A model generated the notes under the pieces. That model ran no database searches, was not told the DNA's origin, and saw nothing but the letters and a program-made list of their open reading frames with translations. Below are positions 1 through 35,458 of a DNA stretch of 35,458 nt, one piece after another; position 1 is the stretch's first letter; the number at the start of each line of letters is the position of its first letter. A program made the translations under genes and the position numbers. Origin of the DNA: a virus. The stretch lies in IMG/VR virus record IMGVR_UViG_3300038954_000315, positions 1-35,458 of that record; one strand, given 5' to 3'.

Positions 1-3000
1 GATCTGGCCCGCCCAGGAGCCGAGCGGCCCGAGCGAGTCTTGCATGGAGGAGGCCGTTTTTGCTGCCGCATTCTCGATTTCCGCGAACATGTTCCGCATC
101 TCTGCGGCCACCGTCCGGGCCACCTCTCGGTTTCGCTCCAGGTCCGCGCCCTCGGTGAACTCGGCGATAATATCTGCCATGTCCTCTGCGGCCAGGCCGC
201 CCGCCTCCGAGACCTTCCGGATGAACTCCTCCACATTGCCGGCGGCAACGTCTCGCATCATGTCGTAGAAATCGTCGATCTGCATTGCGCCCAGGAGCTG
301 ATTCATTATATTCTGGGTCTGCGCGCCGCCTGTGCTTTTCCGCCATTCCGAAAATTGCATGGACCCGCCCCCAGCCGTTGCTCCCATCCCAACGGGCAGT
401 GCAAAATTCTCGAAAAGGCTCCGATCCCGCATCACACTATCAGCAGACAACGGCTCACGAAGCCCTCGCCGGATGCTCGCTTGAGTCCACCGTCCCTCAC
501 CGCTCAAGATCGCCTGGGTATTTGCGCGAAGTTCCTCCGTATTTTTTGCAAGCTCCTCTTGCATTTTCCGGAGTTCTTCTCCCAAAAGGTCTCCGTAGGA
601 CGGGCCGTCGTCGCCGAAAAGACTTCCAGCTAAAGATGAAACCAACCCTGCACCAGCCGTGATAGCAGATAACCAACCAAAACCACTAAGCCCACCCCCG
701 GGTTTCGCACCACCAGGAAGTGCTCCTTCTATATCTGGTCCACTCTTAGTGAAAGCTCCAAGAATGCCTTGTAAACCTTCACCGCTAAGTAATTTGTCCA
801 TCGCAATTTGCGAAACAGTTTGTGACCAAATATCTATGAGAGAGTGCGAAAAAGACCGAAAATAATCTTCAAAGTCGTCAAGTTCACCTTTAAGAATATC
901 TCCAAGGACTTTAGATATGGAATTTTGTATATTATCTCTTGTATTTTCCCAGAGTTTATCGACCTTTTTGAGAGTCTCAAAATATTTATCGTATGCTCTG
1001 TCAAGTCCTCGTTGAAAAGTTGTTTCGTCGATAAAGCCTTTACGCAACAACACCCGAAGTTCACCTATCTCATCTTGAAGAACTTCAAATGGGGTGCGGA
1101 GGGATTTTGTTATAGAGGCTGCTCTACTTTTTAACTTTTTGTCTACTTCTTCAGATTTTTCTTTTAATTTATCAAAAGAAGCTATTAAATATTCCATCTC
1201 ATTTGAATCGGGGCCAACACTAGAAGGAAGTCCACCATACCATTCATCGGGTGTTTCTGATAAGGCGGACATGGTTTCCTTAAATTTTTCATTCGCGAAA
1301 GATAAGAAGTCGGATAAAACACCTTTAGCGGCTGCAAAATCACTTTTGATGATTTCTAGAAAAGTCTTCCCAAAATTTTCAAGACCTTCCGGGAGTTCGG
1401 CTACCCAATCTTTTAATGGATCTATATTTTTAGTTATATCTATACCTTCAATTTCTTTAGCTTTTTCAGCAAGTTTGTCGAGCATAGAGAACCCTGGCAC
1501 TAACTGATTAAGTCCAAAAGCTAAAGTGTCACTTACATCAAATTTTGATAAAAATCTTGCAACCGCTTTAAACTTTTCTAGTAAATATGTAAGTGCATCA
1601 TCTGCTGCAGTTTTTATATCTTGCCAGATGTCCCTAAACCAAGTAAACCATTTTGATATACTAATATTAAATATTTTTGCTAACGCTCTAAAAGCAGTTA
1701 CTAGACCATAAACAAGACCTACCCCAAGGGTTATAGGAGATATTAACAGAGAGAAGTTTTTTACGGTTTTTATAAGTGTCGAATTTAATCTTATAAACAA
1801 GTTTGTTATTAACTTTGTGACTTTTAATCCAACCATAGCTCCCTCAGCTATTAACAAGTAACGGACAAAAAGTTTTAACTCTGGTTTCAGGTTTTCTATG
1901 ACTACAGCAAATCTAGCTATACCTAAAACAAATCCTTCAACTGCTGAAAGCGCCTTGTCAAGTCCCCAGTTGATTTTTTCTAGCAACACAATAAACGCTT
2001 GCTGATTTCCTAAATCGTAGAACGCTTCGTTGACTTTTTGAATATGTTTATAAACTGTCTCTCCAAAAATATTCCCGACATTATTCCCTTCTGCCGCGAG
2101 GTTTTGAGCAGTAACAATAGCCTGTTGCATCGCAGCTTCCCAATTTCGCATAGCAGCAGTGACATTTCTCTTGAGCATTTCTTCTTGGACACGTTTGGCA
2201 GCATCACCTGTTTTTTCTAGAATCATTCGAACAATTTCTGCCTCGTCCCCGACACCTTTGAGCTTCTTTACTTCTTCATCACTTAACACTCCAATATTTT
2301 TTAGCATCCTGAGCATGGCGTTAGTAGCACGCATCTGACCTTCTAACAAACCCTGCCACTCACTTCTTATCTGTTTTATCGTGTTACCTGTGGATTTAGC
2401 GACTTGGACTAGCATATCATTAAAAGCCGCAAACTCGTCCATTTGCTCAGGCCCGATAAAAACACCATGCTGAGCAAGCTCACTATAGGCTGTGACTAGT
2501 TCTTCTATAGTGGAAACCGATTGGGTAGAAACTTTAGCGAGCGCGGCTGTATTTCCTGCGGCACGGTCTAAAGCGCCAGCGAAATCTTCAAGGCGCCCTG
2601 TAGTCATTGTGTAATATCCGGCTAGCTCAGCTTGAAGCGCGGATAATTCCCCCGAAGCAAGAATGGCTTCTCGAAAAATTTCTACTGTTTCGTAAAGAAC
2701 ATTTTCAAGTGCGTTCATTGCTCGATAGGCGACAGTGAAACCTATAGCGACTGCACCAAATCTCTGCCACCATGTATCAAGAATACCACTAAACTCTCGA
2801 CCTGATCTTGTGGTACGTCTAGTAGTGCGATCAAATTTCTTCAATCGCCTATCTGCAGCGTTAATTTCCTTTCCTAGTTGGTCAAATTGCTCCTCGGTGA
2901 TATTTCCTTCGTGTCGCAGTTTCTTTAACTCAGTGTAAGTCCCGGAGACGGCTTTTCTATACTCTTTCATCTCCAGGTCAGACATTTTAGCGAAGTCTTT

Positions 3001-3483
3001 TCCTCCACGAATAGTGGATAGTCCTCGCATTAACTTTTCTGTCTTTTTTAACTCATCATTGAATTCCTTAATCTTAGATTCGCTTCCAAATCTTTTGACC
3101 TCGTTAGCAGTTAGTTTTACCTGTTGGCGGAGCTTTGTTCCCTCTAGACCTAATTTCCCGAATTTTTTCTGTACACGGTCGATTCTAGGTGCCAAATTAG
3201 ATATTTTTGTTGTTATATCGCTTAACGCTTTTTCTTGGCCTGGGAATGGTGAGCGACGTTTTAACTCTCGAAATTCTTTGTTGAGCTGTTGATACTCTGC
3301 GCGGAGGATTTTTACATGATCTGGGAGCTTCTTGGCGTGAGAAAGAGCTCCAGCGAAAGCACTAGAGCTCGATTTTGAAATGTCTCTAAATCCGTCGTCT
3401 ATTCTCGAAAGACTTTCGTTAACTTGACGAATTCCCCGCTTAAAGGCATCAAGTTGGAGTTCTAGTTCTACCTGTTTTTTCAC
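1..3483 (-). CDS. Tail tape measure protein (partial, C-terminus outside window)
   Basis: The reading frame is open from a GTG at 3483 to the left edge, giving at least 1161 residues and no stop, so the C-terminus is missing. Tape measure proteins line the tail tube, set its length and help DNA ejection. The call rests on length, position directly after the frameshifted chaperone pair, a charged helical N-terminal half (residues about 1-230), and hydrophobic stretches near residues 240-260 and 540-590. A Gly/Ala-rich segment (residues about 910-960) is followed by a helical tail. The GTG start is supported by AAAGAGG six bases upstream and an in-frame TAA just before it. It overlaps the end of the chaperone frame by 35 bases. 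The leftmost 640 bases are markedly GC-richer than the rest of the gene, suggesting a mosaic exchange inside it. I am confident of the class because of context, less so of exact boundaries of domains. Confidence 0.87.
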   Translation of the reverse strand, partial: MKKQVELELQLDAFKRGIRQVNESLSRIDDGFRDISKSSSSAFAGALSHAKKLPDHVKILRAEYQQLNKEFRELKRRSPFPGQEKALSDITTKISNLAPRIDRVQKKFGKLGLEGTKLRQQVKLTANEVKRFGSESKIKEFNDELKKTEKLMRGLSTIRGGKDFAKMSDLEMKEYRKAVSGTYTELKKLRHEGNITEEQFDQLGKEINAADRRLKKFDRTTRRTTRSGREFSGILDTWWQRFGAVAIGFTVAYRAMNALENVLYETVEIFREAILASGELSALQAELAGYYTMTTGRLEDFAGALDRAAGNTAALAKVSTQSVSTIEELVTAYSELAQHGVFIGPEQMDEFAAFNDMLVQVAKSTGNTIKQIRSEWQGLLEGQMRATNAMLRMLKNIGVLSDEEVKKLKGVGDEAEIVRMILEKTGDAAKRVQEEMLKRNVTAAMRNWEAAMQQAIVTAQNLAAEGNNVGNIFGETVYKHIQKVNEAFYDLGNQQAFIVLLEKINWGLDKALSAVEGFVLGIARFAVVIENLKPELKLFVRYLLIAEGAMVGLKVTKLITNLFIRLNSTLIKTVKNFSLLISPITLGVGLVYGLVTAFRALAKIFNISISKWFTWFRDIWQDIKTAADDALTYLLEKFKAVARFLSKFDVSDTLAFGLNQLVPGFSMLDKLAEKAKEIEGIDITKNIDPLKDWVAELPEGLENFGKTFLEIIKSDFAAAKGVLSDFLSFANEKFKETMSALSETPDEWYGGLPSSVGPDSNEMEYLIASFDKLKEKSEEVDKKLKSRAASITKSLRTPFEVLQDEIGELRVLLRKGFIDETTFQRGLDRAYDKYFETLKKVDKLWENTRDNIQNSISKVLGDILKGELDDFEDYFRSFSHSLIDIWSQTVSQIAMDKLLSGEGLQGILGAFTKSGPDIEGALPGGAKPGGGLSGFGWLSAITAGAGLVSSLAGSLFGDDGPSYGDLLGEELRKMQEELAKNTEELRANTQAILSGEGRWTQASIRRGLREPLSADSVMRDRSLFENFALPVGMGATAGGGSMQFSEWRKSTGGAQTQNIMNQLLGAMQIDDFYDMMRDVAAGNVEEFIRKVSEAGGLAAEDMADIIAEFTEGADLERNREVARTVAAEMRNMFAEIENAAAKTASSMQDSLGPLGSWAGQI

Positions 3484-4023
3484 CTGTAGCCTCTTTAAAC
3501 AAAGCGTTTAATTCGTTTTCATAAAACCCTTCTGTGTAGGGTCCATGAATCTTGAGAGCTTTGTCAATATCGGATTTAGACTTACTTAAATTCCATGCCT
3601 TGCCAGTGCAAAGCATGTTTAGCGTTCTTTGACGTTCTGCTTCGTTGTAAAGAATTTGTAGTTTTTCATCTGGTAACTTTAAAACTTCGAAGATGTCTAC
3701 ATGTAGTTGATTAGCGACTGATCCAGCCTTCTTGAGACGTGTTACTGATCGTCCCGAGAAGGCTGTGGGAACAAATTTTCCATAATATGAGAGATAATAC
3801 CGGAGGTGGCAGCAAATCCATAACCTTCAAGGTCTTTCTCAGAACATCCCAGAAGTGTTCTAAGCCCTGCTTTGTGATCTTCCTGATCTTTCGAATCGAA
3901 TAGTTCTCTAACTTCGTAAGGTACATCCTTTACAATGAACTCTTTTTGTCCAATTTTTATAGTAACGGCGAGTTCACTAAGATACTGATCTACGTCAAAA
4001 ACTTTACTTTTCTTTTCGTTCAT
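3449..4023 (-). CDS. Tail assembly chaperone gpGT, made by -1 frameshift
   Basis: The first frame (next entry) and a second frame ending with TGA at 3449-3451 are joined by a -1 slip at the heptamer A AAT TTG (3772-3778). The fused product would have about 191 residues: 84 codons of the first frame and 107 from the second, beginning VPTAFSGRS. The second frame has no ribosome binding site of its own at its junction and continues without stops through residues such as KLPDEKLQILYNEAE to its end inside the tape measure start. In lambda-like tails, G and GT proteins bind the tape measure protein and recruit tail tube subunits; they are not in the finished virion. The position between the tail tube genes and the tape measure gene is the standard one. 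The slip itself is inferred from frame layout and the slippery motif. Confidence 0.75.
3742..4023 (-). CDS. Tail assembly chaperone gpG (unshifted product)
   Basis: A 93-residue acidic protein, starting MNEKKSKVFDVDQYL and ending PSRDDQ. The start at 4023 is chosen over an upstream in-frame start at 4065 because AAGGAG lies seven bases before it and the longer version would run into the preceding tail gene. By position it is the lambda gpG-type chaperone that coats the tape measure protein during tail assembly. The slippery A AAT TTG lies nine codons before the stop, so most ribosomes should make this short form and a minority the GT fusion. No sequence motif identifies the family directly; the call depends on position, size and the frameshift arrangement. 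Confidence 0.75.
   Translation of the reverse strand: MNEKKSKVFDVDQYLSELAVTIKIGQKEFIVKDVPYEVRELFDSKDQEDHKAGLRTLLGCSEKDLEGYGFAATSGIISHIMENLFPQPSRDDQ
3772..3778 (-). promoter_or_regulatory. Programmed -1 frameshift slippery site
   Basis: Read on the minus strand the site is A AAT TTG in the phase X XXY YYZ relative to the chaperone frame, which is the canonical arrangement for tandem -1 slippage. Slipping here connects the first chaperone frame to the downstream frame with an exact whole number of codons. The zero-frame stop (TAA, 3742-3744) follows about 30 bases later. I did not find an obvious strong stimulatory hairpin by eye. Confidence 0.7.
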
Positions 4024-4033
4024 CTGTTTCTCC

Positions 4034-4414
4034 TTAAGCAATGTTAATAATGTTACCACTATCATTAGGTGTGAAAATTAGCCTCACGTTTATCGGCTGC
4101 TGTTCGTTTGTGCCTAGCGTCATATTATCTAAATTTAGCAAAATTTTACACTTATACAAAGTGATTGTCGCGTTTGTTGTAGTGATAACCACCTCTCCGA
4201 AAGCGTAGAGTTCTAAATCGCTTCCTATTGTAACACCTGACCACTTATAAAAACGAAATGTGCCTTCGCCACCATAAACTACAGGCGTTGGATCATAATC
4301 ATTTGAAACTTCAGCCTTGTCTTTATGGAGGAGGCGTAAAGTGCCCCCTCCATAAGTTTTTCCTAAATCACTACCACCGTGAGTGATAGTTGCTGGACCA
4401 CACAAATAAAACAT
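4034..4414 (-). CDS. Tail protein, paralogue of the tail tube protein
   Basis: A 126-residue protein whose N-terminus (GPATITHGGSDLGKTYGG) closely mirrors that of its upstream neighbour (SPCQVSYKGSDLGKTQGG), so the two genes look like a tandem duplication that then diverged. The rest is beta-rich with many Thr, Ile and Gly, as expected for a tail tube or tube-capping fold. It starts with ATG overlapping the upstream stop by one base (TGATG), implying translational coupling. A plausible role is a minor tail tube or tube-initiator subunit. The exact role cannot be decided from sequence. Confidence 0.6.
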   Translation of the reverse strand: MFYLCGPATITHGGSDLGKTYGGGTLRLLHKDKAEVSNDYDPTPVVYGGEGTFRFYKWSGVTIGSDLELYAFGEVVITTTNATITLYKCKILLNLDNMTLGTNEQQPINVRLIFTPNDSGNIINIA

Positions 4415-4917
4415 CAGGTGACACTAGTTTTTCCGAATGTGGCTACCTTACCATTAGAATCAGCATAAGCTGTAGCCTCAAATGAAATTACTCGCTGGTT
4501 GCTCATATCATAAGCCATTTCGGCTGTGGCTTTAATACCAGCATTGTGAAGAGTAATCCATTTATTTTCGTCGGTAGTAACTGATCCGTTTACGTAAGGC
4601 TTAATAATTAATTCGCCACCATTGTCAAGCAGAGAGGTTCCTACATTCGTGTTAATCTGAACTTTTTCGTCATCCCCGTCAGTAACACGTGTTTCATTCA
4701 TAATGATAGCAATATTAGCCAAAGTAATATCCGCAAGGTTGCCAGAGACCGTGACAGTTGTTCCAGTGAGCTGTTCATCCACAGGAACCTCGCCATCTTG
4801 ATCGGTATGCAGGGTTACTGAATTCTGGTTCATAGAAACAGTAAGGCCGCCCTGCGTTTTGCCTAAGTCACTACCTTTGTAAGAAACCTGACAGGGACTA
4901 AGTTGATAGTCAGCCAT
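4414..4917 (-). CDS. Major tail tube protein
   Basis: A 167-residue, beta-rich protein with the pattern VSYKGSDLGKTQGG near the N-terminus, followed by a segment (residues about 30-60) rich in Asp and Thr. This form is typical of phage major tail proteins, in which a hexameric tube is built around the tape measure. Its location between the tail terminator candidate and the chaperone pair supports this. AGGAGG lies five to six bases before the ATG, one of the strongest ribosome binding sites in the tail module, fitting a protein needed in many copies. Family membership is inferred from pattern and position, not from a catalytic motif. Confidence 0.72.
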   Translation of the reverse strand: MADYQLSPCQVSYKGSDLGKTQGGLTVSMNQNSVTLHTDQDGEVPVDEQLTGTTVTVSGNLADITLANIAIIMNETRVTDGDDEKVQINTNVGTSLLDNGGELIIKPYVNGSVTTDENKWITLHNAGIKATAEMAYDMSNQRVISFEATAYADSNGKVATFGKTSVT

Positions 4918-4925
4918 TGTTCCTC

Positions 4926-5294
4926 CTATAAAGTATCATAGTCATAATTTACCTTGATTTCTATACAAAAAACGAAACGGTTGTTTTCGTCTTTTCCAAG
5001 GTCTTCGGTTTCAATCGGACCTGATATAGTCCAAGTCCCATCTACTGTTCCACGCTTGTTATTAAACAAGTTGATTAATTCGTATGTTTTCGTCCTTGTG
5101 GTTATATAATCAAAATAGGCTACTAAAATTCTTATTATTGTAGCCCACATTGGCGTGTGTTCTGCAAAAATTGTTCTTCCTACAACTACGATACCTTCAT
5201 CGACTTCATTGACAAAATATTGAAGAAACAAATCTGTACCTGTGGAATGTGTTGTATTAGAAGCAATATATTCCGCGACAGTTTCTTCAATCAT
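4926..5294 (-). CDS. Tail terminator-like protein
   Basis: A 122-residue acidic protein directly upstream of the tail tube gene. In siphophage modules this slot is usually held by the tail terminator (lambda gpU type), which caps the tube and joins it to the neck. The sequence shows an N-terminal helix (MIEETVAEYIASNT) and then beta-strands around FVNEVDEGIVVVGRTIF, compatible with that alpha/beta fold. The ATG overlaps the stop of the upstream gene (ATGA), so translation is coupled. No diagnostic motif is visible, so this is a positional assignment. Confidence 0.5.
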   Translation of the reverse strand: MIEETVAEYIASNTTHSTGTDLFLQYFVNEVDEGIVVVGRTIFAEHTPMWATIIRILVAYFDYITTRTKTYELINLFNNKRGTVDGTWTISGPIETEDLGKDENNRFVFCIEIKVNYDYDTL

Positions 5295-5734
5295 TTATAG
5301 TTCCTGTTCCACCAATCATCTACGGCAAGGTCAATTGCAGTCTCGATGTCGTGGCGTGTAGGGTAGACTTCAAAAAATTCCTCAAGATTAATTTCAGCGT
5401 AGTCAAATATAAGCGAATATCCTTCACCATACGCTTTTTTCATAGACCAAACAAAAATGATTTCGTTTCTTGCACCGCTCGGTTTAGCGCCTTTATAAAA
5501 TGGCCCTATAATTTTCCTTTCTCCTACATAAGCCGCCCCATGAGCTTTTAAATGCCATTTACCTGTGGTGCGTGTGTAAATTTTTCTTGGATCACGCGTT
5601 TTTCTTGATTCGTCATAGGGAAAGTCGGGGGCGTTTTTTAATTCTCTGTAGAGGTATTTAGCTACAAATTCGAGGATAAACTGTTCTTCTCGTGGTGGAA
5701 GCTCTATCGTTACTTTACCAGTATGTTCAGACAT
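5291..5734 (-). CDS. Neck / tail-completion protein (HK97 gp10-like position)
   Basis: A 147-residue basic protein with a helical N-terminus and conserved-looking segments GKWHLKAHGAAYVGERKI and YSLIFDYAEINLEEFF. Position and size match the tail-completion or neck protein class that acts between connector and tail terminator. AGAGGC lies seven bases before the ATG. It overlaps the next gene by four bases (ATGA). The function is inferred from gene order only. Confidence 0.45.
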   Translation of the reverse strand: MSEHTGKVTIELPPREEQFILEFVAKYLYRELKNAPDFPYDESRKTRDPRKIYTRTTGKWHLKAHGAAYVGERKIIGPFYKGAKPSGARNEIIFVWSMKKAYGEGYSLIFDYAEINLEEFFEVYPTRHDIETAIDLAVDDWWNRNYK

Positions 5735-6029
5735 AAATAGCCTCTACATGGTGAAAAGCGCCATCACGAGCATAAAATCTATCCCAATCAACGAAATCAT
5801 GCCGTGTACTCCCACTCATCCAATAACAGTTAGTTAAATCAACATCATTTGCAAGAAAAACCAGTCCATCTCCTAGTTTTTCTGATACTGTGTGACCTTC
5901 TCTGTGAGTTAAAGACCTGACAACAACTTCTTCAAGCCACACATCATAAGAACCTAGAGAAGTTGTCGTTTTTTGATGCTTCCAGTTTACAGTTTCTCTG
6001 ATGATAGTGATTGTTTTGTTAGTTCTCAT
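5727..6029 (-). CDS. Head closure-like protein
   Basis: A 100-residue protein, mostly beta-strand by composition (ITIIRETVNW, DVWLEEVVVRSL, VSEKLGDGLVFLA). Head-closure or stopper proteins of siphophages are short beta-barrels encoded just after the connector adaptor gene, which is where this lies. It overlaps the upstream adaptor gene by 11 bases and the downstream neck gene by eight. Its own Shine-Dalgarno sequence is weak, so expression is probably coupled. Assigned by position. Confidence 0.45.
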   Translation of the reverse strand: MRTNKTITIIRETVNWKHQKTTTSLGSYDVWLEEVVVRSLTHREGHTVSEKLGDGLVFLANDVDLTNCYWMSGSTRHDFVDWDRFYARDGAFHHVEAIYV

Positions 6030-6348
6030 CAGAAGTAAACTTCCAACGGTCTATATTTTGATGATCGTCTCGTTCATCTGATGTACTGGAGATTTTACCA
6101 GCATTGACCGTCATTGCGTATTCTTTGTATATTTTGTTGTAGAATTCGTATTTCTGTGATAAGTTTTCGTAAGTTTTTCCCATACGATAAGTCGGCTGGA
6201 ATTTCTTGCGTAGTAAATCAAACGCCTTCAAACCAGCCAAACTTATCTGGGAAGATGTGTAAGCGGAAGTCAGGTGTGTGATCTCTGTGGAAGTGAGATC
6301 ATCATAAGCCTGACTTCCGATTTCTAGTAATAATTCACTTTCTAGCAT
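6019..6348 (-). CDS. Head-tail connector adaptor protein
   Basis: A 109-residue helical protein immediately downstream of the major capsid gene. The N-terminal part (MLESELLLEIGSQAYDDLTS) and later helices resemble the small helical adaptors of the HK97 gp6 or SPP1 gp15 type, which dock under the portal and extend the channel. The ATG shares bases with the stop of the capsid gene (TAATG). No motif proves the family, but the size, helicity and gene order all agree. Confidence 0.55.
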   Translation of the reverse strand: MLESELLLEIGSQAYDDLTSTEITHLTSAYTSSQISLAGLKAFDLLRKKFQPTYRMGKTYENLSQKYEFYNKIYKEYAMTVNAGKISSTSDERDDHQNIDRWKFTSDEN

Positions 6349-7277
6349 TATGCAATCACATCGTAAGCATAAAGGCCAAGATCGCTAGCCAAAAGTACCG
6401 GATCGGCTTTAATCTTCGCTTCAATCCGCAACGAATTATTCAACCACGGCATGTCGATCCGCTGGGTGCCTATATTTGTCCCATCCTGACCTTTATAAGT
6501 CAAGAAATACCCTGCGGAGGGTTTAAACTTGCTTGGGTTATCCGGTGTATAGATAAGCAAGAATTTTTTGCTGGACATGAACCCTGTAGCACCTGAGTTA
6601 ATGGTGTCAAGCACAGTGATCTGATCTAGTTCGAACAACCGTGCCATGAGATTCATTGTCACAACTTTATCGTCCGTAGTTTTCATTTTTCCTGTAATAT
6701 CTGTGTTAGTCTTGAGTGTCCTATACACATCAGGTGTCGTGATCGCACGGTTAGGTGAAAATCCAGTAGTCTTGAGAACATCTTCCTTCCATCCCAAAAC
6801 ATCTGAAACTGGAGTAGAGCTACTGTCGCTCCATTGAGTGAAATCGCTAGAACCCTGTTTATCCGTCCCCCACACACCAGAGGTAAGATATTCAGAGTTA
6901 AGCTCCGAGGTAAGAATCCGACTAAGCCGATTTACGACAAATTGGACAGCATCACGGACAGGATCATAAGGATTGTCATATTCAGCTACATCATCTGAAG
7001 AAACATCTTTATGAAAAGCATACTCAATGAGCGTGTATGCCTGAGAGCTGACCGCGTAATCATCGCCACGAGACTCTACAGAGCCCTGGCGCATATAATC
7101 GGTTACTGTTCCAATATAGTACCAGTCTTCCTTGTCGTATTTAGCAATATATCCCGAAAACCGTGCGGTGTTGATTTGCGGGAATACTCTAAAGGCAGGG
7201 ATGCCGGACTCTTGGACGTACTTGTTCGCTACATCTCGAACAAATTGTTCTTTAATTACATCACCCCAGTAAGGCAT
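6348..7277 (-). CDS. Major capsid protein (HK97 fold)
   Basis: A 309-residue protein in the standard slot between decoration protein and connector. It has a helical N-terminal arm (GDVIKEQFVRDVANKYVQES) and long mixed segments. The terminal segment (LRIEAKIKADPVLLASDLG) resembles the P-domain end of HK97-fold capsid proteins in phages with DUF935-type portals and S49-type proteases. A strong AAGGAGG lies about four bases before the ATG. Unlike HK97 itself there is no long N-terminal delta domain; scaffolding is probably supplied by the nested product of the protease gene upstream. Confidence 0.8.
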   Translation of the reverse strand: MPYWGDVIKEQFVRDVANKYVQESGIPAFRVFPQINTARFSGYIAKYDKEDWYYIGTVTDYMRQGSVESRGDDYAVSSQAYTLIEYAFHKDVSSDDVAEYDNPYDPVRDAVQFVVNRLSRILTSELNSEYLTSGVWGTDKQGSSDFTQWSDSSSTPVSDVLGWKEDVLKTTGFSPNRAITTPDVYRTLKTNTDITGKMKTTDDKVVTMNLMARLFELDQITVLDTINSGATGFMSSKKFLLIYTPDNPSKFKPSAGYFLTYKGQDGTNIGTQRIDMPWLNNSLRIEAKIKADPVLLASDLGLYAYDVIA

Positions 7278-7286
7278 AATCCCTCC

Positions 7287-7637
7287 TTAGTACAAGAATA
7301 CTTGTGCTTTAGTGTCAGTTGTCACAGCTTCTAGAACATGCCCACGAACGACGTGGGAACCGACAGTAGCCTTTTTGAAAACGCCAGCAGAGCCCGCCAC
7401 AATGGGGTCCTCTGCGCTCAGGTTACTATCAGCTCCATATACATACGCTTCGGTAATCCCATGCACAACAACCTGTGAAGGTTCGCCGGCAGGTCTACCA
7501 ATACGAACAACGCCAAAACCGAAATCACCGATAGAGGCAGTTTTTACGCCATCAGTCCCGACGACATAGGCTTCTTGATCGGTGAGGGCAGTAGAAGCAG
7601 GAACAACGTTTGCAGTTACAATGTTGACATCAGTCAT
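7287..7637 (-). CDS. Head decoration / capsid cement protein (DUF2190-like)
   Basis: A 116-residue protein rich in Val, Thr, Ala and Gly with no long helix, typical of small beta-barrel capsid cement proteins. It lies between protease/scaffold and major capsid protein, the usual place for lambda gpD-like or DUF2190-type proteins that stabilise the expanded head. Segments such as AYVVGTDGVKTASIGDFGFG and DPIVAGSAGVFKKATVG are repetitive in character and fit that family. It is preceded by a GGAGG-type site and spaced nine bases from the next gene. Confidence 0.65.
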   Translation of the reverse strand: MTDVNIVTANVVPASTALTDQEAYVVGTDGVKTASIGDFGFGVVRIGRPAGEPSQVVVHGITEAYVYGADSNLSAEDPIVAGSAGVFKKATVGSHVVRGHVLEAVTTDTKAQVFLY

Positions 7638-7646
7638 AGTTCCTCC

Positions 7647-8144
7647 TTACAAGTTAAACTCTTTTTCGACCTGAACAATCGCATCAGATTCAGGCATACC
7701 GCTAGCTACTAGCTGTTGAATCCGCTCTTGTTTCTTGGTTTGTTTTTCTGTTTCGGGATCAGGTACCTCAGTAGAACCCTGTGCTCCACCTATAGCATTG
7801 ATTTTTTCTTGGTAAGCCTTCAACATCCCGCCCAGCTTGAGGATTACTTCAGTGTCGAGCTTTCCATAAAGCCCTACAAGAGTGTTTTTCTCCTCGTCAG
7901 AACAAAAGGACAATTTTTCGGCTAAGTTTTCTTTTTCAAGAGCTTCGATACGAGATTGATACTCGTTAATCTTAGCTTGCGCCTCCGGAGGGAGATCATT
8001 TTCGATAGGCTCGTTGGTCTCGAGCTCAGCGATTTTTCCTTTGAGGGCTGTGATCTCCTCATCTTTCTTCGCAATCACGCTAGCCTCAATATCGCTTACT
8101 ACCTCAGGATAATTCTCCCGCAGAGACTGGACTGTAATTTCCAT
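7647..8144 (-). CDS. Nested scaffold protein (internal in-frame start)
   Basis: Met335 of the protease gene is preceded by a perfect GGAGG at 8149-8153, four bases before the ATG. Translation from there would yield a separate 165-residue product beginning MEITVQSLRENYPEV. It would be the acidic, helical scaffold domain alone, including DEEITALKGKIAELE and IEALEKENLAEKLSF. This is the same logic as lambda C/Nu3, where free scaffold is made from a start inside the protease gene. What is seen is the in-frame ATG and ribosome binding site exactly at the domain boundary; that the product is made is inferred. Confidence 0.65.
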   Translation of the reverse strand: MEITVQSLRENYPEVVSDIEASVIAKKDEEITALKGKIAELETNEPIENDLPPEAQAKINEYQSRIEALEKENLAEKLSFCSDEEKNTLVGLYGKLDTEVILKLGGMLKAYQEKINAIGGAQGSTEVPDPETEKQTKKQERIQQLVASGMPESDAIVQVEKEFNL

Positions 8145-9146
8145 GTTGCCTCCATTTGATGTTTGTATACTATCAATCATTCCAACTTTAAGGGCTTCTT
8201 TAGTAAAAAGTGTTCCGCCCTTACCGAAGTCTTTTTTCACTTTCTCGGTGGTGACGCCGCGATAGACGGCGACTTTCTCTATAAAAATTCCCTCCAACAT
8301 ATCTAAATGTTGCTGGAGGACGGCTTTACCTTCATCTGTTTCTGGATTTGGACGTTTGTTAGGTGCATTACCACTGACGAAAACAAATTCATCATCAGAA
8401 TCTTTCGTTATTGCCATAACAGCTCCGATACCACCAAAAATGTCTGTATCAGAAGTCGCAGTGAGAGAACTCATTGCAGAGCCTATCCAATACGCGCCAC
8501 TACAACACATCCCACTAACAGTTCCGTGGACAGGCATAATCTTCGTGGTTTCGTGAACTTTAGAAGCAAAGGCGTCTACTCCACTGGCTTGACCACCTGG
8601 ACTATCAATCGCAAATTTAACCTCTTTAATTTTCCCAGTTTTTTTCATTGAAATAGCCTGATCGAGTTGGTGGGAAGCATCCTCTAATGATGTCCCTACA
8701 CCGATAACAGTAAGGATATTAGAATACTTGAATAGAGGTCCCACCAACTCGATTACGGCTTTATTATTTTCGATTTTAGGCTCACGAAAAGAAACGTCAC
8801 CTACATCGAAGAAAGTTTCTGCATCATCATTAATCATTTCTATAACAGAACGCAACTCTTTTTCTTCCATTGCCCAATCACTCTTTGAAAGGAATCTCAT
8901 AGCAGATGTTGATTTTTGAGCTGGGTGGAAGGAACCTTTTTTAGACTCGCAGTGTGCTTTAGCTTCGTCAGAAGAGAAAGACGGAGTGGGGTAGCGGTAA
9001 GCTTGGATCTCCGATTTACCGTCTTTAATACCGTAAAGCACGTCTATATCTTTACCATTAACTTTCATTGCGTTTTTCTCTGTGCGGATTTTATCGTATT
9101 TACTAGGGTCGTTTATACGACAACTATGATAATTAGGATATGGCAC
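7647..9146 (-). CDS. S49-family (SppA-like) head maturation protease with C-terminal scaffold
   Basis: A 499-residue protein that combines protease and scaffold, as in lambda gpC. Residues about 130-330 form a ClpP/SppA crotonase-type fold. KFAIDSPGGQASG (177-189) is the oxyanion-hole strand and helix, and GMCCSGAYWIGSA (212-224) carries the likely nucleophile Ser216. Lys264 in NKRPNPETDEGK is a candidate general base. Residues about 335-499 are acidic and coiled-coil-like, as expected of scaffold. The N-terminus (1-80) resembles the extension seen in other phage head proteases (KAHCESKKGSFHPA). The start is GTG with AAGGAG seven bases upstream; a nearer ATG is out of frame. A second in-frame start inside the gene is listed separately. 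Confidence 0.82.
   Translation of the reverse strand: MPYPNYHSCRINDPSKYDKIRTEKNAMKVNGKDIDVLYGIKDGKSEIQAYRYPTPSFSSDEAKAHCESKKGSFHPAQKSTSAMRFLSKSDWAMEEKELRSVIEMINDDAETFFDVGDVSFREPKIENNKAVIELVGPLFKYSNILTVIGVGTSLEDASHQLDQAISMKKTGKIKEVKFAIDSPGGQASGVDAFASKVHETTKIMPVHGTVSGMCCSGAYWIGSAMSSLTATSDTDIFGGIGAVMAITKDSDDEFVFVSGNAPNKRPNPETDEGKAVLQQHLDMLEGIFIEKVAVYRGVTTEKVKKDFGKGGTLFTKEALKVGMIDSIQTSNGGNMEITVQSLRENYPEVVSDIEASVIAKKDEEITALKGKIAELETNEPIENDLPPEAQAKINEYQSRIEALEKENLAEKLSFCSDEEKNTLVGLYGKLDTEVILKLGGMLKAYQEKINAIGGAQGSTEVPDPETEKQTKKQERIQQLVASGMPESDAIVQVEKEFNL
8149..8153 (-). promoter_or_regulatory. Internal ribosome binding site for nested scaffold
   Basis: GGAGG on the minus strand, four bases before ATG at 8144, inside the protease coding frame. 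It lies at the end of the protease domain, where a ribosome binding site has no use for the long product. Confidence 0.65.
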
Positions 9147-9220
9147 TGCATGGCTCCTTTTAAATCTAGAATGTTTAGTCTTGATTGTAGGAAATTGGAA
9201 AAATTTTGTGGAATAAAAAT

Positions 9221-10519
9221 TTATTCGTTTGTAATGTTGTTAGGTGGTTTTGATTGGTTTAGGCGTTCTTTTAAATCTTTCTCGTTATCTGCTGTGTAAG
9301 GTACATTTATTTTTTCGAGCATGGATTTTTCGAGGGTAATTGTTGGGTCGATCACGCCTTCTTTAACAAGACGTACAACAAACGAGGCAAGTTTGTCTAT
9401 ATCGCGCCGTTGAACATCTTTAAACCTGAAGGTAGGTGTAGTTGTCTTATCATTAAGGATACAAATGTCACGAATCAACTGGCGTTCGATAGTTCTAGCT
9501 ATCATTTGTAAAAAAGCGTTGCAGATAAAATGAAAGTCCTCGACAAGTTCTGTGACATTGGTGTTGTTAGTTGAAGCAAATCCCCCAAGCACAGCAAATG
9601 TTTGTAACAATCCTACCGCGATTTCTGTATTATAACGATTAATAATTTCTACTGTTGGAATGGTTGTGCGAGTCTCACCGCGTAAAATTTCTAACTCCCA
9701 TCCATAAGGTTTTACTACACCTTCTACATGATCTCGACGAACGTCACCGACAAGAGTATTAGCCCAAGTCAAAGTAGCGGCATAAGAAGCGTCGTAGCTT
9801 GGTGAATCTGTATCAGCTTTATTAAAGTCAAACCCTTCGGGGGCGGTCAAAACAGGAAGCCCACCAAGGTCACGGTCTATACCAAGAGCCTCGGCTGCTT
9901 CGATAGAAGATTTGTAGTAATAAGGTTTATAAACTTGTCTTAAAAATGACTCCCCATAAGGGTTACGACAATGTTCTATAGGCACAAAATGGACACATTT
10001 TGCGATGGGAATTTCTGCCGAGCCTCCGCTCCAACGTTGGATAGCTTTATCATCACGAAAATCGTCTATAGTTGTTTGGTATCTTGGCTCCACATCTTTC
10101 AAAACTATTTTTCCGTTTTTGGCTTGCCAAACCTTCTCGTTAAGAGAAAAACCAAAAACAAAACTACTTGTCATGTCTGATATAAGAGAAGCCATCCCGT
10201 AAGGTAATGATTCAAGCTGAGATGATATAAGGCTTGTGTTAGGCCCAACAATTTCCCAATCAGCGTGTTTAAAAACGTTTTCTAAACGCAGCATCAGACC
10301 ACCTATTATTGGGTCGTTTAATCTCATATTACGAAATTTTGTGAGCCCAGAAGGTGGTTCCAGTTCACTCATTGGGTCTTTATCGGTAGCATCTGTCCAG
10401 CCCTTGTGACCTAAGGGGGTATGTTGTTTAGATATTTTACCGACGTTGGCAGCTTTGAGCGCGATATTTTGCTGTTCTAATTCTTTGACTCTTGTTTTTA
10501 ACGACTTTCTTCCAAACAT
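9221..10519 (-). CDS. Portal protein (DUF935 / Mu gp29-like)
   Basis: A 432-residue protein between terminase and protease, the portal slot. The dodecameric portal forms the DNA entry vertex and binds terminase. Matches to the DUF935 style include a coiled N-terminus (LKTRVKELEQQNIALKAAN), the segment MRLNDPIIGGLMLRLENVF, the wing-like VFGFSLNEKVWQ and PIEHCRNPYGESFLRQVYKP. The helical C-terminal part contains NTEIAVGLLQTFAVLGG. Length fits portals of this family. The ATG has GGAGA five bases upstream. The 30-base gap to terminase holds a recurring palindrome listed separately. A 74-base gap without visible signal follows the gene. Confidence 0.82.
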   Translation of the reverse strand: MFGRKSLKTRVKELEQQNIALKAANVGKISKQHTPLGHKGWTDATDKDPMSELEPPSGLTKFRNMRLNDPIIGGLMLRLENVFKHADWEIVGPNTSLISSQLESLPYGMASLISDMTSSFVFGFSLNEKVWQAKNGKIVLKDVEPRYQTTIDDFRDDKAIQRWSGGSAEIPIAKCVHFVPIEHCRNPYGESFLRQVYKPYYYKSSIEAAEALGIDRDLGGLPVLTAPEGFDFNKADTDSPSYDASYAATLTWANTLVGDVRRDHVEGVVKPYGWELEILRGETRTTIPTVEIINRYNTEIAVGLLQTFAVLGGFASTNNTNVTELVEDFHFICNAFLQMIARTIERQLIRDICILNDKTTTPTFRFKDVQRRDIDKLASFVVRLVKEGVIDPTITLEKSMLEKINVPYTADNEKDLKERLNQSKPPNNITNE

Positions 10520-10533
10520 GGTTTCTCCAAGTA

Positions 10534-10550
10534 ATTTGTTACGTGCAAAT
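10534..10550. repeat. 17-bp imperfect palindrome, copy 1
   Basis: Plus strand reads ATTTGTTACGTGCAAAT. It lies between the large terminase stop and the portal ribosome binding site. It shares the pattern ATTTG-n7-CAAAT with copies at 25317 and 32870, with conserved interior TnACnT. Confidence 0.55.
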
Positions 10551-12022
10551 TACATGACAAATTTTTTGTACTTTCCGTATTTATCACGTCTTTTGTTTAT
10601 TTGTTGCACCTTCAGTGTTTTAGGTTTAACAGTCATGGCAACAGTACCCCAGTCAAGTGTGCCCGCCTCATGAGCCATCATTAACGCATCAGCATGGTCA
10701 GGCGAAAATCCTAGCCGGCTGATAAATTTCTTTTTAGGTTCCATTGTAATCGGGCCTTGAGAATAATCAAAGAATAAATTTGCTAATTCTTTTTTAAGAT
10801 TCTCCGGCGGATCGGTCGAGAAATGTAAAATTTCAAAACCTTTACTTAGCCCGTAGTAACCTTCCGAACGACGGTTTATGTACATTGACGAGGAAAATGC
10901 TTTTTCGCTTCCTTTAAACTCTAAAACTTCGAACAGATTTTTATCTCGCAAGTTGCTTATAACACCACTTCCAGGACCTAAACCGTCCACGACAGCTTTG
11001 AATTGTTTTCCTTTGTATAGGTTTTCCCACAATCTTATAGCTTCTTTAGCAACATCAGTAGGATTTCCAGAAGAAAACACGTCCCATCGTTTTATTGTTC
11101 TTCCTTGTTTATGACAAAAGACAGTTTTATCCGCCATGCCTCCCACATCTATTGACATGACTATAGAACCGTCAAAAAGTGAACGATTGGTTGAGACGAT
11201 TCTATCAAACACCTCTGGAGACACGCATACAGTTTCTAGCAACTGTATAGGCATGCCCAGAACTTTTGCTTTATACATAGAAGATTCTTTACCATAACGG
11301 GCTATAATTCTTTCTATGTAAGAGTTATCAACTAGGGGGGATTCTCTTGAATCGTAGTAAAGAACTTTGTAAGCCGAACCTTTTCCTAAAGGGTCGGAAA
11401 TTGTGTCGTAGTAATAACCACCAGTAGACACAGGGTTTGAGATAAGCATCGTGTAGGTATCTTCACTTGTCGAGGCGCCTTCAAGTGCTGTGAACACTGG
11501 ATCAGGCACGCCAGAAGCCTCATCGACTACGACAAGGAGATATGGGGCATGAAAACCAGCAAGGGTATCGTTGAGTGCGGTTTTGTCGCTTTCTTTCGGT
11601 ACTGTCCTAGCGACTGCATACCATTCTTTAAACCCTTTGATGAAGAGTTTATCGGAGTAAAGATCAAAAAGTTCAGATAACTTGCATCTGTTTTTCCAAA
11701 GTGCAACTTCACTCCAAAGAACGTCTTTTAATTGTTTTCCTGACGGGGCTGTGGTAGGGACTTTCGCGAAGGGATGCGTAGAAAGGAACCACAAAATAAG
11801 TAAAGCGGCCTCAGCTGTCTTACCGAGGCCGCCACCAGCAGAAACGCATATATTTCTATGCTTTACTAAAGCGCGGGAAATTTCTTCTTGTTGCCAGGTG
11901 AGTCCTTCACATTTAAGCCCTGTGAAGTTTATATATCTATTAACCCACCCAACAAAGTCATTAGAATATTGTTCGTGTAGTTTTTTACATATCCGAAGCA
12001 CCTTTTGTTGTTGTTGGTTCAT
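10550..12022 (-). CDS. terL: Terminase large subunit (ATPase/nuclease)
   Basis: A 490-residue packaging motor. The ATPase domain shows Walker A SAGGGLGKT (61-69) and Walker B LLVVVDE (162-168), with a likely coupling motif at LISNP (193-197). The RNase H-like nuclease domain shows MSIDVGGMADKT with the first catalytic Asp292, AVVDGLGPGSGV with Asp346, and SPDHADALMMA near the C-terminus holding further metal-binding Asp. It docks on the portal, translocates DNA into the prohead and cuts it. The ATG lies within the end of the small subunit gene (38-base overlap), so translation is coupled. Length is usual for the family and all key residues appear present. Confidence 0.93.
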   Translation of the reverse strand: MNQQQQKVLRICKKLHEQYSNDFVGWVNRYINFTGLKCEGLTWQQEEISRALVKHRNICVSAGGGLGKTAEAALLILWFLSTHPFAKVPTTAPSGKQLKDVLWSEVALWKNRCKLSELFDLYSDKLFIKGFKEWYAVARTVPKESDKTALNDTLAGFHAPYLLVVVDEASGVPDPVFTALEGASTSEDTYTMLISNPVSTGGYYYDTISDPLGKGSAYKVLYYDSRESPLVDNSYIERIIARYGKESSMYKAKVLGMPIQLLETVCVSPEVFDRIVSTNRSLFDGSIVMSIDVGGMADKTVFCHKQGRTIKRWDVFSSGNPTDVAKEAIRLWENLYKGKQFKAVVDGLGPGSGVISNLRDKNLFEVLEFKGSEKAFSSSMYINRRSEGYYGLSKGFEILHFSTDPPENLKKELANLFFDYSQGPITMEPKKKFISRLGFSPDHADALMMAHEAGTLDWGTVAMTVKPKTLKVQQINKRRDKYGKYKKFVM

Positions 12023-12452
12023 CGTTTACTTCATCCCAGATATGATCCAGTGCACTAGCCTTGGCAGAGTTTTTAGGTCTAAGAATTTGCTCGTAGAATC
12101 GTGTTAATGTATTAGCCGCGCTTACCACATCTTTGATTGTCGGCCCCATGTCCTCTGGACTATTGTCGTCAGAGATAACTTCGAGAAGCCTGCGGCTTAT
12201 TTTAAAAACGTTTACATATCCCTCGCGCATGATCTTGTTATTTGCTTCGTTTTGAAGCGCCATATCAAAAGCCCGCTCATATTTGGGCTGTTCATAGAAA
12301 AGATCAACGAGGGCGTTGGGCTTGATACCCAATTTCGCCTCTACAACATTAATCTTTCCTATCTCGATATAGGTAAGCGCAAGTTGACGAACGAAATTTG
12401 GATCTTCGTCAAAACGTCTTTGGGCTTGTTCTTTATTTAACATTTCATCCAT
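11985..12452 (-). CDS. terS: Terminase small subunit-like protein
   Basis: A 155-residue acidic helical protein directly upstream of, and overlapping, the large terminase gene. Residues about 20-55 (VRQLALTYIEIGKINVVEAKLG, in two helices, then KPNALVDLFYEQP) look like a helix-turn-helix for recognising the packaging site, followed by helical oligomerisation segments. This order is standard for phage packaging operons. The ribosome binding site before 12452 is weak; an alternative start is Met4. Assigned by position plus the helical DNA-binding-like N-terminus. Confidence 0.68.
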   Translation of the reverse strand: MDEMLNKEQAQRRFDEDPNFVRQLALTYIEIGKINVVEAKLGIKPNALVDLFYEQPKYERAFDMALQNEANNKIMREGYVNVFKISRRLLEVISDDNSPEDMGPTIKDVVSAANTLTRFYEQILRPKNSAKASALDHIWDEVNDEPTTTKGASDM

Positions 12453-12481
12453 TTTATAAAGGGCATATTTTTATTGAGTGT

Positions 12482-12856
12482 TTATTTTCGTGAGATATGG
12501 AATTTCCAAAGCATCTCGATTATACGTATTCCGCAAATTAATGAACGTTCAGGTAAAGGGTCGAGTTTTAATGTTTCGCCATTATATTTTATATACCAAT
12601 CATCGTGTACGGTATACCCAAGGTTTACTGCCATATTTGGTAATAAAGTACGTATCGGTGCACCATTTTTCAACAAGAATAACGCGTTTGTTTGTCGTAA
12701 GAAATCTTCCGTAACGAGATCATGAGGCAAAAAACTATCAATAGTATCTCGCATCAAATGAGCTTGTTTTATTTCTAGTGCCTTACAGTAACGTTGTAGT
12801 CTAGCTCGTTGGCCCATCGTTACGGGTATAGCGACATTAGTTTTCTTCAGGCTCAT
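12482..12856 (-). CDS. Ribbon-helix-helix-like protein of unknown role
   Basis: A 124-residue protein. Its N-terminal 40 residues (KTNVAIPVTMGQRARLQRY, then LEIKQAHLMRDTIDSFL) fit a ribbon-helix-helix DNA-binding fold: a short strand and two helices. The remaining 80 residues have no recognisable motif. The start at 12856 has AAGGAG ten bases upstream; a GTG at 12883 is in frame but lacks a better site. It lies just before the packaging genes, so it could regulate late genes or assist packaging. Another ribbon-helix-helix candidate lies one gene upstream. Confidence 0.6.
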   Translation of the reverse strand: MSLKKTNVAIPVTMGQRARLQRYCKALEIKQAHLMRDTIDSFLPHDLVTEDFLRQTNALFLLKNGAPIRTLLPNMAVNLGYTVHDDWYIKYNGETLKLDPLPERSLICGIRIIEMLWKFHISRK

Positions 12857-12989
12857 GAATCTGCATCTCCTTGTGAATTTCACACAACTCGAAAACTTGA
12901 CCTTTTTCTGTTATCGCGATAATAATTGATGGTTCTCTACATTCTTCCACAGAACATATCCCAACTAACCTTATCTTTACCACGTTCAT
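12837..12989 (-). CDS. Small Cys/His protein, zinc finger-like (50 aa)
   Basis: A 50-residue protein starting MNVVKIRLVGICSVEEC and containing CSVEEC, then CEIHKEM. The spacing C-x4-C, then C-x2-H resembles a small treble-clef or zinc finger knuckle. It has GGAGG five bases before the ATG and overlaps the upstream gene through ATGA, so it is translationally coupled. Its end overlaps the start of the downstream ribbon-helix-helix gene by 20 bases. The overlap layout and strong ribosome site make it a credible gene despite its size. Function unknown. Confidence 0.6.
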   Translation of the reverse strand: MNVVKIRLVGICSVEECREPSIIIAITEKGQVFELCEIHKEMQIHEPEEN

Positions 12990-13417
12990 ACTACCTCCGT
13001 CAACTTTTTGTCTATTTTGGTTAATAAATCTTTTACTGCGTTTATCTTACTTTGATCTTTAGAAGTTTTAACCGCGATAAGCTCTTCGTTTTCTCCAGTT
13101 GATTCTGCCTGGACATATATCTCATCTTCAATATACTCGACTTGAGTTTTGAATTTTTTACTTTTTCTTCCTATCTGCATAATAACTTCACCAGCAGTCC
13201 CTCCAGAAGATATGGCGTGGCGAATTTGCTGAGTAGTTAAATCAAAGTTATATGCGGATGACAAAAGCCAGTTATCATTTTCATTATAAATAACATCCTT
13301 CATATCGTAGTAAATAAGATTAAGAATGTAATCTGTTATAGTAACACCAGAAAGACGTGCTTTTGTTTCGATTTCTTTTTTAATATTATCTGGTAGTCTT
13401 AATCCTATAAAAGCCAT
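12986..13417 (-). CDS. Ribbon-helix-helix protein, possible regulator
   Basis: A 143-residue protein. The start MAFIGLRLPDNIKKEIETKA, followed by RLSGVTITDYILNLI, matches a CopG/Arc-type ribbon-helix-helix domain (residues 1-40). The C-terminal part contains AVKTSKDQSKINAVKDLLTK. The ATG at 13417 shares bases with the upstream stop (TAATG), which is why it is preferred over an in-frame start nine codons earlier. It lies between the DUF3987-like ATPase gene and the packaging genes, where a transcriptional switch would make sense, but the target is not known. Confidence 0.6.
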   Translation of the reverse strand: MAFIGLRLPDNIKKEIETKARLSGVTITDYILNLIYYDMKDVIYNENDNWLLSSAYNFDLTTQQIRHAISSGGTAGEVIMQIGRKSKKFKTQVEYIEDEIYVQAESTGENEELIAVKTSKDQSKINAVKDLLTKIDKKLTEVV

Positions 13418-14583
13418 TAGTCTATTATCCTTTCCAAAAACCACTCTTTTCCTTTAAGAATTTGCCTAGCATATCCCATAGTTTCTATTTGCTCGATAAC
13501 AGATTTAAAGCCGTCATTATCAAGATCACCTCGTAACATTCTAGCTACCGTTTTTATGCTTACTTTCCCTTCATTCGCCTCAATAACCTTTAAAGTACGA
13601 TTTATATGTATGGCGTATGGGTTAGCTCCGGCCATCATATACGCAAGGCGTAATTTTGGGTCTACTTTGTCTAGAATATGAATAGCCCTTTTTAAATCTT
13701 GTGCGTCAATGGTCGTTTTTAAATCTCCAAGTGCCATTAATCCAGCTACTTTTAAAGAATGAGTCTTGATTTTTCGTACTAGATAATCTGAAATGCGGCT
13801 GTCTTCTGTGACATCTATAATCTGTTTATTATACCATTCATCATAGAATTCTTCGGCGTCTTTAGAAAGTTTCATCTCGCCGGAAGAACTTTTTATCTTA
13901 AAAAGAATTTCAAGGGCGCGATGTCTTGCTTGAAGTTGTTTATCTGTAACGATTGTTTTTGAGAATTTTCCACGTGTTGTGTCCTCGTAGATAGGAATAA
14001 ATCTAGCAAGTAACCCAGTAGCAGATATATCATTTGCTAGGTTTTTTCCAAACCAATCTGGTACTAGGTTACCGACTAGATTCACGAATGGGTAAGGGAT
14101 AGTATACTGCCCTTGATGTTTCGTTCGGTCTTTGTAGACCTTATCTTTCGAATAAATCTCGGTTAAAAATTTAACGATGTCTGAACCACCAGAAGCTAAA
14201 AGAGAGTTAAATTCATCGGCTAGAAAAGTTACGCTGCAATGCTGGAAAGATTCTCCATCGTCTAAATGACATTCATCTATACTTTCCATCATGTCTTCGA
14301 CTAACTTTGCTTTTGTTATAGACCCACTATAAACTATAGCATCTACATCTTCTAGCATCTCTGCACACGTGTCCATGCTAGTAGATTTGCTGATTACTCC
14401 TGGTGGACCAAGCAATAAGATATAAAGATTTAAGTAAACGTTAAAAAATCCCCTATTCAACCAATATTGTTTTCCTGCTGTACCTGCAATAGCCGATAAA
14501 CCTAACCATAGATGAACATTTTCTGGTGTCTCGTTTCCTTGTGTGTACTCCCTGTAATGTTCCAGAAATTGGCAGTATTTCAT
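13417..14583 (-). CDS. DUF3987-like replication ATPase
   Basis: A 388-residue protein with a P-loop-like segment GPPGVISKST (59-68) and Walker B VTFLADE (118-124). The layout, with a hydrophobic strand LNLYILLLG before the P-loop, an acidic insert, and WFGKNLANDISATGLLARF followed by PIYED, resembles DUF3987-type phage proteins, often annotated as helicase/primase-associated ATPases. The P-loop is unusual: the Gly before Lys is replaced by Ser. The C-terminal 60 residues (KVSIKTVARMLRGDLDND) look like a winged helix. It sits just after the polymerase with a four-base overlap, so a role in replication initiation or helicase loading is likely but inferred. Confidence 0.6.
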   Translation of the reverse strand: MKYCQFLEHYREYTQGNETPENVHLWLGLSAIAGTAGKQYWLNRGFFNVYLNLYILLLGPPGVISKSTSMDTCAEMLEDVDAIVYSGSITKAKLVEDMMESIDECHLDDGESFQHCSVTFLADEFNSLLASGGSDIVKFLTEIYSKDKVYKDRTKHQGQYTIPYPFVNLVGNLVPDWFGKNLANDISATGLLARFIPIYEDTTRGKFSKTIVTDKQLQARHRALEILFKIKSSSGEMKLSKDAEEFYDEWYNKQIIDVTEDSRISDYLVRKIKTHSLKVAGLMALGDLKTTIDAQDLKRAIHILDKVDPKLRLAYMMAGANPYAIHINRTLKVIEANEGKVSIKTVARMLRGDLDNDGFKSVIEQIETMGYARQILKGKEWFLERIID

Positions 14584-16901
14584 TGTAAGTTCTCATAAAC
14601 ATTTTTTAGACCATTTAAATCTTTAATTTCTTTAAGTTCGCCCCAACAGTAACCTATCTTAAAATCTAGGGGGATGGTTAATTCTAGACCATTGACGGTG
14701 ATAGGCCGTTCGGTTATTTTCTTCATTTTTAAGATAGTGTTCTCTATACATTGAAAATCGTCAGGCACTTGACAAAGAACTGAGTCATGTCCATGTTGGC
14801 AAAACTCAAATTCTTTTATCTGTTTGTAATAATCAACTATGGCATAATTAAGATAATCAACTGAAGTAGATTGTGGTTCGGCGGCTACAGCGTCAGTCAA
14901 CATCTTATCAAAATTGGGGCCGAAGAATTGGATTACCCGACCAAAACAAGTACGGATGACGCGGCTCATTCGCACTTCCGTGTTTACTCGATTGTGCCAT
15001 TCAGCGAGTTTCGGGCGTAGATAGAAATAATTTTCTTTATGAAGTTTGGCTTCTTTTGGACTACATGCAAGAGTGCGAGCTAGACGAGGCCAACCATACA
15101 GATAATGAGTTGCATGAGTAATCTTTTTTGCGGCGTCTCGGTAAGTTTTCCCTGTACCTGGGTTAAGGTCGCGGACGTTCTCGTATGGTATCCCAAAAAG
15201 CGCCATTGCCACTACGGAGTGTTGATCTTTTTCATCAAAAGATCTGAGCCAATCTTCGTCACCTGTAAGAGCAGCGACTATTCTAGCTTCTGCGTTGGAA
15301 AGATCAGGTTCGAGAAATATCTTGCCAGGGTCACTTTCATAGAAGGTTCTAATTTCATGAGGTTGTGTTTGAGCATTAAAACCTGTGCCTAGAATAGACT
15401 TAGAAGTAGACCATCGACCAGTATAGGTGCCACAAATGTTATGAGAAAATCTTACCCGTGAATCTTCATCACATTTTATGTTATAGAAATCCCGCATTTT
15501 ATACTTTTTCTTCATGTATAAAATTAGGCCAATATGGGGTTTGAAAGGTGTAGGATAACGTTCTAGTTCTTGTAATTTCTCTGCCTCTGTGGTTAAAGTC
15601 TTTTTACCTTTATAAACTTTGTATTGCTTTGGCATATCCCACTGGTTGTAAACTAAATCACAAAGTTTTTGGCTTGATTTTACATTTATCTGGCCGATAC
15701 AAGAGTCTTTAACCTTCTCTAGTATTTCGATAGCCTTTTCGTTCTTTTCCGCGAAAACCTTAACCTTTTCATTATTCTGGTAAAGCCCACATATCTGAGA
15801 AAATAGTGCTGGCCCAAGCATATCCATCATCATTTGGAAAGTGCCCTCGACTTGCCAGTATTCTATTTCCTCTTTTAGATATTCGTATATTTCATAGGTC
15901 AAACAACAATCTTTCCCATTATAAACGTAGAAAGCCTCCCAATCGACTATCTTACTTTTTTGTAAATCCTGGATAATTTCTTTCCCTTCCTCCTTCCAAT
16001 AGACCTCGTTAGTAAAAAATGAAGCATAAAATGCTAAAGATTTGGGAAGAGTAGGAAAAACGCTATGTCCAGCAATCATTGTGTCAAAAGCTACATTGTT
16101 GTTTAATATCTTATAAAAATAAGCGTTATGAAAAACGTCATAAAGAGCATTGTGGAACATTTTGGGAGTGGACGATTTTGTAAACTCTCCTATAGCGCGT
16201 AAAACTTTAGGATCAGCACACATATGACGAGTCAACACACAAGATTGTGACTTCGAAGTAGCGACTCCATAAGCCACAAGGACTTTCCCAGCAGTTTCAA
16301 TATCCACGGAGACTATATCAGGTATATTTGTGATAGATTTGAGAAATGCTATAGCTTCATGGGGTTTGCGTAAGACTTTCACGTTACGTTCAGGATAAAT
16401 GATGTCTGGATAGGCGCTTTCTCGAACAGCTTTTTCTAAATCACTTTTTAAAACTATATCAAACCTTTGGTTACCTTTAAATATATTCCCAGGATGCACC
16501 ATACCTATAACTTTTTGGCCCGGAATCAAGGGAGATTCCATAACAGCGCCTCTATATTTCATAATCCCACTTTTACCAGTTATAGCAAAAAAGGCATCCG
16601 CGCCTAAACAAAGAATTACGTTTGGTTTCCAATAACTAATATCTTTAAATAGCTCTTGAGTACCAAATTCTTTGGCTTTTCTGGGGAGAAGAGAAAATTC
16701 ATCTCTTGGTGGTCTTTGGTGAGCGACATTAGTTACATAACAATCATCTAGTTCAATTCCAACACGACGACACTTAGAACGGAGATGTTGTCCTTCCATC
16801 CCTATGAAAGGTTTCTCTTGTTCGATTTCACTTTTACCAGGAGCCATACCTACAACCATTATATTGTTGTAGTTTTTTGGTAAATGACAGATTTTACGCA
16901 T
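14580..16901 (-). CDS. UDG-domain/family A DNA polymerase fusion
   Basis: A 773-residue protein starting MRKICHLPKNYNN at 16901 (AGGA just upstream; a longer in-frame start at 16991 lies inside the membrane-protein gene). Residues 1-160 form a uracil-DNA glycosylase-like domain (GMAPGKSEIEQEKPFIG at 18-34, VHPG near 135). Residues 195-345 form a 3'-5' exonuclease with Exo I DIET (200-203), Exo II NALYD (251-255) and Exo III YNGKD (327-331). Polymerase motif A is EPDLSNAEAR (Asp533), motif B runs from Arg588 to Gly603, and motif C is HGHDS (His705, Asp706). It is probably the replicative polymerase. An SPO1-type phage polymerase also has an N-terminal UDG-like domain, so the fusion is known. 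Motif B is atypical (see findings). Confidence 0.88.
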   Translation of the reverse strand: MRKICHLPKNYNNIMVVGMAPGKSEIEQEKPFIGMEGQHLRSKCRRVGIELDDCYVTNVAHQRPPRDEFSLLPRKAKEFGTQELFKDISYWKPNVILCLGADAFFAITGKSGIMKYRGAVMESPLIPGQKVIGMVHPGNIFKGNQRFDIVLKSDLEKAVRESAYPDIIYPERNVKVLRKPHEAIAFLKSITNIPDIVSVDIETAGKVLVAYGVATSKSQSCVLTRHMCADPKVLRAIGEFTKSSTPKMFHNALYDVFHNAYFYKILNNNVAFDTMIAGHSVFPTLPKSLAFYASFFTNEVYWKEEGKEIIQDLQKSKIVDWEAFYVYNGKDCCLTYEIYEYLKEEIEYWQVEGTFQMMMDMLGPALFSQICGLYQNNEKVKVFAEKNEKAIEILEKVKDSCIGQINVKSSQKLCDLVYNQWDMPKQYKVYKGKKTLTTEAEKLQELERYPTPFKPHIGLILYMKKKYKMRDFYNIKCDEDSRVRFSHNICGTYTGRWSTSKSILGTGFNAQTQPHEIRTFYESDPGKIFLEPDLSNAEARIVAALTGDEDWLRSFDEKDQHSVVAMALFGIPYENVRDLNPGTGKTYRDAAKKITHATHYLYGWPRLARTLACSPKEAKLHKENYFYLRPKLAEWHNRVNTEVRMSRVIRTCFGRVIQFFGPNFDKMLTDAVAAEPQSTSVDYLNYAIVDYYKQIKEFEFCQHGHDSVLCQVPDDFQCIENTILKMKKITERPITVNGLELTIPLDFKIGYCWGELKEIKDLNGLKNVYENLQ

Positions 16902-17067
16902 TATTCCTGAAAACCTCCAAGGTAGCGTACACAACTGAAAAAACACCAACAACAGGCCAAAAAATTCCCAATACAAAGCAAGGAATGCCACCGCCTTCTA
17001 ATTCATATAAAAAACAAGTAAAAACAAAAAGACCTGTGAAATAAAGCAGCAAGACTAGATAAATCAT
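16894..17067 (-). CDS. Small two-helix membrane protein (57 aa)
   Basis: A 57-residue protein starting MIYLVLLLYFTGLFVFT, with two strongly hydrophobic segments (residues 2-18 and about 31-50) separated by a short loop with ELEGGG. The ATG at 17067 overlaps the stop of the ParB-methyltransferase gene (ATGA) and has GGAGG about seven bases upstream. Its end overlaps the polymerase start by eight bases. It is therefore a real link in this operon. The function is unknown; a holin-like role is possible by shape only, but its place among replication genes argues against calling it that. Confidence 0.6.
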   Translation of the reverse strand: MIYLVLLLYFTGLFVFTCFLYELEGGGIPCFVLGIFWPVVGVFSVVYATLEVFRNNA

Positions 17068-18341
17068 TTCTTTTCCTCCAACCACTTCATAGTGAAACTT
17101 TTCCCATCTTCTATATTAGCCTCATATTTTTCACAGCCTATCCAACGACGTTTTGTTAGAAATGCCGCACGAAGAGAAGATAGACCTCCAGCAAAACCAT
17201 CAAAAACAAGATCTGCTTCGTTAGAAAATATTTTCATAAATTCTACTATAAGCGACTCCGGCATCTGTGCTCTGTGGATACGATCTTTTCTGACTATTTC
17301 ATGCGGAAAATAATTAGCACATCCCTTAATGGATAACTCTGGATTACCTTTCCAAGCCAAAACAGCAAATTGTGTAGCACTCCCGGGTTTGAGATGCGGT
17401 TGTTTTGTTTTTCCAGCTGTTCCCATTTTTACCCAAATAAGCGGTATGGCCGATGTTTTGAAACCAGAATCATGTAACCACGTTCTTATTTCCGCGAAAA
17501 GGTTAAAATCGCACCACATGACCATATATTTATTGTTTTTGAGTACCCTGTATAAATGGGGGATAATCGTTTTTAGGAGGGAAATAATTTCTTCTGGTTC
17601 ATCGTCATAAGGTATGTCATAATAATCGGTGTCGAGAAGTTTATCGTAATTTATAGCGAACGGGGGGTCGATAAAGATGAAATCGATTAATTCGTCTTCC
17701 AATTGTGGGAGGTACTTTTCAATAGGAGAAGCAGTTACATTTGAGAAATATTTTTCTATGTTACCGGTATATTTAACTTTTTTGGCTTTTGTTTTTCTTA
17801 CAATGTCAAGCGCGAAGTTCTCGTTTTCTCTTTTTATCCTATTGAGACACTCTGTGATGGTTGTACAATCTTTGACGAGATGAAGATTTTCATTGATAAG
17901 TAACATTCGTGATACATAAGAAACATCACGTCCTATTCGCTTTGCCGTGTGTGATAAAGACCAACCTTCTGTCACATTGCCTTGTATAGCTTTACCGTGG
18001 TGTTTGATTCCTTGAGTATGGATGTCTTTAATTAGACAAGATTTTTCTTGCACTGTAAAATCCTCTCGATGGTCATTTTCTTCTAACTGAGAGACTAAAG
18101 CATCGACAGAAGGATTTATGATGAAATGTTTACCTTGTTCAAGTTCTGTATAGCCACAAAAATCTCGTAAAGCTCGAAGCCTTCGACGACCTGCACAAAC
18201 CTCAAAACCTTTAGGAGTTTGTTTTACTAGAATAGGTTGATGCAGACCTGTGTTTCTGATAGAAACGCCCAAATTTGTTATGTCAGTTTCTTCAAAACGG
18301 TAATCACTTTCTACGTAGAACTGTTCTATAGGAATCTTCAT
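17064..18341 (-). CDS. ParB-like domain fused to DNA methyltransferase
   Basis: A 425-residue protein. Residues 1-70 are a ParB/Srx-type domain with the CAGRRRLRALRD box (49-60). Residues 125-150 form a helix-turn-helix (SLSHTAKRIGRDVSYVSRM) as in ParB. Residues 215-425 are an N4/N6 DNA methyltransferase with FIDPPF (motif IV, 224-228) before DLVFDGFAGGLSS (motif I, about 377-389), the order of beta-class enzymes. It probably methylates phage DNA at sites chosen with help of the HTH, or protects it from restriction. The start at 18341 has GGAGC five bases upstream. A terminator lies just upstream, so it may have its own promoter or depend on read-through. Confidence 0.82.
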   Translation of the reverse strand: MKIPIEQFYVESDYRFEETDITNLGVSIRNTGLHQPILVKQTPKGFEVCAGRRRLRALRDFCGYTELEQGKHFIINPSVDALVSQLEENDHREDFTVQEKSCLIKDIHTQGIKHHGKAIQGNVTEGWSLSHTAKRIGRDVSYVSRMLLINENLHLVKDCTTITECLNRIKRENENFALDIVRKTKAKKVKYTGNIEKYFSNVTASPIEKYLPQLEDELIDFIFIDPPFAINYDKLLDTDYYDIPYDDEPEEIISLLKTIIPHLYRVLKNNKYMVMWCDFNLFAEIRTWLHDSGFKTSAIPLIWVKMGTAGKTKQPHLKPGSATQFAVLAWKGNPELSIKGCANYFPHEIVRKDRIHRAQMPESLIVEFMKIFSNEADLVFDGFAGGLSSLRAAFLTKRRWIGCEKYEANIEDGKSFTMKWLEEKK

Positions 18342-18351
18342 GACTAGCTCC

Positions 18352-18391
18352 AAAAAATAAACCACTCCCCACCAAGAAGGTGAAGAGTGGT
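18352..18391 (-). terminator. Rho-independent terminator
   Basis: On the minus strand a stem ACCACTC ... GAGTGGT (7 bp, arms at 18361-18367 and 18385-18391) is followed by TTATTTTTT. It lies 11 bases after the DUF669-like gene and 11 bases before the ParB-methyltransferase start, so it would end the recombination operon. Confidence 0.85.
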
Positions 18392-18401
18392 TCCGGAAAG
18401 T

Positions 18402-18788
18402 TTAAGAAATTTTGTCGATTTTCGAGATGTTATTACCGCTACGTCCAGGAGGCGCGCCTTTTTCGCCTTCGGGGATAAATTTAACAGTAAGAATGGCCTC
18501 TAGACCTTCAAACTCTTTTGTGTCCAGTTGCACACCTGATTCGATTCCCACCAACTCGCAATACTGCTTGACTTTCCAGTCGGTTTCGAGAAGAACATTA
18601 TCGGGGATTCTTCTTCCAGCGTATTCACCAGAAGTAATTTCCCACCAAAAGGTCAACATGTTCTTCCCAGACTGCGATTTCTTAAATTCTACTCCTCCGG
18701 GATTAATCTTCGCCTCATACTGATCGGTCGGTAAGGCCTCAAATCCACTCTTTACATCTTTAAGGTCATAATCGAGATCAACTTTCAT
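18402..18788 (-). CDS. DUF669-like protein, candidate ssDNA-binding protein
   Basis: A 128-residue acidic protein with the pattern of phage DUF669 proteins: TDQYEAKI near residue 22, SQSGKNMLTFWWEITSGEYAG (in two parts, residues about 38-58), then a beta-rich domain and a Gly-rich, flexible tail. Such proteins are encoded beside Sak4/RecA-like genes and are thought to be single-strand DNA-binding partners. AGGAG lies six bases before the ATG. It is the last gene before the terminator. Binding to DNA is inferred from family context. Confidence 0.65.
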   Translation of the reverse strand: MKVDLDYDLKDVKSGFEALPTDQYEAKINPGGVEFKKSQSGKNMLTFWWEITSGEYAGRRIPDNVLLETDWKVKQYCELVGIESGVQLDTKEFEGLEAILTVKFIPEGEKGAPPGRSGNNISKIDKIS

Positions 18789-18790
18789 TT

Positions 18791-19621
18791 TTACTCCTTT
18801 TCAATGGTTTTCTGTTGGTCCTCCGGGGGCGTCCAGTTAGGGGGCGGGAGTTCTCTGCCTAACGCTTGTTCGAGATAAGGCTTCATTTTAGCAAAGGTAG
18901 GAAAACTAATGTCAGGAATGAGACATCGACTACCGGCGTCGGTGTTGTCGTCAGGAATAGTCTGGAGCTTCCGGATGACCTTTCTTTCGTTCCGAGTGCC
19001 TTTAATCTCATTGTAAAGATAAAGATGGTCAGTAACTAGAGAAGGCAAACGGTGTCGCTTGTTGGTTTTGATTAAGATATAACGTTTCTTGTCACCTGTT
19101 AAGTCATCTTCTCTCACCTCCTCATGCGCTATAATGATTACTGAGCATTTTCTTGTGCCGTCCCATAAAATGTCTTGTAGTTCTTCCAACTCGTTTATGT
19201 ATTTGTTCCACTCGTCCCAGCCGAATTTTTCTTTTTTGCCTGGTTGAATATAATTAGCTATATATTCACCTGCACGAGATAAATTATCTATAATAACTGT
19301 ATCATCGCCGCTCAGTGTCTTACACCAAGAACGTAGAAGTTTTTTGGCTTTTAACCATGCTGGTTGGGTGGCCATTTTCTGCATCTTGACAAGTTCTAGA
19401 AAATCGGGGTCGGTGGTCTCATTCTCGTCGATGTTTACAGTTTGTACATCAAAGTCTAAGTTAAATTTCGCGCGTAGCCCTCGAACACTCATTAACGCTT
19501 GAGGATCAAGTGTAACAAAGTGCGGGTTGGGATATTGCGAGGCAAGGACAGTTTTACCAGTTTTATACGGCCCCCATAACATGTGACAGAATGTTGTATC
19601 TTTTTCGTCTGTCATCTTCAT
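18791..19621 (-). CDS. Sak4-like RecA-fold ATPase (recombination)
   Basis: A 276-residue P-loop ATPase with Walker A GPYKTGKT (17-24) and Walker B DTVIIDN (107-113). The gap between them (90 residues) and the short length fit the Sak4/AAA_24 group of phage single-strand annealing ATPases, minimal RecA-fold proteins. The segment IIIAHEEVREDDLTGDKKRY matches the strand and DNA-contacting loop after Walker B. A Pro-rich tail (PPPNWTPPE) ends the protein. Neighbours (nuclease upstream, DUF669-like gene two bases downstream) support a recombination role. GGAGAAG lies before the ATG at 19621. Confidence 0.75.
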   Translation of the reverse strand: MKMTDEKDTTFCHMLWGPYKTGKTVLASQYPNPHFVTLDPQALMSVRGLRAKFNLDFDVQTVNIDENETTDPDFLELVKMQKMATQPAWLKAKKLLRSWCKTLSGDDTVIIDNLSRAGEYIANYIQPGKKEKFGWDEWNKYINELEELQDILWDGTRKCSVIIIAHEEVREDDLTGDKKRYILIKTNKRHRLPSLVTDHLYLYNEIKGTRNERKVIRKLQTIPDDNTDAGSRCLIPDISFPTFAKMKPYLEQALGRELPPPNWTPPEDQQKTIEKE

Positions 19622-19672
19622 GATTCTTCTCCTTTCCTAGAAACTCATCCCTTGAATTTTCTATAAACCCCA

Positions 19673-20434
19673 TTACCATTCTAGCTCCTTTTGCGCTTCT
19701 GAAATGTCATAACAGTTATTGATGACCTTTTTCCTTATCTCCGGGTTAGAAATGCAAATATCATAATATTCACACTGGCGGTTGTAGTCATAACAAGCCC
19801 CACTTGTTCTAGGAATGATTTTGTCCGTTACACATTTCTTGTAGAAGTCTTTCCAGTAAGCGAATTCTACCATCCATTCTGATATTTCGTCATCTGAGTA
19901 TCGAACGCGGGTGAAACTTACATTGATTGAATTTGGGTCTAAATTGCACAAAACAAATTGCTTGGCACCGTATTTCTCTTTAGCCCCAATGTAATAAGAT
20001 ATGAACTGATCGACAGGTTTTGTTACTAGGTAATAGGGATTGGTAGTTTTTAACTCTATAAGAGTTAATTCGCCATCCTTCTTGGCCACTAAATCAAATT
20101 TACCTTTCCATACATCTTCGTCTATAGGGAAAGTAAAATATTCTTCAGAAGAAATAAGCTCGTAGTCAAATTTATGGTAAAATTGCCTTACAAGACAAAG
20201 TGCTGTTTGTTTGCTTTTTGTTCTTCCGGGGGGCCATAAAAGTCCCTCTAAATAATCAACAGCATCTTCGAGGGATTGAGTTAACGAAAGCTCCACGCCT
20301 TTATGAACCGCTTTACCGAAAAACAGGTCGGAGTTTACTTTCTCTCCTTTTTTAACTAGCCCTAGTTCATACTTATAGAAAGCCTTTGCAACGCAGCGTT
20401 TCGCTTCGCTGACCTGAGATGATCGAAAAATCAT
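19673..20434 (-). CDS. PD-(D/E)XK nuclease with Fe-S Cys cluster (Cas4/AddB-like)
   Basis: A 253-residue nuclease. Conserved features in order: Cys14, GKAVHKGVE (His44), GKFDLVAK (Asp114), LIELKTT (Glu127, Lys129), QFISYY (Gln143, Tyr147), and three C-terminal Cys at 214, 221 and 227. Cys14 plus these three is the pattern of a 4Fe-4S cluster stapling the fold in Cas4 and AddB. It probably resects double-strand ends to give ssDNA for the Sak4-like ATPase. The ATG overlaps the upstream stop (ATGA). All catalytic residues are present. Confidence 0.82.
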   Translation of the reverse strand: MIFRSSQVSEAKRCVAKAFYKYELGLVKKGEKVNSDLFFGKAVHKGVELSLTQSLEDAVDYLEGLLWPPGRTKSKQTALCLVRQFYHKFDYELISSEEYFTFPIDEDVWKGKFDLVAKKDGELTLIELKTTNPYYLVTKPVDQFISYYIGAKEKYGAKQFVLCNLDPNSINVSFTRVRYSDDEISEWMVEFAYWKDFYKKCVTDKIIPRTSGACYDYNRQCEYYDICISNPEIRKKVINNCYDISEAQKELEW

Positions 20435-20646
20435 TTGATGCCTTTGTTAAGGAGATTTTCGAACTCTATGTCTTTCTTTTTCTTGGCGGCTACAGATTTT
20501 TTCGTTGTAGATTTCTTTCGACCTTCTCGGAGTTTTTCTTCAAAACGGTCGATCTCTTTTAGTTCAAGTTTTTCTATCATGTCTTGGATTTCTTGCTGGG
20601 TAAGCTCAGTGATGTCTTTACCATTTAAGAGATCTTCGAAACGCAT
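20431..20646 (-). CDS. Small Lys/Glu-rich helical protein
   Basis: A 71-residue protein, highly charged, with a predicted coiled-coil (DMIEKLELKEIDRFEEKL) followed by a basic stretch (KKSTTKKSVAAKKKK). GAAAGG lies five bases before the ATG and its stop overlaps the nuclease start by four bases, so it belongs to the recombination operon. The basic part could bind nucleic acid. I do not recognise the family. Confidence 0.55.
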   Translation of the reverse strand: MRFEDLLNGKDITELTQQEIQDMIEKLELKEIDRFEEKLREGRKKSTTKKSVAAKKKKDIEFENLLNKGIK

Positions 20647-20669
20647 TTTTTACCTTTCTTGGTAGAAAT

Positions 20670-20723
20670 TTAGAGGGTTATCCGGGGGTGGTCAGGGATC
20701 GGCCTGTCTGGTGTCTGGTACAT
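20670..20723 (-). CDS. Possible 17-residue leader peptide
   Basis: ATG at 20723 preceded by AAAGGAGA at good distance opens a 17-residue frame (MYQTPDRPIPDHPRITL) that overlaps the end of the alanine-repeat gene and stops 24 bases before the next start. It could be a leader or a chance ORF. The strong ribosome binding site is the only support. Confidence 0.25.
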   Translation of the reverse strand: MYQTPDRPIPDHPRITL

Positions 20724-21268
20724 GGTTGGTCTCCTTTCGCTAGAATCGGCGCTTCCGGGTAATGCTTACGTACTATGTCAGCACACTTCGCCTGTGCCTG
20801 ATCCTCTTTGCCGTGGCTTGCGGCATTGGCGGCATAGGCGGCGGCATAGGCAGCGACATGGGCTGCGGCATAAGCGGCATCGGCGGCGGCATCGGCGGCG
20901 ACATGGGCTATGGCACAGGTTGCATAGACTGTGGCATAGGCGGCATCGGCGGCGGCCAGCACATCCGACAACAAAACACTCTCCTCTCCCCGCGCCCATT
21001 TTTCCGCAGTTTCTATGGCAATACGGGGCCTATTTTCGCCCTCCGGCACATACGACAACGTCAACCTTGCACACTCACAAACGCACAAAATAAGACGTTT
21101 CCTACTGTCTGACTCAGGCGATCCGGACAACTTTCCAAGCAACCAAAGCATCCAATCGCTCCGAGTGCAATCCTGCCATGCGGATTCAAGGGTTTCGTGG
21201 TTTTTCTCACACCAATCCACGGCCTCTTCACATGCGTTCATTTCTTTGAGTTGTTCGATGTATGTCAT
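20678..21268 (-). CDS. Alanine-repeat protein, Imm5-like
   Basis: A 196-residue protein with a non-repetitive N-terminus (EAVDWCEKNHETLESAW, then TRSDWMLWLLGKLSG). A central alanine-rich repeat region (residues about 105-150) has units such as DAAYAAAHVAAYAAA. The combination of a SDWMLWLL-type start and Ala-rich helical repeats resembles phage proteins annotated as Imm-5-like putative immunity proteins, although no activity has been assigned with certainty. GGAGGA lies seven bases before the ATG. The DNA is much GC-richer than surrounding genes and the repeats are tandem at DNA level (20820-20960), both signs of separate origin. Confidence 0.6.
   Translation of the reverse strand: MTYIEQLKEMNACEEAVDWCEKNHETLESAWQDCTRSDWMLWLLGKLSGSPESDSRKRLILCVCECARLTLSYVPEGENRPRIAIETAEKWARGEESVLLSDVLAAADAAYATVYATCAIAHVAADAAADAAYAAAHVAAYAAAYAANAASHGKEDQAQAKCADIVRKHYPEAPILAKGDQPCTRHQTGRSLTTPG
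20820..20960. repeat. GC-rich tandem repeat within the alanine-repeat gene
   Basis: The plus strand shows many copies of GGCGGCATCGGCGGCGGCAT-like units and variants, which encode the DAAYAAA-type peptide repeats on the minus strand. The repetition can expand or contract by slippage. Confidence 0.6.
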
Positions 21269-21271
21269 TAG

Positions 21272-21382
21272 CTATCCTCCCAAGCACATCAGCAATACGG
21301 CTCCCGCGTAGAGGAGGACGAACAAAACTATCCCCCCTATAATATCCCTCAGCCACTCCAATATCGGTCGTTCGCGATGCAT
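21272..21382 (-). CDS. Single-helix membrane peptide (36 aa)
   Basis: A 36-residue peptide starting MHRERPILEWLRD with one strong hydrophobic segment (IVLFVLLYAGAVLLMCL). GGAAGGAG lies six bases before the ATG. It ends just before the alanine-repeat gene, with its stop beside that gene's ribosome binding site, so the two are probably coupled. Positive N-terminus suggests N-in orientation. Function unknown; small membrane peptides in accessory operons can act as inhibitors or toxins, but nothing here shows that. Confidence 0.55.
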   Translation of the reverse strand: MHRERPILEWLRDIIGGIVLFVLLYAGAVLLMCLGG

Positions 21383-21384
21383 GG

Positions 21385-21579
21385 CTACTCCTTCCTGAAT
21401 GTGTATTCCTGCCTGCCTTCCATTCCATCCAAGAGACGCGAAGAGATAGCGGTCATTGCAAAGCCAATCTTCGCCGCATCTTCGGAGTCAAACTCCGCCC
21501 CATCCCCCGGCAGCCCGTCAATCACTGCGATTGGCTTGCCGTTGCGGTCTTTGGTGAGTGTTGCGGTGATGGTGTGCAT
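21385..21579 (-). CDS. Small hypothetical protein (64 aa)
   Basis: A 64-residue protein starting MHTITATLTKDRNGKPIAVI and ending YTFRKE. It looks like a small alpha/beta fold with a beta hairpin (TATLTKDRNGKPIAVIDG) and one helix (SEDAAKIGFAMTAISSRL). The start at 21579 has AAGGAAGGG six bases upstream; longer in-frame versions lack one. It precedes the 36-residue membrane peptide gene by two bases. Not recognised. Confidence 0.55.
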   Translation of the reverse strand: MHTITATLTKDRNGKPIAVIDGLPGDGAEFDSEDAAKIGFAMTAISSRLLDGMEGRQEYTFRKE

Positions 21580-21936
21580 GGTGTGCCCTTCCTTAAAATT
21601 TGGAGGAATGGGAGAAGCCAGAAACTCCCGGTTATATTGTGGTGCGGTGCAACCCTGGCTTTTTGATTTTTCCTCCGGGTTAAAATGGATGCGGGAACCC
21701 TGCGCGCCGTCCAACCCGCAATCCGTGGCGGCCCCTATCGTCGTAGCGGTAGGGGGATGGTGTTGTGGCCCCCGCCATAGGTTTAAGGGCCTCCGTATTT
21801 AGCCCTCCACGCCTCGCCAATTTTGACACCGGGCCAGTGTCTCCCTCTTCAGGAGGCTTGTGCATGGATGCTGTTCAACCTGGGCGGGTCAGGTGTTGCC
21901 CAATCTTTATTCCCGGCCACAAATTGTGAAAGAACT
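21580..21936. other. GC-rich spacer of 357 bp without a clear gene
   Basis: Between the tRNA and the 64-residue gene. A 61-codon minus-strand frame (21680-21865) lacks a good ribosome binding site and has a low-complexity Pro/Arg/Gly composition, so I do not call it. No tRNA or terminator was found by eye. The high GC content matches the island to its left rather than the phage core. Confidence 0.5.
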
Positions 21937-22010
21937 TGGTAGCGGGAGGTGGACTCGAACCACCATACGAGACTTATAAGACCTCCGAGTTGCCCTTACT
22001 CTATCCCGCT
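21937..22010 (-). tRNA. tRNA-Ile (anticodon UAU), CCA encoded
   Basis: The minus strand folds into a 74-base tRNA. The acceptor stem is AGCGGGA/TCCCGCT and the D stem GAGT/ACTC. The anticodon stem GAGGT/GTCTC has two G-U pairs and loop CTTATAA. The T arm is GGTGG TTCGAGT CCACC, followed by discriminator A and genomic CCA (21937-21939). Positions 34-36 are UAU, reading AUA. Phages with AT-rich genomes often carry this tRNA because bacterial hosts read AUA with few tRNAs, and ATA codons are frequent in the genes here. The anticodon stem is somewhat weak. Confidence 0.85.
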
Positions 22011-22020
22011 GGCAGAGATT

Positions 22021-22089
22021 TTTGGGGACAAAGGCTCTTTCACACCGTGGCAGACCGTTTCAACCACATAAAGTACCTTTGCCCCCAAA
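22021..22089 (-). ncRNA. Long inverted repeat / RNA hairpin upstream of the tRNA
   Basis: Arms at 22021-22034 and 22076-22089 pair over 14 bases in a minus-strand RNA, with one G-U pair (at DNA level one mismatch). The loop is 41 bases and contains further GTGG/CCAC pairing potential. It fills the short gap between the tRNA (10 bases away) and the preceding gene. It may be a processing signal, a separate small RNA or a structural element; there is no U-tract, so it does not look like a standard terminator. Confidence 0.5.
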
Positions 22090-22094
22090 TTGAA

Positions 22095-22484
22095 CTACTC
22101 TTCGCCGAGAAGGTTGATGATGGTATCCCAGTCACTGTTCCGGAAAGCAGTCTGAACGCCGTCCTTCAGCTCCGGATCAGAATTAATATCCGTAGCTCGT
22201 TCAAACACAAGACCGAGGGCGCGTTGCTTCTTGGAGCTTCTCCCTCCACCTGGTTGATACCCATTCACAATCTCCTCGACCTCTTCCTGAGTTTTCCCTT
22301 TACGGAAGGCTTCGCGTCCGAGATTCTGAATACGAACGTCAAGACCTGATTCAAAAACGTCCCAGGCACCTTCACGTCCCAAAACCTCTTCTGCCTCTTC
22401 GTAGTTTTCGGGATAACGCTCATAGGAAAACTCCCAACTCTCGCCTGTTGATGCTGACTTTACCTCAAACTTCTTGTTCTTCAT
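22095..22484 (-). CDS. Hypothetical acidic protein (129 aa)
   Basis: A 129-residue, very acidic protein. It has helices around SYERYPENYEEAEEVLGREG and ESGLDVRIQNLGREAFR, a Gly-rich linker (GYQPGGGRSSKKQ) and a helical C-terminus ending IINLLGEE. AAAGGAGAG lies five to six bases before the ATG at 22484. It is the first gene after the operator-rich promoter region, and the tRNA follows it, so both are probably on one transcript. An acidic DNA-mimic or a small virion component is possible; I do not recognise it. Confidence 0.6.
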   Translation of the reverse strand: MKNKKFEVKSASTGESWEFSYERYPENYEEAEEVLGREGAWDVFESGLDVRIQNLGREAFRKGKTQEEVEEIVNGYQPGGGRSSKKQRALGLVFERATDINSDPELKDGVQTAFRNSDWDTIINLLGEE

Positions 22485-22509
22485 GCTAGCTCTCCTTTGT
22501 TTTAGTTAC

Positions 22510-22526
22510 GTTGGTAATATACCAAC
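22510..22526. promoter_or_regulatory. Palindrome, candidate operator
   Basis: GTTGGTA ATA TACCAAC, two perfect 7-base arms, just upstream of the ribosome binding site of the 22095-22484 gene. Confidence 0.5.
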
Positions 22527-22541
22527 ACATGAAATTGATTC

Positions 22542-22572
22542 AACGTTAAACAAATTACGTACATTTAACGTT
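22542..22572. promoter_or_regulatory. Inverted repeat AACGTTAAA / TTTAACGTT, candidate operator
   Basis: Two perfect 9-base arms separated by 13 bases, with TACGTA at the centre. It lies just downstream of the candidate -10 box on the minus strand, a place where a bound repressor would block transcription. Confidence 0.5.
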
Positions 22573-22586
22573 TTGCAATGCGTATT

Positions 22587-22615
22587 TTTTAACGCATGGG
22601 AAAACAAAATGTCAA
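22587..22615 (-). promoter_or_regulatory. Candidate sigma-70 promoter upstream of 22484
   Basis: Minus strand TTGACA (22610-22615), 17-base spacer, TTAAAA (22587-22592). The -35 is perfect, the -10 is weak, so it may need an activator or another sigma factor. A short hairpin (ATGCGT/ACGCAT, 22579-22598) covers the -10. Confidence 0.45.
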
Positions 22616-22620
22616 GCGAT

Positions 22621-24417
22621 TTAAAACCGTAAAATGATTTTACCGGGTGAGTTTATCGCGTCCATGAAGCGGTCATAAACCGGGCCTGTCATTATGTTTT
22701 TTGCCACCGTTGGATTCTTTGGAATATCGCTTTGAGATCGTATTCCAGATTCGTAAAGACGTACTGCACGTTTTCTTCCTACACCGGGGATGGATACTAG
22801 TTCAGTTAAATCTTCTGACACACCATTCAAAAGCATATGCCTTATACTTTCTACGTAAACGTCATTAACACCAGCTATAACAAGACCCGATAACCAGCGT
22901 TCAAGATCAGCGACAATAGGTGGGATGACTACATTTGCAGACACAGAAAGTTCTTCTCCTCTTAACCACTGCCGTAAGCAAGTCGCGATGATTGTTTGGT
23001 GAGCATGGGGCATTTGAACAGCTGTTTTTTCAATATCTTCAGGAATAAAGCATGGATATGCATAGGAGGGGATATTTGCGAAAGCCTTGGCGAGTTCTGT
23101 TGGGTCTTTTGGGTAATCGCACAAATTAGCGACAAGTGCGTAAAGATCATAAGGGTCGATGTACATAAGTGCGGAGGCTTTGCCTATGTTACTCACCGAC
23201 AAAACACCATTAAGATTTCGTACTATATCATACTCGACTAGCTTATCTAAATGTTTCGCTATATCTAGCTCACCATAGAAAGACTTTTTAAGGAAGGAAA
23301 TGATGTCCTCGTATTGCATCTTTTCTCGATAAATGAAAGAGACAATATGGAAATGAAGTCTTTGATCTAACACACTCTCTACCGGGGGGATATGAGTTAC
23401 TTCCTCGTAATATCTTTTAGCATGATGACGTTTGAACACATAAAAAACATGACCTTCGGTAGAATAACCAAACCTTCCTGCTCTTCCCGCCATTTGCTGT
23501 ACATCTATAGGCCAAACTTCGACAGGTCCACGTTCTCCACCAGCTATAACGACAATATCGGCAGGTAGATTTCGTCCCCAAGCAAGTGTCGAAGTGCTGA
23601 CCATTCGATAGATTTTTTTAGTTTCAAATGCTTCTTCCAGCCCCGCCTTTTTGTTTTTTGCTAATTTTGAGTAATGAAAAGGACATTTGAGAGCACGGGA
23701 TAGCGTGTGACCTTTCCCAATAGAATGTACGAAAACTAGTATCTGTTTCCCAGGAAATCTTCTTTCAACCTCTTCCACAGTCTCGACAACTTTGTCGTTA
23801 AGATTCCATTCTTTATCCCCGGAGACAACGAGATTGTGATAGAGTTGCACCGGACGCCAGTCGCTTTCCACTACTTCAGTGTGTTTGTCGTTGAGGCGAG
23901 TCAACCATTCACCGAAGAACTTTGCGTTGGGGATCGTGGCTGATAACAATATTATTTTGGCTTGTGGGTTTTGCTCTGCGAAACGCATTAGACCAGTTTC
24001 TAGCGCGTCCCCACGACCTGGAGAACCGAGGAGATGAGCCTCATCAACGACAAGAGCTCCCACTTTGCGTATCCAGCTTTTCATTCCACGTGTCTTGCTA
24101 TCGAGGGCTTCTGTAGTCATCAAAATAAGCTCTTGCTGAAACGATACAGGACGACCATAATCTGAGGTGACTATTAGCATGGAATAGGGATGCGAAGACC
24201 AGGCACGTTTTTTCTCCTCTGTGAGAGATTTTAGTGGGGAGAGGTAGATTGCCTTGTGGCCCTGTTCTATAGCTGTGAAAAGGTATTGCTCGGCTACGAA
24301 GGTTTTTCCGCTGGACGTGGGGGCTAGAACTACCAAGTTGCAGTCATTACCTAAATATTTTACTGTAAGTTCTTGTAGTGGGTTGTATTTTATTTCCCGA
24401 TGAAATTGAGGTTTCAT
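22621..24417 (-). CDS. Ski2-like (Hel308/Brr2-type) DEAH-family helicase
   Basis: A 598-residue superfamily 2 helicase. Visible motifs: Walker A LAPTSSGKT (31-39), Ia LSPLKSL (59-65), DEAH (125-128), SAT (159-161), IV-V region STSTLAWGRNLPA (274-286), and VI QMAGRAGR (308-315). After a winged-helix/ratchet-like region, a helix-hairpin-helix IPGVGRKRA (about 543-551) ends the protein. The order RecA1-RecA2-WH-ratchet-HhH is typical of Hel308/Ski2-like helicases, which unwind DNA 3'-5' at forks, or RNA. A phage gene of this class is uncommon. AAGGAGG lies six bases before the ATG. It overlaps a 41-residue ORF upstream by four bases. Whether it acts on DNA or RNA cannot be told. Confidence 0.85.
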   Translation of the reverse strand: MKPQFHREIKYNPLQELTVKYLGNDCNLVVLAPTSSGKTFVAEQYLFTAIEQGHKAIYLSPLKSLTEEKKRAWSSHPYSMLIVTSDYGRPVSFQQELILMTTEALDSKTRGMKSWIRKVGALVVDEAHLLGSPGRGDALETGLMRFAEQNPQAKIILLSATIPNAKFFGEWLTRLNDKHTEVVESDWRPVQLYHNLVVSGDKEWNLNDKVVETVEEVERRFPGKQILVFVHSIGKGHTLSRALKCPFHYSKLAKNKKAGLEEAFETKKIYRMVSTSTLAWGRNLPADIVVIAGGERGPVEVWPIDVQQMAGRAGRFGYSTEGHVFYVFKRHHAKRYYEEVTHIPPVESVLDQRLHFHIVSFIYREKMQYEDIISFLKKSFYGELDIAKHLDKLVEYDIVRNLNGVLSVSNIGKASALMYIDPYDLYALVANLCDYPKDPTELAKAFANIPSYAYPCFIPEDIEKTAVQMPHAHQTIIATCLRQWLRGEELSVSANVVIPPIVADLERWLSGLVIAGVNDVYVESIRHMLLNGVSEDLTELVSIPGVGRKRAVRLYESGIRSQSDIPKNPTVAKNIMTGPVYDRFMDAINSPGKIILRF

Positions 24418-24539
24418 TCTTTTCCTCCTTGGATGAATTCCAACAACACAACATAAATAGTAAATGTATCTAGCCCGGTTTCCCGAGCTAAATACGCGAT
24501 CAAAATTCTAAATGCCTCAACCCTAGACCAATCGTTCAT
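24414..24539 (-). CDS. Small helical protein (41 aa)
   Basis: A 41-residue protein starting MNDWSRVEAFRILIAYLARE and ending with IQGGKE; it overlaps the helicase start through ATGA and the end of the preceding gene by 17 bases. Its 3' end carries the helicase ribosome binding site. The amphipathic helices and tight coupling suggest a real gene. Its ribosome binding site is weak, so it depends on coupling. Function unknown. Confidence 0.45.
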   Translation of the reverse strand: MNDWSRVEAFRILIAYLARETGLDTFTIYVVLLEFIQGGKE

Positions 24540-24909
24540 CTTTTGTTTTAGCCTCGATTAATGCGATAGTACAACGCATCTGTGGAATAGTTACTTTGTG
24601 CATGTAAGCATTTTTAAGTTTCTCAAAAGTTACATCCGAAAGAGAAACATAAGCGCGGAAAGCTCTGGGACTTACGGTTCGGGCCAAGGTGTCTAGTACG
24701 GAGTATAATTCTTCTGTATGCCCAACGTGAGCAAAAAATAAACCATTTAAAAGAGACGCCACAATAGGGAAGGACGATTCCATGTTCTCGGCCTTTAACG
24801 CCCCTTTGATGAACTCTCGGATTTCATCTTCATAGCGAAGAGCGGTGTGTAAATCTCCGTACTTCTTTGCGTCTAATATTTCTTGTTTAGTTTGTTCGTA
24901 AAAAGTCAT
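24523..24909 (-). CDS. Hypothetical helical protein (128 aa)
   Basis: A 128-residue, mostly helical protein (MTFYEQTKQEILDAKK, then ALRYEDEIREFIKGALKAE). It has no recognised motif. Its ATG overlaps the upstream stop (ATGA), placing it in the same operon as the 24906-25304 gene and the helicase. Not recognised. Confidence 0.55.
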   Translation of the reverse strand: MTFYEQTKQEILDAKKYGDLHTALRYEDEIREFIKGALKAENMESSFPIVASLLNGLFFAHVGHTEELYSVLDTLARTVSPRAFRAYVSLSDVTFEKLKNAYMHKVTIPQMRCTIALIEAKTKDERLV

Positions 24910-25304
24910 CTAGTAAACCTCCCTTTTGAGTCGCGAGGAAAAGCTTTTGATGCTAAAGACATCTCTTTTCTAGCACGCTCTGTCCAACCTACATCCATTT
25001 TTGGAATAGGTTTGGGCGACACTTCGACAGCGAAAGCTGGGGGAACAAAAACAGGTTTGTTTAAAAATCCTTTTACTATTTTATAGGCAAATTTAGTTTC
25101 TGTTATTAGGAATTCAGCTCCTTCTTCTGGATCATAGTAAGATTCTCCATCATGTAGATAAACTCCCCCTACTACAACTCCATGAAAAGCCTCAACAGGA
25201 ACAAATTGCCACCAACAAGAAAGTCGTCTAAAACCAGACATTTTCTTTTTTCTGATATATTGACCATCAACCCTAACACTCGTTCCTATTGGTAAATATT
25301 CCAT
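24906..25304 (-). CDS. Hypothetical protein (132 aa)
   Basis: A 132-residue protein starting MEYLPIGTSVRVDGQYIRKK. The N-terminal half looks beta-rich (RVDGQYIRKKKM, then AFHGVVVGGVYL), like a small barrel, the C-terminus is basic. AAGGAGG lies five bases before the chosen ATG; an ATG three bases earlier is too close to it, and a start at 25331 would include the palindrome at 25317. Function not recognised. Confidence 0.55.
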   Translation of the reverse strand: MEYLPIGTSVRVDGQYIRKKKMSGFRRLSCWWQFVPVEAFHGVVVGGVYLHDGESYYDPEEGAEFLITETKFAYKIVKGFLNKPVFVPPAFAVEVSPKPIPKMDVGWTERARKEMSLASKAFPRDSKGRFTR

Positions 25305-25316
25305 CATTTCCTCCTT

Positions 25317-25333
25317 ATTTGTGACATGCAAAT
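25317..25333. repeat. 17-bp imperfect palindrome, copy 2
   Basis: Plus strand ATTTGTGACATGCAAAT, between the 25333-25584 gene and the ribosome binding site of the next gene. It is 15 of 17 identical to copy 1 at 10534. Confidence 0.55.
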
Positions 25334-25584
25334 TAGATAGTGATTATCTCAGGGAAGCAAAAAAGTTCAACACCTTTATAATCCACGGCGCGTTTTCCTC
25401 TTACTCGATGAATTAAATCTACAATTCCCTGCGCCACAGTTTTCCCAGCTCCCATAGGCATGTAAGATGATTCTTCAGAAATTTTTATGTATATCTCATT
25501 AAGATAAACTACCCAAGGAGATCCAGGTTCTTTTTTAGCGACTAAAGTGGTTTGATATTTCTCAAGAAGATCGTAAAAGTTCAT
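25333..25584 (-). CDS. Hypothetical protein (83 aa)
   Basis: An 83-residue protein starting MNFYDLLEKYQTTLVAKKEP, with a short helix and then strands; VAQGIVDLIHRVRGKRAV looks like one helix. GGAGGTG lies five bases before the ATG, which overlaps the methyltransferase stop (ATGA). It could serve as an accessory of the methyltransferase, but no motif supports this. Confidence 0.55.
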   Translation of the reverse strand: MNFYDLLEKYQTTLVAKKEPGSPWVVYLNEIYIKISEESSYMPMGAGKTVAQGIVDLIHRVRGKRAVDYKGVELFCFPEIITI

Positions 25585-26222
25585 TTTACACCTCCATTGG
25601 TTAATTCATGCCAATCAACTTTGGGGCGGATTTTCTGGAACACCCAAAAATAGCTGTGATATTTTCTTGCATGTTGTTGTGTACGTTGCCAATCCGCGAC
25701 CATCCTTGTCTTATGCACATAGATGAAGAGATCTTTTGGATAAAATCCTATACTAATCGCCCAATTATGTATGTACACATGCGAAAAGTATTGTTTTCCG
25801 CTTGACACTTTATCTTGACATTTAAAGACAAGAAAACCCCCAGGGGCTAGCACTCTATAAAATTCCATTAAAGCATCACTATAAAAAGAATGTAAAGTTT
25901 TTTCATCATTAAAAACCGTAAAACGTCTAGCAATTTCATTGCCCGAGGATCCCCGTAAGGATGGGCCTCTGGTCGCCAAAAATGGTGGATCAAAAATGAT
26001 ACTTCGGATAGTGCCCGTTTTATAAACCAGCTCCCGGCAGTCCATTTCAATCACATCCTCGGTTTGTGGCCTAACATCACTTTTTAAAGTTGGTTCTGGA
26101 ACTTCACCTTTGTAGAAATTCCCTGTAGAGTATGTCGGGTCGAGTGTAAAGTTACTTAACCCGCATATCTCTAAAATCGCGGTCAAACATTCATCATGAT
26201 TCTCGTAAACAGTTTTAATCAC
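25581..26222 (-). CDS. DNA methyltransferase (N4/N6 type, small)
   Basis: A 213-residue enzyme with FDPPF (motif IV, about residue 77-81) and a possible AdoMet-binding motif LDPTYSTGNFYK (27-38). YRVLAPGGFLVFKCQD fits the strand and helix after the catalytic motif. It is short for the class and seems to have no separate target recognition domain. It may methylate DNA bases at a simple site. The start is GTG at 26222 with AAGGAGA nine bases upstream; it overlaps the sigma factor stop. It is unrelated in length and layout to the ParB-methyltransferase at 17064. Confidence 0.75.
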   Translation of the reverse strand: MIKTVYENHDECLTAILEICGLSNFTLDPTYSTGNFYKGEVPEPTLKSDVRPQTEDVIEMDCRELVYKTGTIRSIIFDPPFLATRGPSLRGSSGNEIARRFTVFNDEKTLHSFYSDALMEFYRVLAPGGFLVFKCQDKVSSGKQYFSHVYIHNWAISIGFYPKDLFIYVHKTRMVADWQRTQQHARKYHSYFWVFQKIRPKVDWHELTNGGVK

Positions 26223-26604
26223 TTAAAATTCTCCTTAAATCATGTACACGTCTATACATTGTCAATTCACAGCAACCGAGTTTTTTTGCTGCGTCTTTTA
26301 TTGTGTTTTCTGACAATAAAATGTTCAAAGTTTCTTGTTCCCGTGGGAAGCTGGACAATTTGTTAATAACGTCAAAAAAATCTACACTATTAGACTCAAC
26401 CTCTTCCCCAAAATGTTGTCGATTTTCACGACGAAGCCAATCCAACATTCTACATTTCATTCGCCAAACAACGTAAGCTTTTTTCTCTTTTTGAAAGTCC
26501 TCTTCTATGGCGGCTAGAACCGCCGTGGAGATACAGTCCTCCTCGTCAAACGGTTCTAGCCTTAAAGATTTGACCGCTATCCGCGCATAATCAAAAAGGT
26601 ACAT
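26215..26604 (-). CDS. ECF-like sigma factor
   Basis: A 129-residue protein with two helical parts. Residues about 1-65 resemble sigma region 2, with KAYVVWRMKCRMLDWLRREN as the 2.3-2.4-like helix contacting promoter DNA. Residues about 80-129 resemble region 4 (REQETLNILLSENTIKDAAK, then LGCCELTMYRRVHDLRRIL), a helix-turn-helix for the -35 element. It is shorter than usual sigma factors but close to ECF size minus the linker. It might redirect host RNA polymerase to phage promoters. The start at 26604 follows GAGG by six bases; an ATG four codons earlier is an alternative. Confidence 0.65.
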   Translation of the reverse strand: MYLFDYARIAVKSLRLEPFDEEDCISTAVLAAIEEDFQKEKKAYVVWRMKCRMLDWLRRENRQHFGEEVESNSVDFFDVINKLSSFPREQETLNILLSENTIKDAAKKLGCCELTMYRRVHDLRRILSD

Positions 26605-27187
26605 CTTCTGCCTCATCTTTCATAGCTCGACGAATTCCAGGGAAATCATCGTAGAGAATGGACAGTAATTTTGTTCCTGTGAGTTGACCTTTTAGACGTG
26701 TTTTTATCTTTTTCTTGAAGAAATTAAGTGTCATTTCTTTTTTTGATATTTCTTTCTCTTCAACAGATTCAAAAAGTTTCTCAATTCTATGATAAACGAG
26801 AGAATTTTCTACTAAACCATTCACCCCCGCATAGCCGTGTTCTGAACATTCATCTGTGAGGATATGAAAATCAGAACCACGTTCATTACATTCTCCATGT
26901 TTTTCACCATATTCACATTTCCAACACATTAGAGCACCTCCTGCGCGGAGATATTTAACGCAAAAAGGGCAGCAATGTACAGCGCTTTGCATGCTCCCCG
27001 CGACAACGTAGTTGCTCATATGAAAAAAGATTTCTTTAGCGGCTTCTTTGTCCCACTTCAAGATATATTTCGAATCTATAAGGGTGAAATATCTAGGCGA
27101 CGATATGTCTGATAGGTCCAAAGCTACTTGTTTAAGTTTCATATAAGAGATTATCTTTTCTCTATAGTCTACCTCTAATTTACTCAT
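26591..27187 (-). CDS. Zinc ribbon-like protein (198 aa)
   Basis: A 198-residue protein with a four-Cys site: CPFC at about residue 73-76 and CWKC at about 88-91, likely a zinc ribbon, followed by CNERGSDFHILTDEC. The C-terminus (KIKTRLKGQLTGTKLLSILY) is basic and helical. It shares 14 bases with the sigma factor gene and lies in the same coupled chain. Zinc ribbons in phage early proteins often mediate contacts with RNA polymerase or DNA; that is only a possibility here. AGGAG lies six bases before ATG 27187. Confidence 0.55.
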   Translation of the reverse strand: MSKLEVDYREKIISYMKLKQVALDLSDISSPRYFTLIDSKYILKWDKEAAKEIFFHMSNYVVAGSMQSAVHCCPFCVKYLRAGGALMCWKCEYGEKHGECNERGSDFHILTDECSEHGYAGVNGLVENSLVYHRIEKLFESVEEKEISKKEMTLNFFKKKIKTRLKGQLTGTKLLSILYDDFPGIRRAMKDEAEDVPF

Positions 27188-27422
27188 CATCGACTCCTAT
27201 CTCTTTTAAAAAGTCATTATAACGTTCTGTTTGGACGTATTCCTCAGGATTTTCTACATCCAAACCTTTCACAAGAAAAATCTCGAACCACTCAGGCTCC
27301 TCAGGAGAAATAGGTCGACCTCCCGGCCCATCACGAATCGGGCCGAGAGGACTATGGTGGAGATAAAATACTTCAACTTCTTTTTCATCTAACCAAACAA
27401 CACTTCGAGTTAACTTTTTCAT
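27180..27422 (-). CDS. Small acidic hypothetical protein (80 aa)
   Basis: An 80-residue, acidic protein (MKKLTRSVVWLDEKEVEVFY) with a Pro-rich loop (PLGPIRDGPGGRPISPEEPE) and an acidic C-terminus. It overlaps the zinc ribbon gene by eight bases. AAGGA lies upstream of the ATG. Not recognised. Confidence 0.5.
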   Translation of the reverse strand: MKKLTRSVVWLDEKEVEVFYLHHSPLGPIRDGPGGRPISPEEPEWFEIFLVKGLDVENPEEYVQTERYNDFLKEIGVDDE

Positions 27423-27427
27423 ATCGA

Positions 27428-27856
27428 CTAATCCTTTTCTATCACATTTAAAACTTTGGAAGAGCCTTCCAGAGAAAAACTTACGGTGTGGGATTCTTCG
27501 TAAGTCTCATAACGAATTTTTACTTCATTTCCGCTCTTCAAATCTTCAAAAGCGGCGTCAGATAGAAGGATAAAAAATGTTCCTTTGTGGCGAATTACTC
27601 TGAATTCTTTAATTTCACCATTATCAATCTTCATGTCTACAGAATCACCAGTAATGAAATTATGGTTAGGTATCAAAACCCCCACAAATCCTAGCTCAGG
27701 AACATTACTGACTCCAAAAAGATTCCCGATGCCTCGCGTGTATGCGAAACCTGTGTTGAGATCGCCCATCTCATTTGTCATACGTTTATAGCGCCATTCA
27801 CCAGCCCAGACGGTGGTGGACATAAAAACTACAAGAATAAAAATAAGATACCTCAT
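27428..27856 (-). CDS. Secreted protein with signal peptide (142 aa)
   Basis: The first 19 residues (MRYLIFILVVFMSTTVWAG) form a typical Sec signal peptide: one Arg, a hydrophobic core and a signal peptidase I-type site after VWA. The mature part is about 123 residues, beta-rich (VGVLIPNHNFITGDSVDMKI, EFRVIRHKGTFFILL), and looks like a small beta-sandwich. It would be exported to the periplasm or outside of the infected cell, where superinfection exclusion or host modification are options. GGAGGGCC lies five bases before the ATG. It follows a 22-residue membrane peptide. Confidence 0.6.
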   Translation of the reverse strand: MRYLIFILVVFMSTTVWAGEWRYKRMTNEMGDLNTGFAYTRGIGNLFGVSNVPELGFVGVLIPNHNFITGDSVDMKIDNGEIKEFRVIRHKGTFFILLSDAAFEDLKSGNEVKIRYETYEESHTVSFSLEGSSKVLNVIEKD

Positions 27857-27921
27857 TTGTGGCCCTCCCCTAAAAGAAAATAGAAAACAATTACGAATAA
27901 GATTACTATTAGCTCAATCAT
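27853..27921 (-). CDS. Tiny hydrophobic peptide (22 aa)
   Basis: The frame MIELIVILFVIVFYFLLGEG ends with HK and is one membrane helix. Its ATG overlaps the stop of the ParB-like gene (ATGA) and its stop overlaps the start of the secreted protein (ATGA); it thus bridges the two genes without any spare base. This layout supports translation. Its role could be simply coupling, or a membrane peptide acting with the secreted protein. Confidence 0.45.
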   Translation of the reverse strand: MIELIVILFVIVFYFLLGEGHK

Positions 27922-28694
27922 TTCCCAAGAAACCCCCAGTCAGTTTTTTCGATGTGTTCTATCATCATGTTTATCCCCTCAAAAAATGCTTCATCAACAT
28001 TCCTCTTCCTACCCCAGAGCGCCATGTTTGTTTTACTGACAATAGCTTGTTTCAAGATATGTTCTGAAAATCCCGCTTTTTTGGCGGCGCTATTAACAGT
28101 TTCCTCCAACATCTGAACAGCGTGGCCCCGTTCTTGTCGTTCCTCATAACTTGTATGAAGTGGGATGTCGAGCCAATCGTCTAGTTTTTTTGTTGGAACC
28201 TCAACAAGCGAAGGTGAGTTTAGACCATGTTTCATGAAGGCAAACGAGAGGGTAATATAATAGGGTATACCGAGAAAATAATCAGAAAGCGAAGATTCTT
28301 TTGCTTCTGGAGTTTCTCTAGTAAAATGCTCGTAAATATAGAACCCTTTTGTACATATATCTTTAATTTTATCTGCGAGTTCTACATTGTAGGTGAGTGC
28401 GTAGTACATATAACGTTTTGGGAGTTCTATTGCCGGGATAGAAAAGTTGCCTTTGGCGCGAATCATCGCTTGTAAGCGATGTTGGCCATCTATCACAACA
28501 AATTTTTCGTCAATAACAGCCACAAGAGGGGGCGCGAAAAATCCTATCGAAATGCTTTTGGCTAGCTTTTTAACGAAATTGTCGCTTTCCTTTCTTTGAA
28601 AAGGAGATAGTTCGAGTTCGAGTGGAGTCACCATCCAAATACGACATTCTATCCCGTGGACTGGTTCGGTGAATGTTGTGAGAAGTTCTGCCAT
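27918..28694 (-). CDS. ParB-like protein with DGQHR motif
   Basis: A 258-residue protein. VVIDGQHRLQAM (about residues 67-78) is the DGQHR signature of ParB/Srx-fold (DNA sulfur modification DndB-like) proteins. The upstream ELELSPFQRKESDNFV fits the usual start of this fold. The rest is helical. Such proteins bind DNA or nucleotides and occur in phage and defence settings. The ParB-like domain in the methyltransferase at 17064 is of a different type. AGGAGGACC lies before the ATG. Exact activity is unknown. Confidence 0.68.
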   Translation of the reverse strand: MAELLTTFTEPVHGIECRIWMVTPLELELSPFQRKESDNFVKKLAKSISIGFFAPPLVAVIDEKFVVIDGQHRLQAMIRAKGNFSIPAIELPKRYMYYALTYNVELADKIKDICTKGFYIYEHFTRETPEAKESSLSDYFLGIPYYITLSFAFMKHGLNSPSLVEVPTKKLDDWLDIPLHTSYEERQERGHAVQMLEETVNSAAKKAGFSEHILKQAIVSKTNMALWGRKRNVDEAFFEGINMMIEHIEKTDWGFLGK

Positions 28695-28794
28695 TTTGGT
28701 CCTCCTTTTTTGGTTTGTGTTCGTCCATGCCGAAATGTTTTCTTACGATATTAATACGTCTTATCAAACCACCAGAACACAATCAACTGTTCCG

Positions 28795-29151
28795 CTAAAT
28801 TTCATTCCTCTTAGAAAATTTTTGGATAAGTTCGTACTCATAGGGAGAGATTAAAAGATTGATAATAAAATCTGCTGGGTGTGGTGAATCAACTAAACCA
28901 GCCGCACTAGCAACAAAAGATTCATTATTCTTTGTTTTGTACTTAACTAAACGTGGATGTGATCCAGATTTGTATTGGGCTAATACTTGTTTCGCTCTAC
29001 CTTCAGCTTTTGCCCGCCCAATTTTCTTGATAAACCGATCTTTGTCACTACAATAAGTTTGGCCTAACGCAACAACCCCACCTTCAACAATAAAACACCG
29101 AGTTGCGTAGGGGTGATTTTTCTCGTCTCTTTTGTAAATGAAGATTTTCAT
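28795..29151 (-). CDS. Hypothetical protein (118 aa)
   Basis: A 118-residue basic protein starting MKIFIYKRDEKNHPYATRCF. The N-terminal half is beta-rich and the middle is strongly basic (KKIGRAKAEGRAKQVLAQYK), the C-terminus helical. AAGGAGG precedes the chosen ATG by six bases; longer in-frame versions start inside the upstream gene. 100 bases separate it from the ParB-like gene; no terminator seen there. Not recognised. Confidence 0.55.
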   Translation of the reverse strand: MKIFIYKRDEKNHPYATRCFIVEGGVVALGQTYCSDKDRFIKKIGRAKAEGRAKQVLAQYKSGSHPRLVKYKTKNNESFVASAAGLVDSPHPADFIINLLISPYEYELIQKFSKRNEI

Positions 29152-29152
29152 T

Positions 29153-29338
29153 TTAGTCCTCCTTAGTAATTTCATCAAAGCATATCTCACACAAACCACT
29201 TATTCTATACTCCACCCTTCCCGCAGACGAATAACATCGAGATAATGCTTCCTCCCCACAACTAAGACAAATCCCTTTCTCGATTGCCTCGTCTCTTGTC
29301 ATACCAAAGAGTTCTTTTTCTAGACGCTTCATTTCCAT
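29153..29338 (-). CDS. Small four-Cys zinc-binding protein (61 aa)
   Basis: A 61-residue protein with CLSCGEEALSRC (C-x2-C) and GLCEICFDE (C-x2-C) about 25 residues apart: a zinc finger of treble-clef or knuckle type. The acidic helical N-terminus (KRLEKELFGMTRDEAIEKG) precedes the finger. GAGGAGG lies six bases before the ATG, and it overlaps the upstream gene by ten bases. Possibly an RNA polymerase- or DNA-binding protein; unproven. Confidence 0.55.
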   Translation of the reverse strand: MEMKRLEKELFGMTRDEAIEKGICLSCGEEALSRCYSSAGRVEYRISGLCEICFDEITKED

Positions 29339-29532
29339 GATTCCTCCTCATCTACATCGATTACCAAATCTATTCCTGAGGGTAGTTGATCGGCATATTC
29401 TCTATCAGTCACCCACCTAACATTGCCCTCCATTGTTGGTTGAAAAGCATCGAGCGGTAGTTTTGTTGCAATCCAAACCACAACATAATCACAACCTGGA
29501 TTTTCTATAGCTATCTCATACACTTTCTTCAT
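29329..29532 (-). CDS. Hypothetical protein (67 aa)
   Basis: A 67-residue protein starting MKKVYEIAIENPGCDYVVVW and ending in an acidic strand (IDLVIDVDEEESWK). It looks like a small alpha/beta fold. GGAAGG lies six bases before the ATG at 29532. It overlaps the genes on both sides. Not recognised. Confidence 0.5.
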   Translation of the reverse strand: MKKVYEIAIENPGCDYVVVWIATKLPLDAFQPTMEGNVRWVTDREYADQLPSGIDLVIDVDEEESWK

Positions 29533-29776
29533 AAGACCTTCCATTCCAAATAAAAATAATCGGATTTTTATCTTCAAACCGCTCGCCTTTTCTGATCTGA
29601 AAACCACAATAATCAGGATGAACGGTTCGTTGGAACTTTCTCATTTGAAATTTCGTATCCTCGATCATGGACTCTAATCTTAAACGCCCATCAAGAACAT
29701 GAACACCTTCACTACCCAAAGCAGTCACAGTGTTCCCTTTCAAATCAGTGGTCAAAAACTCCGCATAATACTTCAT
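29516..29776 (-). CDS. Hypothetical protein (86 aa)
   Basis: An 86-residue protein starting MKYYAEFLTTDLKGNTVTAL, with a beta-rich N-terminus and a helix (RLRLESMIEDTKFQMRKF). GAGGAGG lies six bases before the ATG, the same leader as at 29338. It overlaps its neighbours (four bases upstream). Not recognised. Confidence 0.5.
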   Translation of the reverse strand: MKYYAEFLTTDLKGNTVTALGSEGVHVLDGRLRLESMIEDTKFQMRKFQRTVHPDYCGFQIRKGERFEDKNPIIFIWNGRSYEESV

Positions 29777-30039
29777 GATTCCTCCTCAACTATTTGATTT
29801 TGGATACGCTCTAACTGAGCATAAAGCCAGTCTCTTTTTGTATGAAATGTCTTTATTATTTTTCCACAGATAGAACATTGTATATGCCAGTACCGATGAA
29901 AATCACCAGTCAGTGTTGTGTGGCAATATTCTTTAAAAACCAATTTTTTGTCTGGATGGGTGCATTCCAGTTTTTTGATTCTCACCGACATTTCTTCAAC
30001 TTTTTCATCCAGACTTTTAATTTTTGACTTGAAAAACAT
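29773..30039 (-). CDS. Coiled-coil/zinc-knuckle protein (88 aa)
   Basis: An 88-residue protein with an N-terminal coiled-coil (LDEKVEEMSVRIKKLE) and a Cys/His set (CTHPDK, CHTT, HIQCSICGK, FHTK) that could bind zinc. AAAGGAG lies before the ATG. Overlaps the next gene by four bases. Function unknown. Confidence 0.5.
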   Translation of the reverse strand: MFFKSKIKSLDEKVEEMSVRIKKLECTHPDKKLVFKEYCHTTLTGDFHRYWHIQCSICGKIIKTFHTKRDWLYAQLERIQNQIVEEES

Positions 30040-30083
30040 GATTATTCTCCTTTCGCTATAAAATCATTGTATCTAATTCGTAT

Positions 30084-30275
30084 TTAAATCGTAAATCCGC
30101 GATCTATATATTCTTCGTGTCGAATTCTTTTTACTATATTTCCAATAAAATCATGAGGGCCGTCACAAGCCCTGATCGCTACTCTATCATGAAACTCAAT
30201 AGCTTCTTCATCGTTTTTAATATCGAACGTTACTTGGAAACTTTCTGATCCTGTAGTTCTGATAAATACACGCAT
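30084..30275 (-). CDS. Hypothetical protein (63 aa)
   Basis: A 63-residue protein starting MRVFIRTTGSESFQVTFDIK. It looks like a small alpha/beta protein with two strands and a helix (DEEAIEFHDRVAIRA). AGGGGGACC lies upstream of the ATG. Not recognised. Confidence 0.5.
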   Translation of the reverse strand: MRVFIRTTGSESFQVTFDIKNDEEAIEFHDRVAIRACDGPHDFIGNIVKRIRHEEYIDRGFTI

Positions 30276-30310
30276 TTGGTCCCCCTTTCATCTAAACTAT
30301 CTCTTTCTCG

Positions 30311-30526
30311 TTATGACCTTATCAGACCTTCTCCACCGACTTCTTCAACACAAAGTACTAACCTTCCATCGCCAGTAGCATGACCGTGGATGGTCACTAC
30401 TTCCCTGGATTCTCCTCTATCCTTTATGTAAATTGTCTGAAAAAATCCACCATGTTTACCACGAGGCCCACCCCTGAGTGGAGTTTTTCGTCCATCTATT
30501 TCCGTTTCAATCCAGAAATTTTCCAT
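30311..30526 (-). CDS. Hypothetical protein (71 aa)
   Basis: A 71-residue protein starting MENFWIETEIDGRKTPLRGG. It is beta-rich and Gly-rich, with the segment GPRGKHGGFFQTIYIKDRGE followed by paired strands. AGGAGG lies five bases before the ATG. It follows the dUTPase-like gene by eight bases. Not recognised. Confidence 0.5.
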   Translation of the reverse strand: MENFWIETEIDGRKTPLRGGPRGKHGGFFQTIYIKDRGESREVVTIHGHATGDGRLVLCVEEVGGEGLIRS

Positions 30527-30534
30527 AAATCCTC

Positions 30535-30921
30535 CTACACGACTTCAACGTCTTTTTCTTCGGCGAGTTTTACTATCTTTACTTCCCCGACTATATCGCC
30601 TGGGTGTATAGTAAATTCACCACCACCTAGATTACACAAAACAAGTTTAACTTCGCCATAATTTTCTTTTGTTAATGTTGTGGGGTTTAAGAGGATAATC
30701 CCATGTTTAGACGCAAGTCCAGAACGACCTGAAATCTCGACACCAAAACTTCCCTCGATAAAAATTTCTATCCCTACTGGGACAAGAAGCCTAGGCACCG
30801 AAAATCCTATCCCGCCAAAAACGCTAGACAAGGTGACCGGTTCGTAGATCGCAGCTCGGAGCTGGAAGATATTTGAGATTTTTCCTCCTTGATAATTAGG
30901 TAGTTTCTTTATTTTTATCAT
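30535..30921 (-). CDS. dUTPase-fold protein, probably catalytically dead
   Basis: A 128-residue protein with clear trimeric dUTPase/dCTP deaminase-type features: LLVPVGIEIFI (45-55), GRSGLASKHGI (65-75, the motif 2 Ser-containing loop) and LCNLGGGEFTIHPGDIVGEV (95-114, motif 4-like). However, motif 1 (usually AGYDL) reads GGIGF, and motif 3 (usually G-V-I-D-x-D-Y-R-G-E) reads TTLTKENYGE, so both key Asp residues are missing. There is no motif 5. It may bind nucleotides or proteins rather than hydrolyse dUTP. The polymerase in this phage carries a UDG-like domain, which makes the uracil theme interesting. It overlaps no gene; its ribosome binding site is weak. Confidence 0.65.
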   Translation of the reverse strand: MIKIKKLPNYQGGKISNIFQLRAAIYEPVTLSSVFGGIGFSVPRLLVPVGIEIFIEGSFGVEISGRSGLASKHGIILLNPTTLTKENYGEVKLVLCNLGGGEFTIHPGDIVGEVKIVKLAEEKDVEVV

Positions 30922-30922
30922 A

Positions 30923-32143
30923 TTATAATCTCTTCTCGATAAGTTTTGCTAACATTTCCGATTGCTGAGCTTCAAATTCTCGAGTGCAATCCCCCGCGTT
31001 ACTAGCTATGTGCGCTAGTTCGTGAGCTATTGCAGTGATTCTCTCTAATCTTTTCCCCGGCAAAGTCAAATTATCGTTTATCCATATTTCATTTCGTCCT
31101 GCCTGACCTTCTGGAGCTTCATTGAAGTTTTTGAAGAAGCGAACCTTAGCTGTCACATTCAACAAATCTTGAATTTTGGCGCCCTCTTCATAAAACTTCT
31201 TGTCAGGAAATGTTTCAACGAACGAGTCTTTAGTCTCAACAACTTCTTCAGCTTTTTGTATTCTTAGCTTGTCGAAATCAAGGCTTATAGGTACTGGATA
31301 ATACCCTTTAGCATACGCTGTTTGGTTAATCGCTTGATTTCGACTTGCGATTACTGCTTTATCACCATACTTATTATAAAATACTTCTTTATAGATTTCC
31401 CGTGATGTATCTTTAAGATGGTATGGTGTTAGGAAGCATTTTGTTTCAAACAAATTAGAGTTCTCGAACATTTTTTCTATAGCTTCCCTTCCTGGAGGTT
31501 GGTCAGAGAGAAAATTACCTACATTCCAGCGTACATCCCAGGGGTTTATTATAGACCTATCTCTATTCATATTCCCGATATGTAAATTCCAGTCGAATAG
31601 TGCTTCTTCTTCCCTTTCTTCTACGAAAACACCTTTATTGTATATTCTGAGGGCGTTTTTGTTGTACTTTGGGAGCATAGTTTTGGTTGCGTCACAAAAT
31701 CTTCCCTCGATGATATTGGAGATATTGTGGAGTTTTATATCTACAACACATCCTTCTTTACCTTTACGTCGCGCGTCTATATTAGCGTGGAGAACCCGTT
31801 CTAGAAGTCCTTCGACATGAAGCAAAGCAAAGGTTAGAGTTCCTTTAGGCGTCTTTGCGACTAAAGAACCTCCCATCCGAGTCGCTACCAGGGCGGCTAA
31901 CTTAAACCCCTCCCCGAATTGGCCTATCTTGGATTCATCGTGCATCTTTGTAGATGCACCGATAGTCATTAATTCTGCGAAAGATGGAGAGGCGCTTGTA
32001 GATACCCGTAAATGATCTCCGGCTAGCTTTACTATTTTATAACTTCCCGTATCCATAGCGTTGCAAATAACTTCCCTGGCCACTTCCCATTCTTTCCATT
32101 CTAGTACGTAGTTTTCGCTTATATTCATATTAACTGTAGGCAT
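30923..32143 (-). CDS. GHKL ATPase fused to HExxH domain
   Basis: A 406-residue protein. Residues 1-110 show GHKL (Hsp90/MORC/rIIA-type) features: N box EVICNAMD (24-31, with Glu24, Asn28, Asp31) and IGASTK (61-66) with GQFGEGFK (74-81), as in MORC and rIIA-like ATPases. The DxGxG box is not obvious in the usual form (the segment LAGDHLRVST lies there). Residues about 300-406 carry HELAH (374-378) with acidic residues downstream (DCTREFEAQ, 385-393), the pattern of a minimal zinc metallopeptidase. The middle 190 residues have no recognised motif. AGGAGA lies nine bases before the ATG. Function unknown; T4 rIIA, a GHKL protein, is involved in exclusion-related processes, so a host-takeover role is possible. 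Confidence 0.72.
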   Translation of the reverse strand: MPTVNMNISENYVLEWKEWEVAREVICNAMDTGSYKIVKLAGDHLRVSTSASPSFAELMTIGASTKMHDESKIGQFGEGFKLAALVATRMGGSLVAKTPKGTLTFALLHVEGLLERVLHANIDARRKGKEGCVVDIKLHNISNIIEGRFCDATKTMLPKYNKNALRIYNKGVFVEEREEEALFDWNLHIGNMNRDRSIINPWDVRWNVGNFLSDQPPGREAIEKMFENSNLFETKCFLTPYHLKDTSREIYKEVFYNKYGDKAVIASRNQAINQTAYAKGYYPVPISLDFDKLRIQKAEEVVETKDSFVETFPDKKFYEEGAKIQDLLNVTAKVRFFKNFNEAPEGQAGRNEIWINDNLTLPGKRLERITAIAHELAHIASNAGDCTREFEAQQSEMLAKLIEKRL

Positions 32144-32173
32144 CTTTTTATTCTCCTATATAAAGATTAACTT

Positions 32174-32437
32174 TTATCTCTTTTTACTGATTAACCTAAA
32201 AAACGGATAATCTTCTTTTTCTTCAAAGGCTAATCCAGCCTTGTGGAGTAACGTCGCCACCTCATCAACTTGTCCTTTATACAACAAGTAGGAAAGAAGA
32301 GGCACCTGTAAGTTTTCTGGTGGTACATAAAGACTACAACGTCTAGTTGCTCCAACCAACCCTTTACAACGCGTTTTCGTTGCACAGTTGTTGCAATTTG
32401 CTCTCATACCTTCAAGATAACTATAATCTTTAGCCAT
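32174..32437 (-). CDS. Small Cys-rich protein (87 aa)
   Basis: An 87-residue protein with CNNCATKTRCKGLVGATRRC (residues about 15-34), four Cys in a compact set that could hold zinc or an Fe-S cluster. The rest is helical (LLSYLLYKGQVDEVATLLHK). AAAAGGAG lies before the ATG. It precedes the GHKL gene by 30 bases. Not recognised beyond the Cys pattern. Confidence 0.52.
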   Translation of the reverse strand: MAKDYSYLEGMRANCNNCATKTRCKGLVGATRRCSLYVPPENLQVPLLSYLLYKGQVDEVATLLHKAGLAFEEKEDYPFFRLISKKR

Positions 32438-32451
32438 TTTGCTTCTCCTTT

Positions 32452-32550
32452 TTACGTGAGTTTTATATGACGACTTTTGCTTTTCCCCCCTTTAGGTATG
32501 GGAGGTGGATCATAGCAAATCTCCCAGTCTTTGTAGATTGCGCTTTTCAC
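32452..32550 (-). CDS. Tiny protein with WEIxYDPPPIP motif (32 aa)
   Basis: A 32-residue peptide starting at a GTG that overlaps the stop of the coiled-coil gene by four bases (GTGA). It reads KSAIYKDWEICYDPPPIPKG followed by a basic tail. The WEIxYDPPPIP signature is like that of very small conserved phage proteins of unknown role. This and the exact coupling support it as a gene. Confidence 0.5.
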   Translation of the reverse strand: MKSAIYKDWEICYDPPPIPKGGKSKSRHIKLT

Positions 32551-32855
32551 GCTATCCCCCCCATAATTTGTCTGACAACTTCTTTATCTTTCTCGGAGAG
32601 GTTTTTGAAAGACTCCATCTCTTCGAAATTGGCAGGGCGTTTTTTGCGAGGTTGTCGAGGTTGTTTCTCTGGAACCTCTTTAACCGCTTTGTACTTATAA
32701 AACCATTCTCGTTGGCGTTCCTCCAGCTCTCGTTCTTTCTGAGCCAGCTTACCGGCATGTTTCGCCAGGGCTTGCTGTTTTTTGAAAAGCGCGATTTTTT
32801 CGCGCTTCAAATCCTCTAGCTCTATAAGTATTTGGTTCCATTCTTCTCTTTTCAC
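32547..32855 (-). CDS. Coiled-coil protein (102 aa)
   Basis: A 102-residue, highly charged protein. Residues 5-50 form a long coiled-coil (IELEDLKREKIALFKKQQAL and KERELEERQREW). A basic middle (PEKQPRQPRKKRP) and an acidic helical C-terminus follow. The start is a GTG at 32855 with GGGGGAG five bases upstream. Not recognised; could be DNA-binding through its basic part. Confidence 0.5.
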   Translation of the reverse strand: MKREEWNQILIELEDLKREKIALFKKQQALAKHAGKLAQKERELEERQREWFYKYKAVKEVPEKQPRQPRKKRPANFEEMESFKNLSEKDKEVVRQIMGGIA

Positions 32856-32869
32856 AACTCCCCCTAATA

Positions 32870-32886
32870 ATTTGTTACATTCAAAA
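32870..32886. repeat. 17-bp imperfect palindrome, copy 3
   Basis: Plus strand ATTTGTTACATTCAAAA, in the gap before the coiled-coil gene. It matches copies at 10534 and 25317 at 14 or 13 of 17 positions by eye. Confidence 0.45.
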
Positions 32887-32967
32887 TGCTAACATTAAAG
32901 AACAGACAAGCCACAGGCTAACAACGCCTATCACTGTCCCAATTACGTAGTACAAAAAATTATTCAT
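32881..32967 (-). CDS. Single-helix membrane peptide (28 aa)
   Basis: A 28-residue peptide, MNNFLYYVIGTVIGVVSLWL plus VCSLMLAF: one membrane helix. Its ATG overlaps the stop of the 55-residue ORF (ATGA) and GGAAAG lies upstream. Copy 3 of the palindrome overlaps its 3' end. The layout supports it as a coupled gene. Confidence 0.45.
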   Translation of the reverse strand: MNNFLYYVIGTVIGVVSLWLVCSLMLAF

Positions 32968-33131
32968 CCTTCTTTCCTTTGAAAGGTGTGTTTCACCGGG
33001 CGCTGGAATCTAAGCGGTCCGATCAACATATGCTGGGAGAGGCGTCTATCTAGGAGAGTTGAATGGGTAGCGAGATGCCATCCACTCGCTTGAAGACGGG
33101 TTTTCCATTTTTTGACTTTTTCTTTCCTCAT
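32964..33131 (-). CDS. Small basic protein (55 aa)
   Basis: A 55-residue, strongly basic protein starting MRKEKVKKWKTRLQASGWHL. Its ATG overlaps the stop of the 63-residue gene (ATGA) and its stop overlaps the start of the 28-residue membrane peptide (ATGA). Basic composition suggests nucleic-acid binding; nothing else can be read. Confidence 0.5.
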   Translation of the reverse strand: MRKEKVKKWKTRLQASGWHLATHSTLLDRRLSQHMLIGPLRFQRPVKHTFQRKEG

Positions 33132-33319
33132 TTTAGCCCCCTTTCTCTTTTGTACTCCTCGATCATTTCGGGAGTATAAATAATTGGACGTGAAGCTCGT
33201 TGTGCCCGCTGGGTTACTCGTTGTTTCTTCCTGCCTAGCGGGGGGATGTAACGAGAATGCTCGTTAATTGTTTCTTTATAGGTTAGGATTAGATCAACGT
33301 CGGGAATATGACTATTCAT
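33128..33319 (-). CDS. Small basic hypothetical protein (63 aa)
   Basis: A 63-residue protein starting MNSHIPDVDLILTYKETINE, basic in its second half (GRKKQRVTQRAQRASRP). A weak ribosome binding site (GGAGAT about 12 bases upstream) lies in the end of the preceding gene. Not recognised. Confidence 0.48.
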   Translation of the reverse strand: MNSHIPDVDLILTYKETINEHSRYIPPLGRKKQRVTQRAQRASRPIIYTPEMIEEYKRERGLK

Positions 33320-33325
33320 AACGTC

Positions 33326-33640
33326 TTATATCTCCTTATATATGCTTATTTCTGATAAATCACCGGCACAAATAGCTGCATAGCCTTCGCCCCAGACAAC
33401 ACTGCCTGACCGAGTCACGTCTACGAGAAAATCATTCACGAACAAGGCTATATGACCGTAGCCACTATCAACATATACTCTGGCTGATTCGGCTATAGCT
33501 TGGCAGTGCCAGATATAAGGTGAGTTATAGCGGAGCCATTCGTGATTCTCCATCTCAAGGCCTTTCCAAGATTGGTCTGCTATCATGTGAGGATGGTTTG
33601 GTAGACGTTGCCGTAGTTGGCCTAAGTGCAATGGTTTCAT
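33326..33640 (-). CDS. Nested second product of the 216-residue frame (104 aa)
   Basis: Starts at Met113 with AAGGAGG eight bases upstream, a stronger site than that of the long frame. It reads MKPLHLGQLRQRLPNHPHMI and has segments HIALFVNDFLVDVTRSG and VVWGEGYAAICAGD resembling a small alpha/beta domain. Probably the main product of this stretch; not recognised. Confidence 0.45.
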   Translation of the reverse strand: MKPLHLGQLRQRLPNHPHMIADQSWKGLEMENHEWLRYNSPYIWHCQAIAESARVYVDSGYGHIALFVNDFLVDVTRSGSVVWGEGYAAICAGDLSEISIYKEI

Positions 33641-33976
33641 GTTACTTTCCTCCTTTCCGTAGATGACAGGAGGGCTGCTCCTGCCGCTGGGCTGTTGTTT
33701 CTCGGTTTGGTCCTCCATGATCCTTATCAAGCCCACACCGATCAAGTCAACGTGGTCTCTGGCATAACGGCGGACTTCCCCTGTGGCTTTGTAATGGGCT
33801 ATATCAACCCCGCTCTTGCCTTCAGCGTCACAGAAGCGCCGGACTTGATAATCCGGCGCCGGATGTTGATCCCGCTCTTTATGCCTTCGATAACTTTCTA
33901 AGATCACTACACCACCTTCAACTGAGCAACATTCGTAATAATGTACCCAATTTATTCCATAGTGTGCTAATATCAT
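33326..33976 (-). CDS. Hypothetical protein (216 aa), possibly two genes in one frame
   Basis: One open frame of 216 residues. Residues 1-112 (MILAHYGINWVHYYECCSVE and onward) and 113-216 (MKPLHLGQLRQRLPNHPHMI and onward) differ in base composition: the first part is GC-richer. GGAGCGAAGG precedes the first ATG. A perfect AAGGAGG followed by AAAGTAAC precedes the internal Met113 at 33640, the same leader that starts the gene at 34233. So it may be a single protein with a nested second product, or a fusion of two originally separate genes. Neither part is recognised. Confidence 0.5.
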   Translation of the reverse strand: MILAHYGINWVHYYECCSVEGGVVILESYRRHKERDQHPAPDYQVRRFCDAEGKSGVDIAHYKATGEVRRYARDHVDLIGVGLIRIMEDQTEKQQPSGRSSPPVIYGKEESNMKPLHLGQLRQRLPNHPHMIADQSWKGLEMENHEWLRYNSPYIWHCQAIAESARVYVDSGYGHIALFVNDFLVDVTRSGSVVWGEGYAAICAGDLSEISIYKEI

Positions 33977-34002
33977 GCCTTCGCTCCTGCTGCCGGGGGT
34001 TA

Positions 34003-34233
34003 TTATTTTTCTGCAAACTCTGGGCCTGTTTTGTCATAACCTTCGCGAATACGAGCTATGACCATCTGGCCCTTGACGGTGTGTGGACAAGGCTTTATCA
34101 GGCCCAGCAAGGTCGCGTTGATGGCTCCGCCGATGGTTTTCGGATTGACGTATCCGAGACTGCAGCGGCGTAGGCTATAGCTGTAGTGTGGGCATGCTGG
34201 TTTGCTGGTACATCCTGTGCGTAGGGTAGTCAT
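34003..34233 (-). CDS. Cys-rich hypothetical protein (76 aa)
   Basis: A 76-residue basic protein starting MTTLRTGCTSKPACPHYSYS, with Cys at about 8, 14, 24 and 49 and several His. This could bind zinc. GAAGGAGG lies upstream, followed by AAAGTAACC. GC-richer than flanking genes. Not recognised. Confidence 0.48.
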   Translation of the reverse strand: MTTLRTGCTSKPACPHYSYSLRRCSLGYVNPKTIGGAINATLLGLIKPCPHTVKGQMVIARIREGYDKTGPEFAEK

Positions 34234-34248
34234 GGTTACTTTCCTCCT

Positions 34249-34749
34249 TCAAAAGAAATTTTTGATTTCTTCTAACTGGTCTCCATTAAGACCGTCAGAA
34301 ACTTCCCAGATGTTTTTATACAACTCATCTGGGATTTCCCCCGAATCGTACAATCCCGCGCACATGGCCTGAGCGCAGAAAATATCTCCCTTTTCGAGAT
34401 CCTTTAAAAGAGACTTTCTAACATCTCCCTCGAGGATCTGAAGAATAGGGAGGAATTTTTCTATGCCTGGGTATACTAACTTAACGCCCAGGTCTTTTAT
34501 GGGAGTCCCTTTTGTGTGGTTCCCCTTTTTAGCTTTCCACCACAGCCCCTGATGGAGCCTGATGTACTCACCGTTGCAATCCCCACTGAAGGGATTCTTC
34601 TCCACGTATCCGTCGACCGTGGAGAAAATGAGAAGCTCACACCAAGAATCCGTGAGCTTCCGGTACTCTTCCTGCTGTTCGAAAGTCGCGATTATTCCGC
34701 GCCCTCCGAAAAGCTCTGCACTTAGTTGGCCTAACACATCTTTGTTCAT
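34249..34749 (-). CDS. Hypothetical protein (166 aa), first gene of the operon
   Basis: A 166-residue acidic protein starting MNKDVLGQLSAELFGGRGII. It has helical parts (LPILQILEGDVRKSLLKDLE) and a segment GLWWKAKKGNHTKG. AAAAAGGAGG lies six bases before the ATG. It is the rightmost well-supported gene and follows the leader region with the candidate promoter, so it is likely early-expressed. Not recognised. Confidence 0.58.
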   Translation of the reverse strand: MNKDVLGQLSAELFGGRGIIATFEQQEEYRKLTDSWCELLIFSTVDGYVEKNPFSGDCNGEYIRLHQGLWWKAKKGNHTKGTPIKDLGVKLVYPGIEKFLPILQILEGDVRKSLLKDLEKGDIFCAQAMCAGLYDSGEIPDELYKNIWEVSDGLNGDQLEEIKNFF

Positions 34750-34791
34750 AACGCCTCCTTTTTGCTTTTTGCGGTTAACAAATTAGTCCCA

Positions 34792-34835
34792 TCGACTATC
34801 GACTCTCGACAAGAAATTTCGCCCTCGACATCGAC
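34792..34835. repeat. Five TCGAC direct repeats
   Basis: TCGAC begins at 34792, 34799, 34806, 34825 and 34831 on the plus strand (spacings 7, 7, 19 and 6 bases). The short, regular spacing resembles iteron- or operator-type protein binding sites. It lies just upstream of the 34249-34749 gene. Confidence 0.5.
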
Positions 34836-34865
34836 AGGGAAAGAGTTTTATAGAGAGAGAAGTTT

Positions 34866-35237
34866 TCATGTTTGAGTTGCCTTTTGGTGTTTGGCGGGGC
34901 TAACCAAGTTTGATGGATCTACCGGGGTTAAGGCCATCTGATGAAATTTGATGAATCTTATGGGATTAAATCTGTCTATTGAAATAAGAAACGCCATGTG
35001 GCGTTTGATCCACCTAATGAAATTTGACCCGGCTAAGTTCAAGAAACATGCCAGGTTGACGGGCAAGAATGAAAAAGTTTTTTGTACCGTGAACAGTGTT
35101 TCGGTATGGATTTTGCCTAGCACAAAATATGCCAGACTGAGTAGCAGACCCGCTAGCAGGACGGGAAAAAATAGGTAGAAGTGGAGAAAGGCGTTTAACG
35201 CCCCTTGGGGGGAAAAATGTTTAACAATTCCGGCCAT
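34866..35237 (-). CDS. Possible membrane protein ORF (123 aa), doubtful
   Basis: The frame MAGIVKHFSPQGALNAFLHF begins at 35237, just downstream of the candidate promoter, and has one strong hydrophobic segment (residues about 18-45) and a second weaker one. The C-terminal 50 residues are made of repeated FIRWIK/FIKFHQ-like pieces that follow the DNA repeats, so they may be a by-product of repeated DNA. The ribosome binding site is weak (AAAGGT eight bases upstream). It may be a real early membrane protein or an untranslated leader. Confidence 0.35.
   Translation of the reverse strand: MAGIVKHFSPQGALNAFLHFYLFFPVLLAGLLLSLAYFVLGKIHTETLFTVQKTFSFLPVNLACFLNLAGSNFIRWIKRHMAFLISIDRFNPIRFIKFHQMALTPVDPSNLVSPAKHQKATQT
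34896..35037. repeat. Degenerate TTTGA-containing repeats
   Basis: Four related units with TTTGA at 34909, 34947, 35004 and 35023. ATGAAATTTGA occurs exactly twice (34941 and 35017). The units are also visible as repeated peptides in the doubtful ORF here. Confidence 0.45.
34989..35006. promoter_or_regulatory. Palindrome AAACGCCATGTGGCGTTT
   Basis: Two perfect 8-base arms with a 2-base centre. The half-site AAACGCC occurs again within GGCGTTTAACGCC (35190-35202) and singly at 35345-35351, around the candidate promoter, so it may be an operator. Confidence 0.5.
35190..35202. promoter_or_regulatory. Palindrome GGCGTTTAACGCC
   Basis: Two 6-base arms around a central T, sharing half-site GGCGTT with the palindrome at 34989. 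Located about 100 bases downstream of the promoter. Confidence 0.45.
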
Positions 35238-35299
35238 TTGACATAACCTTTTAATTTTATTATATATTTTTGACCGTTGATAACTTCTCGTTTTCACTC

Positions 35300-35328
35300 T
35301 GTATAACATTTTTTACTCATAATGTCAA
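35300..35328 (-). promoter_or_regulatory. Sigma-70 type promoter for the leftward early operon
   Basis: Minus strand TTGACA (35323-35328), 17-base spacer, TATACA (35300-35305): the -35 is perfect and the -10 close to consensus. It is the best promoter I could find and points toward all the small early genes. Confidence 0.7.
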
Positions 35329-35401
35329 GTAAAAAATTCAATGAAAACGCCTATTTACGGCTTCTAGCAAACTTTTTTCTAGACAATCCCCGGTAAATCT
35401 A

Positions 35402-35423
35402 GCAAAATCCCGCGGGATTTTGC
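35402..35423. promoter_or_regulatory. Perfect 22-bp palindrome
   Basis: GCAAAATCCCG on one arm and its exact complement on the other, with no loop. No T-run follows on either strand, so it fits an operator better than a terminator. It lies between the leftward promoter and a possible rightward start at 35456. Confidence 0.6.
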
Positions 35424-35458
35424 AGGGAAAATATTTATAGTGTTTTCAGGGGTTTATG

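Follow-up and report, generated by a model that had tools for sequence, protein, structure and literature searches.

Among described GHKL proteins, MORC, topoisomerase VI-B and Hsp90 share a Bergerat-type fold, an ExxxN motif, a glycine lid and a transducer-like region, and the base-contacting Asp of GHKL enzymes has been established for Hsp90, MutL and GyrB. The DNA-protein-crosslink proteases Wss1 (WLM) and SPRTN (SprT-like) combine a zincin core and HExxH with His as the third metal ligand. A published classification places Wss1 and Spartan among the minigluzincins, and DNA activates Wss1 (PMC4559962). The minigluzincins proabylysin, projannalysin and selecase are free-standing small peptidases. 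T4 RIIA, a poorly understood phage factor of 725 aa, has an N-terminal GHKL domain, and one published account describes RIIA proteins as GHKL proteins whose C-termini vary and whose part in counter-defence is poorly understood (PMC7824862). ArdC, a mobile-element protein, joins an ssDNA-binding domain to a C-terminal metalloprotease domain, and its antirestriction activity is independent of the protease site (PMC7213743).

Here we analyze a 406-aa ORF product of virus record IMGVR_UViG_3300038954_000315, the whole of which (35,458 bases) is referred to as the window. The protein has the same GHKL module and transducer as the short PHROG 6077 proteins of phages such as phiTE, 4MG and VPMS1, and a zincin-like domain is fused to its C terminus (Table 1). 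Each half is a known fold; the pairing is apparently undescribed, since we found no published account of a GHKL-zincin fusion, or of a permuted Bergerat fold, in the open-access literature. We file the protein as a divergent GHKL homologue with a zincin-fold domain, and not as a member of MORC, RIIA, Wss1 or SPRTN, because one defining GHKL box and the third His of Wss1 and SPRTN are absent. As its best explanation we tentatively favor, at a little short of an even chance, a nucleotide-gated clamp carrying a protease that would act on DNA-bound proteins.

All ten large genes scanned in the window lie on the strand of the GHKL-zincin gene. Tail tape measure, capsid, protease, portal and terminase genes occupy 1 to 12 kb, genes for a primase, PolA, a ParB-methyltransferase, a Sak4-like protein and a helicase follow at 13 to 24 kb, and small ORFs continue to 35 kb. 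Transcription would reach the GHKL-zincin gene before the replication genes, and, judging from gene order alone, it would be an early gene. Next downstream is a gene for a dUTPase-family protein, whose start adjoins the stop of the GHKL-zincin gene; the two are possibly translationally coupled. Elsewhere in the window, the ParB-like domain is fused to the DNA methyltransferase in a single protein.

Table 1. Features of the window and of related loci (L numbers). Positions in the upper rows refer to the window and residue numbers to the 406-aa protein; gene starts at contig loci were assigned by ORF.
Feature	Positions	Strand	Basis
CDS, GHKL-transducer-zincin protein, 406 aa, ATG start	30923..32143	-	ORF; phrog_6077, 5.9e-38; AlphaFold2 pLDDT 92.5
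Ribosome-binding site AGGAG, 9 nt before ATG	32153..32157	-	Sequence
GHKL (Bergerat-type) module, residues 1-140	31724..32143	-	Topoisomerase VI-B profile, 9e-6; Foldseek MORC2, 4.2e-6
N-box E24-VIC-N28-AM-D31 (EVICNAMD, residues 24-31)	32051..32074	-	E24 101/101, N28 99/101
Place of G1 box (DxGxG), here T49-S-A-S-P53; base-contacting Asp lost	31985..31999	-	Column comparison
G2 box and ATP lid, residues 62-81 (GASTK...GQFGEGFK)	31901..31960	-	G74, E78, G79 invariant
Transducer-like and linker region, residues 141-300	31244..31723	-	Collinear with PHROG 8203 family, 4e-15
R194-D195-R196, candidate phosphate-sensing motif of transducer	31556..31564	-	Invariant, 101/101
Zincin-like domain, residues 312-406	30926..31210	-	Foldseek minigluzincins, prob 1.00; family HMM to Wss1, SPRTN
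HELAH 374-378, predicted metal-binding and catalytic motif	31010..31024	-	Sequence; kept in 31/34
D385, likely third metal ligand	30989..30991	-	Conserved with HExxH across sub-types
dUTPase-family gene	30535..30921	-	PF00692, 1.9e-6, above gathering
ParB-like domain fused to DNA methyltransferase	17064..18365	-	phrog_67 and several ParB-like profiles
Alkaliphilus plasmid protein, L016	5961..9275		
Aneurinibacillus plasmid, L099 (same locus as L017)	1100..1561 and 4186..7284		
DprA-associated locus L102	3290..4360		
DprA-associated locus L018	3891..4739		
DprA-associated loci L104, L105, L108, L113			
Permuted member L154	3001..4647		
Permuted member L012 (YuA gp29)	2462..3640		
Permuted member L013	2330..3640		
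Permuted members L014, L015 and relatives L155-L173			

Because single-sequence searches (Pfam, and phmmer against PDB) gave weak or spurious matches only, with Pfam matches of the window protein below gathering in both halves, family profiles were used instead. A profile built from a 55-sequence alignment matched the PDB sequences of topoisomerase VI-B (9e-6) and MORC4 (0.003), and several relatives score above Pfam gathering for HATPase_c_3 or HATPase_c. The phrog_6077 family, of unknown function, covers residues 3-341 of the window protein (profile positions 3-358 of 366). AlphaFold2 modeled the protein with a mean pLDDT of 92.5, a pTM of 0.76 and no residue below 50. Searched against PDB with Foldseek, the ATPase half hit MORC2 with DNA (4.2e-6), topoisomerase VI-B, Hsp90 and GyrB, and TRAP1 was also among the fold matches. 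A preliminary description of the gene had proposed a GHKL-type N terminus from EVICNAMD, IGASTK and GQFGEGFK and a metallopeptidase-like C terminus from HELAH. The ORF and all of these motifs are real, with IGASTK at residues 61-66 and GQFGEGFK at 74-81, and the profile, the model and the structural search agree on the N-terminal assignment. The window protein differs from MORC, topoisomerase VI-B and Hsp90 in having Thr for the base-contacting Asp, a fused zincin and none of their accessory domains; no separate DNA-binding domain was identified in it.

On the phosphate side the ATPase half is essentially invariant. E24, G74, E78, G79 and R194-D195-R196 are invariant across 101 sequences, and N28 and K81 are nearly so. 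The fold, the ExxxN N-box and the G2 glycine box with its lid are thus present in the window protein, and the DxGxG box, already described as not evident in the preliminary description, is indeed absent: residues 49, 51 and 53 are T, A and P, compared with D, G and G in bacterial and several phage relatives. At residue 49, 11 of 13 clade-A sequences (bacteria, the Moorella phage and others) have D, all 5 window-clade members T, all 16 clade-B sequences N or S, and all 67 short forms S, N or T. Since most clade-A relatives keep the Asp, we read its absence as a lineage-specific change in which the phosphate side is retained, and not as a sign of a wrong fold; because the box was not found, we speak of a divergent GHKL homologue and not of a proven GHKL ATPase. 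The combination of T, N or S at residue 49 with invariant E24 makes a changed nucleotide specificity possible, and with Thr in place of the base-contacting Asp the base specificity of hydrolysis is perhaps altered in the window protein.

The same column could mean that the window protein has decayed into a scaffold, nucleotide binding having been lost with the Asp. Thr in every window-clade member would fit, as would the additional loss of HExxH in one of them (L024). However, E24, N28, D31, G74, E78, G79, K81 and R194-D195-R196 are fully kept in this clade, which would be unexpected after loss of catalysis, and the presence of N, S or T in all short phage forms marks the change as old and stable. 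We regard decay as distinctly improbable.

In the C-terminal half, AlphaFold2 predicts a helix (315-328), strands at 333-338, 346-348 and 352-356, the HExxH helix (365-381) and a last helix (388-405). The closest solved folds in Foldseek searches against PDB are the minigluzincins proabylysin, selecase and projannalysin (prob 1.00, TMt about 0.5-0.61), whose glutamate-helix motif is not clearly matched in the window protein. A profile of the C-terminal domains alone reached Wss1 (0.0012), abylysin (0.004) and SPRTN (0.007); Pfam SprT-like and WLM matched 14/30 and 8/30 members' C-terminal domains, weakly, and no WLM or SprT-like match of the window protein exceeded the family cut-off. The metallo-protease family phrog_87 matches residues 329-388 weakly. 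A chance HELAH in a protein with no metalloprotease-like domain would be in keeping with the single-sequence Pfam Peptidase_M78 match, which is not significant, but this reading is refuted by the family-wide conservation of the motif and the fold match, and we give it practically no weight; the metallopeptidase-like C terminus of the preliminary description holds. A clustering of the HELAH residues and an ATP pocket in the N terminus are suggested indirectly, through the matched folds and the predicted secondary structure. With Wss1 and SPRTN the domain shares the zincin core, HExxH and a candidate metal ligand where the second helix begins. It differs from them in having Asp in most members (D385 in the window protein) where their third ligand is His, in scoring below cut-offs and in having an ATPase in cis.

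HExxH is complete in 31 of the 34 sequences that have the C-terminal region. The exceptions are L063 (EELAH, with D385 replaced by N), the window-clade member L024 (HExxH gone, D385 replaced by H) and L082 (HExxH gone, a D nominally aligned at 385). Three acidic residues follow HELAH in the window protein: D385, E389 and E391. Our best guess for the third metal ligand is D385, because it is conserved across all sub-types and changed in L063 and L024. E391, which comes after a conserved F in clade A, and H390 in clade B remain alternative candidates. We rejected E389 and E391 as third ligands for the family as a whole, since L002, L103, L117, L123 and the permuted family have T, Q, N, T and R, respectively, after the conserved F. 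Only L086, which carries HEMCHAEYPGHG, has a His at the third-ligand place, at Wss1-like spacing.

The GHKL-zincin pair is an old, widespread and recurrent architecture in phages, bacteria and archaea. The full form occurs in the cultured phages Moorella MTATph1 (CDS0173, with HETLH and a retained DDGPG) and Exiguobacterium EalM-132 (EalM132_00137, with HETIH), and among non-redundant viral-contig sequences a C-terminal HExxH or EExxH is present in 24 and absent in 77, in collections that may omit close relatives of the window virus. Plasmid homologues range from a protein with one ATPase unit in Streptomyces and one with a degenerate zincin in Kitasatospora to proteins of the Bacillota Alkaliphilus and Aneurinibacillus in which three tandem ATPase units precede one zincin. 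Such an intramolecular repeat of GHKL-transducer units, as in the Alkaliphilus protein, is unusual for a GHKL protein. On the Aneurinibacillus plasmid a break at the glycine box (profile 82/83) divides the first of the three units in two, and a group II intron reverse transcriptase gene lies between the pieces. Chromosomes and MAGs with the fusion include several genera of Micromonosporaceae, Desulfofundulus, Aerophobetes and a Bacillota MAG (two units), and a Woesearchaeota homologue has a more distant ATPase and HELGH. A sample of 121 Micromonosporaceae genomes yielded 9 with a match, one of them through a C-terminal fragment only; in this family the gene is accessory and patchy, not core. 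Public records name the relatives hypothetical protein, HATPase, chaperon protein or RIIA lysis inhibitor, and in one YuA-type phage hydrolase/metallopeptidase. The preliminary description knew of no characterized phage protein with this pair, and the open-access literature searched bears this out; the pair is, however, not peculiar to one phage but recurrent and probably ancestral, its spread taking in phages, plasmids, bacterial chromosomes and archaea.

PHROG 8203 (L009, L154 and relatives, YuA gp29, AH02 and huge phages) has the ATPase, transducer and zincin parts in another order. In L154, canonical profile positions 43-125 match 3-57 (1.7e-12) and positions 1-42 match 106-122 (2e-5), followed by the transducer region at 179-321 (4e-15) and the zincin at 352-454 (1.8e-9). 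The break in AH02 falls at profile 43/44, with 44-109 at residues 53-117 and 1-43 at 133-173. The order of strands and helices in an AlphaFold2 model of L154 (pLDDT 84) corresponds to a permutation, and Foldseek matched this model to Hsp90-family chains. Profile order and model thus indicate that the GHKL module alone is circularly permuted in PHROG 8203, the rest being collinear. The order of the profile segments also ruled out that L009 is a truncated ATPase. In YuA gp29, AH02 and L014 the motif reads EExxH, not HExxH, and their protease site is probably dead for this reason.

We mapped presence of the fusion onto an unrooted tree of 101 rows, 32 of them fused, which came from a quick search and was restricted to the columns of the ATPase and transducer. 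The fused/unfused label changes 3 times, compared with 27.4 for shuffles, and none of 500 shuffles was as low. Unlike the window protein, all 67 sampled short forms of PHROG 6077 lack the zincin domain, and they form one clade (SH-aLRT 98); the remaining two rows labeled unfused, L024 and L082, keep a C-terminal region. The simplest reading is an ancestral fusion with one major loss, giving the common short phage form, a direction that is a judgment on an unrooted tree and is favored because fused forms occur in bacteria, archaea, plasmids and the permuted family. A zincin split off as a separate gene was considered for the short clade and rejected, as the fetched flanks of short-form loci contain no zincin ORF.

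Proteolysis appears to be dispensable in some lineages, because the zincin was lost in the 67-row clade and HExxH is degraded or replaced by EExxH elsewhere. Optional proteolysis leaves room for a counter-defence factor like rIIA or ArdC, in which the GHKL clamp would do the work by binding DNA or a host factor and the C-terminal domain would be a target-binding arm, with binding more important than cutting and a protease site of little or no matter. RIIA proteins are structural neighbors (1e-8 to 1e-7) with a GHKL domain and variable C-termini, and ArdC, which has an ssDNA-binding domain where the window protein has an ATPase, likewise pairs a nucleic-acid module with a metalloprotease domain whose active site is not needed. 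Yet lineages that have diverged widely, bacteria among them, keep the complete HExxH and D385, which speaks for selection on catalysis in those lineages. Neither PADLOC nor known anti-defence proteins gave a match for the window protein, and relatives gave weak matches to TmtA and DrmB. T4 RIIA, whose C-terminal part is different, was matched over 96 GHKL-core columns only, at a probability of 56%, and filing the window protein as RIIA was rejected on this ground. A counter-defence role of this kind is in our view unlikely, though it deserves to be taken seriously.

The annotated neighbors of fused viral genes are helicases, a topoisomerase, thymidylate synthases, a Ku-like protein, a primase, RNA ligases and a methyltransferase, with no virion protein among the 25 families shown. 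There is no conserved phage gene neighborhood, as no neighbor family occurs in more than two members. The GHKL-zincin gene of six actinobacterial loci is preceded, at a distance of up to about 2 kb, by a DprA homologue, and at L102, L108 and L113 an ORF judged by eye to be ComM/YifB-like is also nearby. The neighbors of the viral genes bear on whether the protein is an Hsp90-type protease-chaperone for maturation or quality control, whose ATPase would remodel phage or host proteins and whose zincin would trim them, with no relation to DNA. Chaperone-protease pairs that serve virion maturation are indeed encoded by phages (PMC7824862), and Hsp90 and TRAP1 are among the fold matches. However, the genes lie beside DNA metabolism and not virion genes, actinobacterial chromosomes carry homologues without a virion role, and among solved GHKL structures MORC2 with DNA and topoisomerase VI-B match most closely, so that a protease-chaperone seems to us improbable.

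For the nucleotide-gated clamp that we prefer, binding of nucleotide would make the GHKL module and transducer dimerize and close, in the manner of MORC, topoisomerase VI-B and Hsp90, and proteins held by the closed clamp would be cut by the minigluzincin/Wss1/SPRTN-like zincin. The likeliest substrates would be proteins located on DNA, either roadblocks or crosslinks on phage DNA during its replication or DNA-bound factors of the host with a defence or regulatory role; we propose them because of the likeness to MORC2 with DNA and topoisomerase VI-B, the likeness to Wss1 and SPRTN and the DNA-metabolism neighbors. The homology of both halves, the predicted fold, the old fusion, the joint conservation of HExxH and D385 and the invariant phosphate-side residues speak for this reading as well. 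Against it stand the loss of the Asp in the window clade and most phage members, the window protein's Pfam matches below gathering in both halves, the Asp at the place of the third His of Wss1 and SPRTN, the lack of an identifiable separate DNA-binding domain, the missing zincin of the 67-row clade, the degraded HExxH of L024, L063 and L082, the EExxH of YuA gp29, AH02 and L014, and the antirestriction activity of ArdC, which is independent of its protease site. The architecture is well supported; dimerization, DNA binding, nucleotide hydrolysis, proteolysis and the identity of the substrate, and so activity and target, are what we infer. A bolder version, which we hold to be possible but on the unlikely side, is that the family represents a new class of nucleotide-gated protease, old and also found in permuted form, in which a GHKL clamp and not an AAA+ motor would pass DNA-bound proteins to a zincin in cis; T, N or S for Asp in most phage lineages, together with the retained phosphate-side residues, would then suggest that the base is recognized less strictly or that the nucleotide is not ATP.

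To our knowledge, energy-dependent proteases are nearly all AAA+ machines. If the proposal is true, a nucleotide switch would here be coupled to proteolysis by a different route, through a GHKL clamp joined to a protease fold of the DNA-repair type. PHROG 6077 and PHROG 8203, both listed as of unknown function, gain a common architecture and an evolutionary direction. The cultured phages MTATph1, EalM-132 and the YuA group put function within reach of direct genetics, for which the natural active-site losses and the circular permutation are built-in controls.
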